A stretch of DNA of 64,000 nucleotides, taken from Mucilaginibacter paludis DSM 18603 (GTDB lineage Bacteria; Bacteroidota; Bacteroidia; Sphingobacteriales; Sphingobacteriaceae). Position numbers and translations under genes: made by a program. The notes below the pieces were generated by a model. It worked only from the letters and a program-made list of their open reading frames with translations. It did not search any database and was not told the DNA's origin. The stretch spans positions 4,854,432 to 4,918,431 of the forward strand of contig NZ_CM001403.1 in the NCBI RefSeq assembly GCF_000166195.2. The letters are read 5' to 3'. Of the stretch, positions 1 through 64,000 are shown piece by piece. Position 1 is the first letter of the stretch. Every line of letters starts with the position of its first letter.

Positions 1-309
1 ATATTAAATTATTGAAATTTGGCACAAAAAGACATTAAGGGGGGCTGTAGTTTTACAATTAATGCAGGCAATAGTGAAGGAATGTAGATAATCAGATTAA
101 TAGGTTTAATTTTTTTTCATAGTGTGATTTTTGTTAAAAATATGAATAGGTAATATGTTTTATGTGGACTTATATGTCATTTTTGCAAAAAAGAATGATT
201 TGCGCGGATGTTTCGTTTTCACAATAATGATGTGCAATACTAATAGTATTTTATGAAGTCTTGATGTATTCAAAGTCAATACAGTTACTACTACTACTAC
301 GAAAGCTAT
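1..309. other. Intergenic, no gene seen
   Basis: AT-rich sequence upstream of the repeat element at 310-564. I find no convincing reading frame, RNA gene or terminator. A short run of four CTA triplets lies near 290-300. The 565-628 stretch after the element also holds nothing recognisable. The flanking gene on the left lies outside the window, so this may be its promoter or 3' end. Confidence 0.5.
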
Positions 310-564
310 TTAGGGTCTGCTGAAAAACTCGTAGATGCACCCTAAAATGATTTCGTCATGAAAAAGTTGATTTTAGACGTGTTTTGTTAAAAATGGCGAT
401 GTAATACCCGGTATTTTTGAATTTCCGAACAGTAAATAAATTTAACTAAAATTGAAGTGCACGGATTTTGAGGAAAAATTGCATAAACCCTTGCACTTCA
501 TTCGTTAAATATTGACACAACTGCCTTTATTTCATGATGATTTGAGTTTTTCAGCAGACCCTAA
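310..564. repeat. MITE-like element with 21-bp perfect terminal inverted repeats
   Basis: The segments 310-330 and 544-564 are perfect inverted copies of 21 bp; their core reads GGGTCTGCTGAAAAACTC at the left end. The 255-bp element encodes nothing. A TA dinucleotide flanks the GGG...CCC ends on each side (311-312 and 562-563), as expected of a TA target duplication. Inside are nested shorter inverted repeats (440-446 with 504-510; 453-461 with 492-500), so the RNA or single strand would fold as a long hairpin. The layout is that of a non-autonomous element mobilised in trans by an insertion-sequence transposase. I cannot assign the IS family from sequence alone. Confidence 0.8.
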
Positions 565-628
565 TTATTGATATGCTGTGTTAGCGCAAGTTATATCTTG
601 CCAATCAAGATTAATATTTCGCCTTGAA

Positions 629-1555
629 TTACTGTATTTTTCCTATTTGATTAGTTCGAGTATTATAAATGTCCATGCCCCTAATCACGTTGAGCCTATT
701 TGAGCCACTGATATAAGTTAAATTACCTTCTGCATCTCTACTCTCACGAAATTTTGATAATACATACCCGCTTTCGGCATCTTTAAGTTTTAGATTTTTC
801 ATTCTATCTTTCCGGATAAAGTAGGCGTTATTACCGTGGCTATTTGATCCTATAAAGTGGTAGCCTTTTTCGTCCGCCAAATCGCATAATGCAGCCAAGG
901 ATGCGCCGAAATAGAGATTGCTATGGTGTGCCTCTGTTCTTTGGAAATCCGGCCTATAAGGGGTTGTCCAGGTATTGTCAACGCCAAAAATGCTGTTATA
1001 CTCCACAATAACAATTATTGGTGATATACTTGTTATTTCTTTCCAAACCCAATAATCGTTGCCGTCAATATCGATGTGTAACAATCCAATTTCTCCTTCA
1101 AAACCATTTTCAATAATTAAGTTATTAATATTTTCTGTTGTAATAAAAACAGGTATCGCTGTGAGTTGATATTGCCAATAAATGTCATCATGTTTTACAT
1201 AATTCATATTCTCCTCCGATCCATCCATAATCAGCCCCGTCCAGTTATTATTTATTAATAAAAAACGGGTATTGGCCTCTGTATAGTTCTGTACCCCAAA
1301 TTCAATAAATGTTTTGTTTTCTATATCAAGATAATCAACTAAAAACTGAATAATACCGTCGTCTCCCCATTGAGAGAATACTTTAAACTCAGCCAATTGA
1401 ACATTATGGATAATCTGTTCCTGATTAGCTTTGTTAAGCTTAGCTAAAATATTGCCTGATAAAATTTTATGTGAATCACTTTCTCTTTTTAAAATGTTAA
1501 GTTTTTGATTTATTGCACCTAATTCACGTTCTATTCTTTTCCTTTTTATAAACAT
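629..1555 (-). CDS. Methyltransferase-like protein (FkbM / class I SAM fold)
   Basis: A 308-residue soluble protein. After a basic N-terminal helix it shows a Rossmann-type first strand and loop, FIEFGV (about 83-88), an acidic second-strand end with DGSE (111-114) and a strong IDIDGND motif (161-167). This pattern fits FkbM-like SAM-dependent methyltransferases that decorate sugars. The usual glycine-rich DxGxxxG motif is replaced by EFG, so catalytic activity is not certain. The gene stands at the edge of the glycan locus and is convergent with nothing visible. It starts at an ATG in a short AT-rich leader and is divergent from the acyltransferase at 1714. Confidence 0.55.
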   Translation of the reverse strand: MFIKRKRIERELGAINQKLNILKRESDSHKILSGNILAKLNKANQEQIIHNVQLAEFKVFSQWGDDGIIQFLVDYLDIENKTFIEFGVQNYTEANTRFLLINNNWTGLIMDGSEENMNYVKHDDIYWQYQLTAIPVFITTENINNLIIENGFEGEIGLLHIDIDGNDYWVWKEITSISPIIVIVEYNSIFGVDNTWTTPYRPDFQRTEAHHSNLYFGASLAALCDLADEKGYHFIGSNSHGNNAYFIRKDRMKNLKLKDAESGYVLSKFRESRDAEGNLTYISGSNRLNVIRGMDIYNTRTNQIGKIQ

Positions 1556-1713
1556 AGTGCTCGAAATTTATTGTAGAAGCAATTATAAAGATATCGGATT
1601 ATAAGGTTATTCCGTTTTGCAATGATAATAATAAAATTACAGTTGAAAGTTTTTTGCATAAAACATCTGTGGTTTAAACCCGTTAGGTATATCTTCGTCT
1701 CAATTTAAACGTT

Positions 1714-2796
1714 ATGCAAAATTTAGTAACCAATACTCCAGCCAAAAGGAATTACGATTTTATAGATACTATTCGTTGTATTGCCATGATATTTATTGTA
1801 TCAGAGCATAGCATTTATTTTGAGCGTACAGATTTTCACCCCACAGGTTATAAAGAACTATTTTATATTGCTACTATACAATTAAGCAAGTTTGGTACCA
1901 TCTGTTTTTTTATGCTTGCCGGCTTTTTAATAGGTGATAAATTTGTTGATTATACACCCGGCCAATACCTTAAAAGGCGAGTAAATAACACCATCTGGCC
2001 ATGGTTATTTTGGTCGTTGTTATTTGTTTTCGAACCTAACATTGATGCCCTTATCAGTTACCATACCTTGATACCGCATTACGATGGTACCAGCTACTGG
2101 CTTGTTTTATGGGATAGGCTTGAAACAACATATCTGTATACCATTTACTGGTTTATACCTAATTTTTTATTCTGTATTACTTTGCTTTTGATTTTTAAAC
2201 GGTTTTTATATAATTACTGGTTTGGTGCCGTTTTATTTTTATTTGTGATTTTTTACACAGTAAATATTTATTACGCGTGGATACCTTCCGGGCATACTAT
2301 AGCAATCTTAGGTTTCGTGTTTTTTTTGTGGCTCGGAGCTCAGTTTAATAAAAACTGGGAAAAGGTAAATAGCTGGATGAACGGCACATCGGTATGGTTA
2401 TGGTGGGCATTAAGTATTTTAACCTTATTATTTGGCGTAGCTGAAATTAAGTTGTTAAAGCAACTGAATAACAATGATCCTTATAATTCGCTAAGGATAA
2501 GCAATGTGCTATTTTCAATGGCTTGCTTTTTTTTACTGTTAAAAATACGCGACTTTAAACTTATCGGCTTTCTTAAACCCCGTGAGACTACGTTCGGCAT
2601 ATACCTTATTCATTATATTTTTGTTGTTTTTTTATTGAGTAGGATATTTAATCCCTTCCATATTGATGTAGATCATTTGCCGTTCATAGTACTGTTTCTG
2701 TACCAGATATTGCGTTTTTCGATAGTGTATTTTTTAACTCTATGGATAGTTATGCTTATTAATAAAACCAGATTTAAATGGCTTGTTGGGCGCTAA
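1714..2796 (+). CDS. Acyltransferase family 3 integral membrane protein
   Basis: A 360-residue polytopic protein of the acyltransferase-3 (OafA/YrhL-like) family. The N-terminus carries the family signature, a charged and hydrophobic stretch R-x-x-A-M-I-F-I-V-x-E-H at about residues 21-32, whose His is the expected catalytic residue. About ten hydrophobic segments follow to the C-terminus. Such enzymes O-acylate extracellular or lipid-linked sugars, which fits the glycan-locus setting. Length is normal for the family. A weak -7-like box (TATCTTCG, 1690-1697) lies 16 bp before the ATG. The acyl group and acceptor cannot be told from sequence. Confidence 0.88.
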   Translation: MQNLVTNTPAKRNYDFIDTIRCIAMIFIVSEHSIYFERTDFHPTGYKELFYIATIQLSKFGTICFFMLAGFLIGDKFVDYTPGQYLKRRVNNTIWPWLFWSLLFVFEPNIDALISYHTLIPHYDGTSYWLVLWDRLETTYLYTIYWFIPNFLFCITLLLIFKRFLYNYWFGAVLFLFVIFYTVNIYYAWIPSGHTIAILGFVFFLWLGAQFNKNWEKVNSWMNGTSVWLWWALSILTLLFGVAEIKLLKQLNNNDPYNSLRISNVLFSMACFFLLLKIRDFKLIGFLKPRETTFGIYLIHYIFVVFLLSRIFNPFHIDVDHLPFIVLFLYQILRFSIVYFLTLWIVMLINKTRFKWLVGR

Positions 2797-2852
2797 TATT
2801 AATATGATATAAATTTCTTGATCAACCAGTGCCGTATGGTTAGTCTACACAT

Positions 2853-2889
2853 CGGTTGGTCGGTAGTATTACTTATCAACCGGTTTTTT
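2853..2889 (+). terminator. Possible intrinsic terminator after the acyltransferase gene
   Basis: Short inverted repeat CGGTTG (2853-2858) with CAACCG (2877-2882), an 18-nt loop and a following run of T. The stem is only 6 bp, so this is a weak call. Confidence 0.3.
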
Positions 2890-3025
2890 AAGATGGCTAA
2901 TTTGGCGTTAAAGTTTTTACTTTTGTATTTTTAACAAAGTTTTAAAAAAATGCATTGCTCGTTAGTCAATCTTTATTAGCTTAATTTTAACCATTAAGTC
3001 TTAATTAAACAAAAAGGTTGCAAGA

Positions 3026-3949
3026 TTACAGCCAAAAAGAACCCTGTATGCTAACGAAGCTATCTTCAGGCATTCTCATACTTAAAAATATCCCTGGGTT
3101 TGTAGTGTACGCTCCGATTGTAATTTCAGCAGCAGCCATAATTTCAATCGAGGTAAATAATTTGATTAAGTCAGCTCTTTTTTTTGAGCGATTTAGCTTC
3201 GTGAAGTCGCTGTGTATATATCCTCGCTCGTTAGGGTTCACGAGAGTGTAAAAATGAATATGGGGATAGCCTTTTTGTAGAAACTCAATTACCGTATAGT
3301 CGTCGGTAAAAACAAAAACGTGTTTTAAATCAGAAAGTTCCTCCAACTTATTTATGTACGTTACATTCGGCATAAACTCGAACTCCGTATCTTTATCTCC
3401 TTTTCTTACGTGCATTGCTGCGTATTTAGCAGGTAATTTTAAATTGGACATATTTTTTTTAATTTCAGTTTCAGTAACGGCATTAAAACGATAAATCATT
3501 TTAACTATCTCACGCGATACTTCTTTTAAATTACCTTTAATACCAAGTTCAGGAAAATCAAATTGTTCCTGATAGAATTTTCCAATTGTATAAAAATGGA
3601 ATAATTGGTGGCTCAAATAAGTTTCTTTATTCAGAAATTTAAAAGTATACCACTGAGGATAATGTCTGATTTTTATCTTTTTTGCAGTTAATCTTCTGTT
3701 GAAACGTCTATAGAAAGATGAATTTACTGTATCTGCAAATGGCTCAAAAAAATCTTTCCAGCCTTTGTCGATGGTAAACTGAGATATGCCTGTAAATAAA
3801 ATAAATTGGTAGTGGTATTTTAAACAATAAATTATTGCAAACACCATAATGTTAAATTCGGAATAAAAGCCCCCTTCTGAGCCAAAATTAAAAATGTATT
3901 TTTTGTGAAAAGATTTGTTTAAACTATTGTATATTGTTAATTTATTCAT
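3026..3949 (-). CDS. Fucosyltransferase-like glycosyltransferase
   Basis: A 307-residue protein. HVRKGDK (180-186) matches the basic H-V-R-x-x-D motif that binds GDP-fucose in alpha-1,6-fucosyltransferases (NodZ/FUT8 type). Downstream are FVFTDD and GAYTTNPGIF (about 280-289), the latter resembling the C-terminal donor-binding segment of this group. There is no signal peptide, so it should act in the cytoplasm on a growing glycan. It is monocistronic here, with about 200 bp AT-rich flanks on both sides. Exact linkage and acceptor are unknown, and GT11 or a related O-fucosyltransferase family are alternatives. Confidence 0.65.
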   Translation of the reverse strand: MNKLTIYNSLNKSFHKKYIFNFGSEGGFYSEFNIMVFAIIYCLKYHYQFILFTGISQFTIDKGWKDFFEPFADTVNSSFYRRFNRRLTAKKIKIRHYPQWYTFKFLNKETYLSHQLFHFYTIGKFYQEQFDFPELGIKGNLKEVSREIVKMIYRFNAVTETEIKKNMSNLKLPAKYAAMHVRKGDKDTEFEFMPNVTYINKLEELSDLKHVFVFTDDYTVIEFLQKGYPHIHFYTLVNPNERGYIHSDFTKLNRSKKRADLIKLFTSIEIMAAAEITIGAYTTNPGIFLSMRMPEDSFVSIQGSFWL

Positions 3950-3965
3950 GAGCGTAGATTATCGG

Positions 3966-4127
3966 TGATGCGTTAATTTTTTCAAAAACAAATTAAGTTG
4001 CTGGTAATTAGATTTATATGACTTTTTTTATTTTTTGGTTTGATTTGGTATGTTGCCGAAAGCAAATAAAATCATTGAACTTTTAAAGAATATCGCTATT
4101 TTATTCAATGTAGTACTTAACGCATCA
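3966..4127. repeat. 11-bp inverted repeat bounding AT-rich DNA
   Basis: TGATGCGTTAA (3966-3976) and its reverse complement (4117-4127) enclose about 140 bp of AT-rich non-coding DNA between the fucosyltransferase-like and ABC-exporter genes. It could be a small decayed element or chance. No target duplication is visible. Confidence 0.35.
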
Positions 4128-4156
4128 GTAATAAGCGTGAATTATATATAAATGCC

Positions 4157-5980
4157 TTATTCGGTTGCAAACGATTGCATATCTATCAGTCTTTTGTAAA
4201 CACCGTTGTTGTTGATCAGATCAGCGTGTGAGCCTTGTTCTACAACTTTGCCGTCCTCTAAAACGATAATGACATCGGCATTTTGGATCGTGCTTAGCCT
4301 GTGTGCTATAATTAACGATGTGCGGTTCTGCATCAGGTTATTCAATGCTTCCTGAACTAATTTTTCTGATTCGGTATCCAGCGCCGATGTGGCTTCGTCC
4401 AGTAACATGATAGGTGGGTTGCTCAATACCGCCCGCGCTATACAGATGCGCTGCTTTTGTCCGCCGGATAATTTAGAGCCCCTGTCGCCTATGTTGGTTT
4501 GGTAACCGTTTTCGGCAGCCAGTATAAACTCGTGGGCATTGGCTATTTTGGCGGCGGCCTCTACCTCTTCCATTGTTGCGTAGGGTTTGGCAAAGGCTAT
4601 GTTATTATAAATGGTATCGTTAAATAAGATGGATTCTTGGTTTACTACACCCATTAAGGCACGTACCGAATCGGTGGTAAAGGTTTTGATGTTTTGCCCG
4701 TCGATAAATATGTTGCCGGTTTGTGGCTCAATAAAACGTGGGATCAGATCCATCATTGTTGATTTGCCACCACCTGAGGGGCCAACTAATGCCACCTTTT
4801 TGCCTTTTGGAACAATTATATTCACATTTTTAAGCACCGGTTTTTCGTTGTAAGCAAAGGATACGTTCTCAAACCTGATCTCGTTTTTAAAACCATCGAC
4901 CGGTACAGCGTTTGGCAGGTCAAATATTTGCGGCTTAGTATCTATCAGTTCAAGTACCCGTTCGCCCGCTGCTATGCCCGAATGAATGTTGCTGAATGAA
5001 TCCGAAATGGCTTTAGCCGGGCGCATTACCTGCGAAAATAAAATAATGTAAGCAATAAAATCTTCGGCTTTTAACTCTGAGTGATGTGATATTACTAACG
5101 AACCACCGTATAAAACCAAGGTAGATATCATGGTAACACCTAAAAACTCCGATACCGGCGATGCCATCTGCTGGCGCTTAGCCATTGATCTCACTATTCT
5201 TGAGTAGCGCGCGTTCTCGTTATTAAACTTGTCTTTTATAAATTCAACAGCGTTAAATGCTTTAATTATTCTAATACCGGTGAGTGCCTCATCCAGGTAG
5301 CTTATCAGGTTCGAGTATGCTTTTTGCGATTCAATAGCTTGTTGTTTTAATCTTTTCACTATCCGCGAAATGACAAATGCCGATACCGGAATAACCAGCA
5401 TCGAAAAAAGCGTTAACTTATAGGATATGCTGAAGAGCATGAACAAGAAGGCTAGAAGCTGTAATGGCTCCTTAAACACCACCTGTAGCGTACCAGTGAC
5501 CGAGAACTGTACCACCTGCACGTCCGATGTTACTTTTGATATGATGTCGCCTTTTCGCTCGTTACTAAAATAACCCATGTGCAAGTGCATTACGTTATCG
5601 AAAACAGATTTGCGCAGGTTAAGCAATGTGTGTATGCGCATGTTTTCCATTATGCGCTGTGATAGATAGCGGAAAAGGTTTCCTAACAAAACAGAAACCA
5701 CAATAACGAGGCAAACAAATTTCAGTGTCGTCTCGGGGCCATACATTAAATTGGCTTTGTTTGCATAATAATTAAACATGGCCAAAACGTCAAACCAATT
5801 ATCAGGCCTTAACAGTTTTGGATTTGCCTTTTCGACATTGAAAATTACTTTAAGCAGTGGTGCTAAAAGTACAAAGTTAAGCGTGCTGAATATAACAGAG
5901 AAAATGGTAAAGATAACATAGGGTATTGCAAATTTTTCAATTGGCCTTGCGAATGATAGTAACCGGAAGTATGTTTTCAT
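4157..5980 (-). CDS. MsbA-type ABC exporter (lipid/glycolipid flippase)
   Basis: A 607-residue half-transporter with fused membrane and ATPase domains. Six membrane segments occupy about residues 15-325. The ATPase carries Walker A GPSGGGKST (about 400), signature LSGGQKQR (about 500) and Walker B IMLLDEATSALD (about 522) followed by the H-loop AHRLST. Length and layout match MsbA/LipA-type exporters that flip lipid A-core or similar glycolipids across the inner membrane as homodimers. Its place between glycosyltransferases suggests that its cargo is the glycan or LPS precursor made here. A TAAATTTG -7-like box (5999-6006) precedes the ATG. A drug exporter role cannot be excluded. Confidence 0.88.
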   Translation of the reverse strand: MKTYFRLLSFARPIEKFAIPYVIFTIFSVIFSTLNFVLLAPLLKVIFNVEKANPKLLRPDNWFDVLAMFNYYANKANLMYGPETTLKFVCLVIVVSVLLGNLFRYLSQRIMENMRIHTLLNLRKSVFDNVMHLHMGYFSNERKGDIISKVTSDVQVVQFSVTGTLQVVFKEPLQLLAFLFMLFSISYKLTLFSMLVIPVSAFVISRIVKRLKQQAIESQKAYSNLISYLDEALTGIRIIKAFNAVEFIKDKFNNENARYSRIVRSMAKRQQMASPVSEFLGVTMISTLVLYGGSLVISHHSELKAEDFIAYIILFSQVMRPAKAISDSFSNIHSGIAAGERVLELIDTKPQIFDLPNAVPVDGFKNEIRFENVSFAYNEKPVLKNVNIIVPKGKKVALVGPSGGGKSTMMDLIPRFIEPQTGNIFIDGQNIKTFTTDSVRALMGVVNQESILFNDTIYNNIAFAKPYATMEEVEAAAKIANAHEFILAAENGYQTNIGDRGSKLSGGQKQRICIARAVLSNPPIMLLDEATSALDTESEKLVQEALNNLMQNRTSLIIAHRLSTIQNADVIIVLEDGKVVEQGSHADLINNNGVYKRLIDMQSFATE

Positions 5981-6060
5981 TTAAAAAATTAAAGCTGGCA
6001 AATTTAAGTATAAGTAATGAATATTTTTTTCTGCAAGCAAACCATTACATGATTAGGATA

Positions 6061-7152
6061 TCACAATAACGACCGGTATACCTTAATGGTATTGGTAACA
6101 CAAGCCTCAAAACTGAACAGTTTTAAGCGTTGCCGGCCATTAGTTCGTAATTGTTCGCGATAAGCGGCATCGTTTAATACCTTGCTTACGGCTGATAATA
6201 TGGAGGATGCGTCGAACGGGTCGAAATATTCGGCGGCATTGCCCGCTACTTCGGGCATGCTGGTATTGTTGCTGCATACTATTGGGCAGTTATTTGCAAA
6301 AGCCTCCAGTATAGGCAAGCCAAAACCTTCCTGTTGGGATGGGTAGGCAAAAAGCACCGCTTTTTGATAAAGTTGCTTTAGTTCGGCATCGGATGCACCA
6401 ATTTGGACACACTGGTTGAGGATGTTTAATTGCTCAAGGACTACCTGTTCTTCGGGCGTAAAAGCGCTGCCGCCCGCACAAACCAGGTACAAATCATGAT
6501 TTTGCTGCAAAAGCGGGCTTATTGCTTTAACAAAGCCCTCGAAATTTTTATAGTGCCAGCGCTGCCCAACAAAAAGGATAAACATTTCTATGTGCTGTAA
6601 GCCTGTATCGGCTTGTTGGGTGCCTAATACGTAGCCATGATGAACTACATGGATCTTACTTTCCAGCTGCGGGAATATGCGTAGGATATCTCTTCTTGTA
6701 TATTCGGAAATAGCGATGATGGCATCGGCCTTGGTGATGATGGCTTTCTTTTGGGCAATAACTTCGGTTGCGTCTGAGAAATTATCCGGGAATAATTCGT
6801 ACACCATATCATGTACGGTAACTACAAAGGGCTTTTTAATGTCTTTTAGAAAGTCGGTATCGTAGTACGTGGGATGGAAGATATCGTATTGGCCCAGGCG
6901 TACGCTCCAGCGACTAAATCTGCGGTTCCATTTGTAAGTTTTGTGGTATTTGCCGCCTAAAAGTTTTTTACCTAAACTGTTGTTTAAAATAAAGGGTTTA
7001 TCTTTAACATACTCGTTTTCGGAATATAAAGCCGCAATGCTGCTGCTTATACCGGGCTTTGTATTTAAGCCCCGGTTTAAATTGGCAATATACCGCGAAA
7101 TACCGCCATACTTTTGCATCGAAAACTTTTGATGATCAAATAATATTTTCAA
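6061..7152 (-). CDS. Glycosyltransferase family 4 (GT-B)
   Basis: A 363-residue GT-B enzyme. The N-terminus ILFDHQKFSMQKYGGISRY is the typical acceptor-side start of this GT4 subgroup, and EGFGLPILE (about 272-280) is the donor-binding E-x7-E motif. It transfers a nucleotide-activated sugar in the cytoplasm. The start codon is TTG at 7152, overlapping the stop of the upstream GT2 gene by 4 nt (TTGA), which implies translational coupling. The next in-frame ATG would remove the conserved start. It forms an operon with the GT2 gene at 7149-7883. Confidence 0.88.
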   Translation of the reverse strand: MKILFDHQKFSMQKYGGISRYIANLNRGLNTKPGISSSIAALYSENEYVKDKPFILNNSLGKKLLGGKYHKTYKWNRRFSRWSVRLGQYDIFHPTYYDTDFLKDIKKPFVVTVHDMVYELFPDNFSDATEVIAQKKAIITKADAIIAISEYTRRDILRIFPQLESKIHVVHHGYVLGTQQADTGLQHIEMFILFVGQRWHYKNFEGFVKAISPLLQQNHDLYLVCAGGSAFTPEEQVVLEQLNILNQCVQIGASDAELKQLYQKAVLFAYPSQQEGFGLPILEAFANNCPIVCSNNTSMPEVAGNAAEYFDPFDASSILSAVSKVLNDAAYREQLRTNGRQRLKLFSFEACVTNTIKVYRSLL

Positions 7153-7883
7153 TCTTCTGTTTCTTTAGGTTTTTTGTAAGTGCTTTGTTTTATTTTTTTG
7201 ATTCTGAAGCGAAGCCAGGTAATAAAACCGAAATTTTTTAAAATTAAGGCGGCTTTTTCTTTTTCAAATATGGGGTCTTTTTTTGAGGATGCACCGGTAT
7301 GGTTAAAGTTAGCTACGGTGTGATCTCTAAATTCAAACCTGAGGGATTTATCGCGCCAGCAACGCATGTTCAGTTCAAAGTCTGCCGAGATTTGGTAACG
7401 TGTATTAAATCTGTACTTTTTAAATACTCGTGCCGGATAAATCATAGCTTGGTGACAAAGCGTACTCTTAGCTAACTGATATTTTGACGCTTTACCGTAA
7501 TATTTATTCCCTCGTAAAATAACGCTACCATAGTATATGGCATTGCTATCTTCGAGATCATACGCGAGTGCCGAAAAGCCTTCCAGAACTATGTCATCGG
7601 CCCCTAAAAAGTAAACCCAATCGCCTTTAATATATTCAAGTGCTTTATTCATGGCATCGTAAATGCCCTCATCGGGTTCACTTTTCCAAAAAGCTATTTT
7701 GTTATCATTGGCTTTAATAATATCAACAGAGCCATCGGTACTGCCACCATCAAGTACCACAATCTCAATAGCCGGATAGGTTTGTTTATAGATGCTGTTT
7801 AAGCAATTTTGTAAAAATTGGGCCGCGTTATAGGTTACAATGATGATAGATACCAGTGAAGGTGCTTCTTTTTTATCCAACAT
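7149..7883 (-). CDS. Glycosyltransferase family 2 (paralogue A)
   Basis: A 244-residue single-domain GT-A enzyme. It has the family-2 opening VSIIIVTYNA, the nucleotide-binding DGGSTDG motif, a WKSEPDEGIYDAMNK stretch and the metal-binding GADD motif (about residue 95). It resembles the WcaA-like GT2 enzymes that add sugars in O-antigen or colanic-acid type pathways. By eye roughly half of its positions are identical to the GT2 encoded divergently at 8013-8729, including a shared SADFELNMRCWRDKS-type C-terminal segment, so the two arose by duplication. It is first in a two-gene operon with the GT4 gene. Confidence 0.9.
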   Translation of the reverse strand: MLDKKEAPSLVSIIIVTYNAAQFLQNCLNSIYKQTYPAIEIVVLDGGSTDGSVDIIKANDNKIAFWKSEPDEGIYDAMNKALEYIKGDWVYFLGADDIVLEGFSALAYDLEDSNAIYYGSVILRGNKYYGKASKYQLAKSTLCHQAMIYPARVFKKYRFNTRYQISADFELNMRCWRDKSLRFEFRDHTVANFNHTGASSKKDPIFEKEKAALILKNFGFITWLRFRIKKIKQSTYKKPKETED

Positions 7884-8012
7884 TTATCGGGTTTTGGTTG
7901 TCGAAAATAGTTCTTTGTAAATGTCTGCTTTAATTGTGATTTTTGCAATCTTACGATCTTTATCTCGGTTAGTGTAAATAACGGATTTTGATTGTTATAA
8001 TTGTTCTATAAA

Positions 8013-8729
8013 ATGTCACAACCTAAAGCGCCCAAAATTTCTATCATCATAGTCACCTACAACGCCGTTAAAACACTGCAAGCTGGTTTAGATAGTATTT
8101 ACGCACAAAAATATCCCAATATTGAAGTTGTTGTGATAGATGGCGGGAGTACAGACGGTACCCTTGAACTACTGAAAGATAATACCAGCAAACTTGCTTA
8201 TTGGAAAAGCGAACCCGACGAGGGTATTTATGATGCTATGAATAAGGGGTTAAACCATATTAGCGGCCAATGGGTATACTTTATGGGAGCTGATGATGAG
8301 CTAAGGGATGAATTTTCGGAAATGGCTTTAGAATTGAAGCGCCCCGGAGCACTATACTATGCTAATGTGATGTCAAACGGAAAAAAAAAATCTGGTTTTG
8401 TGAATGAATACTATCAGGCCAAGGCCGGGGTATTCCATCAGGCTATAATTTATTCGGCATCCATTTTTAAAACCTACCGTTACGATACCCGATACAGCAT
8501 ATCGGCCGACTATGAATTGAACATGCGCTGCTGGCGTGACCAAAGCATTGCTTTTATATATAGGGACTATGTCATCGCCAATTTTAACCATAACGGCGCG
8601 TCGTCTGGGGGGGAGGATGAGTTATTTGCGAGTAATAAGTCAAATTTAATTCGTCAGAATTTTGGCCTAAAGATATGGCTACGTTATATGTTTCGTTTGT
8701 TTAAAGAACGATTAAGAGGTACTAAGTAG
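8013..8729 (+). CDS. Glycosyltransferase family 2 (paralogue B)
   Basis: A 238-residue GT-A enzyme with ISIIIVTYNA, DGGSTDG, WKSEPDEGIYDAMNK and GADDE motifs, closely related to the divergent gene at 7149-7883. I start it at the ATG at 8013; an in-frame TTG at 8001 is possible but adds only four non-conserved residues. The next gene (GT9) begins 23 bp downstream, so the two are probably co-transcribed. The substrate sugar may differ from that of paralogue A, since the variable acceptor-side region (residues 105-145) is the least alike. Confidence 0.9.
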   Translation: MSQPKAPKISIIIVTYNAVKTLQAGLDSIYAQKYPNIEVVVIDGGSTDGTLELLKDNTSKLAYWKSEPDEGIYDAMNKGLNHISGQWVYFMGADDELRDEFSEMALELKRPGALYYANVMSNGKKKSGFVNEYYQAKAGVFHQAIIYSASIFKTYRYDTRYSISADYELNMRCWRDQSIAFIYRDYVIANFNHNGASSGGEDELFASNKSNLIRQNFGLKIWLRYMFRLFKERLRGTK

Positions 8730-8752
8730 ATATTATATATATAAACAAATTA

Positions 8753-9754
8753 ATGGCTGTCATCAACAATCGAAACATTAACCATTTTTTAATTAACCGC
8801 ATTGATAACATCGGCGATGTGATTTTAACGCTGCCCCTTTGTATTTATCTGAAATTGTTATATCCAGATATTACCATCAGCTTTTTGGCACGCAATTATA
8901 CCAGGGCAATTGTTGAAGCCTGCCCGGCAATTGATCATTTTATCGATTACGATATATTGGACCAGCTAACCGAAAACGAGCAAGTAGAAAATATAAGGGA
9001 GCGGAAGATAGATGTTATACTACATACCTTTAATAAAAGTAAAATTGCCAAATTAGCCAAGCGTGCAGGCATACCTATCCGGATAGGCAATACCAGTAAT
9101 AACAGCCATTTTATTTATTGCAACAAGTTAATCAGGCTTAGCCGCGGCAACTCGCATTTGCACGAGGCGCAGCAAATGTTTTTGTTTTTACAGCCATTGG
9201 GTTTTACCCATATCCCTACCATAGGCACATTGGCCAGCTATTATAAAGATTTTTATAAGCCTGCTGCAGAACTCTCTACCGAATTATCAGCTCATTTGTT
9301 GCCTGGTAAGTTTAACCTGATAGTACATACCATGAGCAACGGGCATGGGCGCGAATGGGAAATGGATAAATACGCCGAACTGATTAATCAACTTCCACTC
9401 GATAAGTTTAATATCATCATATCTGGCTCACCTAAAGAGGCGGAGATACTTAACGATTGGGTGAAGAAATTGCCTCCGGAGGTTATTAACCTAAGTGGGA
9501 AAATGACGCTGTCGCAGTTTATGACCTTTATTTATAAGGCCGATGGTTTGCTGGCATCTGGAACCGGGCCGTTACATATTGCTGCGGCATCGGGCATACA
9601 TGCTTTGGGCTTGTTCCCTGTCAGTAAATCGATAAATGCACTAAGATGGGCGCCCTTAGGGAAAAAAGCAGAACATATTGAGAGTGATTCGGACGATCTG
9701 TCGAGCATCTCGGTAAAGATGGTGTATGAGGTAATTGTTAGGTGGCTTAAATAA
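8753..9754 (+). CDS. Glycosyltransferase family 9 (heptosyltransferase-like), paralogue A
   Basis: A 333-residue GT-B enzyme of the ADP-heptose:LPS heptosyltransferase type. The N-terminal NRIDNIGDVILTLP motif binds acceptor and phosphate. GHGREW marks the start of the donor domain, and SGTGPLHIAAASGI is the conserved C-terminal donor-binding motif. It would extend an LPS-core-like glycan in the cytoplasm. It follows the GT2 gene by 23 bp. A close paralogue is encoded on the other strand at 11288-12286. True heptose specificity is not proven; several GT9 enzymes use other donors. Confidence 0.88.
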   Translation: MAVINNRNINHFLINRIDNIGDVILTLPLCIYLKLLYPDITISFLARNYTRAIVEACPAIDHFIDYDILDQLTENEQVENIRERKIDVILHTFNKSKIAKLAKRAGIPIRIGNTSNNSHFIYCNKLIRLSRGNSHLHEAQQMFLFLQPLGFTHIPTIGTLASYYKDFYKPAAELSTELSAHLLPGKFNLIVHTMSNGHGREWEMDKYAELINQLPLDKFNIIISGSPKEAEILNDWVKKLPPEVINLSGKMTLSQFMTFIYKADGLLASGTGPLHIAAASGIHALGLFPVSKSINALRWAPLGKKAEHIESDSDDLSSISVKMVYEVIVRWLK

Positions 9755-9788
9755 AGAATGCCTTAATTTTTTAACTAAGGCATTCTTT
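9753..9788. terminator. Bidirectional intrinsic terminator
   Basis: A perfect 13-bp stem (9753-9765 with 9776-9788) and a 10-nt loop sit exactly between the convergent GT9 and lectin genes. AT-rich outer ends give a U tract on either strand, and the stem overlaps the GT9 stop codon. Confidence 0.85.
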
Positions 9789-9796
9789 GTTTACAT

Positions 9797-10804
9797 TTAG
9801 TTAATTATCCCATAATGTATGCTGCGATCGTTAGATGAGCCAGTTGATCCTAAAACTAAATATTCAATCCCGGGTCGAGAGGGAGGACTAAATTGATAAT
9901 AATAATAATAATAATAATCAATAAGCATTACCAAGTTACCATCATTTTGTAGAACATATTTTGAATTAGTAGCAAGGGATTGGTTAGGTTGTGAAACTGT
10001 ATAAATATTTGATGACCAAACAGAACTATGTAAGTCTGTAGTTTTTGTTAATACTAAATTGGCATCATCTTGAAAATACAGATATTGAGCTCCACTACCG
10101 TTTGTATCAGTGCTCCACATTGTATAATTATCTGAGGTTCTATATATAACGAGATTTCCATCGCCCTGTAGGATTAGTTTATAAGCTCCATTTTCTGAGT
10201 AAATCGCTTGATTGGCGGTTAAAATTGGTGTATGACTAACATAAATCATTGCAGGATTTACGCCGTAAGCAGAATAAAAGAAGTCGTCAGGATCCCTTCT
10301 GGCATTTATAAATTTTACAGTTGGATGTACATTCGATGGTGGATTATAGATAACCGGAGGGGAACTATTGGCTGGAGTATTGTATAACCTGTCCGCCCTG
10401 ACACTGAAATTTGTATAGCCAAAAGGGTCGTAAATTAAAACAACATTATTGTAGGTCAAATCTGAGTTGTTAATATCAATTGCAAAACTCTTCATCCCAA
10501 ATGTTGTATTTGAGTCTTTGAAATCAGCGTCACTAATTGAGAAAGGGCCGGCTGCCTTATGTTGTTGACCGGTACTTGTATTATACGATCCAATAATAAA
10601 ATTTATAGATAGGTTTGCCGGGCCTAAGACACGTTGAAAATAAACGGTAAATTGCAAATGTATCACACCATTGGAAGGAACAATAACAATATCTGAGGAT
10701 GATAAATTACTTTTGTCTATTTCCATACGATTTATCGATATAATAGCATAGCATGGTATAGTTAAAATTACACCTATTAGAAAAATGAATATTTTAAGTT
10801 TCAT
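9797..10804 (-). CDS. Secreted bulb-type lectin (B-lectin) domain protein
   Basis: A 335-residue protein with an N-terminal signal peptide (cleavage likely after CYA, about residue 20). Residues 22-150 look like a beta-sandwich domain I do not recognise. Residues about 185-295 form a monocot mannose-binding (B-lectin) domain with three copies of the Q-x-D-x-N-x-V motif: LQGDGNLVIY (212-221), FQDDANLVL (244-252) and LQNDGNLVML (285-294). Seven consecutive Tyr (297-303) follow, encoded by a TAT repeat. It should bind sugars outside the cytoplasm, perhaps self glycans or those of a neighbour. The lipoprotein gene is just upstream on the same strand. The composition is AT-rich and unlike the adjacent GT9 genes. 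Confidence 0.8.
   Translation of the reverse strand: MKLKIFIFLIGVILTIPCYAIISINRMEIDKSNLSSSDIVIVPSNGVIHLQFTVYFQRVLGPANLSINFIIGSYNTSTGQQHKAAGPFSISDADFKDSNTTFGMKSFAIDINNSDLTYNNVVLIYDPFGYTNFSVRADRLYNTPANSSPPVIYNPPSNVHPTVKFINARRDPDDFFYSAYGVNPAMIYVSHTPILTANQAIYSENGAYKLILQGDGNLVIYRTSDNYTMWSTDTNGSGAQYLYFQDDANLVLTKTTDLHSSVWSSNIYTVSQPNQSLATNSKYVLQNDGNLVMLIDYYYYYYYQFSPPSRPGIEYLVLGSTGSSNDRSIHYGIIN
9896..9918. repeat. Trinucleotide microsatellite (ATA/TAT)
   Basis: Twenty-three bases of pure ATA repeat that encode a run of Tyr codons in the lectin gene on the minus strand. Slippage by whole units would change the number of Tyr without a frameshift. Confidence 0.9.
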
Positions 10805-10819
10805 AATGAAGTATTTGTA

Positions 10820-11158
10820 TTAATTGGCATTGTTAAGGTTGTAGTAATAATAATAATTAGCGAGTTCTGCGTGACTTAAAACATCCGTAGTGCCCGAACG
10901 TCCAAAAATGTCACTATTAGAATCATAATAAACTTGGCTAACGCTAACTCCTGCCGTATTTGCAAAATAGGTTCGTAAATTTGTTATTTCAGTGGGCTCA
11001 ACATAGGGTGGTGGTGATGGTGTTCCGCCACCACCACCACCACCGCCGTCCACCGGATCGACCTGAATTGGTTTGATCTGTTCGACTTTGCAACTGGGTA
11101 AACTAAGGCATAAGCTCAAAAAGCAAATTCCAATTGATAATAAGGTTTTCGTTTTCAT
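10820..11158 (-). CDS. Small lipoprotein with poly-Gly and poly-Tyr runs
   Basis: A 112-residue lipoprotein. The start chosen at 11158 gives a compact signal peptide ending in the lipobox SLPSC (Cys23); a longer frame from 11245 would add 29 residues with no signal character. After the Cys come a Gly8 linker, a Pro-rich PSPPPY stretch, a small domain (FANTAGVSVSQVYYDSNSD) and a C-terminal NYYYYYN run. It is encoded 15 bp upstream of the lectin gene, probably in one transcript, and shares its unusual Tyr runs. I do not recognise the family. A membrane-anchored partner or adaptor of the lectin is a guess. Confidence 0.65.
   Translation of the reverse strand: MKTKTLLSIGICFLSLCLSLPSCKVEQIKPIQVDPVDGGGGGGGGTPSPPPYVEPTEITNLRTYFANTAGVSVSQVYYDSNSDIFGRSGTTDVLSHAELANYYYYYNLNNAN
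11027..11048. repeat. CCA/GGN triplet repeat coding for poly-Gly
   Basis: A nearly pure CCA repeat on the plus strand, read as Gly codons in the small lipoprotein gene. Confidence 0.7.
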
Positions 11159-11287
11159 AGTAATATTAAGAATGTTATTTTTATAAATATAGTTATTATT
11201 TTGAATAAATAATAATGTTTTTATAAAAACACACTTATTAGTCATCCTGTGTCTATGCTTAATATTACAAACGGAAAGCGGTATTTT

Positions 11288-12286
11288 TTATAGGTTATAT
11301 AAAATCTGCCAATTTTTTACTCTATTGTAGGCAGTGTTAGCGGCAATATCGTTTAAATTGTCGCTGCCGCTATCAATATATTCCGCCCGCTTGCCTATCG
11401 GTCCCCATCGCCCGGCATGTATAGGCCTTACACCAGGAAATAAGCCCAACGTATTTATGCCAGCCGCTGCCGCTATATGCAAAGGCCCTGTGCCCGATGC
11501 AACCAGCCCGTCCGCCTGTGTAATAAAACTGATCAATTGCTCCAGAGTAAGTTTTCCGGTGATGTCGATAACATTACGGGGTAGGGTATCAATCCAATCT
11601 TTAAGCAAAGCCTGTTCTTTATCCGAGCCGGAAATGAAAATGTTAAAATCAGCGGGAGGTAATAGGTTTATTAATTCTGCAAACCGATCAAGGCTCCATT
11701 CCCTTCCGCTCCCGTTTGATTTTGGGTGTAAAATGAGGTTGAAGCGATCTTTAGTTAGTAAGGTGGCCAGCCCAGCCGGCAGGGGAGTTGCTGAACTGAA
11801 ATTGTAAAAGTTTGGTAGTTGACTAATTGTGGGAATATGGTTGATACCTAATGGCCTCAACAATACTATATTCAACTGCGCTTCGTGTAAGTCGGAATTT
11901 TTTCGACTTAATTTAACTAATTTGTTGCATGTAAACCAATGGTAAACCCTGTTGGTGGTTGCTATCCTGTTTTTGATACCAGCACGTTTTGCTAACAATG
12001 CAATTTGTTTTTGCGGATAAACATGAATAATGATATCGATATGTTTTGATCGTAAAAAGTCTTCCTGTTTTTTTTGGGGCAATACCTTCAGTTCGTCGTA
12101 ATTAATAAAATGATCAACCGCACCGCACGTGTTAATTACCGGGCCCGTATAGGTTTTGCCCAAAAACGAAATGGTAACAGCGGGATAAATGCTTTTAAGA
12201 TAGCCACACATAGGCAAAGTGAGTACCACATCGCCAATGGCGTCAACCCGGCTGATCAGGATATGCTGATTTTTGATAACCTTCAC
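11288..12286 (-). CDS. Glycosyltransferase family 9 (heptosyltransferase-like), paralogue B
   Basis: A 332-residue GT-B enzyme with the same motifs as the gene at 8753-9754: SRVDAIGDVVLTLP near the N-terminus, GSGREWSLDRFAELI at the domain junction and SGTGPLHIAAAAGI in the donor domain. The two copies are alike over their whole length but lie in opposite orientation. Here it follows a GT2-like gene by 6 bp (12293-13168), so the two form an operon. Likely role: addition of heptose or another sugar to a core oligosaccharide. The 129 bp between it and the lipoprotein gene hold no recognisable site. Confidence 0.88.
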   Translation of the reverse strand: MKVIKNQHILISRVDAIGDVVLTLPMCGYLKSIYPAVTISFLGKTYTGPVINTCGAVDHFINYDELKVLPQKKQEDFLRSKHIDIIIHVYPQKQIALLAKRAGIKNRIATTNRVYHWFTCNKLVKLSRKNSDLHEAQLNIVLLRPLGINHIPTISQLPNFYNFSSATPLPAGLATLLTKDRFNLILHPKSNGSGREWSLDRFAELINLLPPADFNIFISGSDKEQALLKDWIDTLPRNVIDITGKLTLEQLISFITQADGLVASGTGPLHIAAAAGINTLGLFPGVRPIHAGRWGPIGKRAEYIDSGSDNLNDIAANTAYNRVKNWQILYNL

Positions 12287-12292
12287 TAATGC

Positions 12293-13168
12293 CTACTTAA
12301 TTATTTTATAATTTTTATACTCGCCGATGCGCCATCCGGTTATCATTTCTATCTGCTGAAGCAGCCTGCGCCTGACCGACATCTTTATTTTAACCTTGTT
12401 GAGGTTTAACTTCCAGTTAGAAGCCGAAATACGTTTTTGCAGTACGGCGGGATGGGTGCCTGCAAAGGGGATCAGTTTATCGGCGTTGCCGTATTCAAAA
12501 TCGTGTATCTCTTGCTCTTCCTGAACGGGTATTGCCTGGTCGCCGTGATAAAATTGATTAAAATTATGCATCTTATTAACAATACCCTTTGGTGGCTTTA
12601 CCCATCCATAGTGATATATATAGGCATCAATCAATTTAACATTCAATTTTCGTCCGTCCCATCTAAATCCCTGTGCATCCCGGTACGAGTGTACGGCCTT
12701 ATTGTTTCTAACAATCCTAATCTCGCGCCTGTACCATCTGCGCGAATAGCTGTAGTAATCATAGGAGCCGTAAAAATGAAGATATTTAAATAGCAAGCCC
12801 TCAATTTGTTCGTTATCCAGGTTATCTTCCATTTCTTTTTGAATCAGCGGCAGATATTTTTCATGGACGCATTCGTCACCCTGAATGTAAAAGGCCCAGT
12901 CGGCATCGGTTGCTATAGCTTTAAAGGCTTTATCAGTTTCTTCGGCAAATACAGTACCTCCCTCGCGTTTGGTTTCATCCCAGGTTGTATGTATAATTTT
13001 AATTTTAGACGATGCAATGCCCTCGATTAATTCCCGCGTACCGTCATTACAATTGCCAAGCGCTACAATAAACTCATCACATAAAGGCAATATGGAAGTA
13101 ATTGCTTCAACAACGGGATAGTCGTTTTTTACCGCGTTTCTGATAAATGTAAAACCTGCAACTTTCAT
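12293..13168 (-). CDS. Glycosyltransferase family 2-like protein
   Basis: A 291-residue protein opening with VAGFTFIRNAVKNDYPVVEAI, followed by LCDEFIVALGNCNDGT, a variant of the GT2 nucleotide-binding loop, and FYIQGDECVHE in place of the usual DxD, as in the GT2 subgroup that glycosylates cell-surface glycans or peptides. The C-terminus is basic (KIKMSVRRRLLQQIEM), which could hold it at the membrane. It is first gene of an operon with GT9 paralogue B. It is not close to the paired GT2 genes at 7149-8729, so it is a separate lineage. Confidence 0.8.
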   Translation of the reverse strand: MKVAGFTFIRNAVKNDYPVVEAITSILPLCDEFIVALGNCNDGTRELIEGIASSKIKIIHTTWDETKREGGTVFAEETDKAFKAIATDADWAFYIQGDECVHEKYLPLIQKEMEDNLDNEQIEGLLFKYLHFYGSYDYYSYSRRWYRREIRIVRNNKAVHSYRDAQGFRWDGRKLNVKLIDAYIYHYGWVKPPKGIVNKMHNFNQFYHGDQAIPVQEEQEIHDFEYGNADKLIPFAGTHPAVLQKRISASNWKLNLNKVKIKMSVRRRLLQQIEMITGWRIGEYKNYKIIK

Positions 13169-13199
13169 TTTTAAGCTATACTATATATATAAGGTGTAA

Positions 13200-13218
13200 A
13201 CAAACGGATCTCGTTTGT
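13200..13218. promoter_or_regulatory. Palindrome in a divergent intergenic region
   Basis: ACAAACG-GATCT-CGTTTGT, an inverted repeat with 7-bp arms, lies between the divergent GT2-like and meaB genes. It could be an operator, but no regulator is identified. Confidence 0.3.
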
Positions 13219-13314
13219 ATTTCGCCTGCAACAAATAACAATTAATTTATGCAAATTTTCTAAACTAAGTATAAATAAGCCCCTAAATTAGCTTGCTTTT
13301 AATAGCAAATTGAT

Positions 13315-14190
13315 ATGTCGGATTTACACCAAATAGATTTTAAGGCGCTCGCAAGGCATTTAACCCTGGTTGAAAATGATTTACCGGGCGGACTTGAGTA
13401 TTTAAAAAGCTTAAATCTAAATGATAGCATCCCGGTAATTGGGTTAACGGGGCCGCCCGGCGCAGGTAAAAGTACCTTGGTAAATGCGTTGATAAGCCAA
13501 CTGCTAACCGAAGGCAAAAGAATTGCCGTTTTGGCAGTTGATCCCACATCGCCTTTTAACCACGGATCTTTGTTGGGCGACAGGATACGGATGACCTCTC
13601 ATTTTAATCATCCCGATGTTTTTATCCGTTCGGTAGCCACACGCGGCTGGGTTGGCGGACTGAGCGTGAAAGCGATGGAAATGACCGACGTGTTTAAGGC
13701 CTACGGCTTTGACTATATTATGATAGAAACTGTAGGCGTTGGGCAGTCGGAGATCGATATAGCAGGCCTGGCTGATGTAACGATGGTGGTACTGGTGCCC
13801 GAGTCTGGCGATGAGATACAGCATATCAAATCAGGGCTGATGGAAATAGCTGATGTATTTATTGTTAACAAAGCAGATCGTGATCCAGGCGATGGCTTCG
13901 CCAACAATTTACAAAAGCTCATTCATTATAACCAGGTTCAGGTACCTGTTTTCAAAACTGTAGCCATCAACAACATTGGCATTGGCGAAATACTAAAACA
14001 TTTAACTAAGGCTGGGATGCATAACGATGAAAAGAAACTGCACCTGCTTACTGAAAAAGTGTATCATCTTATTCAGTATAACAAAATGAGGGGTATTGAA
14101 AAAAATAAGCTTCGCCAGGTTATTGGCGAAGCTTATCTGACAGATGGATTTAATATCTATCGTTTTGCTGACGAACTTACGAATTCATAA
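13315..14190 (+). CDS. meaB: MeaB/ArgK-type GTPase, methylmalonyl-CoA mutase chaperone
   Basis: A 291-residue G3E-family GTPase. Walker A is GPPGAGKST (46-54), and the switch region around DPTSPFNHGSLLGDRIRM is diagnostic of MeaB. The ETVGVGQSE motif and NKAD base-specificity motif follow. MeaB guards B12-dependent methylmalonyl-CoA mutase, editing the cofactor and protecting the enzyme. No mutase gene lies in the window. Its 3' end overlaps the convergent aminopeptidase gene by 14 bp. Length is slightly short of the about 320-residue norm, with a reduced N-terminus. Confidence 0.92.
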   Translation: MSDLHQIDFKALARHLTLVENDLPGGLEYLKSLNLNDSIPVIGLTGPPGAGKSTLVNALISQLLTEGKRIAVLAVDPTSPFNHGSLLGDRIRMTSHFNHPDVFIRSVATRGWVGGLSVKAMEMTDVFKAYGFDYIMIETVGVGQSEIDIAGLADVTMVVLVPESGDEIQHIKSGLMEIADVFIVNKADRDPGDGFANNLQKLIHYNQVQVPVFKTVAINNIGIGEILKHLTKAGMHNDEKKLHLLTEKVYHLIQYNKMRGIEKNKLRQVIGEAYLTDGFNIYRFADELTNS

Positions 14191-15466
14191 TTTCTTCAAT
14201 ATGGTCGGCCTCGATAGGGATGGCAGCCATCAGGTCCCGATTGCCAGCGCTGGTGATCAGAATATCGTTTTCAAGCCTTATTCCCAATCCTTCCGCCGGA
14301 ATATAGATACCGGGCTCGCATGTTAAGATATTTCCTACCTGGAAGGGCTCGTACCGGCTGGCGAAGTCGTGCACATCCAGGCCCAAATGGTGAGATGTGC
14401 CATGCATGAAATATTTTTTATAGGCTGGCATCGCTGGGTTTTGTTTTTCAACATCATGTCTGTCTAATAAGCCAAGGCCAATTAATTCGCCCGTCATTAC
14501 TTTGCCTACTTCCTCATGGTACTCATTCCAAATCGCACCCGCAACTATCATTTTGGTGGCCTCTTTCATTACACGTAATACAGCGTTATAAACATCCCGC
14601 TGGCGTTTGGTAAAGCGCCCGTTAACTGGTATCGACCGGCTCAGATCAGCATTGTAGTTGGCATACTCGGCACCAAAATCAAAAAGTATCACATCGCCAT
14701 CTTTACAAACCTGGTTATTGTCATTATAATGAAGGATGTTAGCATTGGGGCCAGATGCGATTATCGGGTTATATGCATGGCCACTCGCACGCTGTCTGAT
14801 AAATTCATGGATAATTTCAGCCTCTATTTCATATTCAGCAACCCCGGGCTTTACATATTTTAAAACGCGTACAAATGCATCATTGGTAATGTTGCAGGCT
14901 TGTTGGGTAAGTTCAACTTCAATGTCCGATTTTACAACCCTTAAAGCACGCATAATTGGTGCCGACCGCAAGTAGTTGTGCAGTGGGTAACGCTCGCGGA
15001 GCTCTTTTACAAATTGCAAGTCTTTATACTGCACGCCGTGTACGTACCGGTCGTTTTCGTTTGTATTAAGATAGATGTTTTCTGCATAATTTATTACAGA
15101 GTGCAATATGGAATTAAAATCATCTATCCAGTAAATGTTGTCGATTGCGGATGTTTTTCTGGCTTCTTCTTTAGTGTACTTGTGTCCTTCCCAAACTGCA
15201 ATTTGCTCATTAGTTTGTCTTAAAAAAAGTACTTCTTTGTATAGCGGATTAGGACAATCAGGATATAATAACAGTATACACTGCTCCTGATCGACGCCTG
15301 TCAGGTAAAAAAAGTCAGCATTTTGTTTAAATGTGAAAGCTTGATCGCCACTTCTCGGAAATTCATCACTTGAGTTAAATATGGCTAAGGAGTCTTTTTT
15401 AAGTCGTGAGACGAAATTTTTTCTATTATTTGTAAATAAATTAAAACCAATAGGTAAATATTTCAT
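14177..15466 (-). CDS. pepP: Xaa-Pro aminopeptidase (M24B)
   Basis: A 429-residue M24B metallopeptidase with an N-terminal AMP_N domain and a C-terminal pita-bread domain. The metal ligands appear in order: LFDFGAEYANYNADLSR (two Asp), HGTSHHLGLDVHD (His), CEPGIYIP (Glu) and GIRLEND (Glu). It removes the N-terminal residue from peptides with Pro in second position, in the cytoplasm. It is monocistronic and convergent with meaB. The ATG start gives the expected N-terminus of the AMP_N domain. Confidence 0.92.
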   Translation of the reverse strand: MKYLPIGFNLFTNNRKNFVSRLKKDSLAIFNSSDEFPRSGDQAFTFKQNADFFYLTGVDQEQCILLLYPDCPNPLYKEVLFLRQTNEQIAVWEGHKYTKEEARKTSAIDNIYWIDDFNSILHSVINYAENIYLNTNENDRYVHGVQYKDLQFVKELRERYPLHNYLRSAPIMRALRVVKSDIEVELTQQACNITNDAFVRVLKYVKPGVAEYEIEAEIIHEFIRQRASGHAYNPIIASGPNANILHYNDNNQVCKDGDVILFDFGAEYANYNADLSRSIPVNGRFTKRQRDVYNAVLRVMKEATKMIVAGAIWNEYHEEVGKVMTGELIGLGLLDRHDVEKQNPAMPAYKKYFMHGTSHHLGLDVHDFASRYEPFQVGNILTCEPGIYIPAEGLGIRLENDILITSAGNRDLMAAIPIEADHIEEIMNS

Positions 15467-15543
15467 TTTAATGAATGATGTGAATGTTTTTCAAACTTTT
15501 TTGAAAAATATTTGTCTAACAATTATTAAAAATTGGAACGGAG

Positions 15544-15578
15544 TTTGGTATTCGTTTCAAACATAATAACTAAATTTG
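15544..15578 (+). promoter_or_regulatory. Bacteroidota-type promoter of the OmpA-family gene
   Basis: TTTG (15544-15547) and a perfect TAAATTTG -7 box (15571-15578), 23 bp apart, slightly longer than the usual spacing. The -7 box covers an in-frame TTG at 15576, so translation must begin later, at the ATG at 15618. Confidence 0.55.
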
Positions 15579-15617
15579 AAAAAAAAATCACAATTAAAAT
15601 TGTTTAATCTTAAAATT

Positions 15618-16976
15618 ATGAATTATTCTACATTAAAGAAAACAGTCGCTTTGTCATTTGCTTCTTTAGTTGCTGTTGGTGCTGTTAACGCACAAACAAC
15701 TCCGGATTCAACTGCAAAGACTACGGCTACTACTGCCAAGGTATTTGGCGGCAGAGCACAGTACAGAACATGGAACATTGGTGTTAATGCAGGTGTTCTT
15801 TCGCCATTCCTTGCTATCGGCGGAACTAATAACTACACTGACCCTACTTTAGAACTGGGTTATGGTATTTCGGTTAGAAAACAATTGGGTCACGCATTTG
15901 GCTTACAAGCGGACATTATGCGCGGTAAGGTTGCTGGTAACAACAATACCGTAGCTTCTGGCGCTCAACAAGGTATCAAGTCTTTCGAAACAACTATCCA
16001 ATATGCTGCTACTTTAAGCGGTGTTGCTAACGTTGCGACTGTAGATTTTTTACGTCGTAAAAATGCTGTTAACTTCTTCGTTTCTGCTGGTGGTGGTTAC
16101 CTTGCTTATAACCCGGTAGTTACTCTTTCAAATAACTCTACCAGAGACTTAAAAACAACACGCCCAAGTGGTGATGACTATGGAAAAGAATTGATCATCC
16201 CGGTTGGTGTTGGTGTTAAATTCAGGTTGAGCGATCGTGTTGCTTTAAACTTCGGTTATACTGCAACTTTTGTTGACAATGACAGCTTTGATGGACAAAA
16301 ATTGACCAATGAAGTTACTCACAAAGACAAATATTCTTACGGATACGGTGGTCTTGAATTCTCTTTAGGTTCAAGCTCAAAACCGAACTTAGACTGGGTT
16401 AACCCTGTTGCTATGATGTATGACGAATTAAACGATCCTACATTACGTCAAGAAGTTGAAGCTTTAAAAGGTCGTATGAACAATGTTGAAAGCGCTGTTA
16501 ACGATTTGAAAAAAGATTCTGATGGTGACGGTGTTGCTGATCAATTTGACAAATGCCCTAACACTCCTGCAGGTACTGTAGTTGATGGTTCAGGTTGCCC
16601 AATCAAATTCCCAACTCCTGATACTACTGCAAAAGTTGCTCCTGTTGTAGCAACTCCTTATTCTAACATCCAGTTTGAATTTGATAGTTCAGTATTAAGA
16701 ACTTCTTCTTACCCAATTTTAGATGCTACTTCAGCAGACTTAAGAACAGGTAAAAAATCAATTACTGTTAACGGTTATGCTTCATCTGAAGGTACTGCAG
16801 CTCACAACCTGCAATTATCTAAAGACCGCGCTAACTCAGTAAAAACTTACTTAGTTAACTCTGGTGTTGATGCTAAACGTATCAAGGTTAAAGGCTTAGG
16901 TGAAACTCACCCAATTGCTGATAACTCAACTGAAGACGGACGTGTATTAAACCGTCGCGTTGAATTTAAAAAATAA
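15618..16976 (+). CDS. OmpA-family outer-membrane protein with TSP3 Ca-binding linker
   Basis: A 452-residue secreted protein: signal peptide (MNYSTLKK..., cleavage after VNA), a beta-barrel domain of about 260 residues, a thrombospondin-type-3 calcium motif (DSDGDGVADQFDKCPNT) and a C-terminal OmpA peptidoglycan-binding domain (VNGYASSEGT ... LNRRVEFKK). It anchors the outer membrane to the cell wall and may act as a slow porin. The codons are strongly biased (few rare codons, as in groEL), a sign of high expression. A strong terminator follows. The promoter position sets the start at 15618. Confidence 0.93.
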   Translation: MNYSTLKKTVALSFASLVAVGAVNAQTTPDSTAKTTATTAKVFGGRAQYRTWNIGVNAGVLSPFLAIGGTNNYTDPTLELGYGISVRKQLGHAFGLQADIMRGKVAGNNNTVASGAQQGIKSFETTIQYAATLSGVANVATVDFLRRKNAVNFFVSAGGGYLAYNPVVTLSNNSTRDLKTTRPSGDDYGKELIIPVGVGVKFRLSDRVALNFGYTATFVDNDSFDGQKLTNEVTHKDKYSYGYGGLEFSLGSSSKPNLDWVNPVAMMYDELNDPTLRQEVEALKGRMNNVESAVNDLKKDSDGDGVADQFDKCPNTPAGTVVDGSGCPIKFPTPDTTAKVAPVVATPYSNIQFEFDSSVLRTSSYPILDATSADLRTGKKSITVNGYASSEGTAAHNLQLSKDRANSVKTYLVNSGVDAKRIKVKGLGETHPIADNSTEDGRVLNRRVEFKK

Positions 16977-17005
16977 TTGATCAATTAGAATCAATAGAAT
17001 TTTTG

Positions 17006-17042
17006 AAAGAGGGTTCCGGGAAACTGGAACCCTCTTTTTTTA
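17006..17042 (+). terminator. Intrinsic terminator after the OmpA-family gene
   Basis: A 12-bp perfect stem (17006-17017 with 17026-17037), 8-nt loop and a run of seven or more T. Confidence 0.92.
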
Positions 17043-17055
17043 TTATATTTGAACG

Positions 17056-17199
17056 ATGTATTTTTTCAGAAAGAAAGATCCTAACAGGCCTGATAACTTT
17101 AATTTACGGGTAATGCATTTTATTAATGCACTTGCTATTATTATGTTTTTGGCAGGCATCATCTGGAAATTGATTGATGTATATTTTATAAAGAAATGA
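17056..17199 (+). CDS. Small membrane protein, 47 residues (DUF6728-like)
   Basis: A 47-codon ORF, MYFFRKKDPNRPDNFNLR..., with one membrane helix (about residues 24-41) and a basic tail. It ends in TGA that overlaps the ATG of ridA by 4 nt (17196-17199), good evidence that it is translated and coupled. A TATATTTG -7-like box ends 4 bp before the ATG. The sequence resembles a conserved small membrane protein of Bacteroidota that I recall as DUF6728; the function is unknown. Confidence 0.75.
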   Translation: MYFFRKKDPNRPDNFNLRVMHFINALAIIMFLAGIIWKLIDVYFIKK

Positions 17200-17576
17200 A
17201 AACAATAATTAAAACCGATAAAGCCCCTGCGCCAATAGGTCCTTATAATCAGGCTATATTAGCAGGCAATATGCTTTTTGTATCCGGTCAGATTGCTCTT
17301 GATCCGGTTAGCAATCAATTAGTTTTAGATGATATTGAAACGGAAACTAAACTTGTGATGAACAATATCAAGGCCATTTTAGATGAAGCTTCTTTCACTT
17401 TTGATGATGTTGTTAAAAGCTCTATCTTCCTTTCAGATATGGGTACCTTTGCAAAAGTGAACGAAATATATGGCTCATTTTTTACTGGCAATTACCCCGC
17501 ACGTGAAACCGTGCAGGTTTCTGTTTTGCCCAAAAATGTAAACGTTGAAATATCGGTTATTGCTTATAAAGGATAA
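17196..17576 (+). CDS. ridA: RidA family enamine/imine deaminase
   Basis: A 126-residue member of the RidA/YjgF family. It contains APIGPYNQAILAGN at the N-terminus, LFVSGQIALDP, and the signature with the catalytic Arg, ARETVQVSVLP. It hydrolyses reactive 2-aminoacrylate and related imines released by PLP enzymes, such as threonine and serine dehydratases, in the cytoplasm. Trimeric in the family. It is coupled to the small membrane-protein gene by a 4-nt overlap and lies 42 bp before recG. Confidence 0.94.
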   Translation: MKTIIKTDKAPAPIGPYNQAILAGNMLFVSGQIALDPVSNQLVLDDIETETKLVMNNIKAILDEASFTFDDVVKSSIFLSDMGTFAKVNEIYGSFFTGNYPARETVQVSVLPKNVNVEISVIAYKG

Positions 17577-17618
17577 CACAGAGATACAAGCTTTCCGTTA
17601 CGGAGGCTAAAAGGCCTA

Positions 17619-19727
17619 ATGAACCAGCAAATATTCCAGACTCCTATAGAATATCTTAAAGGCGTAGGCGTTGCACGCGCTGACGTTTTAAAAAAGGAGC
17701 TTGGGATATTTACCTTTGCCGACCTGCTTCGGCATTTTCCTTATAAATATATCGACCGTACGCGTTTCTATAAGATAAGAGAAGCTAATCCAGATCTTCC
17801 CCACGTGCAGATCATTGTACGGCTCAAAAGCAAAGAAATATTAGGAGAGAAGCATACCAAGCGGCTTATTGCCCAGGTGTATGACGATACCGGAACGATG
17901 GAACTTGCCTGGTTTCAGGGAATTAAGTGGATTGAAAAATCACTGATAGTTGGCAAAGCGTATGTTGTATTTGGTAAGCCAGGCTTGTTTAACGGTAAAG
18001 CTCAAATGGCCCATCCCGAAATTGAATTATACTCGCCCGAAGCCATAAAAAAGCAAGGCAATTTAAAACTACAACCGGCTTACAGCTCTACAGAGAAACT
18101 CAAACCGTTTTCGTTAGATAGCAAAGGCATACAGAAACTTATTGCCATTTTACTTGAACAAACAGCTAAAGATATTGAAGAGAGTATTCCGCAACACTTA
18201 CTACAAAAGCTAAGGCTAATAGGGCGTAGAGAAGCCTATATGAATATTCACTTTCCGGCGGATACTTCTCACTTAAACTTAGCTGTTGACCGGCTTAAAT
18301 TCGAGGAGCTTTTTTTTATCCAGTTTAAGCTGCTAAAAAATAAATTGTTACATACCCTGAAGTTTAAAGGGAATATTTTTGGAACCGTAGGCAGCTATTT
18401 TAATGAGTTTTATAAAAATAAATTGCCGTTTGATTTAACCAATGCACAAAAAAGAGTACTCAAGGAGATCAGGCAGGATACCCAGCGTGGTATACAAATG
18501 AACCGTTTGTTGCAGGGCGATGTAGGGAGCGGTAAAACGGTTGTTGCGTTGATGAGTATGCTGTTGGCCATTGATAATGGTTTCCAAACCTGCATTATGG
18601 CACCGACTGAAATTTTAGCCAACCAGCATTATCAATCCATCGAGCAATTAATTGATGATGAATTTTTGGAGGTTGCCTTATTAACAGGATCAACTTCTGC
18701 CAAAAAACGGAAGGTATTACATCAGAAGCTTGAAAGCGGCGATCTTAAAATTTTGATTGGTACCCACGCTTTAATTGAAGACAAAGTTCAGTTTAAAAAC
18801 CTGGGTTTTGTTGTGATTGATGAGCAGCACCGCTTTGGCGTTGAGCAGCGCGCTAAGTTATGGCGAAAGAATATTATCCCGCCTCACGTTTTAGTAATGA
18901 CAGCCACGCCTATACCCCGTACACTTGCTATGACCTTATACGGGGATTTGGACGTATCCGTAATAGATGAGTTGCCAGCCGGACGTAAGCCTATTGAAAC
19001 TTTGCACCTTTACGATAGCCATCGTTTGCGCATGTTTGGCTTTATGAAGCGGGAAATTGACAAGGGGCGACAAGTTTACGTGGTTTATCCTTTGATTAAG
19101 GAAAGTGAAAAACTGGATCTGAAAAATTTGACGGATGGTATCGAAGTAATGGCCCGCGAGTTTCCGTTACCTCAATACCGTATTAGTATTGTACATGGCC
19201 AAATGTCGGCTTCGGATAAGGATTTTGAGATGCAGCGCTTTATAAAGGGCGAAACGCAAATTATGGTGGCTACTACCGTGATTGAAGTTGGCGTAAATGT
19301 ACCTAACGCCTCTGTGATGATTATCGAGAATGCGGAGCGTTTCGGCTTATCGCAATTGCATCAGCTGCGTGGCAGGGTAGGGCGGGGGGCCGAACAATCG
19401 TACTGTATCCTGATGAGCAGCCATAAACTGAGCCACGATGGTAAGATCAGGTTAGAAACAATGGTTAAAACCAACAATGGTTTTGAAATATCGGAGATAG
19501 ACTTGCAATTACGTGGGCCGGGTAATATTGAGGGGACGCAACAAAGCGGCGTGCTCGATTTGAAATTGGCCAATCTGGCTACCGATCAGCAATTGCTGAT
19601 GATTGCCCGTAAATGCGTAGAGGGAATTTTTGAGAAAGATCCTCAACTACAACTACCCGAAAATCAAATTTTAAATCAAACTTCGCATACCCATAATGGC
19701 GGCTTAAGCTGGGATAAAATATCCTGA
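17619..19727 (+). CDS. recG: ATP-dependent DNA helicase RecG
   Basis: A 702-residue superfamily-2 helicase of standard length. An N-terminal wedge/OB domain (VARADVLKKELGIFTFADLLRHFPYKYIDR) is followed by Walker A GDVGSGKT (about 301), DEQH box (about 401), TATPIPRT and the C-terminal helicase motifs QLRGRVGRG. RecG remodels stalled replication forks and Holliday junctions. It is downstream of ridA on the same strand. No terminator is obvious in the 165 bp after it. Confidence 0.97.
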   Translation: MNQQIFQTPIEYLKGVGVARADVLKKELGIFTFADLLRHFPYKYIDRTRFYKIREANPDLPHVQIIVRLKSKEILGEKHTKRLIAQVYDDTGTMELAWFQGIKWIEKSLIVGKAYVVFGKPGLFNGKAQMAHPEIELYSPEAIKKQGNLKLQPAYSSTEKLKPFSLDSKGIQKLIAILLEQTAKDIEESIPQHLLQKLRLIGRREAYMNIHFPADTSHLNLAVDRLKFEELFFIQFKLLKNKLLHTLKFKGNIFGTVGSYFNEFYKNKLPFDLTNAQKRVLKEIRQDTQRGIQMNRLLQGDVGSGKTVVALMSMLLAIDNGFQTCIMAPTEILANQHYQSIEQLIDDEFLEVALLTGSTSAKKRKVLHQKLESGDLKILIGTHALIEDKVQFKNLGFVVIDEQHRFGVEQRAKLWRKNIIPPHVLVMTATPIPRTLAMTLYGDLDVSVIDELPAGRKPIETLHLYDSHRLRMFGFMKREIDKGRQVYVVYPLIKESEKLDLKNLTDGIEVMAREFPLPQYRISIVHGQMSASDKDFEMQRFIKGETQIMVATTVIEVGVNVPNASVMIIENAERFGLSQLHQLRGRVGRGAEQSYCILMSSHKLSHDGKIRLETMVKTNNGFEISEIDLQLRGPGNIEGTQQSGVLDLKLANLATDQQLLMIARKCVEGIFEKDPQLQLPENQILNQTSHTHNGGLSWDKIS

Positions 19728-19892
19728 TAACGTTATGTATATTTACACCCCGTCGATTACATGAAATTTAATCTGTCTTGCTCGGCTTCAATAGCGTATT
19801 TAAGCTGTTAAATTGATCGGACCTGGTTTGATTTTTAACCTAATTATTACATAATATAAATTAAGGTTGAGTATTTTTGCAAACATTAATAA

Positions 19893-21176
19893 TTGATTTT
19901 GGAAGAAGGAGAACAGGTTAGCACAAAGAAGGACCCTTTCGCGGCATTGCGATACAGCGAGTTTCGTTCTTATTTGGGCATGCGTTTCTTTTTTACGTTC
20001 GCCTACCAAATGCAGGCGGTAATCATCGGATACTACATTTATCAGCAAACAAAAGACGCTTTTGCCCTCGGGATGATCGGTTTGGTGGAGGCCATACCAT
20101 CCATTGGGATTGCCCTATACGGGGGATATGTGGCAGATAAATCTGAAAAGAAAAAACTACTGATCAAAATTTTTGCGGTAATGTGGGTTTGCTCTACCGT
20201 AATGCTGCTGGTTACACTTCCACAGGCGCACCAATATGTAAGCAGCAGCCTGGCACTCATTATTATCTATCTAATGATATTTTGCATCGGGTTGGCCCGT
20301 GGCTTTTACGGCCCAACGGCTTTTTCGGTGATGACACATATTATCCCACGCGAGCTTTATCCTAACTCTTCTACCTGGAACAGCTCTGCTTATCAAACCG
20401 CTTCGGTAATAGGGCCAATGGTGGGCGGGCTTATTTTTGCTTACGCAGGCATAACCTCCACTTTTGTAGTAGTTGTGGTTTTTATCACCATAGCACTGAT
20501 AGCCATATCATTACTTAAGCGGCATCCGGCAGAATATGTACCTAAAGAAAGTATTTATCATAGCCTGTCCGAGGGGATTAATTTTGTGTTTAAAACCCGT
20601 ATGATGCTGGGTGCTTTAAGTCTTGATCTGTTCTCGGTACTGTTTGGAGGAGTTGTTGCCGTTTTGCCTATTTTTGCCAATGATATTTTAAAAGTTGGGG
20701 CAGAGGGCTTTGGCTTAATGCGCTCTATCGATTCAATAGGTGCGGTACTCACCATGCTGGTCATGACGCGTTATTCGCCGATGGGTAAACCTTGGCGTAA
20801 CCTCTTGATAGCCGTTACGGGCTTTGGCATCTCTATTATCTGTTTCGGCTTGTCGCGCAGTTTTTACTGGTCGCTGTTCTTCCTGTTTACTTTAGGTGCC
20901 TTTGATAGCATCAGCGTACTCATCCGGTCCACTATTATGCAGGTATTAACGCCCGATAAAATGCGTGGCCGGGTATCTGCGGTAAACTCTATGTTTATAG
21001 GCTCGTCTAACGAGATTGGCGCATTTGAATCTGGTTTAACGGCTAAATATATGGGTGCAATACCTTCGGTTCTTTTCGGAGGCTCCATGACGTTAATTGT
21101 GGTTGTAACAACGTGGCTGAAAACCAGGAAGCTTGTGCCGCTAACGCTGGATGAGATCAACGCCCCGAAAGACTAA
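19893..21176 (+). CDS. MFS exporter (EntS-like)
   Basis: A 427-residue protein with about 12 membrane segments, of the MFS subgroup that includes the enterobactin exporter EntS. The N-terminus DPFAALRYSEFRSYLGMRF and the loop after TM2 (GGYVADKSEKKKLL) are typical. The first possible start is TTG at 19893 (or TTG at 19899); no ATG occurs before the first helix. A TATTTTTG -7-like box (19872-19879) about 14 bp upstream supports a start here. Substrate unknown. Confidence 0.85.
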   Translation: MILEEGEQVSTKKDPFAALRYSEFRSYLGMRFFFTFAYQMQAVIIGYYIYQQTKDAFALGMIGLVEAIPSIGIALYGGYVADKSEKKKLLIKIFAVMWVCSTVMLLVTLPQAHQYVSSSLALIIIYLMIFCIGLARGFYGPTAFSVMTHIIPRELYPNSSTWNSSAYQTASVIGPMVGGLIFAYAGITSTFVVVVVFITIALIAISLLKRHPAEYVPKESIYHSLSEGINFVFKTRMMLGALSLDLFSVLFGGVVAVLPIFANDILKVGAEGFGLMRSIDSIGAVLTMLVMTRYSPMGKPWRNLLIAVTGFGISIICFGLSRSFYWSLFFLFTLGAFDSISVLIRSTIMQVLTPDKMRGRVSAVNSMFIGSSNEIGAFESGLTAKYMGAIPSVLFGGSMTLIVVVTTWLKTRKLVPLTLDEINAPKD

Positions 21177-21304
21177 AGTTGTGTCTACCTAATTTCTATA
21201 GCTGGTTTGTCTAAATTTTGTTTCGGTTGGCATACACCAAGCTACTACTCCACTCCTTCCACATCGTGAAGTGAAATTGCTCAATTGATATCTCAAGCTG
21301 ACTA

Positions 21305-21517
21305 TCAAAGGAAGTTTTGATTTCGCCCCCAGAAGATATAGAGCAATGAACCCAAAATAGGCGCAATTAAAATAATCACAATCCATAAAAGCTTGGTATT
21401 TGAATTGAAGCCGGGATTGCGTAAGATACCCAGCAGCGCGTACAGTACTAAAACTACCCATGCTATAAAGAATAACAAACCAAACGCGCCGCCTATAACC
21501 GAGCTGATAAATTGCAT
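21305..21517 (-). CDS. Small membrane protein with PLDc_N domain
   Basis: A 70-residue protein with two membrane helices joined by LRNPGFNSNTKLLWIVII and ending in LGSLLYIFWGRNQ. This is the phospholipase-D-nuclease N-terminal (PLDc_N) module, here as a free-standing small protein as is common in Bacteroidota. Start chosen at the ATG at 21517; the frame continues upstream for 17 residues that lack conservation. Function unknown, possibly a membrane anchor or modulator. Confidence 0.75.
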   Translation of the reverse strand: MQFISSVIGGAFGLLFFIAWVVLVLYALLGILRNPGFNSNTKLLWIVIILIAPILGSLLYIFWGRNQNFL

Positions 21518-21608
21518 GATAATTGAGTTAATATTAACACCATAGCAAATGCTGCGGCGATGTAACAATTAAACAACTAAATACACTATTAGTTTATTGC
21601 GTGGGCTA

Positions 21609-23366
21609 TTAAATTACTGCATGTTTTTCGCCAATTTGCTGGCGCCACATGGCATAATATAAACCCTTTTGCTCTATCAGGTCCAAATGTTTTCCAGATT
21701 CAATGATATTGCCCCGCTCAAGTACATAAATCCTGTCGGCATGCATAATAGTTGACAAGCGGTGAGCTATTAAAATAGTGATTTGTCCGCCTAAGTTTGA
21801 TACATCGCGGATGGTTTCTGTAATTTCTTCCTCGGTAATGGAGTCAAGCGAAGATGTCGCTTCGTCAAACACCATGATATCTGGCTTACGTAATAAGGCC
21901 CGCGCTATAGAAAGGCGTTGTTTTTCTCCCCCCGATACCTTTACACCGCCCTCGCCAATAACTGTATCCAGGCCATTGCTGGCGCGGGCCATGAGCGTGT
22001 GACATGCCGCTTTACGCAACACATCCAAGCACTGCTCGTCGGTAGCGTCGGGCCGAACAAATAACAGGTTTTCGCGAATCGTACCCGAGAATAATTGCGT
22101 ATCCTGGGTAACAAAACCAATTTTTTCGCGTAGTTGATCCAGGTCAATGCTTTTGCTTGATACATTGTTGTATAGTACATCGCCCTCAAGCGGCTGATAA
22201 AGGCCCACTAACAATTTAACCAACGTGGTTTTACCCGAACCTGACGGACCTACAAAGGCGATGGTTTCGCCATTGGATGCTTTAAAGTTGATGCCATTGA
22301 GGGCATTTTGCTTACCTGAAAGGTGCTTGAAACTTACATCTGCAAAGGTTAAGTCCTTAATTTTCTCTAACATTACCGGGTTGGCTGGCTTAACATCAAC
22401 CGGAGTGGATAGTATCCGCTCAAAATTAGCTAAGGACACTTGTGCCTCGCGCCATGCCTGTATTACATTACCCAATTCTTGCAAAGGATTGAACAGAAAA
22501 AAGGAGTAGAACAAGAATTGAAAATAGCTACCCGGCGTTAAGGTATCCTTAAATATCAGGATTAATAAAATAACCACCATAATGCTGCGCACCAAATTAA
22601 CTACGGTACCCTGTATAAAGCTCATGCTTCGCACAAATTTTACCTTCTTTAGTTCCAGGTCGAGTATCTTATAAGTGGTTTTATTCAGGCGATCAATTTC
22701 TTGCTTGGCCAACCCCAGACTTTTTACAAGTTCGATATTTCTTAACGATTCGGTAGTTGATCCTGCCAAAGCGGTAGTTTCGCCAACAATGTTTTTTTGG
22801 ATCACCTTGATGCGCTTGCTCAGGGCTGAGCTTACAAACGCTATAACAGGTATAGCCGCAAAATAAACCAGCGTTACCTTATAACTTACGCTTAGTGAGT
22901 AAACGATAACAAATACCATCCCCACAAGGCTCACAAACAGTACACTGATAAATGATGTGATGAATTTTTCGCAGTCCAAGCGTACCTTTTGCAGTATACC
23001 CAAGGTTTCGCCGCTGCGCTGATCTTCAAATACCTGGTAAGGTAGCTCGAGCGAATGTTTCAGGCCATCACTGTACATTTGTGCGCCCGTTTTTAGTACG
23101 ATGATATTGGTAAAGTAATCCTGAAAGTTTTTAGCTATACGGGAAACCATTGCAGCGCCTACAGCCAGGCCAACCAAGATGAGCGAGCCGTGCAGGCGGT
23201 AATCAAACGAATGAGGTTTACCATCTACCGGGACGATATAATTGTCCATGATGTTTTTGGTTATCATGGGATCGAGTAATGAGAAACCAATATTAATTGC
23301 CGCAAGCAATAGCGCCAGAGCAACTATCCAGCGATGGTTTTTTAAGTAAGATAAAAGTATTTTCAT
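21609..23366 (-). CDS. ABC exporter, fused membrane and ATPase domains
   Basis: A 585-residue half-transporter. Six membrane segments lie within residues 15-310; the ATPase domain has Walker A GPSGSGKTT (about 369), signature VSGGEKQR (about 472), Walker B IMVFDEATSSLD and AHRLST. Multidrug or lipid export as a homodimer is the family role. It is not closely similar to the MsbA-type gene at 4157-5980. A TATTTTTG -7-like box (23376-23383) precedes the ATG. Nothing nearby suggests a cargo. Confidence 0.85.
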   Translation of the reverse strand: MKILLSYLKNHRWIVALALLLAAINIGFSLLDPMITKNIMDNYIVPVDGKPHSFDYRLHGSLILVGLAVGAAMVSRIAKNFQDYFTNIIVLKTGAQMYSDGLKHSLELPYQVFEDQRSGETLGILQKVRLDCEKFITSFISVLFVSLVGMVFVIVYSLSVSYKVTLVYFAAIPVIAFVSSALSKRIKVIQKNIVGETTALAGSTTESLRNIELVKSLGLAKQEIDRLNKTTYKILDLELKKVKFVRSMSFIQGTVVNLVRSIMVVILLILIFKDTLTPGSYFQFLFYSFFLFNPLQELGNVIQAWREAQVSLANFERILSTPVDVKPANPVMLEKIKDLTFADVSFKHLSGKQNALNGINFKASNGETIAFVGPSGSGKTTLVKLLVGLYQPLEGDVLYNNVSSKSIDLDQLREKIGFVTQDTQLFSGTIRENLLFVRPDATDEQCLDVLRKAACHTLMARASNGLDTVIGEGGVKVSGGEKQRLSIARALLRKPDIMVFDEATSSLDSITEEEITETIRDVSNLGGQITILIAHRLSTIMHADRIYVLERGNIIESGKHLDLIEQKGLYYAMWRQQIGEKHAVI

Positions 23367-23439
23367 GTGTTGCTACAAAAATAAAAAAGGGAATGGCTAA
23401 AATAGCGCATCCCCTTTAATATGACATTAAGTTTGCTGT

Positions 23440-24003
23440 TTACACAGTCATGATATCTTTTTCTTTTACGTCCGTTAATTGATCAATTTTGATAATGTAG
23501 GCATCAACTAACTTTTGTACATCGGCTTCGCCAACTTTAATCTCGTCTTCTGATACGCTTTCGGTTTTTAACTTTTTGATTTTTTCGTTGGCGTCTTTAC
23601 GAATATTGCGTAGGGCGATCTTACCGTTTTCGGCTTCGGCTTTTACCCGTTTAACCAGATCGCGACGGCGTTCCTCGGTTAATGGAGGTACGTTGATGCG
23701 GATTACTATACCATCGTTTTGAGGGTTAAAACCAAGGTTAGCCTCCATAATGGCTCTTTCAATTGGGCCCAGCAGCGTTTTTTCCCAAGGCTGTACAACA
23801 AGTGTACGTGCATCGGGGCTATTTACGCTGGCAACCTGTGTTATAATAGTTGGCGTACCATAATATTCAACCATTACACCGTCGAGCATGGCGGGCGATG
23901 CTTTGCCGGCCCGGATCTTTAAAAATTCGCTATCAGTATGCTCAATGGCTTTTTCCATCAGCGCCTTAGCATCGGTTAATTGTTTTTTAATGAGTTCGCT
24001 CAT
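23440..24003 (-). CDS. frr: Ribosome recycling factor
   Basis: A 187-residue RRF of the usual length. The N-terminal helix carries the conserved R-x-G-K-A-S-P-x-x-L-D segment (LKIRAGKASPAMLDGV), and PPLTEERRRDLVK begins the last long helix. It splits post-termination ribosomes together with EF-G. It follows pyrH, a classic bacterial pairing, but a perfect terminator (24122-24159) and a TATTTTTG box (24020-24027) lie between them, so it may have its own transcript. Confidence 0.97.
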   Translation of the reverse strand: MSELIKKQLTDAKALMEKAIEHTDSEFLKIRAGKASPAMLDGVMVEYYGTPTIITQVASVNSPDARTLVVQPWEKTLLGPIERAIMEANLGFNPQNDGIVIRINVPPLTEERRRDLVKRVKAEAENGKIALRNIRKDANEKIKKLKTESVSEDEIKVGEADVQKLVDAYIIKIDQLTDVKEKDIMTV

Positions 24004-24121
24004 TGAATTTATTTTTTGCCAAAAATAGCAATTTCTGTCATTTACTACAGGTGTAAATTCAATATTGAAAATTTTATAACCAACCTGTGAACAACCCTAC
24101 GCAAATCAATCTTACTTACAT

Positions 24122-24159
24122 AAACAAAAAATGCCCGCGATGGCGGGCATTTTTTGTTT
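24122..24159 (-). terminator. Intrinsic terminator after pyrH
   Basis: A 17-bp perfect stem (24122-24138 with 24143-24159) with a 4-nt loop; U tracts arise on both strands. It separates pyrH from frr. Confidence 0.93.
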
Positions 24160-24173
24160 ATCGGCGGTATCGC

Positions 24174-24878
24174 TTACCTAACTAAGGTACCAATAGCTTC
24201 GCCATTGGCAATTTTCATAAAATTACCTGGTTTATTCATGTCAAAAACAATAATGGGTAATTTGTTTTCCTGGCAAAGTGTAATGGCAGTCATGTCCATT
24301 ACGTTTAGGCCTTTGGCATAAACCTCCTGGAAAGATATTTCCTCATATTTTTGAGCGGTAGGATCTTTCTCTGGATCGGCGGTATAAATACCATCTACGC
24401 GGGTGCCTTTTAATACTACGTCAGCTTTAATTTCAATGGCCCTTAATGATGCCGCAGTATCTGTGGTAAAATAAGGATTGCCGGTACCTGCGCCAAAAAT
24501 CACAATGCGGCCAATTTCAAGATGACGCATAGCGCGGCGACGGATAAAGGGCTCGCAGATTTGTTCCATCTTAATGGCCGACTGCAGGCGGGTAGGGGTG
24601 CCTATGGTTTCTAACGCATTTTGTAATGCCATGCAGTTAATAACGGTTGCAAGCATTCCCATATAGTCGGCCTGGGCGCGTTCCATACCCGATTTCTCGG
24701 CACTAAGGCCCCTGAAAATGTTTCCACCACCTACTACTATGGCAATTTCAACACCGGCATCAAACACAGCTTTAATCTCCCGTGCATATTGTACAACGCG
24801 GGTATTGTCAATACCGTACTGTTTGTCGCCCATTAGCGATTCTCCGCTGAGTTTTAAAAGGATTCTTTTATATTTCAT
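24174..24878 (-). CDS. pyrH: UMP kinase
   Basis: A 234-residue hexameric UMP kinase of the amino-acid-kinase fold. It has [14 protein letters not shown] at the N-terminus, [23 protein letters not shown] and a C-terminal FDMNKPGN. It converts UMP to UDP for pyrimidine nucleotides. The start is set at the ATG at 24878, which begins the conserved strand; a TTG at 24896 would add six residues. A TATATTTG -7-like box lies at 24904-24911 but without a clear -33. It lies downstream of nagA and upstream of frr. Confidence 0.96.
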
Positions 24879-24926
24879 TGTTGAGTAGTTTGTCAAAAAT
24901 ATTCAAATATACTTAGTGTTAAAATT

Positions 24927-26051
24927 TTATATTGTTTTTGTAAAGTAATGGCCCTTCAAAATTGTAGCCTGCACTTCAAAGTCGGCATTAAATACAATCA
25001 TATTCGCTAAATAGTTGGCGGCTATTTTACCTTGCTCATCAGCCTTGCCAATTAACCGGGCAGGATACAACGATGCCATATTAATAGCCTCGGCTAATGG
25101 AATTTCAGCATGTTCAACACAGTTTTTTACGGCCTGTAACAGGCTAAGGTTTGAGCCGGAGAGTGTTCCATCAGGCATGGTAAAATGATCGCCATGAAGC
25201 TGGTGCTGATACACGCCTGTCCGGCTTTCGGTTACGGCATCGGTTATCAGGAAGAGTTTATCGCCCAGTTGGCGCTTGGCCAGGGCAATCATCGTGAAGT
25301 TTACGTGAATGCCATCGGCAACTATACTGGTGTAGGGTTTGTCTTCAAAAATAGCGGGTATAATACCGGGTTGCCGGTGATGCATTGGCGGCATGGCATT
25401 ATACAGATGGGTAATTGCCTTTACAGGATGATTGATGAATGCTTTTGCCTGCTGGTAAGTAGCATCGCTATGGCCGGATGATAACACGATAGCTTGCTCA
25501 TTCAAATAGGTTAAAATTGCCTCATCCTGCAATTCGGGGGCAATAGTAATCATTTTGATTTCGCCATTAGCCATTTCAACCCAATGTTTAACCTCGTTAA
25601 GCGTAGCCTTTTTTATCAGGGCCGCGGGATGCGCGCCTTTGCGTTTCGGGTTTAAGTATGGCCCCTCCAGGTGTAGGCCCATCAAATTGCCAACCCTGTT
25701 GCTATAAGTTAAGGCCGCCTGTATTCCTTGTTCAACAACTTGATTGGTATTGGTAGCTATGGTGGCCAAAAAGCCGGTACAACCCTGGCGTAATAAAGCT
25801 TTTTCCATTTGCGCCAGCGCGGCGGCAGAAGGATCGCCACCAAAAAATAAAGGGGAGCCGTTTCCGTAAATTTGAAGGTCAATTAAACCGGGGGCAACAT
25901 TTGCTCCGTTTAAATCAATCTGTTGCGCTTCTTCCGGGATTTCCTTTTGATCAACAACTGCTTTGATTTTTTCGTTTTCAATTAAAACAGCTTTTCTTTG
26001 GGACATTAGCCCATCCGAAATTAGCTGTAAGTTGTGCAACGCAGTTATCAT
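24927..26051 (-). CDS. nagA: N-acetylglucosamine-6-phosphate deacetylase
   Basis: A 374-residue amidohydrolase. Key signs are GLIDLQIYGNGSP (metal-site start), GLHLEGPYLNPKRKGAH, LSSGHSDATY, THLYNAMPPMHHRQPG and ITDAV with the catalytic Asp. It deacetylates GlcNAc-6-P in amino-sugar recycling from peptidoglycan or chitin. The start is placed at the ATG at 26051. The gene sits between tsf and pyrH, unlike the usual tsf-pyrH adjacency, and follows the tsf terminator by about 20 bp. No nagB or transporter is nearby. Confidence 0.92.
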   Translation of the reverse strand: MITALHNLQLISDGLMSQRKAVLIENEKIKAVVDQKEIPEEAQQIDLNGANVAPGLIDLQIYGNGSPLFFGGDPSAAALAQMEKALLRQGCTGFLATIATNTNQVVEQGIQAALTYSNRVGNLMGLHLEGPYLNPKRKGAHPAALIKKATLNEVKHWVEMANGEIKMITIAPELQDEAILTYLNEQAIVLSSGHSDATYQQAKAFINHPVKAITHLYNAMPPMHHRQPGIIPAIFEDKPYTSIVADGIHVNFTMIALAKRQLGDKLFLITDAVTESRTGVYQHQLHGDHFTMPDGTLSGSNLSLLQAVKNCVEHAEIPLAEAINMASLYPARLIGKADEQGKIAANYLANMIVFNADFEVQATILKGHYFTKTI

Positions 26052-26070
26052 AGTCAGTTGGAAAAGAAAA

Positions 26071-26104
26071 GGCAAAAAAAATCCCCGCCGTTTGGCGAGG
26101 ATTT
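26071..26104 (-). terminator. Intrinsic terminator after tsf
   Basis: An 11-bp stem with one G-U pair (about 26078-26089 with 26094-26104) and a run of seven U on the minus-strand transcript, 9 bp after the tsf stop. Confidence 0.85.
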
Positions 26105-26112
26105 AAATAATA

Positions 26113-26964
26113 TTACGATCCTAAAGCAACTCGCTTAAAGGCGGTTACCGTTAAGTCTTTTTTCACCCCGTTTAAAAACTGGGCAACTGATTTAGAAGAA
26201 TCTTTAACAAATTCCTGGTTTAACAAAGTAGAGTCTTTGTAAAACTTATTTAATTTACCTGCAGCAATTTTTTCAACCATGGCTTCTGGTTTGCCTTCGG
26301 CACGGATTTGCTCTGCGGCAATTTCCATTTCGCGTTGAACTACAGTAGCATCAACACCATCTTTATCAATGGCAACAGGGTTCATGGCGGCAATCTGCAT
26401 GGATACATCCTTACCGGCTTCATCTGCACCTTCAGCATCAGCGCTTAAAGCTACCAATACACCTAAACGGAAGTTACCGTGAATGTAAGCTATAACTTTT
26501 TCGCCGGTGATGGTTTCAAATTTAGAAACACCAATTTTTTCGCCGATTTTGCCGGTTTTATCAATAACCAGTTCGCCAATTTTAGCGCGACCGTTTTCGG
26601 TATCTAATTCAAGGTTATATAACTCGTCGATAGTAGTTACATTAGCCTGGATAGCTTCATTTGCAATGGCGTTGCCAAAAGCAATAAATTCAGCATTTTT
26701 AGCCACGAAATCTGTTTCGCAGTTCAATTCGATAATCACACCGCGTTTACCATCTTCAGATGAACGTGCAATTACTACACCCTCATTTGATTCCCTGTCC
26801 TGACGGCTGGCCGCTACTTTAGCGCCTTTTTTTCTGAGGTAATCGATAGCCGCTTCAAAGTCACCGTTAGTTTCGGTTAAGGCTTTTTTACAATCCATCA
26901 TACCTGCCCCTGTTTGTTGGCGCAGTTTGTTTACGTCGGCTGCAGAAATTTGTACTGTAGACAT
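26113..26964 (-). CDS. tsf: Elongation factor Ts
   Basis: A 283-residue EF-Ts. The N-terminal UBA-like domain has the signature LRQQTGAGMMDCKKAL, followed by the NCETDFVAKN motif of the core that exchanges GDP on EF-Tu. It lies 106 bp downstream of rpsB, the near-universal partner. That spacer contains an 8-bp inverted repeat (27002-27009 with 27056-27063) of unknown role. The length is normal. Confidence 0.97.
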   Translation of the reverse strand: MSTVQISAADVNKLRQQTGAGMMDCKKALTETNGDFEAAIDYLRKKGAKVAASRQDRESNEGVVIARSSEDGKRGVIIELNCETDFVAKNAEFIAFGNAIANEAIQANVTTIDELYNLELDTENGRAKIGELVIDKTGKIGEKIGVSKFETITGEKVIAYIHGNFRLGVLVALSADAEGADEAGKDVSMQIAAMNPVAIDKDGVDATVVQREMEIAAEQIRAEGKPEAMVEKIAAGKLNKFYKDSTLLNQEFVKDSSKSVAQFLNGVKKDLTVTAFKRVALGS

Positions 26965-27070
26965 TTTATTTTCCTTTTAAATAGGTTACATATTCAATAA
27001 AAAACCGGATTCCGGCATCTGACCAGGGAAATAAATCCGAGATCAATATCCGAACTCCGGTTTCCCTTAA

Positions 27071-27901
27071 TTATTCTTCAGTTTTCTCAGCTTCTGCCGA
27101 TACTTTTCTGTTTCTTTTACCAGCATCATCTTTAGCTCCGGCAGCAACTTCCGGGCTGTCAGCTTTTGCTTTTGATGCGGCAGCTTCTTTTTCAGCTTCG
27201 TCTTCTTTCTCGCGTTTGCGCTCGTCCAAACCTTCTTCAATCGCTTTGATAATAATGCTGGCGATCAATGAAATTGATTTGGTAGCATCGTCATTCGCCG
27301 GGATAGGGAAGTCAATGTTTGAAGGATCAGAGTTGGTATCAACCATCGCGAAGGTAGGAATGTTTAATTTCATTGCTTCGGCAACGGCGATGTGTTCTTT
27401 CTTCACATCAATCAGGAATAAAGCTGCCGGTAAACGGTTTAAATCAGCAATACCACCTAATAATGATTCTAACTTGATACGCTCACGTTGTATCATCAAT
27501 CTTTCTTTTTTAGAAAGGTTGCTGTAAGTACCGTCTTTAGTCAATTTATCGATGTTAGACATCTTTTTTATCGACTTGCGTACAGTAGCGAAGTTAGTTA
27601 ACATACCACCTAACCAACGCTCGGTTACGTAAGGCATGTTTACACCTTTTGCATAATCGGCAACGATATCTTTTGCTTGCTTTTTGGTAGCAACAAATAA
27701 TACCTTACGGCCTGATTTTACAATTTGTTTAATAGCCGCAGCAGCTTCTTCTACTTTGGTTAAGGTTTTATTTAAATCGATAATGTGGATACCGTTGCGC
27801 TCCATAAAAATGTACTGTGACATTTTTGGATCCCATTTGCGGGTAAGGTGACCAAAGTGTACACCTGCATCCAGTAAATCCTGATATGTTGTTCTTGCCA
27901 T
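27071..27901 (-). CDS. rpsB: 30S ribosomal protein uS2
   Basis: A 276-residue uS2 with the conserved DLLDAGVHFGHLTRKWDPKM N-terminus, VTERWLGGMLTNF, and a C-terminal extension of about 45 charged residues rich in Glu, Lys and Ala, common in this phylum. A perfect AAGGAGG lies 8 nt before the ATG (27910-27916), which is unusual for a group that rarely uses Shine-Dalgarno pairing. It is third in the rplM-rpsI-rpsB-tsf operon, 21 bp after rpsI. Confidence 0.97.
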   Translation of the reverse strand: MARTTYQDLLDAGVHFGHLTRKWDPKMSQYIFMERNGIHIIDLNKTLTKVEEAAAAIKQIVKSGRKVLFVATKKQAKDIVADYAKGVNMPYVTERWLGGMLTNFATVRKSIKKMSNIDKLTKDGTYSNLSKKERLMIQRERIKLESLLGGIADLNRLPAALFLIDVKKEHIAVAEAMKLNIPTFAMVDTNSDPSNIDFPIPANDDATKSISLIASIIIKAIEEGLDERKREKEDEAEKEAAASKAKADSPEVAAGAKDDAGKRNRKVSAEAEKTEE

Positions 27902-27909
27902 TGTGTTGT

Positions 27910-27916
27910 CCTCCTT
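27910..27916 (-). promoter_or_regulatory. Perfect Shine-Dalgarno sequence of rpsB
   Basis: AAGGAGG on the minus strand with 8 nt to the ATG of rpsB. Most other genes in the window show no such motif, and rplM and rpsI in the same operon lack it. Confidence 0.75.
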
Positions 27917-27922
27917 AAAATA

Positions 27923-28309
27923 TTAACGTTTACTGAATTGGAATCTCTTACGGGCTTTTTTACGACCTGGTTTCTTACGCTCAACCATACGGTCATCGCG
28001 GGTCATAATACCTTTAGCCCTTAATGCAGGTTTCTTTTCAGCATCAAGTTCAACAATAGCTTTAGCAATGGCTAAACGAACGGCTTCTGCCTGTCCTTTA
28101 ACACCACCGCCTGCTACATTAGCTTTAACATCATATTTTCCGGTTGAACCAGAAACCTCTACAGATTGTGTAGCGATGTATTGTAATGGCAATGTTGGGA
28201 AATACTCTTTGTAATCTTTACCGTTAACGGTAAGTGTGCCGCTACCCTCGGTTAAATAGATGCGGGCAACTGCGGTTTTTCTTCTACCTGAAGTGTTTGT
28301 AGTTGACAT
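27923..28309 (-). CDS. rpsI: 30S ribosomal protein uS9
   Basis: A 128-residue uS9. It has SGRRKTAVARIYL at the N-terminus, VAGGGVKGQAEAVRLAIAKA in the core, and the basic tail ending in KKARKRFQFSKR that reaches the P-site tRNA. It lies 12 bp downstream of rplM, as in most bacteria. Confidence 0.98.
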   Translation of the reverse strand: MSTTNTSGRRKTAVARIYLTEGSGTLTVNGKDYKEYFPTLPLQYIATQSVEVSGSTGKYDVKANVAGGGVKGQAEAVRLAIAKAIVELDAEKKPALRAKGIMTRDDRMVERKKPGRKKARKRFQFSKR

Positions 28310-28321
28310 TTCTCTTTCGGA

Positions 28322-28765
28322 TTAAAGTTTAATGGTTTTTGGTGATTGAGCCTCATGCGGATGAGTGGCGCTTGCATATACATGCAGGTTTCCATAGATA
28401 GCTCTGCCCAAACGATTTTTAGGTAACATACCACGAACTGCTTTTTCAATTACACGTTCTGGATGTTTTGCCATTAACTCCTTAGGAGAAATGAAACGCT
28501 GACCACCTGGATAACCAGTGTAAGAAACATATTCTTTTTCTTCGAATTTGTTTCCGGTCAGTTTTACCTTGTCTGCGTTAATAACGATCACGTTATCACC
28601 GCAGTCTACGTTCGGGGTGAACCCTGGCTTGTGTTTTCCCCTGATGATCATAGCGATCTTAGAAGACAAGCGCCCCAAAATCTCGCCTTGAGCGTCAACA
28701 ACAACCCATTCTTTGTTAACGGTCTTTTTGTTGGCAGAGACAGTTTTGTAACTTAACGTATTCAC
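28322..28765 (-). CDS. rplM: 50S ribosomal protein uL13
   Basis: A 147-residue uL13. WVVVDAQGEILGRLSSKIA, RGKHKPGFTPNVDCGD and GMLPKNRLGR are conserved. The start is a GTG. It is first gene of the rplM-rpsI-rpsB-tsf operon; the promoter at 28820-28850 gives a leader of about 48 nt that contains a small CCCG...CGGG inverted repeat (28801-28815), a possible but unproven autoregulatory hairpin. Confidence 0.98.
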   Translation of the reverse strand: MNTLSYKTVSANKKTVNKEWVVVDAQGEILGRLSSKIAMIIRGKHKPGFTPNVDCGDNVIVINADKVKLTGNKFEEKEYVSYTGYPGGQRFISPKELMAKHPERVIEKAVRGMLPKNRLGRAIYGNLHVYASATHPHEAQSPKTIKL

Positions 28766-28819
28766 TTGCTTAATTTTAAATGATGTAAACTAATTTATTA
28801 CCCCGTAATTTCGGGACTG

Positions 28820-28850
28820 CAAAGATACGTGAAAAACTATTATTGTCAAA
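28820..28850 (-). promoter_or_regulatory. Consensus Bacteroidota promoter of the rplM operon
   Basis: On the minus strand TTTG (28850-28847), exactly 19 bp, then TATCTTTG (28827-28820). This is a full match to the TTG / TAnnTTTG primary sigma-factor pattern of the phylum. Confidence 0.88.
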
Positions 28851-28976
28851 TGGTTTATGATAATTTGTTGAGCAGGATTTGGCGGGAGCTATATGGTGAT
28901 GAATGTTATCATGTTGAACAGCTTGAAAAGTTGCAAGGCTGATTTTTATATTGAGGGATTGATTGTTGGTTATCGC

Positions 28977-29009
28977 TTTTGTGTTATTAATTGAGAATGA
29001 TTATATTTG
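28977..29009 (+). promoter_or_regulatory. Consensus Bacteroidota promoter
   Basis: TTTTG (28977-28981), 20 bp, TATATTTG (29002-29009). It drives the lipoprotein at 29028 and covers an in-frame ATG at 29007, which therefore is not the start. Confidence 0.82.
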
Positions 29010-29027
29010 GTTGATCAACCTTATTAT

Positions 29028-29705
29028 ATGAAAAAATATTTACTCGTTTTACTTCCGTTGGTGGCTATGGTGATTTTAAATAGCTGTCAAAAAATAAACG
29101 GAACCTATATCACTTCGCCTAATTCGGGTGTTTCGGCAACCTATCAACCCCTTACGGCTGGGTCAAAATGGATCTACAGGGTAGATTATTCGGCAACCGG
29201 TTACACTTTAATTGATACTGATGCTATCACGATGGGTACAACAACTTTAACCATCAATAACAAACAATATCATACAGCAACAGAAACACGTTCCGGTTTT
29301 GGCATTGCCGATACAGGATATTATTATACCAGTAATCATGAGTATAGTATCATGCAGAAGATATCCGCCGGTACATCTTCTTATGCTGTTGAGATGTTAT
29401 ACCTGAAGGATAATGTGCCTGTAGGCTCTACATGGACGGCAAGCCTTTCTTACCCGGTAATAGGTAATGTTTTATTGAATGGGAGGATAACCGAAAAAGG
29501 AGTTTCGAAAACTGTTGCCGGCAAAACATTCAGTGACGTCATCCACACTACAATTCAACTTACGATGAGCGCATCGGGTCAGGCCATGACGTTTACCTAT
29601 GAGATGTACGTTGCTCCCAATGTAGGTATTATTCATATTGATTTGCGGAGTCCTGGGATTTCGGGAGTTGTGCCTCAGGATCTGATATCATATAATATTA
29701 AGTAG
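29028..29705 (+). CDS. Lipoprotein of unknown function
   Basis: A 225-residue lipoprotein. The signal peptide MKKYLLVLLPLVAMVILNSC ends in lipobox LNSC (Cys20). The mature part is Ser/Thr/Tyr-rich beta-type sequence beginning YQPLTAGSKWIYRVDYSA, a pattern seen in many secreted Bacteroidota proteins that open with a 'W-x-Y' beta strand. No catalytic motif is seen and I cannot name the family. The start is fixed by the promoter that ends about 19 bp upstream. It is monocistronic. Confidence 0.8.
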   Translation: MKKYLLVLLPLVAMVILNSCQKINGTYITSPNSGVSATYQPLTAGSKWIYRVDYSATGYTLIDTDAITMGTTTLTINNKQYHTATETRSGFGIADTGYYYTSNHEYSIMQKISAGTSSYAVEMLYLKDNVPVGSTWTASLSYPVIGNVLLNGRITEKGVSKTVAGKTFSDVIHTTIQLTMSASGQAMTFTYEMYVAPNVGIIHIDLRSPGISGVVPQDLISYNIK

Positions 29706-29918
29706 CAACAGTTGGTATAGTTTTACAGCTTAGTTTTCTGTGCTATTGATGGCTAAATACAGAATTTGGGGACTGAATGCGATAGTGGGTAATTACTTAA
29801 CAGGCAATTAGCCTACTGAAACTGGGTATAATTCTATATGATAAATCTTTTGGACTTGTTACGCGAAAAGCTGAAACTGAACATTCAAATTTGATGTTCA
29901 AGTGGGTAAACAATGATA
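29706..29918. other. Intergenic, nothing recognised
   Basis: 213 bp after the lipoprotein gene with no gene, RNA motif or terminator that I can support. The pseudogene remnant begins at its right edge on the opposite strand. Confidence 0.5.
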
Positions 29919-30171
29919 TCAAAACCTACTGTATCGCTCCGCCGCCGCCATACCGACATCCTTTGGCGCGCCACCATCATTATCCCGCCTGTCCTTTCCG
30001 CACCTTCCTATATAGCCTGATCCGAAACGGTAGGAGAAGGTTAACAAAAAGGTGCGGCTTTGAAAGCTGCTTTACACATCGCTATGGTAAAACACCATCA
30101 TCGGTTATAAAACCAAATTTGCGGGTATTTAATATATCCCGTCCGTTTAGGCTCAGGCTGGCTTTGTGTTT
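29919..30171 (-). pseudogene. C-terminal remnant of an outer-membrane beta-barrel receptor
   Basis: Read on the minus strand, one frame gives SLSLNGRDILNTRKFGF from about 30162 down to 30112. After an in-frame stop and a frameshift, a second frame gives SRTFLLTFSYRFGSG (about 30059 to 30015), then a polar Gly/Asp/Arg tail ending at a TGA at 29919. These two segments are the last two or three strands of a TonB-dependent-receptor-like barrel (OMP_b-brl_3 type), in the right order and spacing. The 5' part of the gene is gone: the tlpA-like stop codon (30176) abuts the remnant. Interpretation: a deletion or rearrangement left only the 3' end. No intact copy lies in the window. Confidence 0.75.
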
Positions 30172-30175
30172 TTAT

Positions 30176-30685
30176 TTATACTTTCTTTAACACAGTTAAA
30201 ATGTCGTTCAGTTTCGGCTCCTTATCAAAGGCCTTTACCAATTGCCCTGTTTTGGAGTATATGGCAATATAAGGGGTGGTTCTTACCTGGTAGAAGCGTT
30301 GCAAAGTGTAAGTGCTACCCTCTGTACCTATGGTGATATTAGGATATTGGTTTAAGCCAAAATCTCTGTAAAAAATCTGGATAGCCTTTAACTGTGTCCA
30401 GGTGGCCATCACAATCTGTACATGGCTTAATTCTTTTGTATGGTTTTTGACTTCTTTTTTAAATTCGTCTTTGAACTCATAGGTTAAGCGCTGGCAATGT
30501 GTGCAATCCGGCGAGAAGTAAATGATCATTACCGGTTTGCCCTTTTTGAGGTTGGCCTGGGTAACATAAACGCTATCCTGGTTTAACAATCTGTAAGCAG
30601 GGATCGTTTTAATAGTATCCGTTTTTTGGGCATCAATGTTCGTGATACTGAGCAGGAGTAATATAAGGCAAAATAAATTTTTCAT
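30176..30685 (-). CDS. Thioredoxin-like periplasmic protein (TlpA/AhpC type)
   Basis: A 169-residue protein with signal peptide (MKNLFCLILLLLSITNIDA) and a thioredoxin fold. The active site CTHC sits in VMIIYFSPDCTHCQRL, and the cis-Pro loop is RTTPYIAIY. It should reduce or isomerise disulfides, or supply reductant, outside the cytoplasm. The gene lies 18 bp downstream of the oxidoreductase at 30704-31720, so the two are probably co-transcribed, although no functional link is obvious. Confidence 0.85.
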   Translation of the reverse strand: MKNLFCLILLLLSITNIDAQKTDTIKTIPAYRLLNQDSVYVTQANLKKGKPVMIIYFSPDCTHCQRLTYEFKDEFKKEVKNHTKELSHVQIVMATWTQLKAIQIFYRDFGLNQYPNITIGTEGSTYTLQRFYQVRTTPYIAIYSKTGQLVKAFDKEPKLNDILTVLKKV

Positions 30686-30703
30686 GATTACAATGTTAAC
30701 GGC

Positions 30704-31720
30704 TTAGGCTTCTAATAATTCCATTTGGCATAAAATATTTTCTTCCGTTATGGGGTATGTGATGTGGTTTCTGATGGTTTGGTATACGGCTTCAAATAAG
30801 CCCGTATAGTCGCCTTTTAACGATGGAATGCTTTCAATATGCTTGCTTCCATCCGCGTTAATAGTTGTTAGTTTGCCCTCAAGTCCGGGTTCTTCCAAGC
30901 CATAATGTTCATCTGTGGGCGCTATGTTTTGGTCTAATTGATTTTCCTGCACGTCAACCCGGTCTTTAATGTATGTACCTTGGGTGCCATGTAAAACAAA
31001 AGCTGGCATAGGTTGGGCAGTTAACAGGCTTGATGCGGCCATTACATTTAAATTGCCGGGATAGGATAACTGGTAAAAAAAGTAATCGTCAACCTGTGAT
31101 CCAGGCCGGTTCGCTGCTTTGATCTTGTTAAACTCCAAAGGCTTGCCAAACAAACTAATAAGCTGGTCGAGCAGATGAGGGCCCAGGTCGTACACCAAAC
31201 CATTTGCCCCGGCATTTGGCGTCTCTTTAAATGCCTTTGGGCTTAAAGCGAGCTTATACCGGTCAAAACGAAAAGTTACCTCTGTCAGTTTGCCTAATTT
31301 TCCGCTATCAATTACTTGCTTAACCGATAAAAAATCACTGTCCCAGCGTCGGTTTTGATAAACAAGCACCTGGCGGTTTTGAGCACGGCCCAGGTCAAAC
31401 AGCGCTTTGGTTTCTATAGCAGAATCAGCAACCGGTTTTTCAATCAGCACGTGCTTGCCAGCCTTCAAAGCTAAAGTAGCTAAATCGTAATGTGTATTGT
31501 TCGGTGTATTAACTACGATGAGCTCTATCTCGTCATCAGCCAAAAGTTGCTCAACAGAATCATAGCTCAATACAGCGGGGTAACGTTCCTGCGCTGTTTT
31601 TTTGCTGCGTTCGGTTATTGCCTTTAGTGTAAAACCAGGGTGTGCATGTAAAAATGGCGCATGAAATATTCTGCCCGACATGCCGTAGCTCATTATTCCG
31701 GTTACTATAGGTGATGCCAT
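30704..31720 (-). CDS. Gfo/Idh/MocA family oxidoreductase
   Basis: A 338-residue NAD(P)-dependent dehydrogenase. The N-terminal Rossmann domain starts GIMSYGMSGRIFHAPFL (variant of G-x-G-x-x-G); the HVLIEKPVA motif contains the conserved E-K-P. The C-terminal domain holds YDLGPHLLDQLISLFG with the catalytic-like D and H. This matches the YdgJ/YhhX-type subgroup. It likely acts on a sugar or inositol, exact substrate unknown. Start set to ATG at 31720. Confidence 0.88.
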   Translation of the reverse strand: MASPIVTGIMSYGMSGRIFHAPFLHAHPGFTLKAITERSKKTAQERYPAVLSYDSVEQLLADDEIELIVVNTPNNTHYDLATLALKAGKHVLIEKPVADSAIETKALFDLGRAQNRQVLVYQNRRWDSDFLSVKQVIDSGKLGKLTEVTFRFDRYKLALSPKAFKETPNAGANGLVYDLGPHLLDQLISLFGKPLEFNKIKAANRPGSQVDDYFFYQLSYPGNLNVMAASSLLTAQPMPAFVLHGTQGTYIKDRVDVQENQLDQNIAPTDEHYGLEEPGLEGKLTTINADGSKHIESIPSLKGDYTGLFEAVYQTIRNHITYPITEENILCQMELLEA

Positions 31721-31852
31721 GCGCAAGTATAGCAAGAATAGCGTAAACTATGAAAATATAGGAAACGAAATGCTTATTTAAAGATAGATTTTGAGTTGTA
31801 CACGCATAAGCGGAAGTGCCACAATTGCTGTTTATTCCTTTAGGTTTGATGC

Positions 31853-32452
31853 TTACTTTTTAAGGGCACTATCAATTTTAACGATGGACGACAAATGCAT
31901 TTTTAAAGTAGGCAAGGTTTTATCCGCGAAGGCTTTCAAATCAGGATCTTTCAAATTTTTGCTGGCATCGTCAAATACCTTGATGTCATTTTTATGGTCA
32001 TCTATCATTAATTGAATATAGGCTTTGTCAAAATCTTCACCGCTTTTTTTACTCAGGTCGTTAAAGTACTTTTGCTCGTCGGCACCTACAACCGATGGCA
32101 GTGTGATGTTTTTGCCTTTTGCCAGGGTCATCAATTCATTATTGGCTTTTCTGTGATCCATCACCATCATGGCGCCAAAATCTTTAACTTTCCCACTTCC
32201 TTTATCCTGTGCCAGTCTGCTCAGCATCACTTCGGCCATACCACCATTAGCTGCTTCAACGGCGAATTTTGCGTCCTGGCTGTCGGTGGTCATGCCGGTG
32301 GCCGTTGCGATGTCATTTGCCGGTTTGCTGGTAACATCGTTAGCTTTGTTGGTGCTATCGGCCGTAGCTTTACTGTCTTTATTACTGTGGCAAGCCTGCA
32401 AACAAAATACTGCTATGGCAGCAGCAAAAATCGTCATTCCTGAATTTTTCAT
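31853..32452 (-). CDS. DUF4142 lipoprotein
   Basis: A 199-residue lipoprotein with lipobox LQAC (after MKNSGMTIFAAAIAVFC) and a DUF4142 helical-bundle domain, residues about 65-195. It includes KVKDFGAMMVMDHRKANNEL and the repeat-like MIDDHKNDIKVF, with two D-H pairs typical of this ferritin-like family. Function in the envelope is undefined; members are often stress-induced. Start taken at the ATG at 32452, since residues before it lack signal character. Divergent from gcvH. Confidence 0.85.
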   Translation of the reverse strand: MKNSGMTIFAAAIAVFCLQACHSNKDSKATADSTNKANDVTSKPANDIATATGMTTDSQDAKFAVEAANGGMAEVMLSRLAQDKGSGKVKDFGAMMVMDHRKANNELMTLAKGKNITLPSVVGADEQKYFNDLSKKSGEDFDKAYIQLMIDDHKNDIKVFDDASKNLKDPDLKAFADKTLPTLKMHLSSIVKIDSALKK

Positions 32453-32551
32453 GATTAACAGATAAAATGGTGAGCTATTTATTACCAACAATATTGTTTA
32501 CCAAAGGTTTGCGGTTAAATAGCTGGTAAGCTTTTAATGTTTGTTGCTATG

Positions 32552-32581
32552 TTGCCGATACTTAAAGTTTTGTTATTTTTG
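32552..32581 (+). promoter_or_regulatory. Consensus Bacteroidota promoter of gcvH
   Basis: TTG (32552-32554), 19 bp, TATTTTTG (32574-32581), followed by the gcvH ATG at 32601. Confidence 0.8.
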
Positions 32582-32600
32582 GCGGCATAAAATAAACTAT

Positions 32601-32981
32601 ATGAATTTTCCAGCAGAACTAAAATATACCAAGGATCATGAGTGGATCAGGGTTGAAGGAAACGAAGCTTTTATAGGCATTACCGAGTTTGCCCAAAAAG
32701 AGCTTGGCGATATTGTTTACGTTGATATTACTTCGGTTGGCAAAACTGTTCATAGCGAAGATGTTTTTGGTACAGTTGAAGCCGTTAAAACCGTTTCTGA
32801 TTTGTTTATGCCGATTACAGGTGATGTGTTGGAGATCAATCCGAAGCTGGACAGCGCGCCCGAACTGGTCAATTCAGACCCTTATGGCGATGGCTGGATG
32901 GTAAAGATAAGCATTACCGACATTGCTGACATCGACAGCCTTTTAACTGCTGATGCTTATAAAACCTTAATTGGCGTTTAA
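32601..32981 (+). CDS. gcvH: Glycine cleavage system H protein
   Basis: A 126-residue lipoyl carrier of the glycine cleavage system. [11 protein letters not shown] starts the fold and [12 protein letters not shown] contains the lipoylated Lys. It shuttles the aminomethyl group between P, T and L proteins. The start at 32601 follows the promoter; the longer frame from 32541 would begin upstream of the promoter. LipB, which makes the octanoyl precursor of lipoate, is encoded at 62 kb. Confidence 0.96.
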
Positions 32982-32993
32982 AAAATTAATAAT

Positions 32994-33020
32994 ACCGGGC
33001 CTTTTAAAAGGTCCGGTTTA
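32994..33020 (+). terminator. Probable terminator after gcvH
   Basis: An 8-bp GC-rich stem with one G-U pair (32994-33001 with 33010-33017) around a TTTTAAAA loop, then TTTA. The T tract is short. Confidence 0.5.
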
Positions 33021-33049
33021 TCATCAAAATATTTGAATTGAAGGTGGAT

Positions 33050-33178
33050 ATGAACAGGAGCAAAATCAAATATTTTTTGTATGTGTTACTGCTGGTGGGC
33101 TCGTCCTCCTGCGGTATTTTTCATAAAAAATGTACGTGCCCTCATTTTAACTCGCGAACGGTTCCAGCGGTGCGATAA
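33050..33178 (+). CDS. Very small lipoprotein, 42 residues
   Basis: A 42-codon ORF with a complete lipoprotein signal (MNRSKIKYFLYVLLLVGSSSC, Cys21) and a short Cys-rich mature part, CGIFHKKCTCPHF. The mature peptide of about 22 residues has two further Cys. Such tiny lipoproteins recur in Sphingobacteriaceae but I know no function. It lies between gcvH and feoA, on their strand. Confidence 0.65.
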   Translation: MNRSKIKYFLYVLLLVGSSSCGIFHKKCTCPHFNSRTVPAVR

Positions 33179-33313
33179 TGGCAGGTAGAGAAACCTTAGG
33201 GTGATTTAAAGTAGGTAAAAGCCTGGAATATGGGCGCTTCTAAACGGTTAAAATGATGTTTTAACTGCCTCAATACTTTGTAATGTAAAATTGCAATGAT
33301 TACCTCGTTCTTA

Positions 33314-33345
33314 TTTGGATTTAATTTAAATAAGGCATACATTTG
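33314..33345 (+). promoter_or_regulatory. Bacteroidota promoter of feoAB
   Basis: TTTG (33314-33317), 20 bp, TACATTTG (33338-33345), 21 bp before the feoA ATG. An AT-rich stretch (ATTTAATTTAAAT) between the boxes might bind an iron regulator, but no Fur box is certain. Confidence 0.72.
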
Positions 33346-33365
33346 CTTTCAGGATACATAGAAAC

Positions 33366-33581
33366 ATGAGACTTTCACAACTTAAAGTGGGCGAAAAAGG
33401 CACTGTAAAAGAATTTACAGACCTCGAAATGTCGGTTAAATTAATGGAAATGGGCTGCTTGCCTGGTGAAGAAATCAAAGTTCAGCGTATAGCGCCCCTT
33501 GGCGATCCTATCGCCATTAATGTGGCCGGTTACCAGTTGAGCTTACGTAAACGCGAGGCCGCAACTATCATTATGCAATAG
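33366..33581 (+). CDS. feoA: Ferrous iron transport protein A
   Basis: A 71-residue SH3-like FeoA domain (LSQLKVGEKGTVKEF ... MGCLPGEEIKVQRIAPLGDP). It partners FeoB at the inner membrane. Ten bp separate it from feoB, giving an feoAB operon with its own promoter. Confidence 0.93.
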   Translation: MRLSQLKVGEKGTVKEFTDLEMSVKLMEMGCLPGEEIKVQRIAPLGDPIAINVAGYQLSLRKREAATIIMQ

Positions 33582-33591
33582 TTTTTAAACG

Positions 33592-35706
33592 TTGAAAGCT
33601 GACATCAGAATTGCACTTGTAGGTAACCCCAATACCGGTAAATCAACGCTTTTTAACGTTTTAACGGGGCTTAACCAAAAAATAGGCAATTTTCCGGGTG
33701 TTACAGTTGATAAAAAAATAGGCTATGCAGATTTGCCGGATGGCCGCGTAGCAGAGATAATCGATCTGCCGGGTACCTACAGCCTTTATCCCAAGAGTCA
33801 GGATGAATCCATCGTTTTTTCTGTGCTTGCCGACAGGAATAGCGAAATGAACCCCGACCTGGTGGTTGTTATTTTAGATGCCACCAATCTTAAAAGAAAT
33901 TTACTGCTTTATACCCAGGTTGCCGATTTAAAAATACCGGTAGTGGTTGCCCTCAACATGATTGATATGGCAAAAAAAGCAGATATCACCATTGATATTG
34001 ATGGCTTTGCCCAAAAGCTTGGCGTGCCTGTAGTGGCAATATCCGCCCGTAAATTAGAAGGGATCGATCAGCTTAAACAAGCCATTACCTTTGCCAATAA
34101 AATTGCCTTACAACAAGATACTATTGATGTTGAGCCTATAGCGCCTGCCCTGATTGGCCAAATTAAGCAGGAGCTTAAAATTGAGAATCCTTACTTTGCC
34201 TTACAACTGGCACATCAGCACGAAACTTTAAAATTTCTTTCAGTTAAAGAGAGCGACCGCATTGAGGAACTGGAAAAGGAACATTCCTTCCATTCGCAAA
34301 AGGCTCAGGCCACAGAAACCATTGCCCGGTACAACTTTATTAACGATCTGCTTTACGATACGGTAAAAAAATCGACAACGGCCGAAGATGAAACATTGAG
34401 CAACCGGATAGACAAGGTACTTACCCACAAGATATTTGGCTTTGTTATATTCCTGGCCATATTGTTGTTTATCTTCCAGGCCATATTTGCATGGTCGGCT
34501 TACCCGATGGGGTTGATTGCCGATGGCTTTGTTTGGGTACAAACGCAACTGCACCAACATTTGCCCGAGGGCCCCCTGGTTAACTTATTAGCCGATGGTA
34601 TTGTGGCCGGGCTTAGCGGCGTGATGGTTTTTATTCCGCAGATAGCTATTTTGTTTGCCTTTATATCCATATTGGAAGATACAGGCTACATGTCGCGTGT
34701 TACCTTTATGATGGATAAAATTATGCGCAAGGTTGGCCTCAACGGTAAATCGGTAGTGCCGCTGATTGGTGGCTTTGCCTGTGCTGTGCCCTCTATCATG
34801 AGTACCCGCACCATCGAGAACTGGAAAGACAGGATGATCACCATCCTGGTTACCCCTTTAATAACCTGTTCGGCACGTTTGCCGGTGTATACCTTACTGA
34901 TCTCTTTGGTGGTGCCCAATAAAAACATCTGGTGGATATTTAACATGCAGGGCCTTGCCTTAACAGCCATGTATTTATTAAGCCTGGTATCGGCAGTAGT
35001 AGTGGCATGGGTGTTTAAATATATTTTGCGCTCGCGCGAACGCGGCTATTTTATAATGGAACTCCCGGTTTATCGCGCTCCGCGCTGGAATAATGTGTTA
35101 TTAACCATGTACGATAGGGCCAAAACATTTGTATTTCAGGCCGGTAAGGTTATTATAGCGGTGTCTATTATTTTATGGGTACTGGCATCCTACGGGCCGG
35201 GTAAACGCTTCGATAACATCGATCAGAAATATAAAGGAATCCAGGCTACTCAAAAAATTGCCCCCGACAGCCTCAACCGCATGATAGCTTCTGAAAAATT
35301 GGAGAACTCTTATGCAGGCATGTTAGGCCACGGCATAGAGCCCGCCATTAAGCCTTTAGGGTTCGACTGGAAGATCGGCATCGCGCTGGTAACCTCATTT
35401 GCCGCCCGCGAGGTTTTTGTAGGTACCATGGCCACTATTTACAGTGTAAATGGAGATGGGGAGAATATGCAATCGGTACAGCAAAAAATGCACAGCGCCA
35501 AAAATTCGGATACAGGGCAACCTGTTTTCACCTTCGCAGTAGCTATGTCGTTGATGATGTTCTACGCTTTCGCCATGCAATGTGCCAGTACAGTAGCTGT
35601 AGTTTACCGCGAAACTAAAAACTGGCGCTGGCCAGCGATACAGTTTGCCTATATGACGGTTTTAGCTTATACGGCAAGCTTTGTTACTTATCATTTGCTG
35701 AAGTAG
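33592..35706 (+). CDS. feoB: Ferrous iron transporter FeoB
   Basis: A 704-residue Fe(II) permease. The cytoplasmic G domain has Walker A GNPNTGKST, IDLPGTYSL and NMID; the membrane domain carries two gate regions (FIPQIAILFAFISILEDTGY and a second Gate-type segment near TSFAAREVFVGTMATI). It takes up ferrous iron across the inner membrane. The start codon is TTG at 33592. Length is in the FeoB range. Confidence 0.96.
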   Translation: MKADIRIALVGNPNTGKSTLFNVLTGLNQKIGNFPGVTVDKKIGYADLPDGRVAEIIDLPGTYSLYPKSQDESIVFSVLADRNSEMNPDLVVVILDATNLKRNLLLYTQVADLKIPVVVALNMIDMAKKADITIDIDGFAQKLGVPVVAISARKLEGIDQLKQAITFANKIALQQDTIDVEPIAPALIGQIKQELKIENPYFALQLAHQHETLKFLSVKESDRIEELEKEHSFHSQKAQATETIARYNFINDLLYDTVKKSTTAEDETLSNRIDKVLTHKIFGFVIFLAILLFIFQAIFAWSAYPMGLIADGFVWVQTQLHQHLPEGPLVNLLADGIVAGLSGVMVFIPQIAILFAFISILEDTGYMSRVTFMMDKIMRKVGLNGKSVVPLIGGFACAVPSIMSTRTIENWKDRMITILVTPLITCSARLPVYTLLISLVVPNKNIWWIFNMQGLALTAMYLLSLVSAVVVAWVFKYILRSRERGYFIMELPVYRAPRWNNVLLTMYDRAKTFVFQAGKVIIAVSIILWVLASYGPGKRFDNIDQKYKGIQATQKIAPDSLNRMIASEKLENSYAGMLGHGIEPAIKPLGFDWKIGIALVTSFAAREVFVGTMATIYSVNGDGENMQSVQQKMHSAKNSDTGQPVFTFAVAMSLMMFYAFAMQCASTVAVVYRETKNWRWPAIQFAYMTVLAYTASFVTYHLLK

Positions 35707-35945
35707 ATTTAATACTGCAAGAAGCAGTTTCACCTTAGTCGGTGTTCCATCGACAACCAGATGCAATTTTTTACGCCTTATTCAGTGTTCTCACTGACAA
35801 TGATATGCATACCTCGTCGACCAAGTCTTAACTCGCATGCCGGATGATTGGTTGTTGTTGAGAACAGCTGCAATGGAAAAGAAAACCACAGTAACAAATA
35901 AATTTACATCCCCGTTATTTGACACTTTATGCAAAATGCTGATAT

Positions 35946-36575
35946 TTGATACAAGAGGTAAAATTGGATAAAGTAAAAGTTTTAGCGCAGTACCTTCCAG
36001 CCGAAGCAGCCCCGCTGATTAGCCGCTGGATAGACTATTTTGTTTGTGAGTTTAAAGTATCGCGTAACCGTAATTCAAAATTTGGCGATTATCGCCACCC
36101 CTATGGAGGCAAAGGCCACCGTATTTCTGTGAATTATGATTTAAACCCTTATGCTTTTCTGGTAACCACCGTACATGAGTTTGCACACCTGCATACCTGG
36201 AATGAGCACAAGCACCGGGTAAAACCCCATGGGTCTGAATGGAAAGCAAATTTTAAACAGATGATGCAGCCCTTTTTTGAGAAAGACATTTTTCCGCCCG
36301 ATGTAAAAAAGGCTATTGTTAGCTATTTGGATAACCCGGCGGCATCCAGTTGCTCGGATTTAAATTTATACCGCTCATTACGCAGCTACGATGCGCCTAA
36401 AGCCGCAGTGATCACGGTAGAGAAGCTATCTGCCGGAGCTGTATTCAAAATAAAGGATGGCCGTGTTTTTCGTTTGGAAGAACGACTGCGTAAACGATAC
36501 CGCTGTGTGGAAGTGAGTAGTAAAAGGGTATACCTTTTTAGCCCGGTAGCCGAAGTGGAGTTGGTTGAAGATTAG
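35946..36575 (+). CDS. SprT-like zinc metallopeptidase domain protein
   Basis: A 209-residue protein with the SprT/Wss1-like zinc site VHEFAHLHTW (about residue 77), the catalytic H-E-x-x-H. A C-terminal zinc-knuckle-like part is not evident: the usual Cys pairs are missing, so only the SprT-like half is present. No ATG exists near the start, and TTG at 35946 (or TTG at 35964) is the likely initiator. Possible roles are protease or DNA-protein crosslink repair; function not shown in bacteria. Convergent, 3 bp from the next gene. Confidence 0.78.
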   Translation: MIQEVKLDKVKVLAQYLPAEAAPLISRWIDYFVCEFKVSRNRNSKFGDYRHPYGGKGHRISVNYDLNPYAFLVTTVHEFAHLHTWNEHKHRVKPHGSEWKANFKQMMQPFFEKDIFPPDVKKAIVSYLDNPAASSCSDLNLYRSLRSYDAPKAAVITVEKLSAGAVFKIKDGRVFRLEERLRKRYRCVEVSSKRVYLFSPVAEVELVED

Positions 36576-36578
36576 GAT

Positions 36579-37148
36579 TTATTGGAGAAATAAGTCTTTA
36601 AAAAAAGGATGTTGTTTATGTTTGGGATTTAGCCATCTTAGTTTCCCTTTGATAAAAATAGCCACTCGTGAACGGTTAGTTCCCGTGTTGTCAAATAAAT
36701 AGGCTGTATCGAAAATATTGATATTAGCTGACAAATTTTTTTTACTTTTCTCATACCTGCGAATTATATCTTCATTCCCAACGTTATGCCCTAAATTAAG
36801 TTGCCTTTCTTCTACACGAATAATATTATCTAATGGGGATTGTAATGCGACATAATACAGCGTTGTATGGTAGCCTTTTTCTTGAGCCGCTTTAGCATCA
36901 TTTACTTCTGATTGACCGGAAAATGTTGTTTCGAAAGCAACATTAGAGTTTTGTAATATTGAGTTTTTTCTACGGGCCAATGCAATTCTTGCGGCGCCAA
37001 TATGATGTTGATAGCCACCCAATTCTTTTAAAGCAATGTCATCCGGATTAATAACAGGAGACTTAATTCGCCCTTTTTGAATAAGGTATTGCGTTAATGT
37101 GGTTTTGCCCGAACCATTGGGACCGCCGATGATAACTAATGAAGGCAA
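36579..37148 (-). CDS. Zeta-toxin-like P-loop kinase
   Basis: A 189-residue P-loop ATPase. Walker A GGPNGSGKTT (8-17), NPDD and FETTFSG fit the COG4185 group related to zeta toxins, which phosphorylate UDP-GlcNAc in well-studied members. The gene starts 2 bp after the stop of the 85-residue ORF upstream, so they form a two-gene operon, the layout of a toxin-antitoxin module. Toxic activity is not demonstrated for this subgroup. Confidence 0.75.
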   Translation of the reverse strand: MPSLVIIGGPNGSGKTTLTQYLIQKGRIKSPVINPDDIALKELGGYQHHIGAARIALARRKNSILQNSNVAFETTFSGQSEVNDAKAAQEKGYHTTLYYVALQSPLDNIIRVEERQLNLGHNVGNEDIIRRYEKSKKNLSANINIFDTAYLFDNTGTNRSRVAIFIKGKLRWLNPKHKQHPFFKDLFLQ

Positions 37149-37150
37149 AT

Positions 37151-37408
37151 TTATCCCTCCAAAAGTTTGATATGCTCTTCCAGAAGCCTAAAGTCTTCAG
37201 TTAATATTTTCCTGACCAGAAATTTAGCACCGTTTGGATATTCCTTTACAAATAAGTCCCCATCCATAGTTTCCGGAAATTTTTCGTCGCGGTAAAAAAT
37301 AGGTACACCCGCTTTAAGCATTTGCTGTGCCCCCCAGCCAGCCCCTTCATCAATAATCCGTTGGGTGGGGTCTTCTTCGTATATTTCTTCCAGTGTTACC
37401 ATAGCCAT
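37151..37408 (-). CDS. Small partner of the zeta-like kinase
   Basis: An 85-residue acidic protein (MAMVTLEEIYEEDPTQRIIDEG...). I do not recognise a domain. Its tight coupling (2 bp) to the kinase gene argues for an antitoxin-type or accessory role, which is inference. Convergent with nothing; the E1 dehydrogenase stop lies downstream on the same strand. Confidence 0.6.
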   Translation of the reverse strand: MAMVTLEEIYEEDPTQRIIDEGAGWGAQQMLKAGVPIFYRDEKFPETMDGDLFVKEYPNGAKFLVRKILTEDFRLLEEHIKLLEG

Positions 37409-37421
37409 ATAAAATTACGAA

Positions 37422-39401
37422 TTAATATTGTAATAACCTCTCCATTGTTTCCTCAAGGCGGGCGTTTGCTAAAAACTGTTCTTCCAGGTCTTTATTCATC
37501 GGTATGGCGGTATCTAAGCTGGCGCAACGTAAAATAGGCGCGTCCAGGTAGCTAAAGCAATGCTCGGCAAGGTGTGCGGCTATTTCGGCGCCAAAGCCGC
37601 TGGTTAAGGTGTCTTCGTGCAGTATTATGGCACGGCCAGTTTTTTTAACGCTGGTTTCAACAGCCTCTTTGTCCCAGGGCTGCAGGCTGCGCAGGTCGAT
37701 AATTTCGACGGATACCTCCGGGTGCTTTTCGGCATAAGCCATGGCCCAGTGCACGCCCAAGCCGTAAGTGATCAGGCTGATCGTTTCTCCCTCGCGCACA
37801 ATTTTGGCTTTGCCTATCGGTATAGTATAGTAGTCATCGGGTATTTCTTCGCTTATAGTGCGATACAGGTATTTGTGCTCAAAGTAAATTACCGGGTTTG
37901 GGTCTTCAATTGCGGCCAGCAATAAACCTTTGGCATCCGCCGGAGATGCCGGGTAAACTACCTTTAAGCCGGGAGTTTTGGTAAACCAGGCTTCGTTGCT
38001 TTGCGAGTGGAAAGGGCCCGCCCCGGTACCCGCCCCAGCCGGCATGCGGATCACCACATCGGCCTTTTCCTGCCAGCGGTAATAACTTTTGGCCAGGTTG
38101 TTCACAATCTGGTTAAACCCGCAGGTAACAAAATCTGCAAACTGCATCTCTACAATGGCCTTGTATCCGTTGATGGATAAACCCAAAGCTGCACCCACAA
38201 TGGCCGACTCGCAAATAGGCGTGTTCCGTACCCGGGCTTTGCCAAACTCTTCTGCCAGGCCGGCGGTAATTTTAAATACCCCGCCGTACTCTGCAATATC
38301 CTGCCCCATCATCACCAGGTTATCAAATTTACGCATCCCTAACATTAAGGTATCGCTTATGGCATCAATGTAGCGTTTATTGGTTTTGTTGTTATTTGCG
38401 GGTTGAATGGCCTCGGCAGGGTGGGGGTGGTACATATCCTGCAATTCCGTCGCTACTTCTGGAACAATATCATCGTCGTTAAAAGCTTTTTCTATTTCGG
38501 TATCTATTACCTGCTTGAATCTTGTTTTAATCTGGGTGATGTCTTTGAGCTGAAGAATGTTCTGGCCAAGCAGATAGTCTTCATAATTACTTATGGGATC
38601 GCGCTTCAGCCATTCGTCAATTAAATATTGCGGCACGTATTTGGTGCCCGATGCCTCCTCGTGCCCGCGCATCCTGAAAGTGATACATTCCAGCAGCACA
38701 GGGCGCGGTTTTTGGCGTATGGCGCTCGTAATCTCGCTAATGGCATGGTAAACTTCCAATATATTATTGCCGTTTACCTGTCTGCCCTCTATGCCGTAAC
38801 CAACGGCGCGGTCAACCAGGTTGGTGCAGTTATATTGCTCGCTCGTTGGGGTAGATAGGCCGTAGCCATTGTTTTCGATCAGGAAAATTACAGGAAGGTT
38901 CCAAACCGACGCCACGTTAAGAGCCTCGTGAAAATCGCCCTCGCTGGTGCCCCCTTCTCCGGTAAATACCAATGTTGCTTTTTGCTTTCCGCTCAAAATA
39001 TCGGCCAGCGCAATACCGTCTGCCAGCCCCATTTGTGGCCCCAGGTGAGATATCATGCCAATAATTTTATGCTCCTGCGTACCGAAGTGGAAAGAGCGGT
39101 CGCGACCTTTGGTAAATCCTGCGGCTGTACCCTGCCATTGGGCCATTAATCGCATGAGCGGGATATTGCGTGCTGTAAAAACGCCCAGGTTTCTGTGCAT
39201 GGGTAAAATATATTCGTCGGCCTTCATGGCCAGGGTTGCGCCTACGGCGATGGCTTCCTGCCCAATGCCCGAAAACCATTTACCAATGCGCCCTTGCCTC
39301 AATAAAATCAGCATTTTTTCTTCAACAAGGCGCGGCCAGAGCAGCGTTTTATAAAATCTGATCAGCGTATCATTATCAAGCTGTTTCCGGTTGAAAATCA
39401 T
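37422..39401 (-). CDS. Fused alpha/beta 2-oxoacid dehydrogenase E1
   Basis: A 659-residue fusion. The N-terminal half is the TPP-binding alpha subunit with GEGGTSEGDFHEALN and the SIEN-like LIENNGYGLS; the C-terminal half is the beta subunit with the transketolase pyrimidine and C domains (EMQFADFVTCGFNQIVN, PAGAGTGAGPFHSQSNE). The fusion is known in Bacteroidota as a branched-chain or acetoin-type E1. It decarboxylates 2-oxoacids onto lipoyl-E2. E2 and E3 genes are not in the window. Its 3' neighbour is the zeta-like operon. Confidence 0.92.
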   Translation of the reverse strand: MIFNRKQLDNDTLIRFYKTLLWPRLVEEKMLILLRQGRIGKWFSGIGQEAIAVGATLAMKADEYILPMHRNLGVFTARNIPLMRLMAQWQGTAAGFTKGRDRSFHFGTQEHKIIGMISHLGPQMGLADGIALADILSGKQKATLVFTGEGGTSEGDFHEALNVASVWNLPVIFLIENNGYGLSTPTSEQYNCTNLVDRAVGYGIEGRQVNGNNILEVYHAISEITSAIRQKPRPVLLECITFRMRGHEEASGTKYVPQYLIDEWLKRDPISNYEDYLLGQNILQLKDITQIKTRFKQVIDTEIEKAFNDDDIVPEVATELQDMYHPHPAEAIQPANNNKTNKRYIDAISDTLMLGMRKFDNLVMMGQDIAEYGGVFKITAGLAEEFGKARVRNTPICESAIVGAALGLSINGYKAIVEMQFADFVTCGFNQIVNNLAKSYYRWQEKADVVIRMPAGAGTGAGPFHSQSNEAWFTKTPGLKVVYPASPADAKGLLLAAIEDPNPVIYFEHKYLYRTISEEIPDDYYTIPIGKAKIVREGETISLITYGLGVHWAMAYAEKHPEVSVEIIDLRSLQPWDKEAVETSVKKTGRAIILHEDTLTSGFGAEIAAHLAEHCFSYLDAPILRCASLDTAIPMNKDLEEQFLANARLEETMERLLQY

Positions 39402-39465
39402 AAAGTAAAGCTACATCAATTTCCAAAAATTTCTAATTTTGAGCGTACCTATTTAATGTAGATAA

Positions 39466-40320
39466 ATGAAACTACGGCCGATCTTTTTTTGTGTTTTGTT
39501 CCTTTTAACCGCATTAATGATGCAGGCCGAAGATTACTTTTTGTTGCCGGAAACTTTCATGTTGCACAAAGGTGAAACTATCAATGTACATCAGTTTGCC
39601 GGCCAGGGATTTGAGAAGGATAACGAATATCCATATCAGCCGTCGCGAACCGGAGAGCTGATGTTGTATGAAGGGAAACAAAAGATAGATCTGACAGCTA
39701 ATGTAAAAGATAGCACCGCTTCCGCTTTTGGTCACCAGTTGAAAAACAGCGGCCTGGCTATGATAGCCATGACCCGGAAGCCTATTGATACCGAAATTGA
39801 TAAAACCGCTTTAATTGCAGAGTTAGATAGCGTGGGAGGTGCTAAAATATATGATAAGGTAAATAAGGCCGGCCAAAGCAAATTTAGAATAAGGTTTACC
39901 TGTTATATGAAAACCTTATTCACCATTGATAAAACCGAAGGCAATTTATTTAATAAAGAGCTTGGACATACCCTTGAGATTATTTTACAGCAAAACCCTT
40001 ACCAGCTAAATTATGGCGACGATATGAATGCCACCGTAAAATTTAAAGGTAAGGGCCTTGCAGGGGCAGAAATTGACGTGATTATTAAAACTGCTGCCGG
40101 AACAACGTATCCGCAGAAATTGACTACCGATGACACAGGCAATGTTTATTTTAAGCTTAGCCGCGAGGGGATTTACCTGCTGCGTTTAATCAGCATACAA
40201 CAGTCGGTAAATAAAGATATCGACTTTGATAAATGGGGTGCAACCTGCACTTTTGCTTTTAAGAATACAGGAACTTTGCCCAGTACTTACAAAGAGTTTG
40301 GCCTGGGCAATAAGCATTAA
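39466..40320 (+). CDS. DUF4198 secreted protein
   Basis: A 284-residue protein with signal peptide (cleavage after MQA, about residue 21) and the DUF4198 / NikM-like opening EDYFLLPETFMLHKGETINV. The C-terminal half (about 180-260) looks like an Ig-like beta-sandwich (NPYQLNYGDDMNATVKF). Members are linked to metal uptake or carboxypeptidase-like folds, but no metal-binding motif is clear here. Divergent from the E1 gene. Confidence 0.75.
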   Translation: MKLRPIFFCVLFLLTALMMQAEDYFLLPETFMLHKGETINVHQFAGQGFEKDNEYPYQPSRTGELMLYEGKQKIDLTANVKDSTASAFGHQLKNSGLAMIAMTRKPIDTEIDKTALIAELDSVGGAKIYDKVNKAGQSKFRIRFTCYMKTLFTIDKTEGNLFNKELGHTLEIILQQNPYQLNYGDDMNATVKFKGKGLAGAEIDVIIKTAAGTTYPQKLTTDDTGNVYFKLSREGIYLLRLISIQQSVNKDIDFDKWGATCTFAFKNTGTLPSTYKEFGLGNKH

Positions 40321-40340
40321 ACCTAACAGCGTTATGGTTT
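40319..40340. terminator. Possible bidirectional terminator
   Basis: Inverted repeat AAACC-TAAC / GTTA-T-GGTTT (40319-40327 with 40331-40340) in the 11-bp gap between two convergent genes, overlapping both stops. A one-base bulge weakens it. Confidence 0.4.
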
Positions 40341-40661
40341 TACCGTCTTCGCTTTTGTTTTGGTGGGTTTAGCTAAAACTGTTTCTGCATCAGGCTTCAC
40401 AATTTTACCTTCTTGTACGTCAACTATAAATTGCTCAGGTTCGGCTTTTTCAGCAATATTGGCTTTGTCAATTTTAAATTCTTTCGAAAGTTTTTTAGCT
40501 AATTTTTCAGCACCCTTTTCAATTTCTTTTTGTGTTTTTTTAGTGCCTACTCCAAGTTCTTCCACAATAGTTTTTAGCTGCGTTACTAAAGATAGCTTAA
40601 TGCTGTTTTTAAAATTTTTGCGGGCAGATTTAATTGCGGCTTTCTGTTTCATTTTTTTCAT
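40332..40661 (-). CDS. Lysine-rich small protein, function unknown
   Basis: A 109-residue strongly basic protein: basic N-terminus (MKKMKQKAAIKSARKNFK), a central helix with KTQKEIEKGAEKLAKKLS, and a C-terminal tail PTKTKAKTVKP. The composition recalls histone H1-like nucleoid or RNA-binding proteins, but the central acidic segment KAEPEQFIVDVQEG and lack of repeats argue against an H1 homologue. Unrecognised family. Confidence 0.65.
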   Translation of the reverse strand: MKKMKQKAAIKSARKNFKNSIKLSLVTQLKTIVEELGVGTKKTQKEIEKGAEKLAKKLSKEFKIDKANIAEKAEPEQFIVDVQEGKIVKPDAETVLAKPTKTKAKTVKP

Positions 40662-40782
40662 AAGGGTTGAATATCAACCACAAAGGTAAGTTAAATAATG
40701 ATTAATTCAATGTTATCATTATGTTAATGACGGTGCTTGTTGTTAACTTATAGGTGTAATACCTGGAGGGGGAAAGGCTTAG

Positions 40783-42621
40783 CTATTGCTGCAATTGCTC
40801 TTGTTGTTTCTTTAATTCTTTCTGCTGTTTTTTTAAAGCCCGCCTTTGTCTGCGTTCGGCCCTGCGCTCTTGCCTTATGATTTTTTTCTCTTTCCGTACT
40901 TTCTGGTTTTCTTTAAAATCACTCATTTTTTGTTTTACTGTATTCTCAGTGTTCGCATCGTAGCCTGCACTGCTTTTTAAACCTACGAACAGCGATCTCC
41001 ACAGGAATCCAAAAAAAGGAGTATTGCTTTTACGGCTATATACGATGTTAAACGAGCGTGGCGCTTCCCCTTCGGTAGGGTTATTACGTTTAATAACCAG
41101 CGCATTGGCTAATAATGAAACGATGCCCATTTTTTTTAATTTATTTTCATCATCCTTTTTCAGGAGTGATATTTTCAAGTCGCTATACAAAACGGTAAGT
41201 AAGCCCTTGGCTGTATTTTTATCGGCATGCATTTCAAAGTCGAGTTTTTGCACCTCGCCCGAAGCTATTTTTACCAGGGCTAAAGGCATGGCCACCGGGT
41301 TTACCTTATGCAGGTCCATTGTACCTAAATGCCCTTTATATGAGAAAGCTGCGTTCTCGTCTGTCAGGTTAAATGCAAATTGCAGGTTGAGCCTGCCGTA
41401 ATTCATAAAATAGGTTTGGAGCTGCGCCGTAGCGATGTTGTTTTTTTGAAGAGCAGCCTTGTTATTGGTGATATTTAAGAATTTTGCACTTGTATTATTA
41501 AAAATAACAGTGCCCGCCTGGCTCGATTTTTTGTTATATTCCGTATAAGCAACGTCTATTTTGTTAATTTCAACCGTATCTATCCGGGTGTCCATCTTTA
41601 ATTTTCTGAGTAAAACATGCGGGAAGTTTCCGCTTCTTTCGCTCGTTGTATCCTTTGGTGCCGGGTTTGAATATACTTTAATGCTACCGTTGTTGAGTAG
41701 TAGTTTTGATCCGTAAAACTTGTGGTATTTGTTGTAACTTTTAAAATCGAAATGGTTTAAACGGAGCGAGTCCAGCTTAAGCGCGTAGCAATCCTCCTTA
41801 GTTCCTTTAAAAAACTGATCGGGGGATTTAACAGGTAAAAAACTCATTCCCGCTATATCAAGCTGGGAGCTACGGGTAGAAAACTTAAGACTTGCTATGT
41901 TATAATGGTACCTTTTATCGTTTGAGGTACCCTCGTAATGGTGTAGTTCGCCGCTTACATCCGCACAAAACAGAAACCGGGATGATGAAACGTGGGTTGT
42001 AGAATCCAGTAAGAAATCGGTAGCGCTGAAGTTAAGTTCGTTAAATTCGGATATGTCTGGTTTTGCGCCGCTATGATCGGTATATTTAAATTTAACATCA
42101 TTCAGCATGATGTTTTGCACGTGTACCGATTTCAGAACTTTCGAGATCAGCTGGTAAGGCGTTTTTTTGTTGCTAACCAAAGTATCTTCGTTGCGGTTTT
42201 GCTCATAATCCACACGCAGGTTCGGAGCACTGATCACAATCTGCGAAATGTCCAGCTTTTTTTCAAGATACAATGTAATAGGGTGTATATGATGGATGAC
42301 AAGCCTTTTAATTTGAAGGTCGTAAAGGCTATTGGGCGCCAGGTGCTGCTTTTTTCTGCGGTTGTAAACTTCCAGGTTGGGTTTTAATTCTATTTTATCA
42401 AAAACAATTTTGCCCTGCAATATATGCAGGCTCGCGCTCGAAAAACTTAAAGAGTAAAGGCTATCGGTGCTGGCCAAAATAGTTGACTGTAGCTTGCTGG
42501 CTAAAATGGGCGACCAGTACCGGTTAATAAAGAATGCCGGTATTGAAATTAAAATAAAAAATAATAGCAAAGCGGTAATTAATAGTTTTTGCCATCGTTT
42601 TTTTAAAATGTTTAACGCCAT
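40783..42621 (-). CDS. AsmA-like inner-membrane anchored protein
   Basis: A 612-residue protein. One N-terminal membrane helix (about residues 12-32) is followed by a long beta-rich periplasmic domain (ILQGKIVFDKIELKPN, YNKKSSQAGTVIFNN) similar to the AsmA/TamB/DUF748 superfamily that bridges the envelope and moves phospholipids. The C-terminal 45 residues form a basic, Gln/Lys-rich coiled coil (RRQRRALKKQQKELKKQQEQ), which is unusual. Related proteins are often paired with envelope genes. No close neighbour on the same strand. Confidence 0.7.
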   Translation of the reverse strand: MALNILKKRWQKLLITALLLFFILISIPAFFINRYWSPILASKLQSTILASTDSLYSLSFSSASLHILQGKIVFDKIELKPNLEVYNRRKKQHLAPNSLYDLQIKRLVIHHIHPITLYLEKKLDISQIVISAPNLRVDYEQNRNEDTLVSNKKTPYQLISKVLKSVHVQNIMLNDVKFKYTDHSGAKPDISEFNELNFSATDFLLDSTTHVSSSRFLFCADVSGELHHYEGTSNDKRYHYNIASLKFSTRSSQLDIAGMSFLPVKSPDQFFKGTKEDCYALKLDSLRLNHFDFKSYNKYHKFYGSKLLLNNGSIKVYSNPAPKDTTSERSGNFPHVLLRKLKMDTRIDTVEINKIDVAYTEYNKKSSQAGTVIFNNTSAKFLNITNNKAALQKNNIATAQLQTYFMNYGRLNLQFAFNLTDENAAFSYKGHLGTMDLHKVNPVAMPLALVKIASGEVQKLDFEMHADKNTAKGLLTVLYSDLKISLLKKDDENKLKKMGIVSLLANALVIKRNNPTEGEAPRSFNIVYSRKSNTPFFGFLWRSLFVGLKSSAGYDANTENTVKQKMSDFKENQKVRKEKKIIRQERRAERRQRRALKKQQKELKKQQEQLQQ

Positions 42622-42786
42622 ATTACTTTCTAAACTACAATTTACTATCGGTATTATACAGGTACAGCAACTTTAAAGTTAATTGCTTTCTTTTAAAATG
42701 AAGTTGATTGCCCTTGTTTTAAAAATGCTGCCATAATGTCACTAAAATATAAATAATTATGTATTTTTGCGTTTCAAAATTTTTAG

Positions 42787-44283
42787 ATGATAGATTTAGG
42801 ATTACCGGTTAAAACGCACGACGAGGAAAGACAGGGAGAGGCTTTAATGCTGGAACAACGCCCCGAAAAGAACAACGGACGTAAACTATACATTGAAAGC
42901 TATGGTTGTGCCATGAATTTTTCTGACAGCGAAATAGTTGCTTCTATACTGCTTGACCAGGGTTTTGAAACCACCACCGATTTTAATAATGCTGATGTGA
43001 TATTTATTAACACCTGCTCCATCCGTGAGAATGCAGAGCAGCGTGTGCGCAATCGTTTAAAAGAATTTAAGGTTGCCAAAAAAAGAAACCCCGGAATGGT
43101 GGTTGGTGTGCTGGGCTGTATGGCTGAGCGCTTAAAATCTAAATTTTTAGAAGAAGAGAAACTGGTTGACGTAGTGGTTGGTCCGGATGCCTACCGCGAT
43201 CTGCCAAACCTGATTGATCAGGTGGATAGCGGGCAGCGTGCGGTTAACGTATTGCTATCACGCGAAGAAACCTATGCCGATATTAATCCCGTACGTTTAA
43301 ATAGTAATGGCATTAACGCGTTTGTATCTATTATGCGTGGATGCGATAACATGTGCTCGTTCTGCGTGGTGCCTTTCACCCGTGGCCGCGAGCGTAGCCG
43401 TGATGCCATATCCATTGTTAAGGAATGTACCGATCTGTTTAACCAGGGATACCGTGAGGTGACTTTGTTGGGCCAGAATGTAGACTCTTATAAGTGGGAG
43501 CCCCTCCCAATCCTCCCCGGAATGGAGGGCTTTGATAAGGAGAGCTCAGATCAAAAAGTCTCCCCTACCGGGGGAGATTTAGAGGGGGCTCCCGTTGTAA
43601 ACTTTGCCCGCCTGCTGGAACTTGTTGCCCTGATCAACCCCGATTTGCGCGTGCGTTTTTCAACATCGCATCCAAAGGATATTACCGATGAAGTACTTTA
43701 CACCATTGCCAGGTACGATAACATTTGCAACTATATACACCTGCCGGTACAATCGGGCAACAGCCGGATATTGGAGATGATGAACCGTACTTATGACCGC
43801 GACTGGTATATCGACCGTATCGACGCTATCCGCCGGATTATCCCCGGGTGTGCCATATCGACGGATGTAATTACCGGCTTCTGTACCGAAACCGACGAGG
43901 AACACCAGGATACCGTGAGCATGATGGATTATGTACAATACGATTTTGCATACATGTTTATGTATTCTGAACGCCCCGGAACATTGGCCGCCAAACGTTA
44001 TGCCGACGATATCCCCGAAGATGTAAAGAAAACGCGTCTGCAAGAGATTGTAGCCAAACAGCAGCAATACTCGCTGGTGCGCTTGCAAGCTCAACTGGGC
44101 AAAGTACAAAAGGTGCTGATAGAGGGCTACTCCAAAAAATCAGACCGGGACTATTGTGGCCGCAGCGACCAGAACGCGATGGTGATTTTCCCGGTAGATG
44201 AGCGGTTTAAACCCGGCCAATATGTTAACGTACTGGCCGAAAAATGCACCACAGCAACTTTAATAGGAAAAATAATTGATTAG
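42787..44283 (+). CDS. miaB: tRNA 2-methylthio-adenosine synthase MiaB
   Basis: A 498-residue radical-SAM methylthiotransferase that converts i6A37 of tRNA to ms2i6A37. The UPF0004 domain has Cys in [20 protein letters not shown] and [10 protein letters not shown]; the radical-SAM Cys motif is [17 protein letters not shown]; a TRAM domain ends the protein. Between the radical-SAM loop GQNVDSYKW and [10 protein letters not shown] a GC-palindromic repeat (43498-43592) inserts about 31 residues (238-268) in frame, explaining the extra length. The catalytic motifs are intact. Confidence 0.95.
43498..43592 (+). repeat. Palindromic repeat element inserted in frame in miaB
   Basis: An imperfect 95-bp palindrome: outer ends GAGCCCC / GGGGCTC, inner hairpins CCTCC...GGAGG (about 43512-43527) and TCTCCCC...GGGGAGA (about 43560-43577). 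The GGGGGAGATTTAGAGGGGGC half is of the type widely scattered in Bacteroidota genomes. It is read in frame as a polar 31-residue insert. Confidence 0.8.
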
Positions 44284-44316
44284 CATTGGGTGATAGAGGG
44301 CTGAAGCAGTGGTTGT

Positions 44317-44346
44317 CTCAATACTCAATACTCATATCTCAATACT
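44317..44346 (+). repeat. Three copies of CTCAATACT
   Basis: Copies at 44317-44325, 44324-44332 and 44338-44346, just before the ATG of the sigma-54 activator. Probably a simple repeat; no regulatory role is known. Confidence 0.6.
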
Positions 44347-44351
44347 AAAAA

Positions 44352-45605
44352 ATGGAGATACAAGAAATAAAACAGCGCTTCGGCATCATTGGCAATTCGC
44401 CATTGTTAAACCGGGCCATCAATATTGCCAACCAGGTTGCACCTACTGATATTTCGGTGTTAATTACTGGCGAGAGCGGGAGCGGGAAGGAAGTTTTTTC
44501 GCACATTATACACCAGATGAGCCCGCGCAAGCATGGGCCGTTCATTGCCGTAAACTGTGGTGCCATTCCCGAAGGAACGATTGACTCCGAACTTTTCGGT
44601 CACGAAAAGGGCGCTTATACCGGTGCCGTTGGCGAGCGTAAAGGATACTTTGAAACGGTAAACGGCGGTACCATATTTTTAGATGAAATTGGCGAAATGC
44701 CTTTAGGCACCCAGGCGCGCTTGCTCCGGGTTTTAGAGTCGGGCCAGTACATCAAAGTCGGATCATCAAAGGTGGAGAAAACTAACGTCCGCGTTATTGC
44801 TGCCACCAATGTTGATGTTTACGAAGCTGTAAAAGCCGGTAAATTCAGGGAAGATTTGTATTACAGGTTAAATACTGTTCCATTGCGGATTCCACCCCTG
44901 CGCGACCGGAAGGAAGATGTTTACCTCATTTTTCGCAAATTCACGTCGGACTTTACAGCTAAATACCGCTCTCCGCCAATTCAATTGGATGATGCCGCGC
45001 AACAGGTGCTAATCAATTACTCCTGGCCCGGAAACGTAAGGCAGCTGAAAAACATTGCCGAGCAGTTAGCCGTGCTGGAGCGCGACCGTACCATTACTGC
45101 GCAAACCCTGCTTACCTATATTCCGCACGAGATGGGTAACCGCAATCTGCCTATGCGCATAGAAAATCAGCCGAAGGAAGATTTTTCGGAAAGGGATATC
45201 CTTTATAAAGTGCTTTTTGATATGAAGCGCGATATGGTTGAACTCAAAAAGCTGGTAGCCGATATTATTGAGCAAGGGGGCGTTTCGGCCAACTATACCG
45301 GTAACCCGCAGGTTATAAACCAACTGTACCGCGATATTGATCTGCCCAATCAGGCCGACTCACAATTTACTTTGCAGCAGCCCGTTCATCATAATAACAA
45401 TAACGGTAGTGTAAATAACAACGATAATTACAATATTACCCACGAGGCCGAAGAGGTAGAGGAATCGTTATCTTTAATTGAAAAAGAATCGGATTTGATA
45501 CGTAAGGCGCTAAAAAAGCATAAAGGTAAACGTAAACTTGCCGCCCAGGAGTTGGGTATTTCTGAGCGTACCTTATATCGTAAAATAAAAGAATTAAATT
45601 TGTAA
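44352..45605 (+). CDS. Sigma-54-dependent transcriptional activator without receiver domain
   Basis: A 417-residue AAA+ enhancer-binding protein. Walker A GESGSGKE (40-47), the sigma-54 contact loop GAYTGA (87-92), Walker B FLDEIGEM and sensor motifs are intact. An Asn-rich linker (about 350-365) leads to a C-terminal Fis-type helix-turn-helix (RKLAAQELGISERTLYRKIKEL). There is no N-terminal receiver, PAS or GAF domain, so it may be constitutively active or controlled by partner proteins. It lies upstream of lptE and secG in one apparent operon. Confidence 0.9.
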   Translation: MEIQEIKQRFGIIGNSPLLNRAINIANQVAPTDISVLITGESGSGKEVFSHIIHQMSPRKHGPFIAVNCGAIPEGTIDSELFGHEKGAYTGAVGERKGYFETVNGGTIFLDEIGEMPLGTQARLLRVLESGQYIKVGSSKVEKTNVRVIAATNVDVYEAVKAGKFREDLYYRLNTVPLRIPPLRDRKEDVYLIFRKFTSDFTAKYRSPPIQLDDAAQQVLINYSWPGNVRQLKNIAEQLAVLERDRTITAQTLLTYIPHEMGNRNLPMRIENQPKEDFSERDILYKVLFDMKRDMVELKKLVADIIEQGGVSANYTGNPQVINQLYRDIDLPNQADSQFTLQQPVHHNNNNGSVNNNDNYNITHEAEEVEESLSLIEKESDLIRKALKKHKGKRKLAAQELGISERTLYRKIKELNL

Positions 45606-45615
45606 TATTGATTAG

Positions 45616-46134
45616 ATGAGGAAGAGCCTGTTTTTTTTATTAGTTGTTCCCCTGCTGCTGGTCAGTCAGTCGTGTTCGTACAGGTTGAGTTTGGATGGCG
45701 CCTCTATACCGCCCGAACTTAAAACTATTAATGTGATGTTTTTTGAAAACACCGCACCATTGGTTGTAAATAACATGAGCCAGTTATTTACCGAAGCTTT
45801 AAAGGAGCGAATCAGGTCGCAAACAAGTTTAAGCCTGGTTAGGGGAGAGGCCGATGCTACCATGGAAGGACAGATAACCGGTTATACTATTGCACCAGCT
45901 GCCATACAGGCTACCAGCGATAACAGGCAACCAATAGCAGGCCAAACACGCCTTAGTATTACTGTAAAGGCAAAATATACCAATATTGCCAATAAGAAAT
46001 ATAATTTCGAAGAGTCTTTTACCCGGTTTAAAGACTTTTCCGGCGAAATTGCCCCGGTTGAGCAATCATTGATAGCCGATATCAACAAACAATTAACCGA
46101 AGATATTTTTAACAGGGCTTTTGCAAATTGGTAA
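45616..46134 (+). CDS. lptE: LptE-type lipoprotein
   Basis: A 172-residue lipoprotein with lipobox VSQSC (Cys20). The mature part YRLSLDGASIPPELKTINV and the SQLFTEALKERIRSQTSLSL helix match the LptE family, which plugs LptD and helps place LPS in the outer membrane. It begins 10 bp after the sigma-54 activator stop; the next gene follows by 21 bp. Confidence 0.88.
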   Translation: MRKSLFFLLVVPLLLVSQSCSYRLSLDGASIPPELKTINVMFFENTAPLVVNNMSQLFTEALKERIRSQTSLSLVRGEADATMEGQITGYTIAPAAIQATSDNRQPIAGQTRLSITVKAKYTNIANKKYNFEESFTRFKDFSGEIAPVEQSLIADINKQLTEDIFNRAFANW

Positions 46135-46155
46135 GCAATTCGTAGTTTCAACAAC

Positions 46156-47406
46156 GTGGAGCAAATTTTGAATATAGAACAAAAAGTTTTTTTTTCTGAT
46201 ATACTGGCCAACCCGGATCAGTTGAGTGCTACCCATGCCTTGCAATTAGCAAATTTGGCAGAGCTATATCCACAAAGCGGTATTTTACATGCCCTGCTTG
46301 CGCGTTCCGCAAAGGTTAATCATCCGGATGGATTTCAGCAGCAACTCAAAGTAGCCGCAGTTTACGCTACCGACAGGAGTGTGTTGTATAACCTGGTAAA
46401 TCACCCTGAATATTTTGCTGCCGCCCCGTCGTCGCAAGTAGTTAAGCCGCTGGAAGAGTCTGAACCTCAAAATGAACCATCTACTTACTATTTTCACGAT
46501 CCTCATGGCCGGGTTGACGGGGACGCAGAGATTGATGACGAAATTTTTGACGAGATAACGCCTATAGAGGATATTCAAATCAATCCGGATAGTACGCAGC
46601 CTGAAACTTCAGGAGCTGATAGCAATAAGTTGGAAGATCTGATTATGGCGCAATATGGCTGGCCAGATCGTAATCAAACCAACCCGGAAACCGATAGCCG
46701 TAGAGAAAATGGCCAGGATGAAAAAAAAGAATACTCCTTATCAAATTCTGATTTTAAAAATCGCATGTCTTTGTCGACCGACGATGGGGCCGAACTTCAG
46801 TTAGAGGATGACGAGCAGCAGGAGGAAAATGAGATAACCGCCGCCGCCGATGAATTTACCGGGCCGCATAGCATGGGCACCGAAGACGATTTAAGGGTAT
46901 CCAAATACAACGATGATAAGATGCCCTACAGCTTTATGTGGTGGCTTGATAAAACCCGTAAGGAGCATGCAACCAATAACCAACCTTATGCGCCTTACAA
47001 ACCTTCGGTCTACCACGAAAACCGGTTGATTGTTTCGGAAGAATTACAACAGCAGTATTATGAGAATATTTTTCATACTACCGCAGCCGAAGAGTTGGAG
47101 AAAAGTACCGTAAAGCCGGAGGTTGAAACCAAAAGGAAAGAGGACGAAATTATTGAGCGCTTTATACAGGAAGATCCCCAAATAAAGGCACCAAGCAATG
47201 ATACCCTTGATAATGAAAACAAGGCCAAGAAGAGTGCCGAAGATGAGGGCGAGATGGTGTCAGAAACTTTGGCCCGGATATATGTAGATCAAATGCTGTA
47301 TCAAAAGGCTATTTCAACCTACCAAAAATTATTGTTGAAATTTCCGGAAAAAAGCAGTTACTTTGCGGCCCAGATTAAATTGTTAGAGAAAAGATCAACT
47401 AAATAA
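46156..47406 (+). CDS. TPR-like protein of the lptE-secG operon
   Basis: A 416-residue soluble protein, GTG start. The middle (about 100-230) is strongly acidic and Asp/Glu/Asn-rich, likely disordered. The C-terminus (ETLARIYVDQMLYQKAISTY onward) is a tetratricopeptide-like helix pair. It is a recurring partner between lptE and secG in Bacteroidota; no function is assigned. No signal peptide is visible. Confidence 0.72.
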   Translation: MEQILNIEQKVFFSDILANPDQLSATHALQLANLAELYPQSGILHALLARSAKVNHPDGFQQQLKVAAVYATDRSVLYNLVNHPEYFAAAPSSQVVKPLEESEPQNEPSTYYFHDPHGRVDGDAEIDDEIFDEITPIEDIQINPDSTQPETSGADSNKLEDLIMAQYGWPDRNQTNPETDSRRENGQDEKKEYSLSNSDFKNRMSLSTDDGAELQLEDDEQQEENEITAAADEFTGPHSMGTEDDLRVSKYNDDKMPYSFMWWLDKTRKEHATNNQPYAPYKPSVYHENRLIVSEELQQQYYENIFHTTAAEELEKSTVKPEVETKRKEDEIIERFIQEDPQIKAPSNDTLDNENKAKKSAEDEGEMVSETLARIYVDQMLYQKAISTYQKLLLKFPEKSSYFAAQIKLLEKRSTK

Positions 47407-47413
47407 AAGTAAA

Positions 47414-47743
47414 ATGTATTTATTAGTAATTATTGCCATTATTGTTTGTGCTTTATTAGGCCTTATCGTTTTAATACAAAACCCTAAGGGTGGTGGCTTA
47501 TCATCCAATTTTTCAAGCTCATCACAACTTTTGGGAGTGCAAAAAACTGGTGATATCCTTGAAAAAGGTACATGGATATTGGCTATAGCCCTGATTGTGT
47601 TATCGTTAGCTATCAATGTGATTGGCAAAGGCGGTAGCGGCAAAGTTGAAAACGTTAACCAGGAGCAAATTGACAAGGCATCAAGGCCGAGTACACCAAC
47701 AAACGCCCCTGCAACTTTACCAGGTTTAGAAAAGAAAAAATAA
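47414..47743 (+). CDS. secG: Preprotein translocase subunit SecG
   Basis: A 109-residue SecG. Two membrane helices (residues about 2-20 and 50-70) flank the cytoplasmic loop with IQNPKGGGLSSNFSSSSQLLG, the family signature. It aids SecYE-SecA translocation. It starts 7 bp after the TPR-like gene and is closed by a strong terminator. Confidence 0.94.
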   Translation: MYLLVIIAIIVCALLGLIVLIQNPKGGGLSSNFSSSSQLLGVQKTGDILEKGTWILAIALIVLSLAINVIGKGGSGKVENVNQEQIDKASRPSTPTNAPATLPGLEKKK

Positions 47744-47767
47744 GAGCATCCGCTCTATAAAATATCG

Positions 47768-47804
47768 AGGACTTAAGAACACGTTTCTTAAGTCCTTTTT
47801 TATT
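47768..47804 (+). terminator. Intrinsic terminator after secG
   Basis: A 12-bp perfect stem (47768-47779 with 47785-47796), 5-nt loop, T tract. Confidence 0.93.
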
Positions 47805-47978
47805 TTAGTTTACTGCCATCATGGCACGGCTATGTTAACCCGGCGTTAACTTTATTTTGCTGTTAATGCAATTTTGACAAAGCATCGGTCAATATGTACT
47901 AATAAGTGGTGGTGGCATAATTAGTGTGCTCTACCCGGTATAATTCAATAACCATAATACAAATTAAAATAAATAACT

Positions 47979-48269
47979 ATGTCGTTAAACATTAAACCTC
48001 TTGGAGATAGAGTAGTAGTAGAAGCTGCTGCTGCCGAAGAAAAAACTGCGTCTGGTATCATCATCCCAGATACTGCTAAAGAAAAACCTCAAGTTGGAAC
48101 TATAGTAGCCGTTGGTCCGGGCAGGGCTGCAGATACCGGAACTGTTATTGCTCCTACTGTAAAAGTTGGTGATAAGGTTTTATATGGCAAATATGCTGGT
48201 ACCGAAACTTCATACGAAGGTAAGGAGTATTTAATTATGCGCGAATCTGACATTTACGCAGTACTTTAA
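47979..48269 (+). CDS. groES: Co-chaperonin GroES
   Basis: A 96-residue GroES with [20 protein letters not shown] (N-terminal strand and mobile loop) and [11 protein letters not shown]. It caps GroEL. No CIRCE (HrcA) operator is visible in the 170-bp upstream region, and the promoter is not clear. groEL follows after 106 bp of repeat-rich DNA. Confidence 0.98.
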
Positions 48270-48327
48270 TTATTGACTTATTGAATAATCGAATGATCGA
48301 TTGATCCTCGATTATACCCAATAAAAC

Positions 48328-50013
<1,686 letters not shown>

Positions 50014-50049
50014 TCAAATACCGCTTCGCCCCTGGTGAAGTAAATATAG

Positions 50050-50084
50050 AACCCCTGTTCAGTTTTCTGAACAGGGGTTTTTTT
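50050..50084 (+). terminator. Intrinsic terminator after groEL
   Basis: A 13-bp perfect stem (50050-50062 with 50067-50079), TTTT loop, T tract. Confidence 0.95.
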
Positions 50085-50306
50085 ATGGCGATTAAGCCTA
50101 TCTTGAAAATCACTGTCAGACAGATAAATTATGAGATAAAACAGGTGATAAAGCAACTGTTATATCTTTTATGAGCCATAAAAAAGGTATTTGTACTTAA
50201 AGGGCACACTATTTGATTATTGACGGGTATGAAGGCGATAGGCAAAAAAACTAAATATGTATCTAACCGAATTATAGGTTGGGCCATTATTGAAGGACCA
50301 CAATTA
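50085..50306. other. Intergenic, no gene supported
   Basis: An ATG frame of 29 codons at about 50085 has no supporting feature. An 11-bp inverted repeat (50079-50089 with 50175-50185) reuses the terminator T tract. No RNA gene is recognised. Confidence 0.5.
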
Positions 50307-50338
50307 TTTGTAACTCTATTTAGATAAGAATACCTTTA
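50307..50338 (+). promoter_or_regulatory. Promoter-like boxes at the mscS start
   Basis: TTTG (50307-50310), 20 bp, TACCTTTA (50331-50338), only 4 bp before the ATG at 50343. If used, the transcript would be leaderless or nearly so. Confidence 0.45.
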
Positions 50339-50342
50339 TGGT

Positions 50343-51155
50343 ATGATAGATACCACAAAGAAAGCTTCTGATAGTAGTATAGATTTATATCACACGGCCT
50401 ACGCCTGGCTTGTCAATAATGGCGCTCGTATTTTTTTCGGTCTCGTCGTTTTTTGTGTCGGCCTTTGGGTTATCAGGTTCCTCAAAAAAAGGTTGCGCGG
50501 GCAAATGTCCCGTAAACAAATCCACTCCTCTTTACAGCCATTCTTTTTAAGTTTATCTATTACGCTATTATACGTACTGCTGGTTGTTGTGGTAATGGAA
50601 ATTATGGGCATTGAGCTCACTATTTTCACAGCAGTTATTGGTGCTGGCAGTGTTGCCGCCGGTTTAGCCTTATCCGGTACTTTACAAAATTTTGCCGGCG
50701 GGGTGCTTATTCTGATGCTTAAGCCATTTACTTTGGATGACAATATTGTAGCCCAGGGAGTTGACGGTGTGGTAACAGCCATCGAAGTTTTTTATACCGA
50801 GGTATTAACTACCGATAATAAGGCAGTGATTATCCCGAACGGCAAATTATTTAACGAGGTTATCATCAACGTTACCCGCGAAGGTAAACGCCGCTTGGAT
50901 ATCGACCTGAAGCTTACTTACGTTATTGATGTTGAGCAGGTTAAGCTGATTATTGCTAATGCCATTAAACAAACCCCGGATATATTGACCGAACGCGTGC
51001 CCTGTATTGGCATATCTGCACTCGAAATTGACGGGATAAAAATAAGCACGCAGGTTTGGGTGCTCACCAACAAATATATATCCGTAAAATTCGCCCTACA
51101 GGAACGCATTATTAAGGATCTTAAAGCCGCAGGTATTAAATTACCAGGAACCTGA
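50343..51155 (+). CDS. MscS-type mechanosensitive channel
   Basis: A 270-residue small-conductance channel: three membrane helices, the pore-lining TM3 GSVAAGLALSGTLQNFAGG with its Gly/Ala pattern, and a C-terminal beta domain (GVDGVVTAIEVFYTEVLTTD). It opens on membrane tension to release solutes on osmotic downshock. Length matches E. coli MscS (286). It is convergent with the DUF58 gene, 1 bp apart. Confidence 0.95.
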   Translation: MIDTTKKASDSSIDLYHTAYAWLVNNGARIFFGLVVFCVGLWVIRFLKKRLRGQMSRKQIHSSLQPFFLSLSITLLYVLLVVVVMEIMGIELTIFTAVIGAGSVAAGLALSGTLQNFAGGVLILMLKPFTLDDNIVAQGVDGVVTAIEVFYTEVLTTDNKAVIIPNGKLFNEVIINVTREGKRRLDIDLKLTYVIDVEQVKLIIANAIKQTPDILTERVPCIGISALEIDGIKISTQVWVLTNKYISVKFALQERIIKDLKAAGIKLPGT

Positions 51156-51156
51156 T

Positions 51157-52503
51157 TTAAATTTTTTGCCTTGCCTTGAGTTCCAGGTAACGGTTAATGG
51201 TATTCACGGTTAAATTTTGCGGGGTACTTAAAATAGATTGTATACCATAACGGGCCAATTCTTTTACAATCAGTTTCTTCTCGTAAGCAAATTTTTCGGC
51301 AACGGTTTTAATGTAGATACCTTCCACATTCTCGGCTGGTTGTTCGCTTAATTTCTTCAGTTCTGTATTCTCAAAAAATACAACAACCAGTAAATGGAAT
51401 TTTGCTATCCTTTTTAAAAAAGGCAACTGCCTTTGCAGAGCAGACATACTCTCAAAATTGGTGAAAAAAACAACCAGGCTCCTTTGTTTCAACGTTCCGC
51501 GTATGGTGGTATACAGCAGCTCCATGTTGGTTTCCAGGTAGCGCGTTTTCTCTTTATATAAAACCTCCATTATTTTATTCAGCTGGGTAGGCCTGCGTTC
51601 GGCGGGTATTATAGCTCCTTTTTTCTCGGATATGGTAATTAACCCCGCCTTATCTTCTTTTAACAAGGCTACGCTTGATAATACCAGGCTGGCATTAATG
51701 GCATAGTCAAGCAGGCTTAAACCATCAAACGGCATTTTCATGGAGCGCGATTTATCGATTACACAATATACGTGCTGCGATTTTTCGTCGGTATAATTAT
51801 TGACCATCAAATCGCCGCGCCGCGCCGATGCCTTCCAGTTCAGCGTACGGTAGTCATCGCCTGCTACATAGTTTTTAATTTGCTCAAACTCCATGCTGTT
51901 ACCCAGGCGCCGTATTTTTTTGATGCCATACTCGTTCAGCCGGTTTGAAATAGCCATCAGCTCATACTTACGCATCTGTAAAAAAGATGGATAAACGGGC
52001 AGGGTTTCCACCTGCTCAATGTTGTAGCGCCGGTTAATTAAGCCTATCGGCGATTGCACGTAAACGCGTATGGCGCCAAACTCATATTCGCCTCGCCTGG
52101 TTGGCCTTAGCTGGTAATTAAGCAGTTTATGCTGCCGCGATATGAGGCCGGTTTTAAACCATACATCCCGTTTTTGGAACTGGTGCGGTATTTCGTCAAT
52201 AATACCAACGCTGATGTTAAATGGATAAAAATTCTCTACATAAATTCCTATTTCGTTATCGTCGCCATTGCTTAATCGCTCCGGTGCATGCCTGCGTGCA
52301 AAAATGCCTTTGGGTAGGCGGTAAAGCATCCAAATATCAATTACAAATAATAAAACGAGCGTAAAGAAAAACAGGGAAGGGATATCTCCTAACCATGGAA
52401 AAAAGAAGGATAATAAATAAAGTACTACCGCGCAGCCCAGGCCGGTAAATAGCCGGCTGGTTAAAAATAAATTTTTGTAATACAGGTTAAAAATTGATTT
52501 CAC
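51157..52503 (-). CDS. DUF58 domain protein
   Basis: A 448-residue protein. Two N-terminal membrane helices (about 15-60), then the DUF58 core GDDYRTLNWKASARRGDLMV and a von Willebrand A-like fold with DKSRSM (D-x-S-x-S metal site). DUF58 proteins pair with MoxR AAA+ ATPases and are thought to help build or load membrane complexes; no biochemical role is settled. Last gene of the six-gene operon, adjoining moxR without a gap. Confidence 0.9.
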   Translation of the reverse strand: MKSIFNLYYKNLFLTSRLFTGLGCAVVLYLLSFFFPWLGDIPSLFFFTLVLLFVIDIWMLYRLPKGIFARRHAPERLSNGDDNEIGIYVENFYPFNISVGIIDEIPHQFQKRDVWFKTGLISRQHKLLNYQLRPTRRGEYEFGAIRVYVQSPIGLINRRYNIEQVETLPVYPSFLQMRKYELMAISNRLNEYGIKKIRRLGNSMEFEQIKNYVAGDDYRTLNWKASARRGDLMVNNYTDEKSQHVYCVIDKSRSMKMPFDGLSLLDYAINASLVLSSVALLKEDKAGLITISEKKGAIIPAERRPTQLNKIMEVLYKEKTRYLETNMELLYTTIRGTLKQRSLVVFFTNFESMSALQRQLPFLKRIAKFHLLVVVFFENTELKKLSEQPAENVEGIYIKTVAEKFAYEKKLIVKELARYGIQSILSTPQNLTVNTINRYLELKARQKI

Positions 52504-53481
52504 CTATCTGGGTATTTCTATTTTCTGGATAATCTGGGCTACTACTTCGTCGGGTGTTACACCTTCCATTTCTTTGTCGGGCGTCAGCATAATGCGGTGC
52601 CTTAATACAGCAGGGGTTACCCCAATAATATCTTCTGGCGTTATAAAGTCTCGGCCCTTCATGGCGGCCAATGCCTTGGCGCTGTTCACCACCGCTAACG
52701 ATGCGCGTGGCGAGCCACCCAGGAAAAGCGATTTATGGCTGCGGGTTTCGTGAATTATCTTGGCCACAAACTCCAGTAACTTAGGCTCAACATACAGGCC
52801 GCGTACCTGCTGGCGTAAGGCGACAATATCCTGAGCACTTAAAACGGGCACAATTTCGGCCAGCTGATCAACCGTTTTATGCTGGTGCTGCTGATTTAAA
52901 ATCAAGATCTCATCTTCTAACGATGGGTATTTTACTTCTATCTTAAACAAAAATCTATCCAGTTGGGCTTCGGGTAAACGATAGGTACCTTCCTGCTCAA
53001 CCGGATTTTGGGTGGCCAGTACAATAAAGGGCTCCGTCATTTGATAGCTGTGCCCATCTATAGTTACCTGGCGCTCCTCCATCACCTCAAACAAAGCCGA
53101 TTGTGTTTTTGCCGGAGCGCGGTTAATCTCGTCGATTAAAATGATGTTGCCGAATATAGGTCCTTGCTTAAACTCAAAATCAATGGTTTTGGGATTAAAA
53201 ACCGAAGTGCCTAAAACGTCCGAAGGCATCAGATCGGGCGTAAACTGGATGCGCGAAAATTTTGCGTCGATACTTTTGGCTATCAGTTTGGCCGTTAAAG
53301 TTTTGGCTATCCCTGGTACACCTTCAATCAAAATATGGCCATCGGCCAAAATACCCGCAATCAGCAGGTCAATGGTATCCTGTTGCCCAACTATTACCCT
53401 GGCGAGAGTTTCTTTAATTTGCGCTACGGCCTGGCTAAGCCGGCTTAAATCTGTACGTTGTTCAAAAAATTGCTGTTCCAT
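52504..53481 (-). CDS. MoxR-family AAA+ ATPase
   Basis: A 325-residue AAA+ ATPase. Walker A GVPGIAKTLTAKLIA, Walker B ILIDEINRAPAKTQSALFE, the MoxR-specific ATQNPVEQEGTYRLPEAQLD and the C-terminal lid are all intact. MoxR ATPases act as chaperones with VWA or DUF58 partners. It lies directly between DUF4350 (3 bp) and DUF58 (0 bp). Confidence 0.95.
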   Translation of the reverse strand: MEQQFFEQRTDLSRLSQAVAQIKETLARVIVGQQDTIDLLIAGILADGHILIEGVPGIAKTLTAKLIAKSIDAKFSRIQFTPDLMPSDVLGTSVFNPKTIDFEFKQGPIFGNIILIDEINRAPAKTQSALFEVMEERQVTIDGHSYQMTEPFIVLATQNPVEQEGTYRLPEAQLDRFLFKIEVKYPSLEDEILILNQQHQHKTVDQLAEIVPVLSAQDIVALRQQVRGLYVEPKLLEFVAKIIHETRSHKSLFLGGSPRASLAVVNSAKALAAMKGRDFITPEDIIGVTPAVLRHRIMLTPDKEMEGVTPDEVVAQIIQKIEIPR

Positions 53482-53484
53482 TTA

Positions 53485-54660
53485 CTATCTGGATTGAAGA
53501 TAAAATTGTTCTATGTTTTTATTCAACTGAATCAAGTCGTGGTCGCTCACCTTTGTCGCGGAGCGCACCCAGGTTACCTGGTTTAAAAGTTGTTTGATGA
53601 GTGTTGTTTCAACACCACTTTTATGCGCGAGCGCCTCGCCGAATTCGTCATTTAAAACCGTGGTTTTTAAATTGTACTTGGCGCGCAGGTACTCCAAAAA
53701 GTACGCCGCTTTTTTTTGAGCAATGTTGCTGTTGTCGCGTTGCTCGTAATATACCTGGCCAACCACTTTTACAAAATCGAGGGTGGTGTTTTGCAAAGGT
53801 TCGATGATGGGGATGATGCGCTGGCGACGTTTGATTTGATAGAGTACGTAGAGGATGAGGCTGAAAAAAGTAATGTAAAAGGCCCACCTAAGTGATGGGT
53901 TTCTCAAAAACACGCGCATAGATGAACCCTCGTCTTCGCGGCCTAATGTATAATATTGATCCCAGATTAAGTTCGCATCGTTTTTAAGGTAAGACAGAGC
54001 TACGGATGCATAGTTCATTCCATTTTTATTAAGCATGGCATAATTGGTAAACATTAGCGGAGCGGCGTTTAAATACAAGTTGCCTTTACCCAATTTATAC
54101 TTTATAAAATTAATATGATGGGATGTGTTGGTTCCTAAAATAGTTGCAGTGGCGCTATCAATTTTACGGAAGTAGCCATCAGCCATTCCTTTTTTAACAT
54201 GATATAGCTTCGTGGTATCCAAATATTGATTGGAAAATTTGATTTTTACTGTGGCGCTGTCGCCGAATTCGTTAGCGGTTTCCGTTTTTAATTTTTTGCT
54301 AAACTCGTCGCCAAAGTAAAGAGCCGAAATAAATACGTCGTTACCTTTAAGTATGTATTGTTTAAGTTTGCTGTAATCGTACTCGTTTAAAGTTAGGCTG
54401 CGGCAAATTATTATATAAGTGCCATGATCAACGTCATGGTCATTAATTACGTTGTAGATTGGTTTCCGGCAGGTTACTATCTTCGCCTTCGGAAAAATGT
54501 CGGTAATCTGGTTATAAAGAATATAGGTGCCAAACGGAATTTTATCGGTATTTGATAACGTTTGGTCCCAGTTTAAAGCTTGGGGTTGGTTGTATTGGGC
54601 AAGCAGATAAAATACCATTAATACACCTGCTATAATGATATAAAGTTTTAAGCTTTTCAT
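53485..54660 (-). CDS. DUF4350 membrane protein
   Basis: A 391-residue protein with an N-terminal helix (about 6-22), an extracytoplasmic domain of about 240 residues containing NTDKIPFGTYILY (DUF4350), a second helix (about 262-282, WAFYITFFSLILYVLYQI) and a cytoplasmic helical tail. The start overlaps the stop of the DUF4129 gene by 4 nt. Function unknown; the fold resembles GATase-like domains in part. Confidence 0.8.
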   Translation of the reverse strand: MKSLKLYIIIAGVLMVFYLLAQYNQPQALNWDQTLSNTDKIPFGTYILYNQITDIFPKAKIVTCRKPIYNVINDHDVDHGTYIIICRSLTLNEYDYSKLKQYILKGNDVFISALYFGDEFSKKLKTETANEFGDSATVKIKFSNQYLDTTKLYHVKKGMADGYFRKIDSATATILGTNTSHHINFIKYKLGKGNLYLNAAPLMFTNYAMLNKNGMNYASVALSYLKNDANLIWDQYYTLGREDEGSSMRVFLRNPSLRWAFYITFFSLILYVLYQIKRRQRIIPIIEPLQNTTLDFVKVVGQVYYEQRDNSNIAQKKAAYFLEYLRAKYNLKTTVLNDEFGEALAHKSGVETTLIKQLLNQVTWVRSATKVSDHDLIQLNKNIEQFYLQSR

Positions 54661-55424
54661 GATAGCTGATGTTTAAAATCCTGAAATAAAGCGCTGATAT
54701 TTTGGTATGACTGTGCATCTATGGGAAAATCGCCATACCAAATATATTCAAATTGTAGGGTAACCAATGTAAACTGCCTAAGTTGTTCTTTGTCCGAAAG
54801 TTCTTTTAAGTAATCTGTATTAGTTTTTTCAATTTTCCAGGTAATCAAGTTATGATCGCTCAGCTGTTTAAGCGAACGGAGATAGAGTAATCTTACCGCG
54901 AGTCTATAGTTTCTAACTGCCAGGGCGCTTTCTATGGCTTCGTCAAAGCTTATATCGTGGATGTTCTCGATCGACTCTGTATAAGGGATTGCATCGCCGG
55001 TAGATTTCTTTTTAAATAGCTGTAATAAGTTTACTCCCAATAATTTAGCAATTACATAAACCAACATGCAGGCAGCTAATGTTAGTATAACGTATTTGAA
55101 TGTCTGTGCTGTATTGTGCCCCATGGAGGCATTCCCGAATAATTTCCGGAGTAACTCAGCTAACCACGACCAGAAGTTGTTCCATATATGCCAAGCCCAA
55201 TTCCAGAAACGGTCCCAAACCGTAATTACCGGTTTTGTAGTTGTATAATTAAATTCCGGATTTTTGCGATAGTTGTTTAATGCAGTCGGGTTAAACTGAT
55301 GGAGTAGTAATTTATTGCTATCTGTTTTAAGCTGATAACGGGGGGCTTGAACCACTTTACTTTTAATGGTGGTCAATCCTGTAAAAGGATGGGGTGACAA
55401 CAGTACAAATATCGGCTTAAGCAT
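54657..55424 (-). CDS. DUF4129 membrane protein
   Basis: A 255-residue protein. A Trp-rich segment (WDRFWNWAWHIWNNFWSWL) precedes a single membrane helix (about 110-130), followed by a C-terminal DUF4129 domain (FDEAIESALAVRNYRLAVRL). DUF4129 often accompanies MoxR-DUF58 genes. The N-terminus lacks a clear signal peptide and may be shorter than drawn. It overlaps DUF4350 by 4 nt. Confidence 0.78.
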   Translation of the reverse strand: MLKPIFVLLSPHPFTGLTTIKSKVVQAPRYQLKTDSNKLLLHQFNPTALNNYRKNPEFNYTTTKPVITVWDRFWNWAWHIWNNFWSWLAELLRKLFGNASMGHNTAQTFKYVILTLAACMLVYVIAKLLGVNLLQLFKKKSTGDAIPYTESIENIHDISFDEAIESALAVRNYRLAVRLLYLRSLKQLSDHNLITWKIEKTNTDYLKELSDKEQLRQFTLVTLQFEYIWYGDFPIDAQSYQNISALFQDFKHQLS

Positions 55425-55427
55425 GTG

Positions 55428-56273
55428 TTAATATTGCTCTGATTGATGTTCATCAGCTCCTGAATTACTTTTTCCAAACATCTGGATTCTGTTGATCAGG
55501 CTGTTGCTTTCCTTCTGTTCAGTAAGTGTGTAATAAACTAAGGTGATGCCGATAATCGGCAAAATCCCTAAAACTTCGCATGCCTGAAAGATGATTGATC
55601 TGATGATGATAAATGACGTATCTAACGCCCTGCCCGTTAGCCATTGGCTTACTCCCCAAAAAATTGCAGGTGGGGTAAATATAACAGCAAACGCCGCTAA
55701 AACAATAACCGCCAAAAGCAACAATACTCCAAATGTTAACCACCAATCTCCTTTCAGAATATGATAGGCTTTTTTAATGCTGTACTCTACATTTGCATTT
55801 TCAATAACCATAATCGGGATAACCAAAGATACAATCGGAAATAGATATATGGCTGGCACCACACAAAACAGAGCGCTGATGCACATGGCTAATATCAATA
55901 TGAATTGTGTGCCCAATACCCTTAAAGAGTAATATCTAAAGTATCCCCAAACCTCAATAATATTGGGCGGTTGATTTCCCTTCTCTTTATACAATATGAA
56001 GTAACATATAACAGTGAGAACAAGGGCGGTATGATTTAAGATACCGAATAAAAAACTTAAAGTGCCCGCGAATGAAAAGAGCGAAGGAGTGTCGCCATAT
56101 ACATGTTGCGTATGGTACATAATAGAAGCCAATATACCTCCAATCATGAATACTCCGCAAATAGTAAAATAGGCTTTTAACAATGGTTTGAAATTTTGCC
56201 GTATCAAAACAAAGGTATCGCTGATAATATCCCCAAACTCACGTATTTTATCTAATTCAATGTTTTGTTTCAT
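55428..56273 (-). CDS. Polytopic membrane protein of the MoxR operon
   Basis: A 281-residue protein with about six membrane helices, beginning MKQNIELDKIREFGDIISDT. The core IPIMVIENANVEYSIKKAYH resembles the membrane domain of the GDPD/DUF975 group but no enzymatic domain is present. Not assigned with certainty. It starts 0 bp after the SpoIIM stop and ends 3 bp before the DUF4129 start, so it is part of the operon. Confidence 0.7.
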   Translation of the reverse strand: MKQNIELDKIREFGDIISDTFVLIRQNFKPLLKAYFTICGVFMIGGILASIMYHTQHVYGDTPSLFSFAGTLSFLFGILNHTALVLTVICYFILYKEKGNQPPNIIEVWGYFRYYSLRVLGTQFILILAMCISALFCVVPAIYLFPIVSLVIPIMVIENANVEYSIKKAYHILKGDWWLTFGVLLLLAVIVLAAFAVIFTPPAIFWGVSQWLTGRALDTSFIIIRSIIFQACEVLGILPIIGITLVYYTLTEQKESNSLINRIQMFGKSNSGADEHQSEQY

Positions 56274-57230
56274 TTATAGTTTAATAGGTTTTTTGTTTTT
56301 TGATACATATACAGGATAGATGATTACATACCAGATTATGAATAAAAATGAAGTTACCAAAATAGATGTGCTGAGCCATACAGGCATTTCGGTATGCCGG
56401 GTTATAAAGCTCTCAAAAATGGCCGCTGTTACTACTATGGGGCTGATGCCCAGCATTAATTTAAGGCCATCAAGCGCGCCGCGTTTTAAGGATGCAAACC
56501 GGCTGTAAGTTTTAGGGAATAATACGCTGTTGCCCATAATTAAACCGGCCGCCCCAGCTAAAATAATGGTAGAAATTTCAAGTGTGCCATGTATCCATAT
56601 CACCAGTACCGATTTTAAGCCTAAGCCTTTGCTGATAAAGAGATATTGAAAGCAGCCAACCATCATCCCGTTTTTAAATAAATTGTATAAAGTGCCAACG
56701 GATAAGGTAATGCCCGAAACAAAAGTTATAGCCGTTACCGTCAAGTTGTTTTTTGCTATCATCCAAAACATTACAAATTCGTTCTCGCTTTTATAAACGC
56801 CGAAGGGATCGCCTTTGGCAATGTTTTCATTGGTCATATTCACGTATTCATCAGACAGAACGGATCGTACAAAATTTTGATCATATTTGGAAGAGAGAAA
56901 ACTGATGAGGAAAAACACAATAAAAAAAATAAAGGAGTATAACACCTGAGCCCTGTATTGTTTGAATAAAAGGGGGAGTTCGTACTGCCAGAAATAAACA
57001 AACCGATTAACCTTTTCCTTTTTGTTTTTATAGATGGACTGATGAAAGTTTGAAGCCAATCCATTTAAATATATAGTTGTTTTTGATTTTGGATAAAATG
57101 TTTTGGCGTAGGCTAAGTCATCCATAATGGTCACAAACCGCTCTGCAAGCTCATCTGGGCTGCTTGATTGCACAGTTTCATACTCTTTCCATTTGGCCGA
57201 ATTTTGTTTAATAAACAGAGATTCACGCAT
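56274..57230 (-). CDS. SpoIIM-family (DUF95) membrane protein
   Basis: A 318-residue protein with five or six membrane helices. NLTVTAITFVSGITLSVGTL and HGTLEISTIILAGAAGLIMG are the DUF95/SpoIIM signature. In sporulating Firmicutes SpoIIM works with SpoIID and SpoIIP in septal peptidoglycan remodelling; here the organism is not a sporulator, so the role differs. First gene of the minus-strand operon, divergent from the RDD gene. Confidence 0.9.
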   Translation of the reverse strand: MRESLFIKQNSAKWKEYETVQSSSPDELAERFVTIMDDLAYAKTFYPKSKTTIYLNGLASNFHQSIYKNKKEKVNRFVYFWQYELPLLFKQYRAQVLYSFIFFIVFFLISFLSSKYDQNFVRSVLSDEYVNMTNENIAKGDPFGVYKSENEFVMFWMIAKNNLTVTAITFVSGITLSVGTLYNLFKNGMMVGCFQYLFISKGLGLKSVLVIWIHGTLEISTIILAGAAGLIMGNSVLFPKTYSRFASLKRGALDGLKLMLGISPIVVTAAIFESFITRHTEMPVWLSTSILVTSFLFIIWYVIIYPVYVSKNKKPIKL

Positions 57231-57320
57231 GCTGCCCGGGTAAATAATTTTTTGTTAAAATAATAACAATATTTGATCTGTGTGTACAAATAATTCAATA
57301 GATCGATATATTTGTTATGT

Positions 57321-58079
57321 ATGCAAACAGTGAAAATAACAACATCGCAAAATATTGATATTGATTATGAAGTTGCCGGTTTAGGCGAAAGAGTACTGGC
57401 CCGGATTGTTGATATTGGCGTATTTACGGGGATAACTTATGCATTATATTTTGTTTGCATATTTTTCTTTCTTAGTACGTTTGATGGTCATCAAGCGGGC
57501 GGAGTTCCCACTGCGCTTATTGTAATCGGGATTATATATGCAATCGTGATCACTTTTTATGATCTTGTTGCCGAAATATTTTTTGACGGGCAAAGCATCG
57601 GCAAATACGCTATTAAAATCAGGGTTGTAAACATTAATGGTGCGAGGCCCACTGTTGGGCAATATCTGTTACGTTGGGTTTTTCGTTTGCTTGATTTTGG
57701 ATTGACTTTGGGCATTGGTGCGCTGATATCTGTAGCCGTTTCTGAAAAAAAGCAGCGGATAGGAGATATAGTGGCCGGTACTACCTTGATTAAAACCAAA
57801 CCTAAAACGGAGTTGGCCGATTTATATTTCATATCGCCTGAAGATGGTTACGAACCTCTGTTTATCGGTGTTAGCGTACTTAGCGATAAGGATATTACAC
57901 TGATACACGAGGTGATTGGTAATTTTAAAAGTACTGGTAATAGCAGTCTGGTTTACAATATGGCCATGCGTGTTAAAGATCATTTAGCCATAACTATTCC
58001 TCCGGATATGAACGAGTTTGATTTTTTAAATACAATTGTGAAGGACTACAGTTATATTACCTCAAAAATGCCTGTTTAG
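57321..58079 (+). CDS. RDD-family membrane protein
   Basis: A 252-residue protein. N-terminal RDD domain (residues about 15-155) with the R-x-x-D pair in LGERVLARIVDIGVF, then four membrane helices and a soluble C-terminal domain. Start set at the ATG at 57321: a TATATTTG -7-like box (57307-57314) covers the TTG at 57312, so the longer frame cannot begin there. Divergent from spoIIM. Its stop overlaps the DUF2752 stop by 4 bp. Confidence 0.85.
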   Translation: MQTVKITTSQNIDIDYEVAGLGERVLARIVDIGVFTGITYALYFVCIFFFLSTFDGHQAGGVPTALIVIGIIYAIVITFYDLVAEIFFDGQSIGKYAIKIRVVNINGARPTVGQYLLRWVFRLLDFGLTLGIGALISVAVSEKKQRIGDIVAGTTLIKTKPKTELADLYFISPEDGYEPLFIGVSVLSDKDITLIHEVIGNFKSTGNSSLVYNMAMRVKDHLAITIPPDMNEFDFLNTIVKDYSYITSKMPV

Positions 58080-58381
58080 GTATTGTAATGATAGTATATC
58101 TTAATTAAATAGGAACCCAATATAATGCTTCCGGTTAGCATGTAAATTATTTTGGTTGCAATATACTTTTTATCGATATGCAATTTTGTATTCAAAATCA
58201 CATAGGCGGTAGTGAGCAATAGTGGAATTGTAGCTGGATATAATGCGAAACTTTGATGGAAATCACCTCGCATTAAAGCAATAAAAGAACGTTGAAAGCC
58301 ACAACCGGGACAATCAATACCGGTTAATTTTTTAAATGGGCAGGGTATTAAATGATTTTGCAACCACTGGAACAAATCCAT
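58076..58381 (-). CDS. DUF2752 small membrane protein
   Basis: A 101-residue protein with two or three membrane helices and the DUF2752 motif IDCPGCGFQRSFIALMRGD (two Cys, Gly, Arg). Start chosen at the ATG at 58381, because upstream codons overlap the neighbour and lack conservation. It begins 34 bp after the DUF5684-like gene stop, so the two may be one operon. Role unknown. Confidence 0.8.
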   Translation of the reverse strand: MDLFQWLQNHLIPCPFKKLTGIDCPGCGFQRSFIALMRGDFHQSFALYPATIPLLLTTAYVILNTKLHIDKKYIATKIIYMLTGSIILGSYLIKIYYHYNT

Positions 58382-58415
58382 GTGGTTGCAAAATAGTATT
58401 GAATGCGATAGCAAT

Positions 58416-58850
58416 TTATGGTTGAGGATCAAATGGCTTTTGATAGTCGGTAGCACCAAAACGATTGTCTGCATAAGCTTCTTTAGCAGATGGGCCTAAA
58501 TAAACAGCGTCTCCAAAACCCAATATCATTATAAAAATAGGATTCAGAAGTATTAGCCCAACCGTAAAGCCTTCGGTTTTTCCAAAACTCTTGCTTAATA
58601 AATTATACGTCCAGATGATGAATACGAAATTGACGCAAGGTAACAGCATTAAAAGAAACCACCATACGGGTTTGCCTACAATTTCAAGTAATACAATTAA
58701 GTTATAAATGGGTATAATAGCGGCCCAGCCCGGTTTGCCAGCTTTGGTAAATATTCTCCAAAAGGCTATCAAAGTTAACAGGCCGAAAAAGCCAAAAGTT
58801 AAAAACAGACCGCTACCGAAAGCGGGCATTGGCGAGTTGTAATTTTCCAT
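58416..58850 (-). CDS. DUF5684-type membrane protein
   Basis: A 144-residue protein with three or four helices. FTKAGKPGWAAIIPIYNLIV is the hallmark of DUF5684, which resembles the membrane part of signal peptidase-like proteins. A basic/aromatic C-terminal tail (YADNRFGATDYQKPFDPQP) is cytoplasmic. Function unknown. Upstream of DUF2752 on the same strand. Confidence 0.75.
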   Translation of the reverse strand: MENYNSPMPAFGSGLFLTFGFFGLLTLIAFWRIFTKAGKPGWAAIIPIYNLIVLLEIVGKPVWWFLLMLLPCVNFVFIIWTYNLLSKSFGKTEGFTVGLILLNPIFIMILGFGDAVYLGPSAKEAYADNRFGATDYQKPFDPQP

Positions 58851-58984
58851 AAATAGATTAAGGTTGATTTTTTTGCTGATTTTTATTAATAGTACTGCAA
58901 AGTATAAATTTTATTTAATAGTTGGTAATGAAATATACTTTTGCAAAAATTAAAATGGTAGATATTCAGTAGTTTTGCCTCCAT

Positions 58985-60415
58985 ATGCAACGTGAGCAAA
59001 TTTCTGTTTTCGACATTTTTAAAATTGGTATAGGTCCGTCAAGTTCACATACTTTGGGGCCCTGGAGAGCCGCGCAGCAGTTTGTTAAAATTCTGCAGGA
59101 TGCCGATCAGCTACAGTGGGTTGTTCAGGTTAAAATTCTACTCTATGGTTCGCTGGCTAAAACCGGCAAGGGCCATGGTACCGATATTGCCATCCTGCTG
59201 GGTTTAAGCGGCGATGATCCGGTTACTTTTGATGTGAACCAGATTGATACCAAAATTGCAGATATTGATCAATGCCATGAGCTTAATTTAGGCGGTGTTA
59301 AAGCGGTCAGCTTTTTTAAGGACGATGACCTGCTGTTCCTTTTTAACGAAAGTTTGCCTTTCCATCCCAACGCGGTTACTTTCCAGGCTTTTTTAAGCAC
59401 GGGCAAAGCTGTTTCAGAAACCTATTATTCTATAGGTGGGGGCTTTGTAGTACGTGAAGGCGACAGCGCCACAGCGGGTAAGGTAGAAGTTGATTTACCT
59501 TTCCCTATTGAAAAGGCTAACGATTTGCTGCACTGGTGTATTAAAACCGGGTTAAAAATATCCGGAGTGGTCATGGAGAACGAGCTGGCCTGGCGTACAG
59601 AACACGAAACGCGAGATGGCTTGTTGAATATTTTCAGGGTTTTAAACGAGTGTATTTATCGCGGCTGCCATACTACCGGTAACCTGCCGGGCGGTTTAAA
59701 TGTAAACAGAAGGGCAGCGGCATTAAATAAAAAGCTGATTGGTGGTATTCCGTATCGGGATTATCCTACATGGATCCAGGCGATCCGCCAGGGAGGTAAC
59801 GGATTTAAATACACGTTAGACTGGGTAAGCTGCTTTGCCTTAGCCGTGAACGAAGAAAACGCTTCCTTTGGCAGGGTAGTTACCGCTCCAACCAACGGTG
59901 CTGCGGGCGTAGTGCCCGCTGTATTGCAATACTATATTGTTTTTTGCGATGGGTTTGACGATAACAAAATCGTCCAGTTCCTGTCAACCGCTTCCGAAAT
60001 TGGCAGCATCTTTAAAAAAGGTGCTACCCTATCGGCCGCTATGGGCGGTTGCCAGGCCGAGATAGGTGTGTCGTCGGCAATGGCTGCTGCTGCTTTAACC
60101 GAATGTTTGGGAGGCTCGCAAAGGCAGGTGTTGATGGCCGCCGAGATAGCGATGGAACATCACCTTGGCCTAACCTGCGATCCTATCGGCGGCTTGGTGC
60201 AGATCCCTTGTATCGAGCGTAATACCATGGGTGCAATTAAGGCCATCACGGCTTCGCAACTGGCATTGCAAAGTAATCCTGATAATGCCAAGGTAAGTTT
60301 GGATGCCGTGGTTGAAACCATGTGGCAAACTGCCCTGGATATGAATTCTAAGTACAAGGAAACGTCCGATGGGGGCTTGGCTATCCAGATCCCGATCAGC
60401 TTACCCGAATGTTAA
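58985..60415 (+). CDS. sdaA: L-serine ammonia-lyase (iron-sulfur type)
   Basis: A 476-residue single-chain L-serine dehydratase. [20 protein letters not shown] is the beta-domain start; the alpha domain has Cys in [17 protein letters not shown] and [14 protein letters not shown], ligands of the 4Fe-4S cluster. It deaminates serine to pyruvate in the cytoplasm. RidA at 17 kb removes the reactive intermediates that such dehydratases can release. A TACTTTTG box (58936-58943) precedes it. Convergent with the RES gene, 1 bp apart. Confidence 0.95.
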
Positions 60416-60416
60416 T

Positions 60417-60878
60417 TCAAATCCTGAACAAGCGGGTGTCAAACTCAAAGGGTTCTACGTTTTTAATCTTTACTAAATTAAAATCCCGGTGAGCCGGATT
60501 AACCAGGTAGTTATAATCGCCTTTTACGGTTGCGGATGGCACCTGTAAAAGCAGCGCTTTGTTGTTTTTAATAAATTCGTCGCCTATTTTTTGTGTTGTT
60601 CTGGTAAATGGGTTGGTATTCCATTTGGGCGGCATATCGTTTATCTCAACCTTTACTATATCCGCATTGGCGGGTATTTCAATAGTAGCCAAAAAGTAAC
60701 CCGTTGGTATAATGCCGAGTGGGATGTGTACAGCGGCTTCAATAGCTGCCAGCGCCCGCGATTCGGCTGTATACAATACCGCTATACCTTTACTGTTCCA
60801 CCGGCCGCCTGCTAACTGGGCACCCCGGCCGGATAAGTCGTTAATGTAAGCCTGTTTGCTCAGGCGATATACTGTCAT
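60417..60878 (-). CDS. RES-domain toxin
   Basis: A 153-residue RES-domain protein. RLSKQAY, SGRGAQLAGGRWNSKGIAVLY and ESRALAAIEAAVH show the Arg, Glu and Ser (R-E-S) residues of the family. Studied RES toxins deplete NAD+. The gene starts within the end of the antitoxin gene (ATGA overlap, 60875-60878), the usual RES-Xre arrangement. Length is normal. Confidence 0.9.
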   Translation of the reverse strand: MTVYRLSKQAYINDLSGRGAQLAGGRWNSKGIAVLYTAESRALAAIEAAVHIPLGIIPTGYFLATIEIPANADIVKVEINDMPPKWNTNPFTRTTQKIGDEFIKNNKALLLQVPSATVKGDYNYLVNPAHRDFNLVKIKNVEPFEFDTRLFRI

Positions 60879-61282
60879 GCAAAAATACCGTGTTCAATAC
60901 GCACCAGTTCATCGTTCAGCATATTAATCCCAAAGCTGGTATCCAGCAAGTCTTTAGGTTTAATGTTGCCCAGGGCTACGATGTTTGAATCCATCCAGGT
61001 TTGAAATTTTTCCACGTCGCCAAAAACCTCAGCGCCTTTTTTGTAAAGAAGCTCGATCTGAAGAATTTTTTCTGAATAGATAGGATCGAAAGCCTTTTTT
61101 TCTTTCTTATAACGCTGGATGGTGCGCTCGGAAAGATGCAGAAATGAGGACCAGTCTTCAAAGCTAAAGTGAAGATGATCTGACAGCTTGGAGAAATAGG
61201 GAAATGCCACACCTTCCCGTGTCATCGTCACCATTTCTAAAGGTTCTTCTTCAAGGTTGGGGTATCGCTTTGATGTTTTCAT
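60875..61282 (-). CDS. Xre-family antitoxin (ParS/MbcA-like, DUF2384)
   Basis: A 135-residue antitoxin. Helix-turn-helix-like segment SFEDWSSFLHLSERTIQRYK at residues about 50-69 and the C-terminal DUF2384 part GDVEKFQTWMDSNIVALGN, which binds the RES toxin. Start taken at the ATG at 61282; the promoter boxes (61301-61333) place transcription start downstream of the ATG at 61300. It overlaps the toxin gene by 4 nt. Confidence 0.88.
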   Translation of the reverse strand: MKTSKRYPNLEEEPLEMVTMTREGVAFPYFSKLSDHLHFSFEDWSSFLHLSERTIQRYKKEKKAFDPIYSEKILQIELLYKKGAEVFGDVEKFQTWMDSNIVALGNIKPKDLLDTSFGINMLNDELVRIEHGIFA

Positions 61283-61300
61283 TGCTCTGTAAATTGTCAT

Positions 61301-61333
61301 CTAATTTACGACAATTGTCTTGTAGTTTCAAAA
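61301..61333 (-). promoter_or_regulatory. RES-Xre promoter with embedded operator-like palindrome
   Basis: On the minus strand TTTTG (61333-61329), 20 bp, TAAATTAG (61308-61301). Between the boxes lies a perfect palindrome GACAATTGTC (61310-61319), and a second inverted repeat GTAAATT / AATTTAC spans 61289-61309. Likely antitoxin operator (inference). Confidence 0.55.
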
Positions 61334-62050
61334 TTATTTTAGCTTTTCAGCCACCATCGGCGCAAGCCGCTCAACCCATTCGCTATACATTTTAGCGGAA
61401 GGATGCAAGCCATCAGAGGCCACCAATGCAGCATCATGAGTGGCCCGGCGCGATATATCGGTAATAGCTAAATAATTCACTCCGGCTTTAATGCTTTCAT
61501 GCTGGTTAATTGCGTTAAACTGATCAATCTCGGTAGCTATCCTGCTTTTATCGGAGTTTTGTGCAAAAGGTGTTACGCTGTAATCAGGAATAGAGAGTAC
61601 AAACACTTTGTGCTTATCGCCACCGGCAAAAGCTATAGCGGTGTTTAATAACTGTACAAATTCGGTATGGTATTCGCTTTGGCTGTAGCCCCTGTATTGG
61701 TTGTTAACGCCGATAAGCAAGGTAACCAAATTATATTTTTGGCTGATATGTGCCTGAGCTATGCCTTCCTTCAGGTCGCCTGTGGTCCATCCGGTAACGG
61801 CAATAACATCAGGAGCTGCAATGTTAATACCTTGTTTAGCCAGCTTGTTTTTTAACTGGTAGGGGAACGACTCCGATTGCTTAACCGCTTCGCCAATGGT
61901 ATAAGAATCGCCCAGGGCGAGGTAAGTATAATGGGCTTGGGGCTCCGGTTTTATAACCGAAGCCAGGTTTTCAGTTTGCATTTTTGTTGTTTTTTTAGCA
62001 CCGCTTGTAAAAGCTGCCAGGCTCATCAATAGCCACAAGTAAGTTTTCAT
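61334..62050 (-). CDS. SGNH/GDSL hydrolase
   Basis: A 238-residue hydrolase. Catalytic Ser in YLALGDSYTIGE, oxyanion Gly/Asn in LIGVNNQYRG, and DGLHPS with the catalytic Asp and His. It resembles lysophospholipase/arylesterase TesA-type enzymes. An N-terminal hydrophobic segment suggests secretion, but the usual lipobox Cys is replaced by Gly (LAAFTSG). Overlaps lipB by 4 nt, so it is translationally coupled. Confidence 0.88.
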   Translation of the reverse strand: MKTYLWLLMSLAAFTSGAKKTTKMQTENLASVIKPEPQAHYTYLALGDSYTIGEAVKQSESFPYQLKNKLAKQGINIAAPDVIAVTGWTTGDLKEGIAQAHISQKYNLVTLLIGVNNQYRGYSQSEYHTEFVQLLNTAIAFAGGDKHKVFVLSIPDYSVTPFAQNSDKSRIATEIDQFNAINQHESIKAGVNYLAITDISRRATHDAALVASDGLHPSAKMYSEWVERLAPMVAEKLK

Positions 62051-62769
62051 ACCACATCCATTTCAAACAATACGGAAATATGGTGTAGTAAGGTTTTTTT
62101 TACGTCGTTAATATTTATTTCTTTACCCAATTCGGCCTGTAGGGATGTTACCGCTTTATCATCAATACCGCAGGGCACAATGTTTTTAAAATAAGCCAGA
62201 TCGGTATTTACATTAAAGGCCAACCCGTGCATGGTGACCCAACGGCTGCAGCGTACGCCCATAGCGCATATTTTACGGGCCCTTTCGGGGATGTCGGCAT
62301 CCAGCCAAACGCCTGTATAGCCCGGATATCGTTCTCCCTTTAAACCGTAATCGGCCATGGTTAAAATAACGGCTTCCTCGAGCGTGCGCAGGTATAGGTG
62401 GATATCGGTGAAAAAATTATCCAGGTCTAAAATAGGATAGGCTACAATTTGCCCCGGCCCATGATAGGTAATATCGCCGCCGCGGTTTATCGTATAATAA
62501 GTGGCGTGTTTTTCGGCCAGGCCTTTTTCGTCCAATAATAAATTTTCCGCGTGGCCGCTTTTGCCTAAAGTATAAACATGAGGGTGTTCGCAAAAAACAA
62601 GGTAGTTGGGCGTTTTTAATTCTGCGGTACTGCCGGGTAGTTCAGTTTCCTGGTTTCTTATTTCTGTTTTCAGTTTAACCGTTCCGGCTAATAGCTCTTC
62701 CTGTTTTTCCCAGGCTTGTTTATAATCTGTTAGCCCCCAGTCGGTAAATATTACTTGTTTATTCTTCAT
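62047..62769 (-). CDS. lipB: Octanoyltransferase LipB
   Basis: A 240-residue LipB. RGGDITYHGPGQIVAYPIL, KICAMGVRCSRWVTMHGLA with the catalytic Lys, and VPCGI with the catalytic Cys are present. It moves octanoate from acyl carrier protein to lipoyl domains such as GcvH and E2. It is in an operon with the phosphopantetheinyl transferase upstream (4-nt overlap) and SGNH hydrolase downstream. Confidence 0.96.
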   Translation of the reverse strand: MKNKQVIFTDWGLTDYKQAWEKQEELLAGTVKLKTEIRNQETELPGSTAELKTPNYLVFCEHPHVYTLGKSGHAENLLLDEKGLAEKHATYYTINRGGDITYHGPGQIVAYPILDLDNFFTDIHLYLRTLEEAVILTMADYGLKGERYPGYTGVWLDADIPERARKICAMGVRCSRWVTMHGLAFNVNTDLAYFKNIVPCGIDDKAVTSLQAELGKEININDVKKTLLHHISVLFEMDVV

Positions 62770-63410
62770 TGTTTAGCCTTAACATAACCAATCATATAAT
62801 CGCCAAAAGGCATATAGTTTACATCAAAATTGAGTTTGATATCGCCTTTCTCAATATTTGCCTTAATGGAACCCGGCGTATCCCAATCTGCTATATCCAG
62901 CCGGATATGGTCTAAAAAAGAAATCACCTTGCGTCCGTTACATTTGTACACCGCTTCTTTGGCGCACCAGCAAATGTAAAGCTGTTCTATTTTGTGTTCG
63001 GGCTCAATGAGGGCGAGTTCCTGTTCGTTTAAAAATTTGTGGGCTATCCGCTCTACTTTGTGGCTGATCAACTCAATATCAATACCAACAGCCTTGGTTT
63101 TGCTTAGCATAACGGCGGCGTAATCAAACGAGTGGCTTAGCGAGATATGGTAGGGCATATTCACCAGGTAGGGTTTGCCATGCTCATCAACCTGGCAATC
63201 AATATACTCATCGGTATGTAACATGGTACGCAGTAATACCCGGGTGCCTAACCAGTGTAAATGGCGCTTGCCATTCCCTAACGATTCAATGTAAGCTTTT
63301 TCCCTGCCGTTTAACTGGAGTTGATTATACAGTTCATCCGCTCCCTCTTCAATTTTCCAAAGAGCGAACTCGGTATCGTCATCAACCTGCATTCTGAACG
63401 CAATAGCCAT
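62766..63410 (-). CDS. 4'-phosphopantetheinyl transferase (Sfp type)
   Basis: A 214-residue PPTase. The magnesium-binding VGIDIE and WCAKEAVYKCNG motifs are intact. It attaches the phosphopantetheine arm of CoA to carrier proteins. Start moved to the ATG at 63410. The pairing with LipB puts two carrier-protein modification enzymes in one operon. Divergent from dcd. Confidence 0.92.
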   Translation of the reverse strand: MAIAFRMQVDDDTEFALWKIEEGADELYNQLQLNGREKAYIESLGNGKRHLHWLGTRVLLRTMLHTDEYIDCQVDEHGKPYLVNMPYHISLSHSFDYAAVMLSKTKAVGIDIELISHKVERIAHKFLNEQELALIEPEHKIEQLYICWCAKEAVYKCNGRKVISFLDHIRLDIADWDTPGSIKANIEKGDIKLNFDVNYMPFGDYMIGYVKAKQ

Positions 63411-63480
63411 AAAGTAAAATTGCAAATAACGTGCAAAATTATATCAAATAATTCTAATTTAGGCCATTTGAAAGAAGTAT

Positions 63481-64000
63481 ATGATTTTATCGGATAAACG
63501 TATTTTAGAGGAGATAGAGAAGGGCAATATTATCATCGAACCATTCAATCGCGAAAAGCTGGGTACCAACTCTTATGATGTCCATTTAGGCAAATACCTG
63601 GCTAATTATAAAAGCCGGGTTCTGGATGCTAAAGAGCATAACGAAATAGAACATTTTGAAATCCCCAAAACCGGATTTGTGCTGCAGCCCGGCACACTTT
63701 ACCTGGGGGTAACCGTGGAGTATACCGAAACGCATGCCCATGTGCCGTTTTTAGAAGGTAAATCAAGCACAGGTCGTTTAGGTATTGATATCCACGCTAC
63801 CGCCGGCAAAGGCGATGTAGGTTTTTGCAATACCTGGACGTTAGAAATATCTGCCACCCAACCGGTAAGGATATACGCCGGGATGCCCATTGGCCAATTG
63901 ATTTATTTTGTAGTTGAAGGCGACATTGAAACCCTATACAATACCAAAAGCAACGCCAAATACAATAACCCCACAACGCGGCCGGTTGAAAGTATGATGT
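63481..64000 (+). CDS. dcd: dCTP deaminase (5' part; window ends)
   Basis: A partial ORF of 173 codons, open at the window end. MILSDKRILEEIEKG, LGTNSYDVHLG and the active-site segment GKSSTGRLGIDIHATAG followed by TWTLEIS (catalytic Arg and Glu) identify dCTP deaminase, which makes dUTP for thymidylate synthesis. Only a few C-terminal residues are missing by comparison with the about 178-residue norm. Confidence 0.93.
   Translation, partial: MILSDKRILEEIEKGNIIIEPFNREKLGTNSYDVHLGKYLANYKSRVLDAKEHNEIEHFEIPKTGFVLQPGTLYLGVTVEYTETHAHVPFLEGKSSTGRLGIDIHATAGKGDVGFCNTWTLEISATQPVRIYAGMPIGQLIYFVVEGDIETLYNTKSNAKYNNPTTRPVESMM

Follow-up and report, generated by a model that had tools for sequence, protein, structure and literature searches.

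The palindromic insert in the miaB gene of Mucilaginibacter paludis DSM 18603 is best explained as the arms-only, endonuclease-less form of a selfish element that ends in palindromes and occurs in Bacteroidia, with a DUF559 domain in its full form; we give this reading a probability of about two in three. Near-identical arms are found in miaB and around the DUF559 domain of leuS, and a site in the icmF gene is empty, arms-only or DUF559-bearing depending on the species. The proposed tie between miaB and the DUF559 element rests on these shared arms. The window (i.e., the whole 64,000-nt stretch of DNA that was analysed) belongs to a genome of one contig and 8.41 Mb, and the features concerned are the following:

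42787..44283, + strand: miaB, tRNA methylthiotransferase, host of the insert (498-aa ORF with Pfam UPF0004, Radical_SAM and TRAM)
43496..43593, + strand: in-frame palindromic insert, arms plus spacer, about residues 238-269 (inverted repeat, RNA fold, genome-wide family, absent from the 9-aa loops of relatives)
43498..43536, + strand: left arm, with an AGCCCC-type outer repeat, an inner hairpin CCTCCCC/GGAGGG and a CTTTGAT end (resembles the second-half unit of intergenic copies)
43537..43552, + strand: spacer between the arms, from sequence inspection; place taken by a DUF559 endonuclease domain in certain other genes (compare L240 and L223)
43553..43590, + strand: right arm, AAAAAGTCTCCCC...GAGGGGGCT (near-identical to the right end of leuS DUF559 inserts)

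The host gene is identified as miaB by the NCBIfam equivalog TIGR01574 (430.5 bits against a cut-off of 355.3); its best named miaB matches come mostly from Mucilaginibacter at no more than 83% identity, and its predicted fold matches MiaB structures with RNA (7mjv-7mjz). The insert forms a 98-bp imperfect palindrome with arms at 43496-43518 and 43571-43593 that are 78% complementary and 52 nt apart, and is read in frame as residues 238-269, with VDSYKW on one side and VVNF on the other. As RNA, these 98 nt fold at -51.8 kcal/mol (z -3.35, with 2 of 200 shuffles equal or better), while DNA parameters give a z of only -1.95 (8 of 200 shuffles equal or better). Because the insert is a member of a repeat family, it is not a chance palindrome.

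The first-pass annotation of this DNA had described an in-frame palindrome of 95 bp in miaB that left the catalytic motifs unharmed, and both points are borne out, the radical-SAM cysteines (GCDNMCSFC, residues 185-193) being intact and upstream of the insert. Its figure of about 31 added residues comes close to the ~32 that the repeat encodes but exceeds the net gain, which is ~25 when the 34-residue loop is compared with the 9-residue empty loop of relatives. Structure prediction, which it had proposed as a check, returned a low-confidence coil: the insert is predicted to be disordered (AlphaFold2 pLDDT below 50 at residues 241-267, in a model with a mean pLDDT of 70.5 and other low segments, including 185-202).

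Within the 8.41-Mb genome, the insert has at least 53 BLAST matches (E <= 0.01, itself included; 40 of 86 first-look candidates scored), and an 18-mer of its arm occurs in 36 exact copies, again including itself. Allowing up to three mismatches yields 62 matches vs. 48 for a reversed-pattern control, but this control is not independent, the reversed 18-mer being similar to the element, and it is safer to rely on the number of exact copies. The shared plan of the copies is AGCCCCCTCTAAATC, a hairpin TCCCC-CGGTA-GGGGA, GACTTTT, a spacer and an inverted second unit with the end GGGTGGGGCT. Two copies of this type (type A) lie well inside Pfam-recognised ORFs among the 50 copy-bearing loci, namely the one in miaB and one in a FecR-type anti-sigma gene (L157:863-2014, minus strand), where half a repeat is read in the same frame (KASPTGRDLEGAT) immediately ahead of the FecR domain. 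Two more ORFs have a type-A copy across their start, one for a pseudouridine synthase (L149) and one of acyltransferase type (L151), and the remaining copies at these 50 loci are located outside ORFs of at least 80 aa, at ORF edges, or in short ORFs that had no Pfam match where scanned. No match to the miaB insert was found in the plasmid collection. A further repeat copy (L023, G000:C1:4918486-4918523) starts 55 bp past the right end of the window. At several places in the genome, an insertion sequence with a 439-aa transposase-like ORF interrupts the repeat in its hairpin loop (L160, L161 and L162, with its first ~22 nt in L159; junction CCCGGTAGG), as if the palindrome were a preferred target of that insertion sequence.

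A second arm type (type B, CCTCTCC/GGAGAGG) has 24 matches in the same genome, several of them in frame in housekeeping genes. The alaS gene (assigned by Pfam; L175:3-2420, minus strand) carries an arms-only, in-frame type-B palindromic pair (PHPALSKGEG...KVLSFGEDLVEA). The icmF-type mutase gene (also assigned by Pfam) contains two arms-only inserts in frame, and leuS has two arms with a DUF559 domain between them, which is the single DUF559 match in this genome. Palindromes are therefore read in frame in unrelated conserved genes of a single genome (miaB, the fecR-like gene, alaS, icmF and leuS). Type-B arms also make up the carboxy-terminal tails of a dihydrolipoyl-dehydrogenase-like protein (L185:1518-2957, minus strand) and of an exonuclease-like protein (L189:1492-2610, minus strand), both named from a look at their sequences.

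The right arm of the miaB insert aligns with the right ends of leuS DUF559 inserts from seven other genomes over 35-38 nt with at most one mismatch. Identity is complete over 38 of 38 nt in L216, over all 36 aligned nt in L240 and L223, and over 35 nt in L239, and a single mismatch is found in the 36-38 nt aligned in L220, L236 and L238. The arms around the leuS DUF559 domain are themselves perfect inverted repeats, of 37 nt in L240 and 36 nt in L223, and an arm type similar to the left arm of miaB bounds the DUF559 domain at the truB end in L234.

In a flank test of DUF559 loci, the left flank of each locus was scored against its reversed right flank (score >= 30), which was done for 50 parsed loci, 20 of the 70 loci being left unparsed. 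The test was passed by 18 of the 50 parsed loci vs. 0 of 197 shifted controls from the same loci; by host, these were 11 of 15 for IcmF, two of seven for LeuRS site 2, none of one for LeuRS site 1, one of seven for Lhr, one of three for TruB, none of ten for HisF and three of seven for free-standing DUF559. The 32 failures included all ten HisF loci, six of the seven at Lhr and five of the seven at LeuRS site 2, and the test as run is only partly positive. Failures at LeuRS stem in part from fixed domain bounds, as the right arms are plain in direct alignment. With HisF and the majority of Lhr and LeuRS site-2 loci failing the test, the claim of shared arms is not extended to all DUF559 genes.

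At the second icmF site, the 19 genomes parsed comprised six with DUF559 and arms, two with arms only, two with remnants and nine that are empty, three of these nine being from other families. The arms-only state is that of the window's own genome and of G001, whose arms resemble those of miaB. This sample derives from 21 icmF loci in 20 genomes, chosen from 35 with matches (most of them genus members, five of other families); it does not include G005 (contig end) and at least eight other-family genomes, and G037 and G041 fall outside the parsed 19. No target-site duplication was seen in the aligned miaB and icmF sites.

DUF559 is common well beyond these loci: it is present in 104 of 120 genomes of the genus and in 124 of 247 genomes of the class sample (four of the same genus), with 84 and 69 of the best 150 rows, respectively, in open frames of at least 300 aa. 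Hosts recognised by Pfam within the genus are LeuRS (at two sites, one in the editing domain and the second before YELSTMPGWAG), the IcmF-type mutase, an Lhr-type helicase, HisF (where the domain is amino-terminal) and TruB (where it is carboxy-terminal). The class sample adds MetH, HsdR, acetyl-CoA synthetase and a class I synthetase that, judging from its motifs, we call IleRS-type. The same leuS sites are used in different families: outside the family of the window, site 1 is occupied in L291, L302, L305, L307, L309 and L313, and site 2 in L289 and L299. At the amino end of HisF, DUF559 is joined through a short SPFRGRGGL-like linker (L205, L214, L215, L217, L218, L226, L227, L231, L232 and L242), and this fusion, which lacks inverted flanks in the flank test, is perhaps an old or degraded insertion. 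Among phages, only distant DUF559 relatives were found (seven records, all below 60% identity).

The long form contains a homing-type endonuclease domain (PF04480), and the DUF559 profile matches 3hrl (endonuclease-like, 7.8e-30) and 3r3p (mobile intron protein, 3.9e-5) in the PDB. Evolutionarily, pN was lower than pS in 217 of 217 within-host DUF559 pairs, and the median dN/dS by host ranged from 0.08 to 0.22 for the 69 pairs with estimable dS, in which synonymous sites are near saturation (median pS 0.73-0.80). These substitution ratios, calculated without L211 and without L282-L285 (repeat genomes), show purifying selection on DUF559. In the DUF559 tree, from which L211 was left out (wrong ORF) and in which the Lhr rows and a few others are shorter domain pieces, lineages mostly follow the host site, with 8 label changes vs. 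a shuffled mean of 30.6 (bootstrap not settled), a pattern to be expected if the elements seldom leave their site. The leuS copy of the window's genome is positioned among icmF copies without firm branching, in a clade of icmF, LeuRS site-2 and TruB copies (100/99) and outside the LeuRS site-2 clade (100/98), which hints at a jump between genes. At strict limits, none of 16 DUF559-bearing host ORFs had a protein-splicing (Hint) domain in Pfam (nor did five of them at E <= 1), no Rfam family exceeded its gathering score in seven loci, and none of the PADLOC defence models matched the two proteins scanned.

At the miaB site, a loop could be extracted from 119 of 120 loci, some of which represent the same genome twice; L078 was missed by the loop pattern despite a type-B palindrome, and is absent from the loop, merging and tree sets. 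Seven duplicate MiaB rows were merged, and leaving out the four of 119 without the common start gave 115 homologues for the comparison of lengths. Among these homologues, the miaB loop is the only tolerant internal site of the protein, residues 235-273 being the one internal stretch between conserved anchors that varies by more than one residue (range 49, the next 1). Loop lengths among relatives extend from 4 to 53 residues, and contents from empty to several repeat types. Over 50 distinct genus rows, 13 loops were of at least 27 residues with a fold z <= -2, 10 were of at most 13 residues, and 27 were neither. The arm type of the window recurs in the loop of L033 and, in part, of L036; type B, read as ALSKGEG...LSFGEDLGEA, is found in L034, L043, L065, L069 and L078, among others, and further arm families exist beyond these two. 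Type-B matches numbered 46, 61 and 55 in the genomes of three carriers of type-B miaB inserts and 10-53 in the other 17 genomes, a link between copy number and insertion that is suggestive only.

Turnover, erosion and a scar are all visible at this site. The closest relative (G007) has an eroded miaB insert (ASPAEADLEGSA), one type-A match in its genome, 22 type-B matches and no DUF559, and L141 has AGAGGGGGCT where L082 keeps the whole insert, at a flank identity of 89.4%, in what looks like a deletion scar. On a MiaB tree built without the loop, the palindrome label requires 11 changes, at least nine of which are forced by well-supported branches, and its scatter is like that of shuffled labels (172 of 500 as low). 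Such scatter would fit a fast turnover, and insertions cannot be counted from it. No miaB with DUF559 was found among the miaB matches searched or the DUF559 matches listed. The loops of L038, L040, L046, L048 and L171 encode peptides that resemble tandem repeats in translation (KSEVGSQKSEV, GQLAVG, LEPGTLNSEPGT) and seem to have no relation to the palindromes, and one miaB match in a distant relative (G044:C118:16527-17897) lies inside an open frame of 1496 aa.

These results also place the remaining claims of the first-pass annotation. Its view of the insert as the coding counterpart of an intergenic repeat holds, the family being mostly intergenic at the 50 loci examined in its own genome, and the genome search it had suggested did reveal further copies, coding ones among them. 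Comparison of miaB among relatives established that the insert is not a protein segment conserved in all of them; with the segment unconserved and other copies present, some coding, neither of the two outcomes named there as contrary to its reading was obtained. What is unsupported is the term "domesticated", because the site in relatives is empty, refilled with other palindromes, eroded or scarred. The annotation also missed that the same arms bound an endonuclease-bearing form inside other genes.

A first alternative to the element proposed here is a REP/BIME-like dispersed repeat that depends on a transposase, of RAYT type or other, for its movement and landed in miaB by chance in a tolerant loop, with DUF559 as a later passenger. 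The copy numbers suit such a repeat, since palindromes far exceed DUF559 genes in their own genome (more than 50 type-A matches vs. one DUF559), as do the asymmetric hairpin units arranged in inverted pairs, like REP dimers, the four Y1_Tnp-type genes of the genome, and the REPs that an earlier study describes within genes of several bacteria, tRNA synthetases and truB among them (PMC3733652). However, loci of ~3 kb around the four Y1_Tnp genes contained no repeat unit (best E 0.039), and the unit ends have no GTAG or CGTC tag, GGTAG being found on inspection only in the hairpin loop. Nor would a simple dispersed repeat be expected to have arms that bracket DUF559 in several unrelated genes, or one icmF site with empty, arms-only and full states, and we consider this explanation unlikely. 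A link to RAYT was rejected in any case, as none of the four Y1_Tnp genes has a repeat nearby.

The insert could also have been co-opted as a functional MiaB loop, e.g., for tRNA contact, given that the open frame and MiaB core are intact and that, in the model, the loop appears to follow beta strand 224-228 on the catalytic side of the radical-SAM barrel. Yet neither its length (4-53 residues) nor its sequence is conserved, it is predicted to be disordered, and it is eroded or scarred in relatives, so that co-option seems highly improbable; a conserved functional loop was rejected outright, because length and content vary among relatives, and nothing that we found in the sequences points to a function of the insert. 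More a matter of history is the possibility that a single insertion in an ancestor of the genus was kept repeat-like by gene conversion and then lost or eroded many times, with no repeated new insertions. Carriers share the same position and a common right-hand pattern (QKVLSFGEDLGEA), the site of L141 looks like a deletion scar, and the longest identical block of the gene falls inside the insert both between L034 and L069 (94 nt, flank identity 86.6%) and between L031 and L033 (41 nt). Against this, the longest identical block lies outside the insert in the two other miaB pairs compared, several lineages have very short loops without evident scar, arm families differ, and at least nine label changes are forced on the tree by well-supported branches. 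This history is rather doubtful, and it is compatible with the best explanation, as it concerns only how the insert came to be distributed.

Returning to the endonuclease-less element, it is tempting to see in these observations class-wide "spliceless inteins", in which palindromic arms and a DUF559 homing endonuclease home to conserved positions in essential genes and remain part of the mature protein as a tolerated in-frame loop, the dispersed palindromes, including that of miaB, being endonuclease-less offspring; we put this broader proposal at slightly below an even chance. The full element would consist of a DUF559 (EDxHD-type) homing endonuclease between two inverted palindromic arms, lying in frame and stop-free in loops of conserved housekeeping proteins. 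With no splicing module found, translation of the element and its retention in the protein as an extra loop are probable. DUF559 would cut the empty allele or repeat copies, and repair would copy the element in (homing), with occasional jumps to new genes, while the arms would direct recombination and provide reading frames without stops. Copies with arms only may then result from internal loss of the endonuclease or from movement in trans. One frame through the arms is free of stops, so that an insertion in the right phase would extend the protein by a predicted disordered loop. Selection would spare only insertions into tolerant loops, such as the one that MiaB seems to possess, and MiaB would remain active despite the insert. 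The order of events is the main doubt: palindromes far outnumber DUF559 genes in this genome and none of the miaB genes found carries DUF559, so the domain may have settled in repeats that something else had moved, and the endonuclease may be a passenger. Also counting against the element are the 22 type-B matches of G007, which has no DUF559, the failures in the flank test and the lack of any target-site duplication in the aligned sites.

Parts of two earlier studies describe in-frame palindromes as translational fusions in unrelated genes of Rickettsia (RPE) and Wolbachia (PMC10969869; PMC3733652). Here too, palindromes are in frame in unrelated conserved genes, but unlike RPE they belong to a different phylum and have an endonuclease-bearing form at the same kind of site. 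To our knowledge, no endonuclease-bearing form is known for RPE, and we know of no mover for the Rickettsia protein-coding palindromes. Intragenic GTAG/CGTC REPs, as portrayed in a portion of PMC3733652, are short palindromic units, often dimers, that add 20-30 residues to proteins including tRNA synthetases and TruB. The miaB repeat resembles them in consisting of high-copy short palindromic units, mostly intergenic and also within genes, but it has no end tag and no copy beside RAYT-type genes, and its full form has DUF559 between the arms. With MITEs it shares a short length, inverted terminal repeats and a possible derivation from a longer element, but no transposase-coding parent or target-site duplication was seen, and its partner gene encodes an endonuclease.

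Inteins and group I introns with EDxHD endonucleases are comparable in their related nuclease, in recurrent sites within conserved genes and in forms with and without endonuclease, but differ in that Pfam found no splicing domain and Rfam no intron here, and in the short palindromic arms read in frame. I-Bth0305I is one such EDxHD (DUF559/VSR-like) homing endonuclease, and the assignment of DUF559 to EDxHD reportedly goes back to Taylor et al. in 2011. In a more recent article, a DUF559 gene is assigned to the EDxHD homing-endonuclease family and discussed with inteins (PMC9403480), and in a study of Legionella, DUF559 and a transposase are grouped together at recombination hotspots (PMC12308824). 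The literature searched, whose scope left aside subscription journals and preprints, gave no description of in-frame DUF559 elements.

The occurrence of the same arms with and without a homing-type endonuclease, together with the three states of the icmF site, makes the origin of coding palindromes directly testable. If the proposal is true, this would be a selfish element living inside essential proteins without splicing. It could account for unusual lengths of LeuRS, IcmF, MetH, Lhr and MiaB in annotations of Bacteroidia, and its insertions provide a natural data set on the loops in which proteins tolerate additions.
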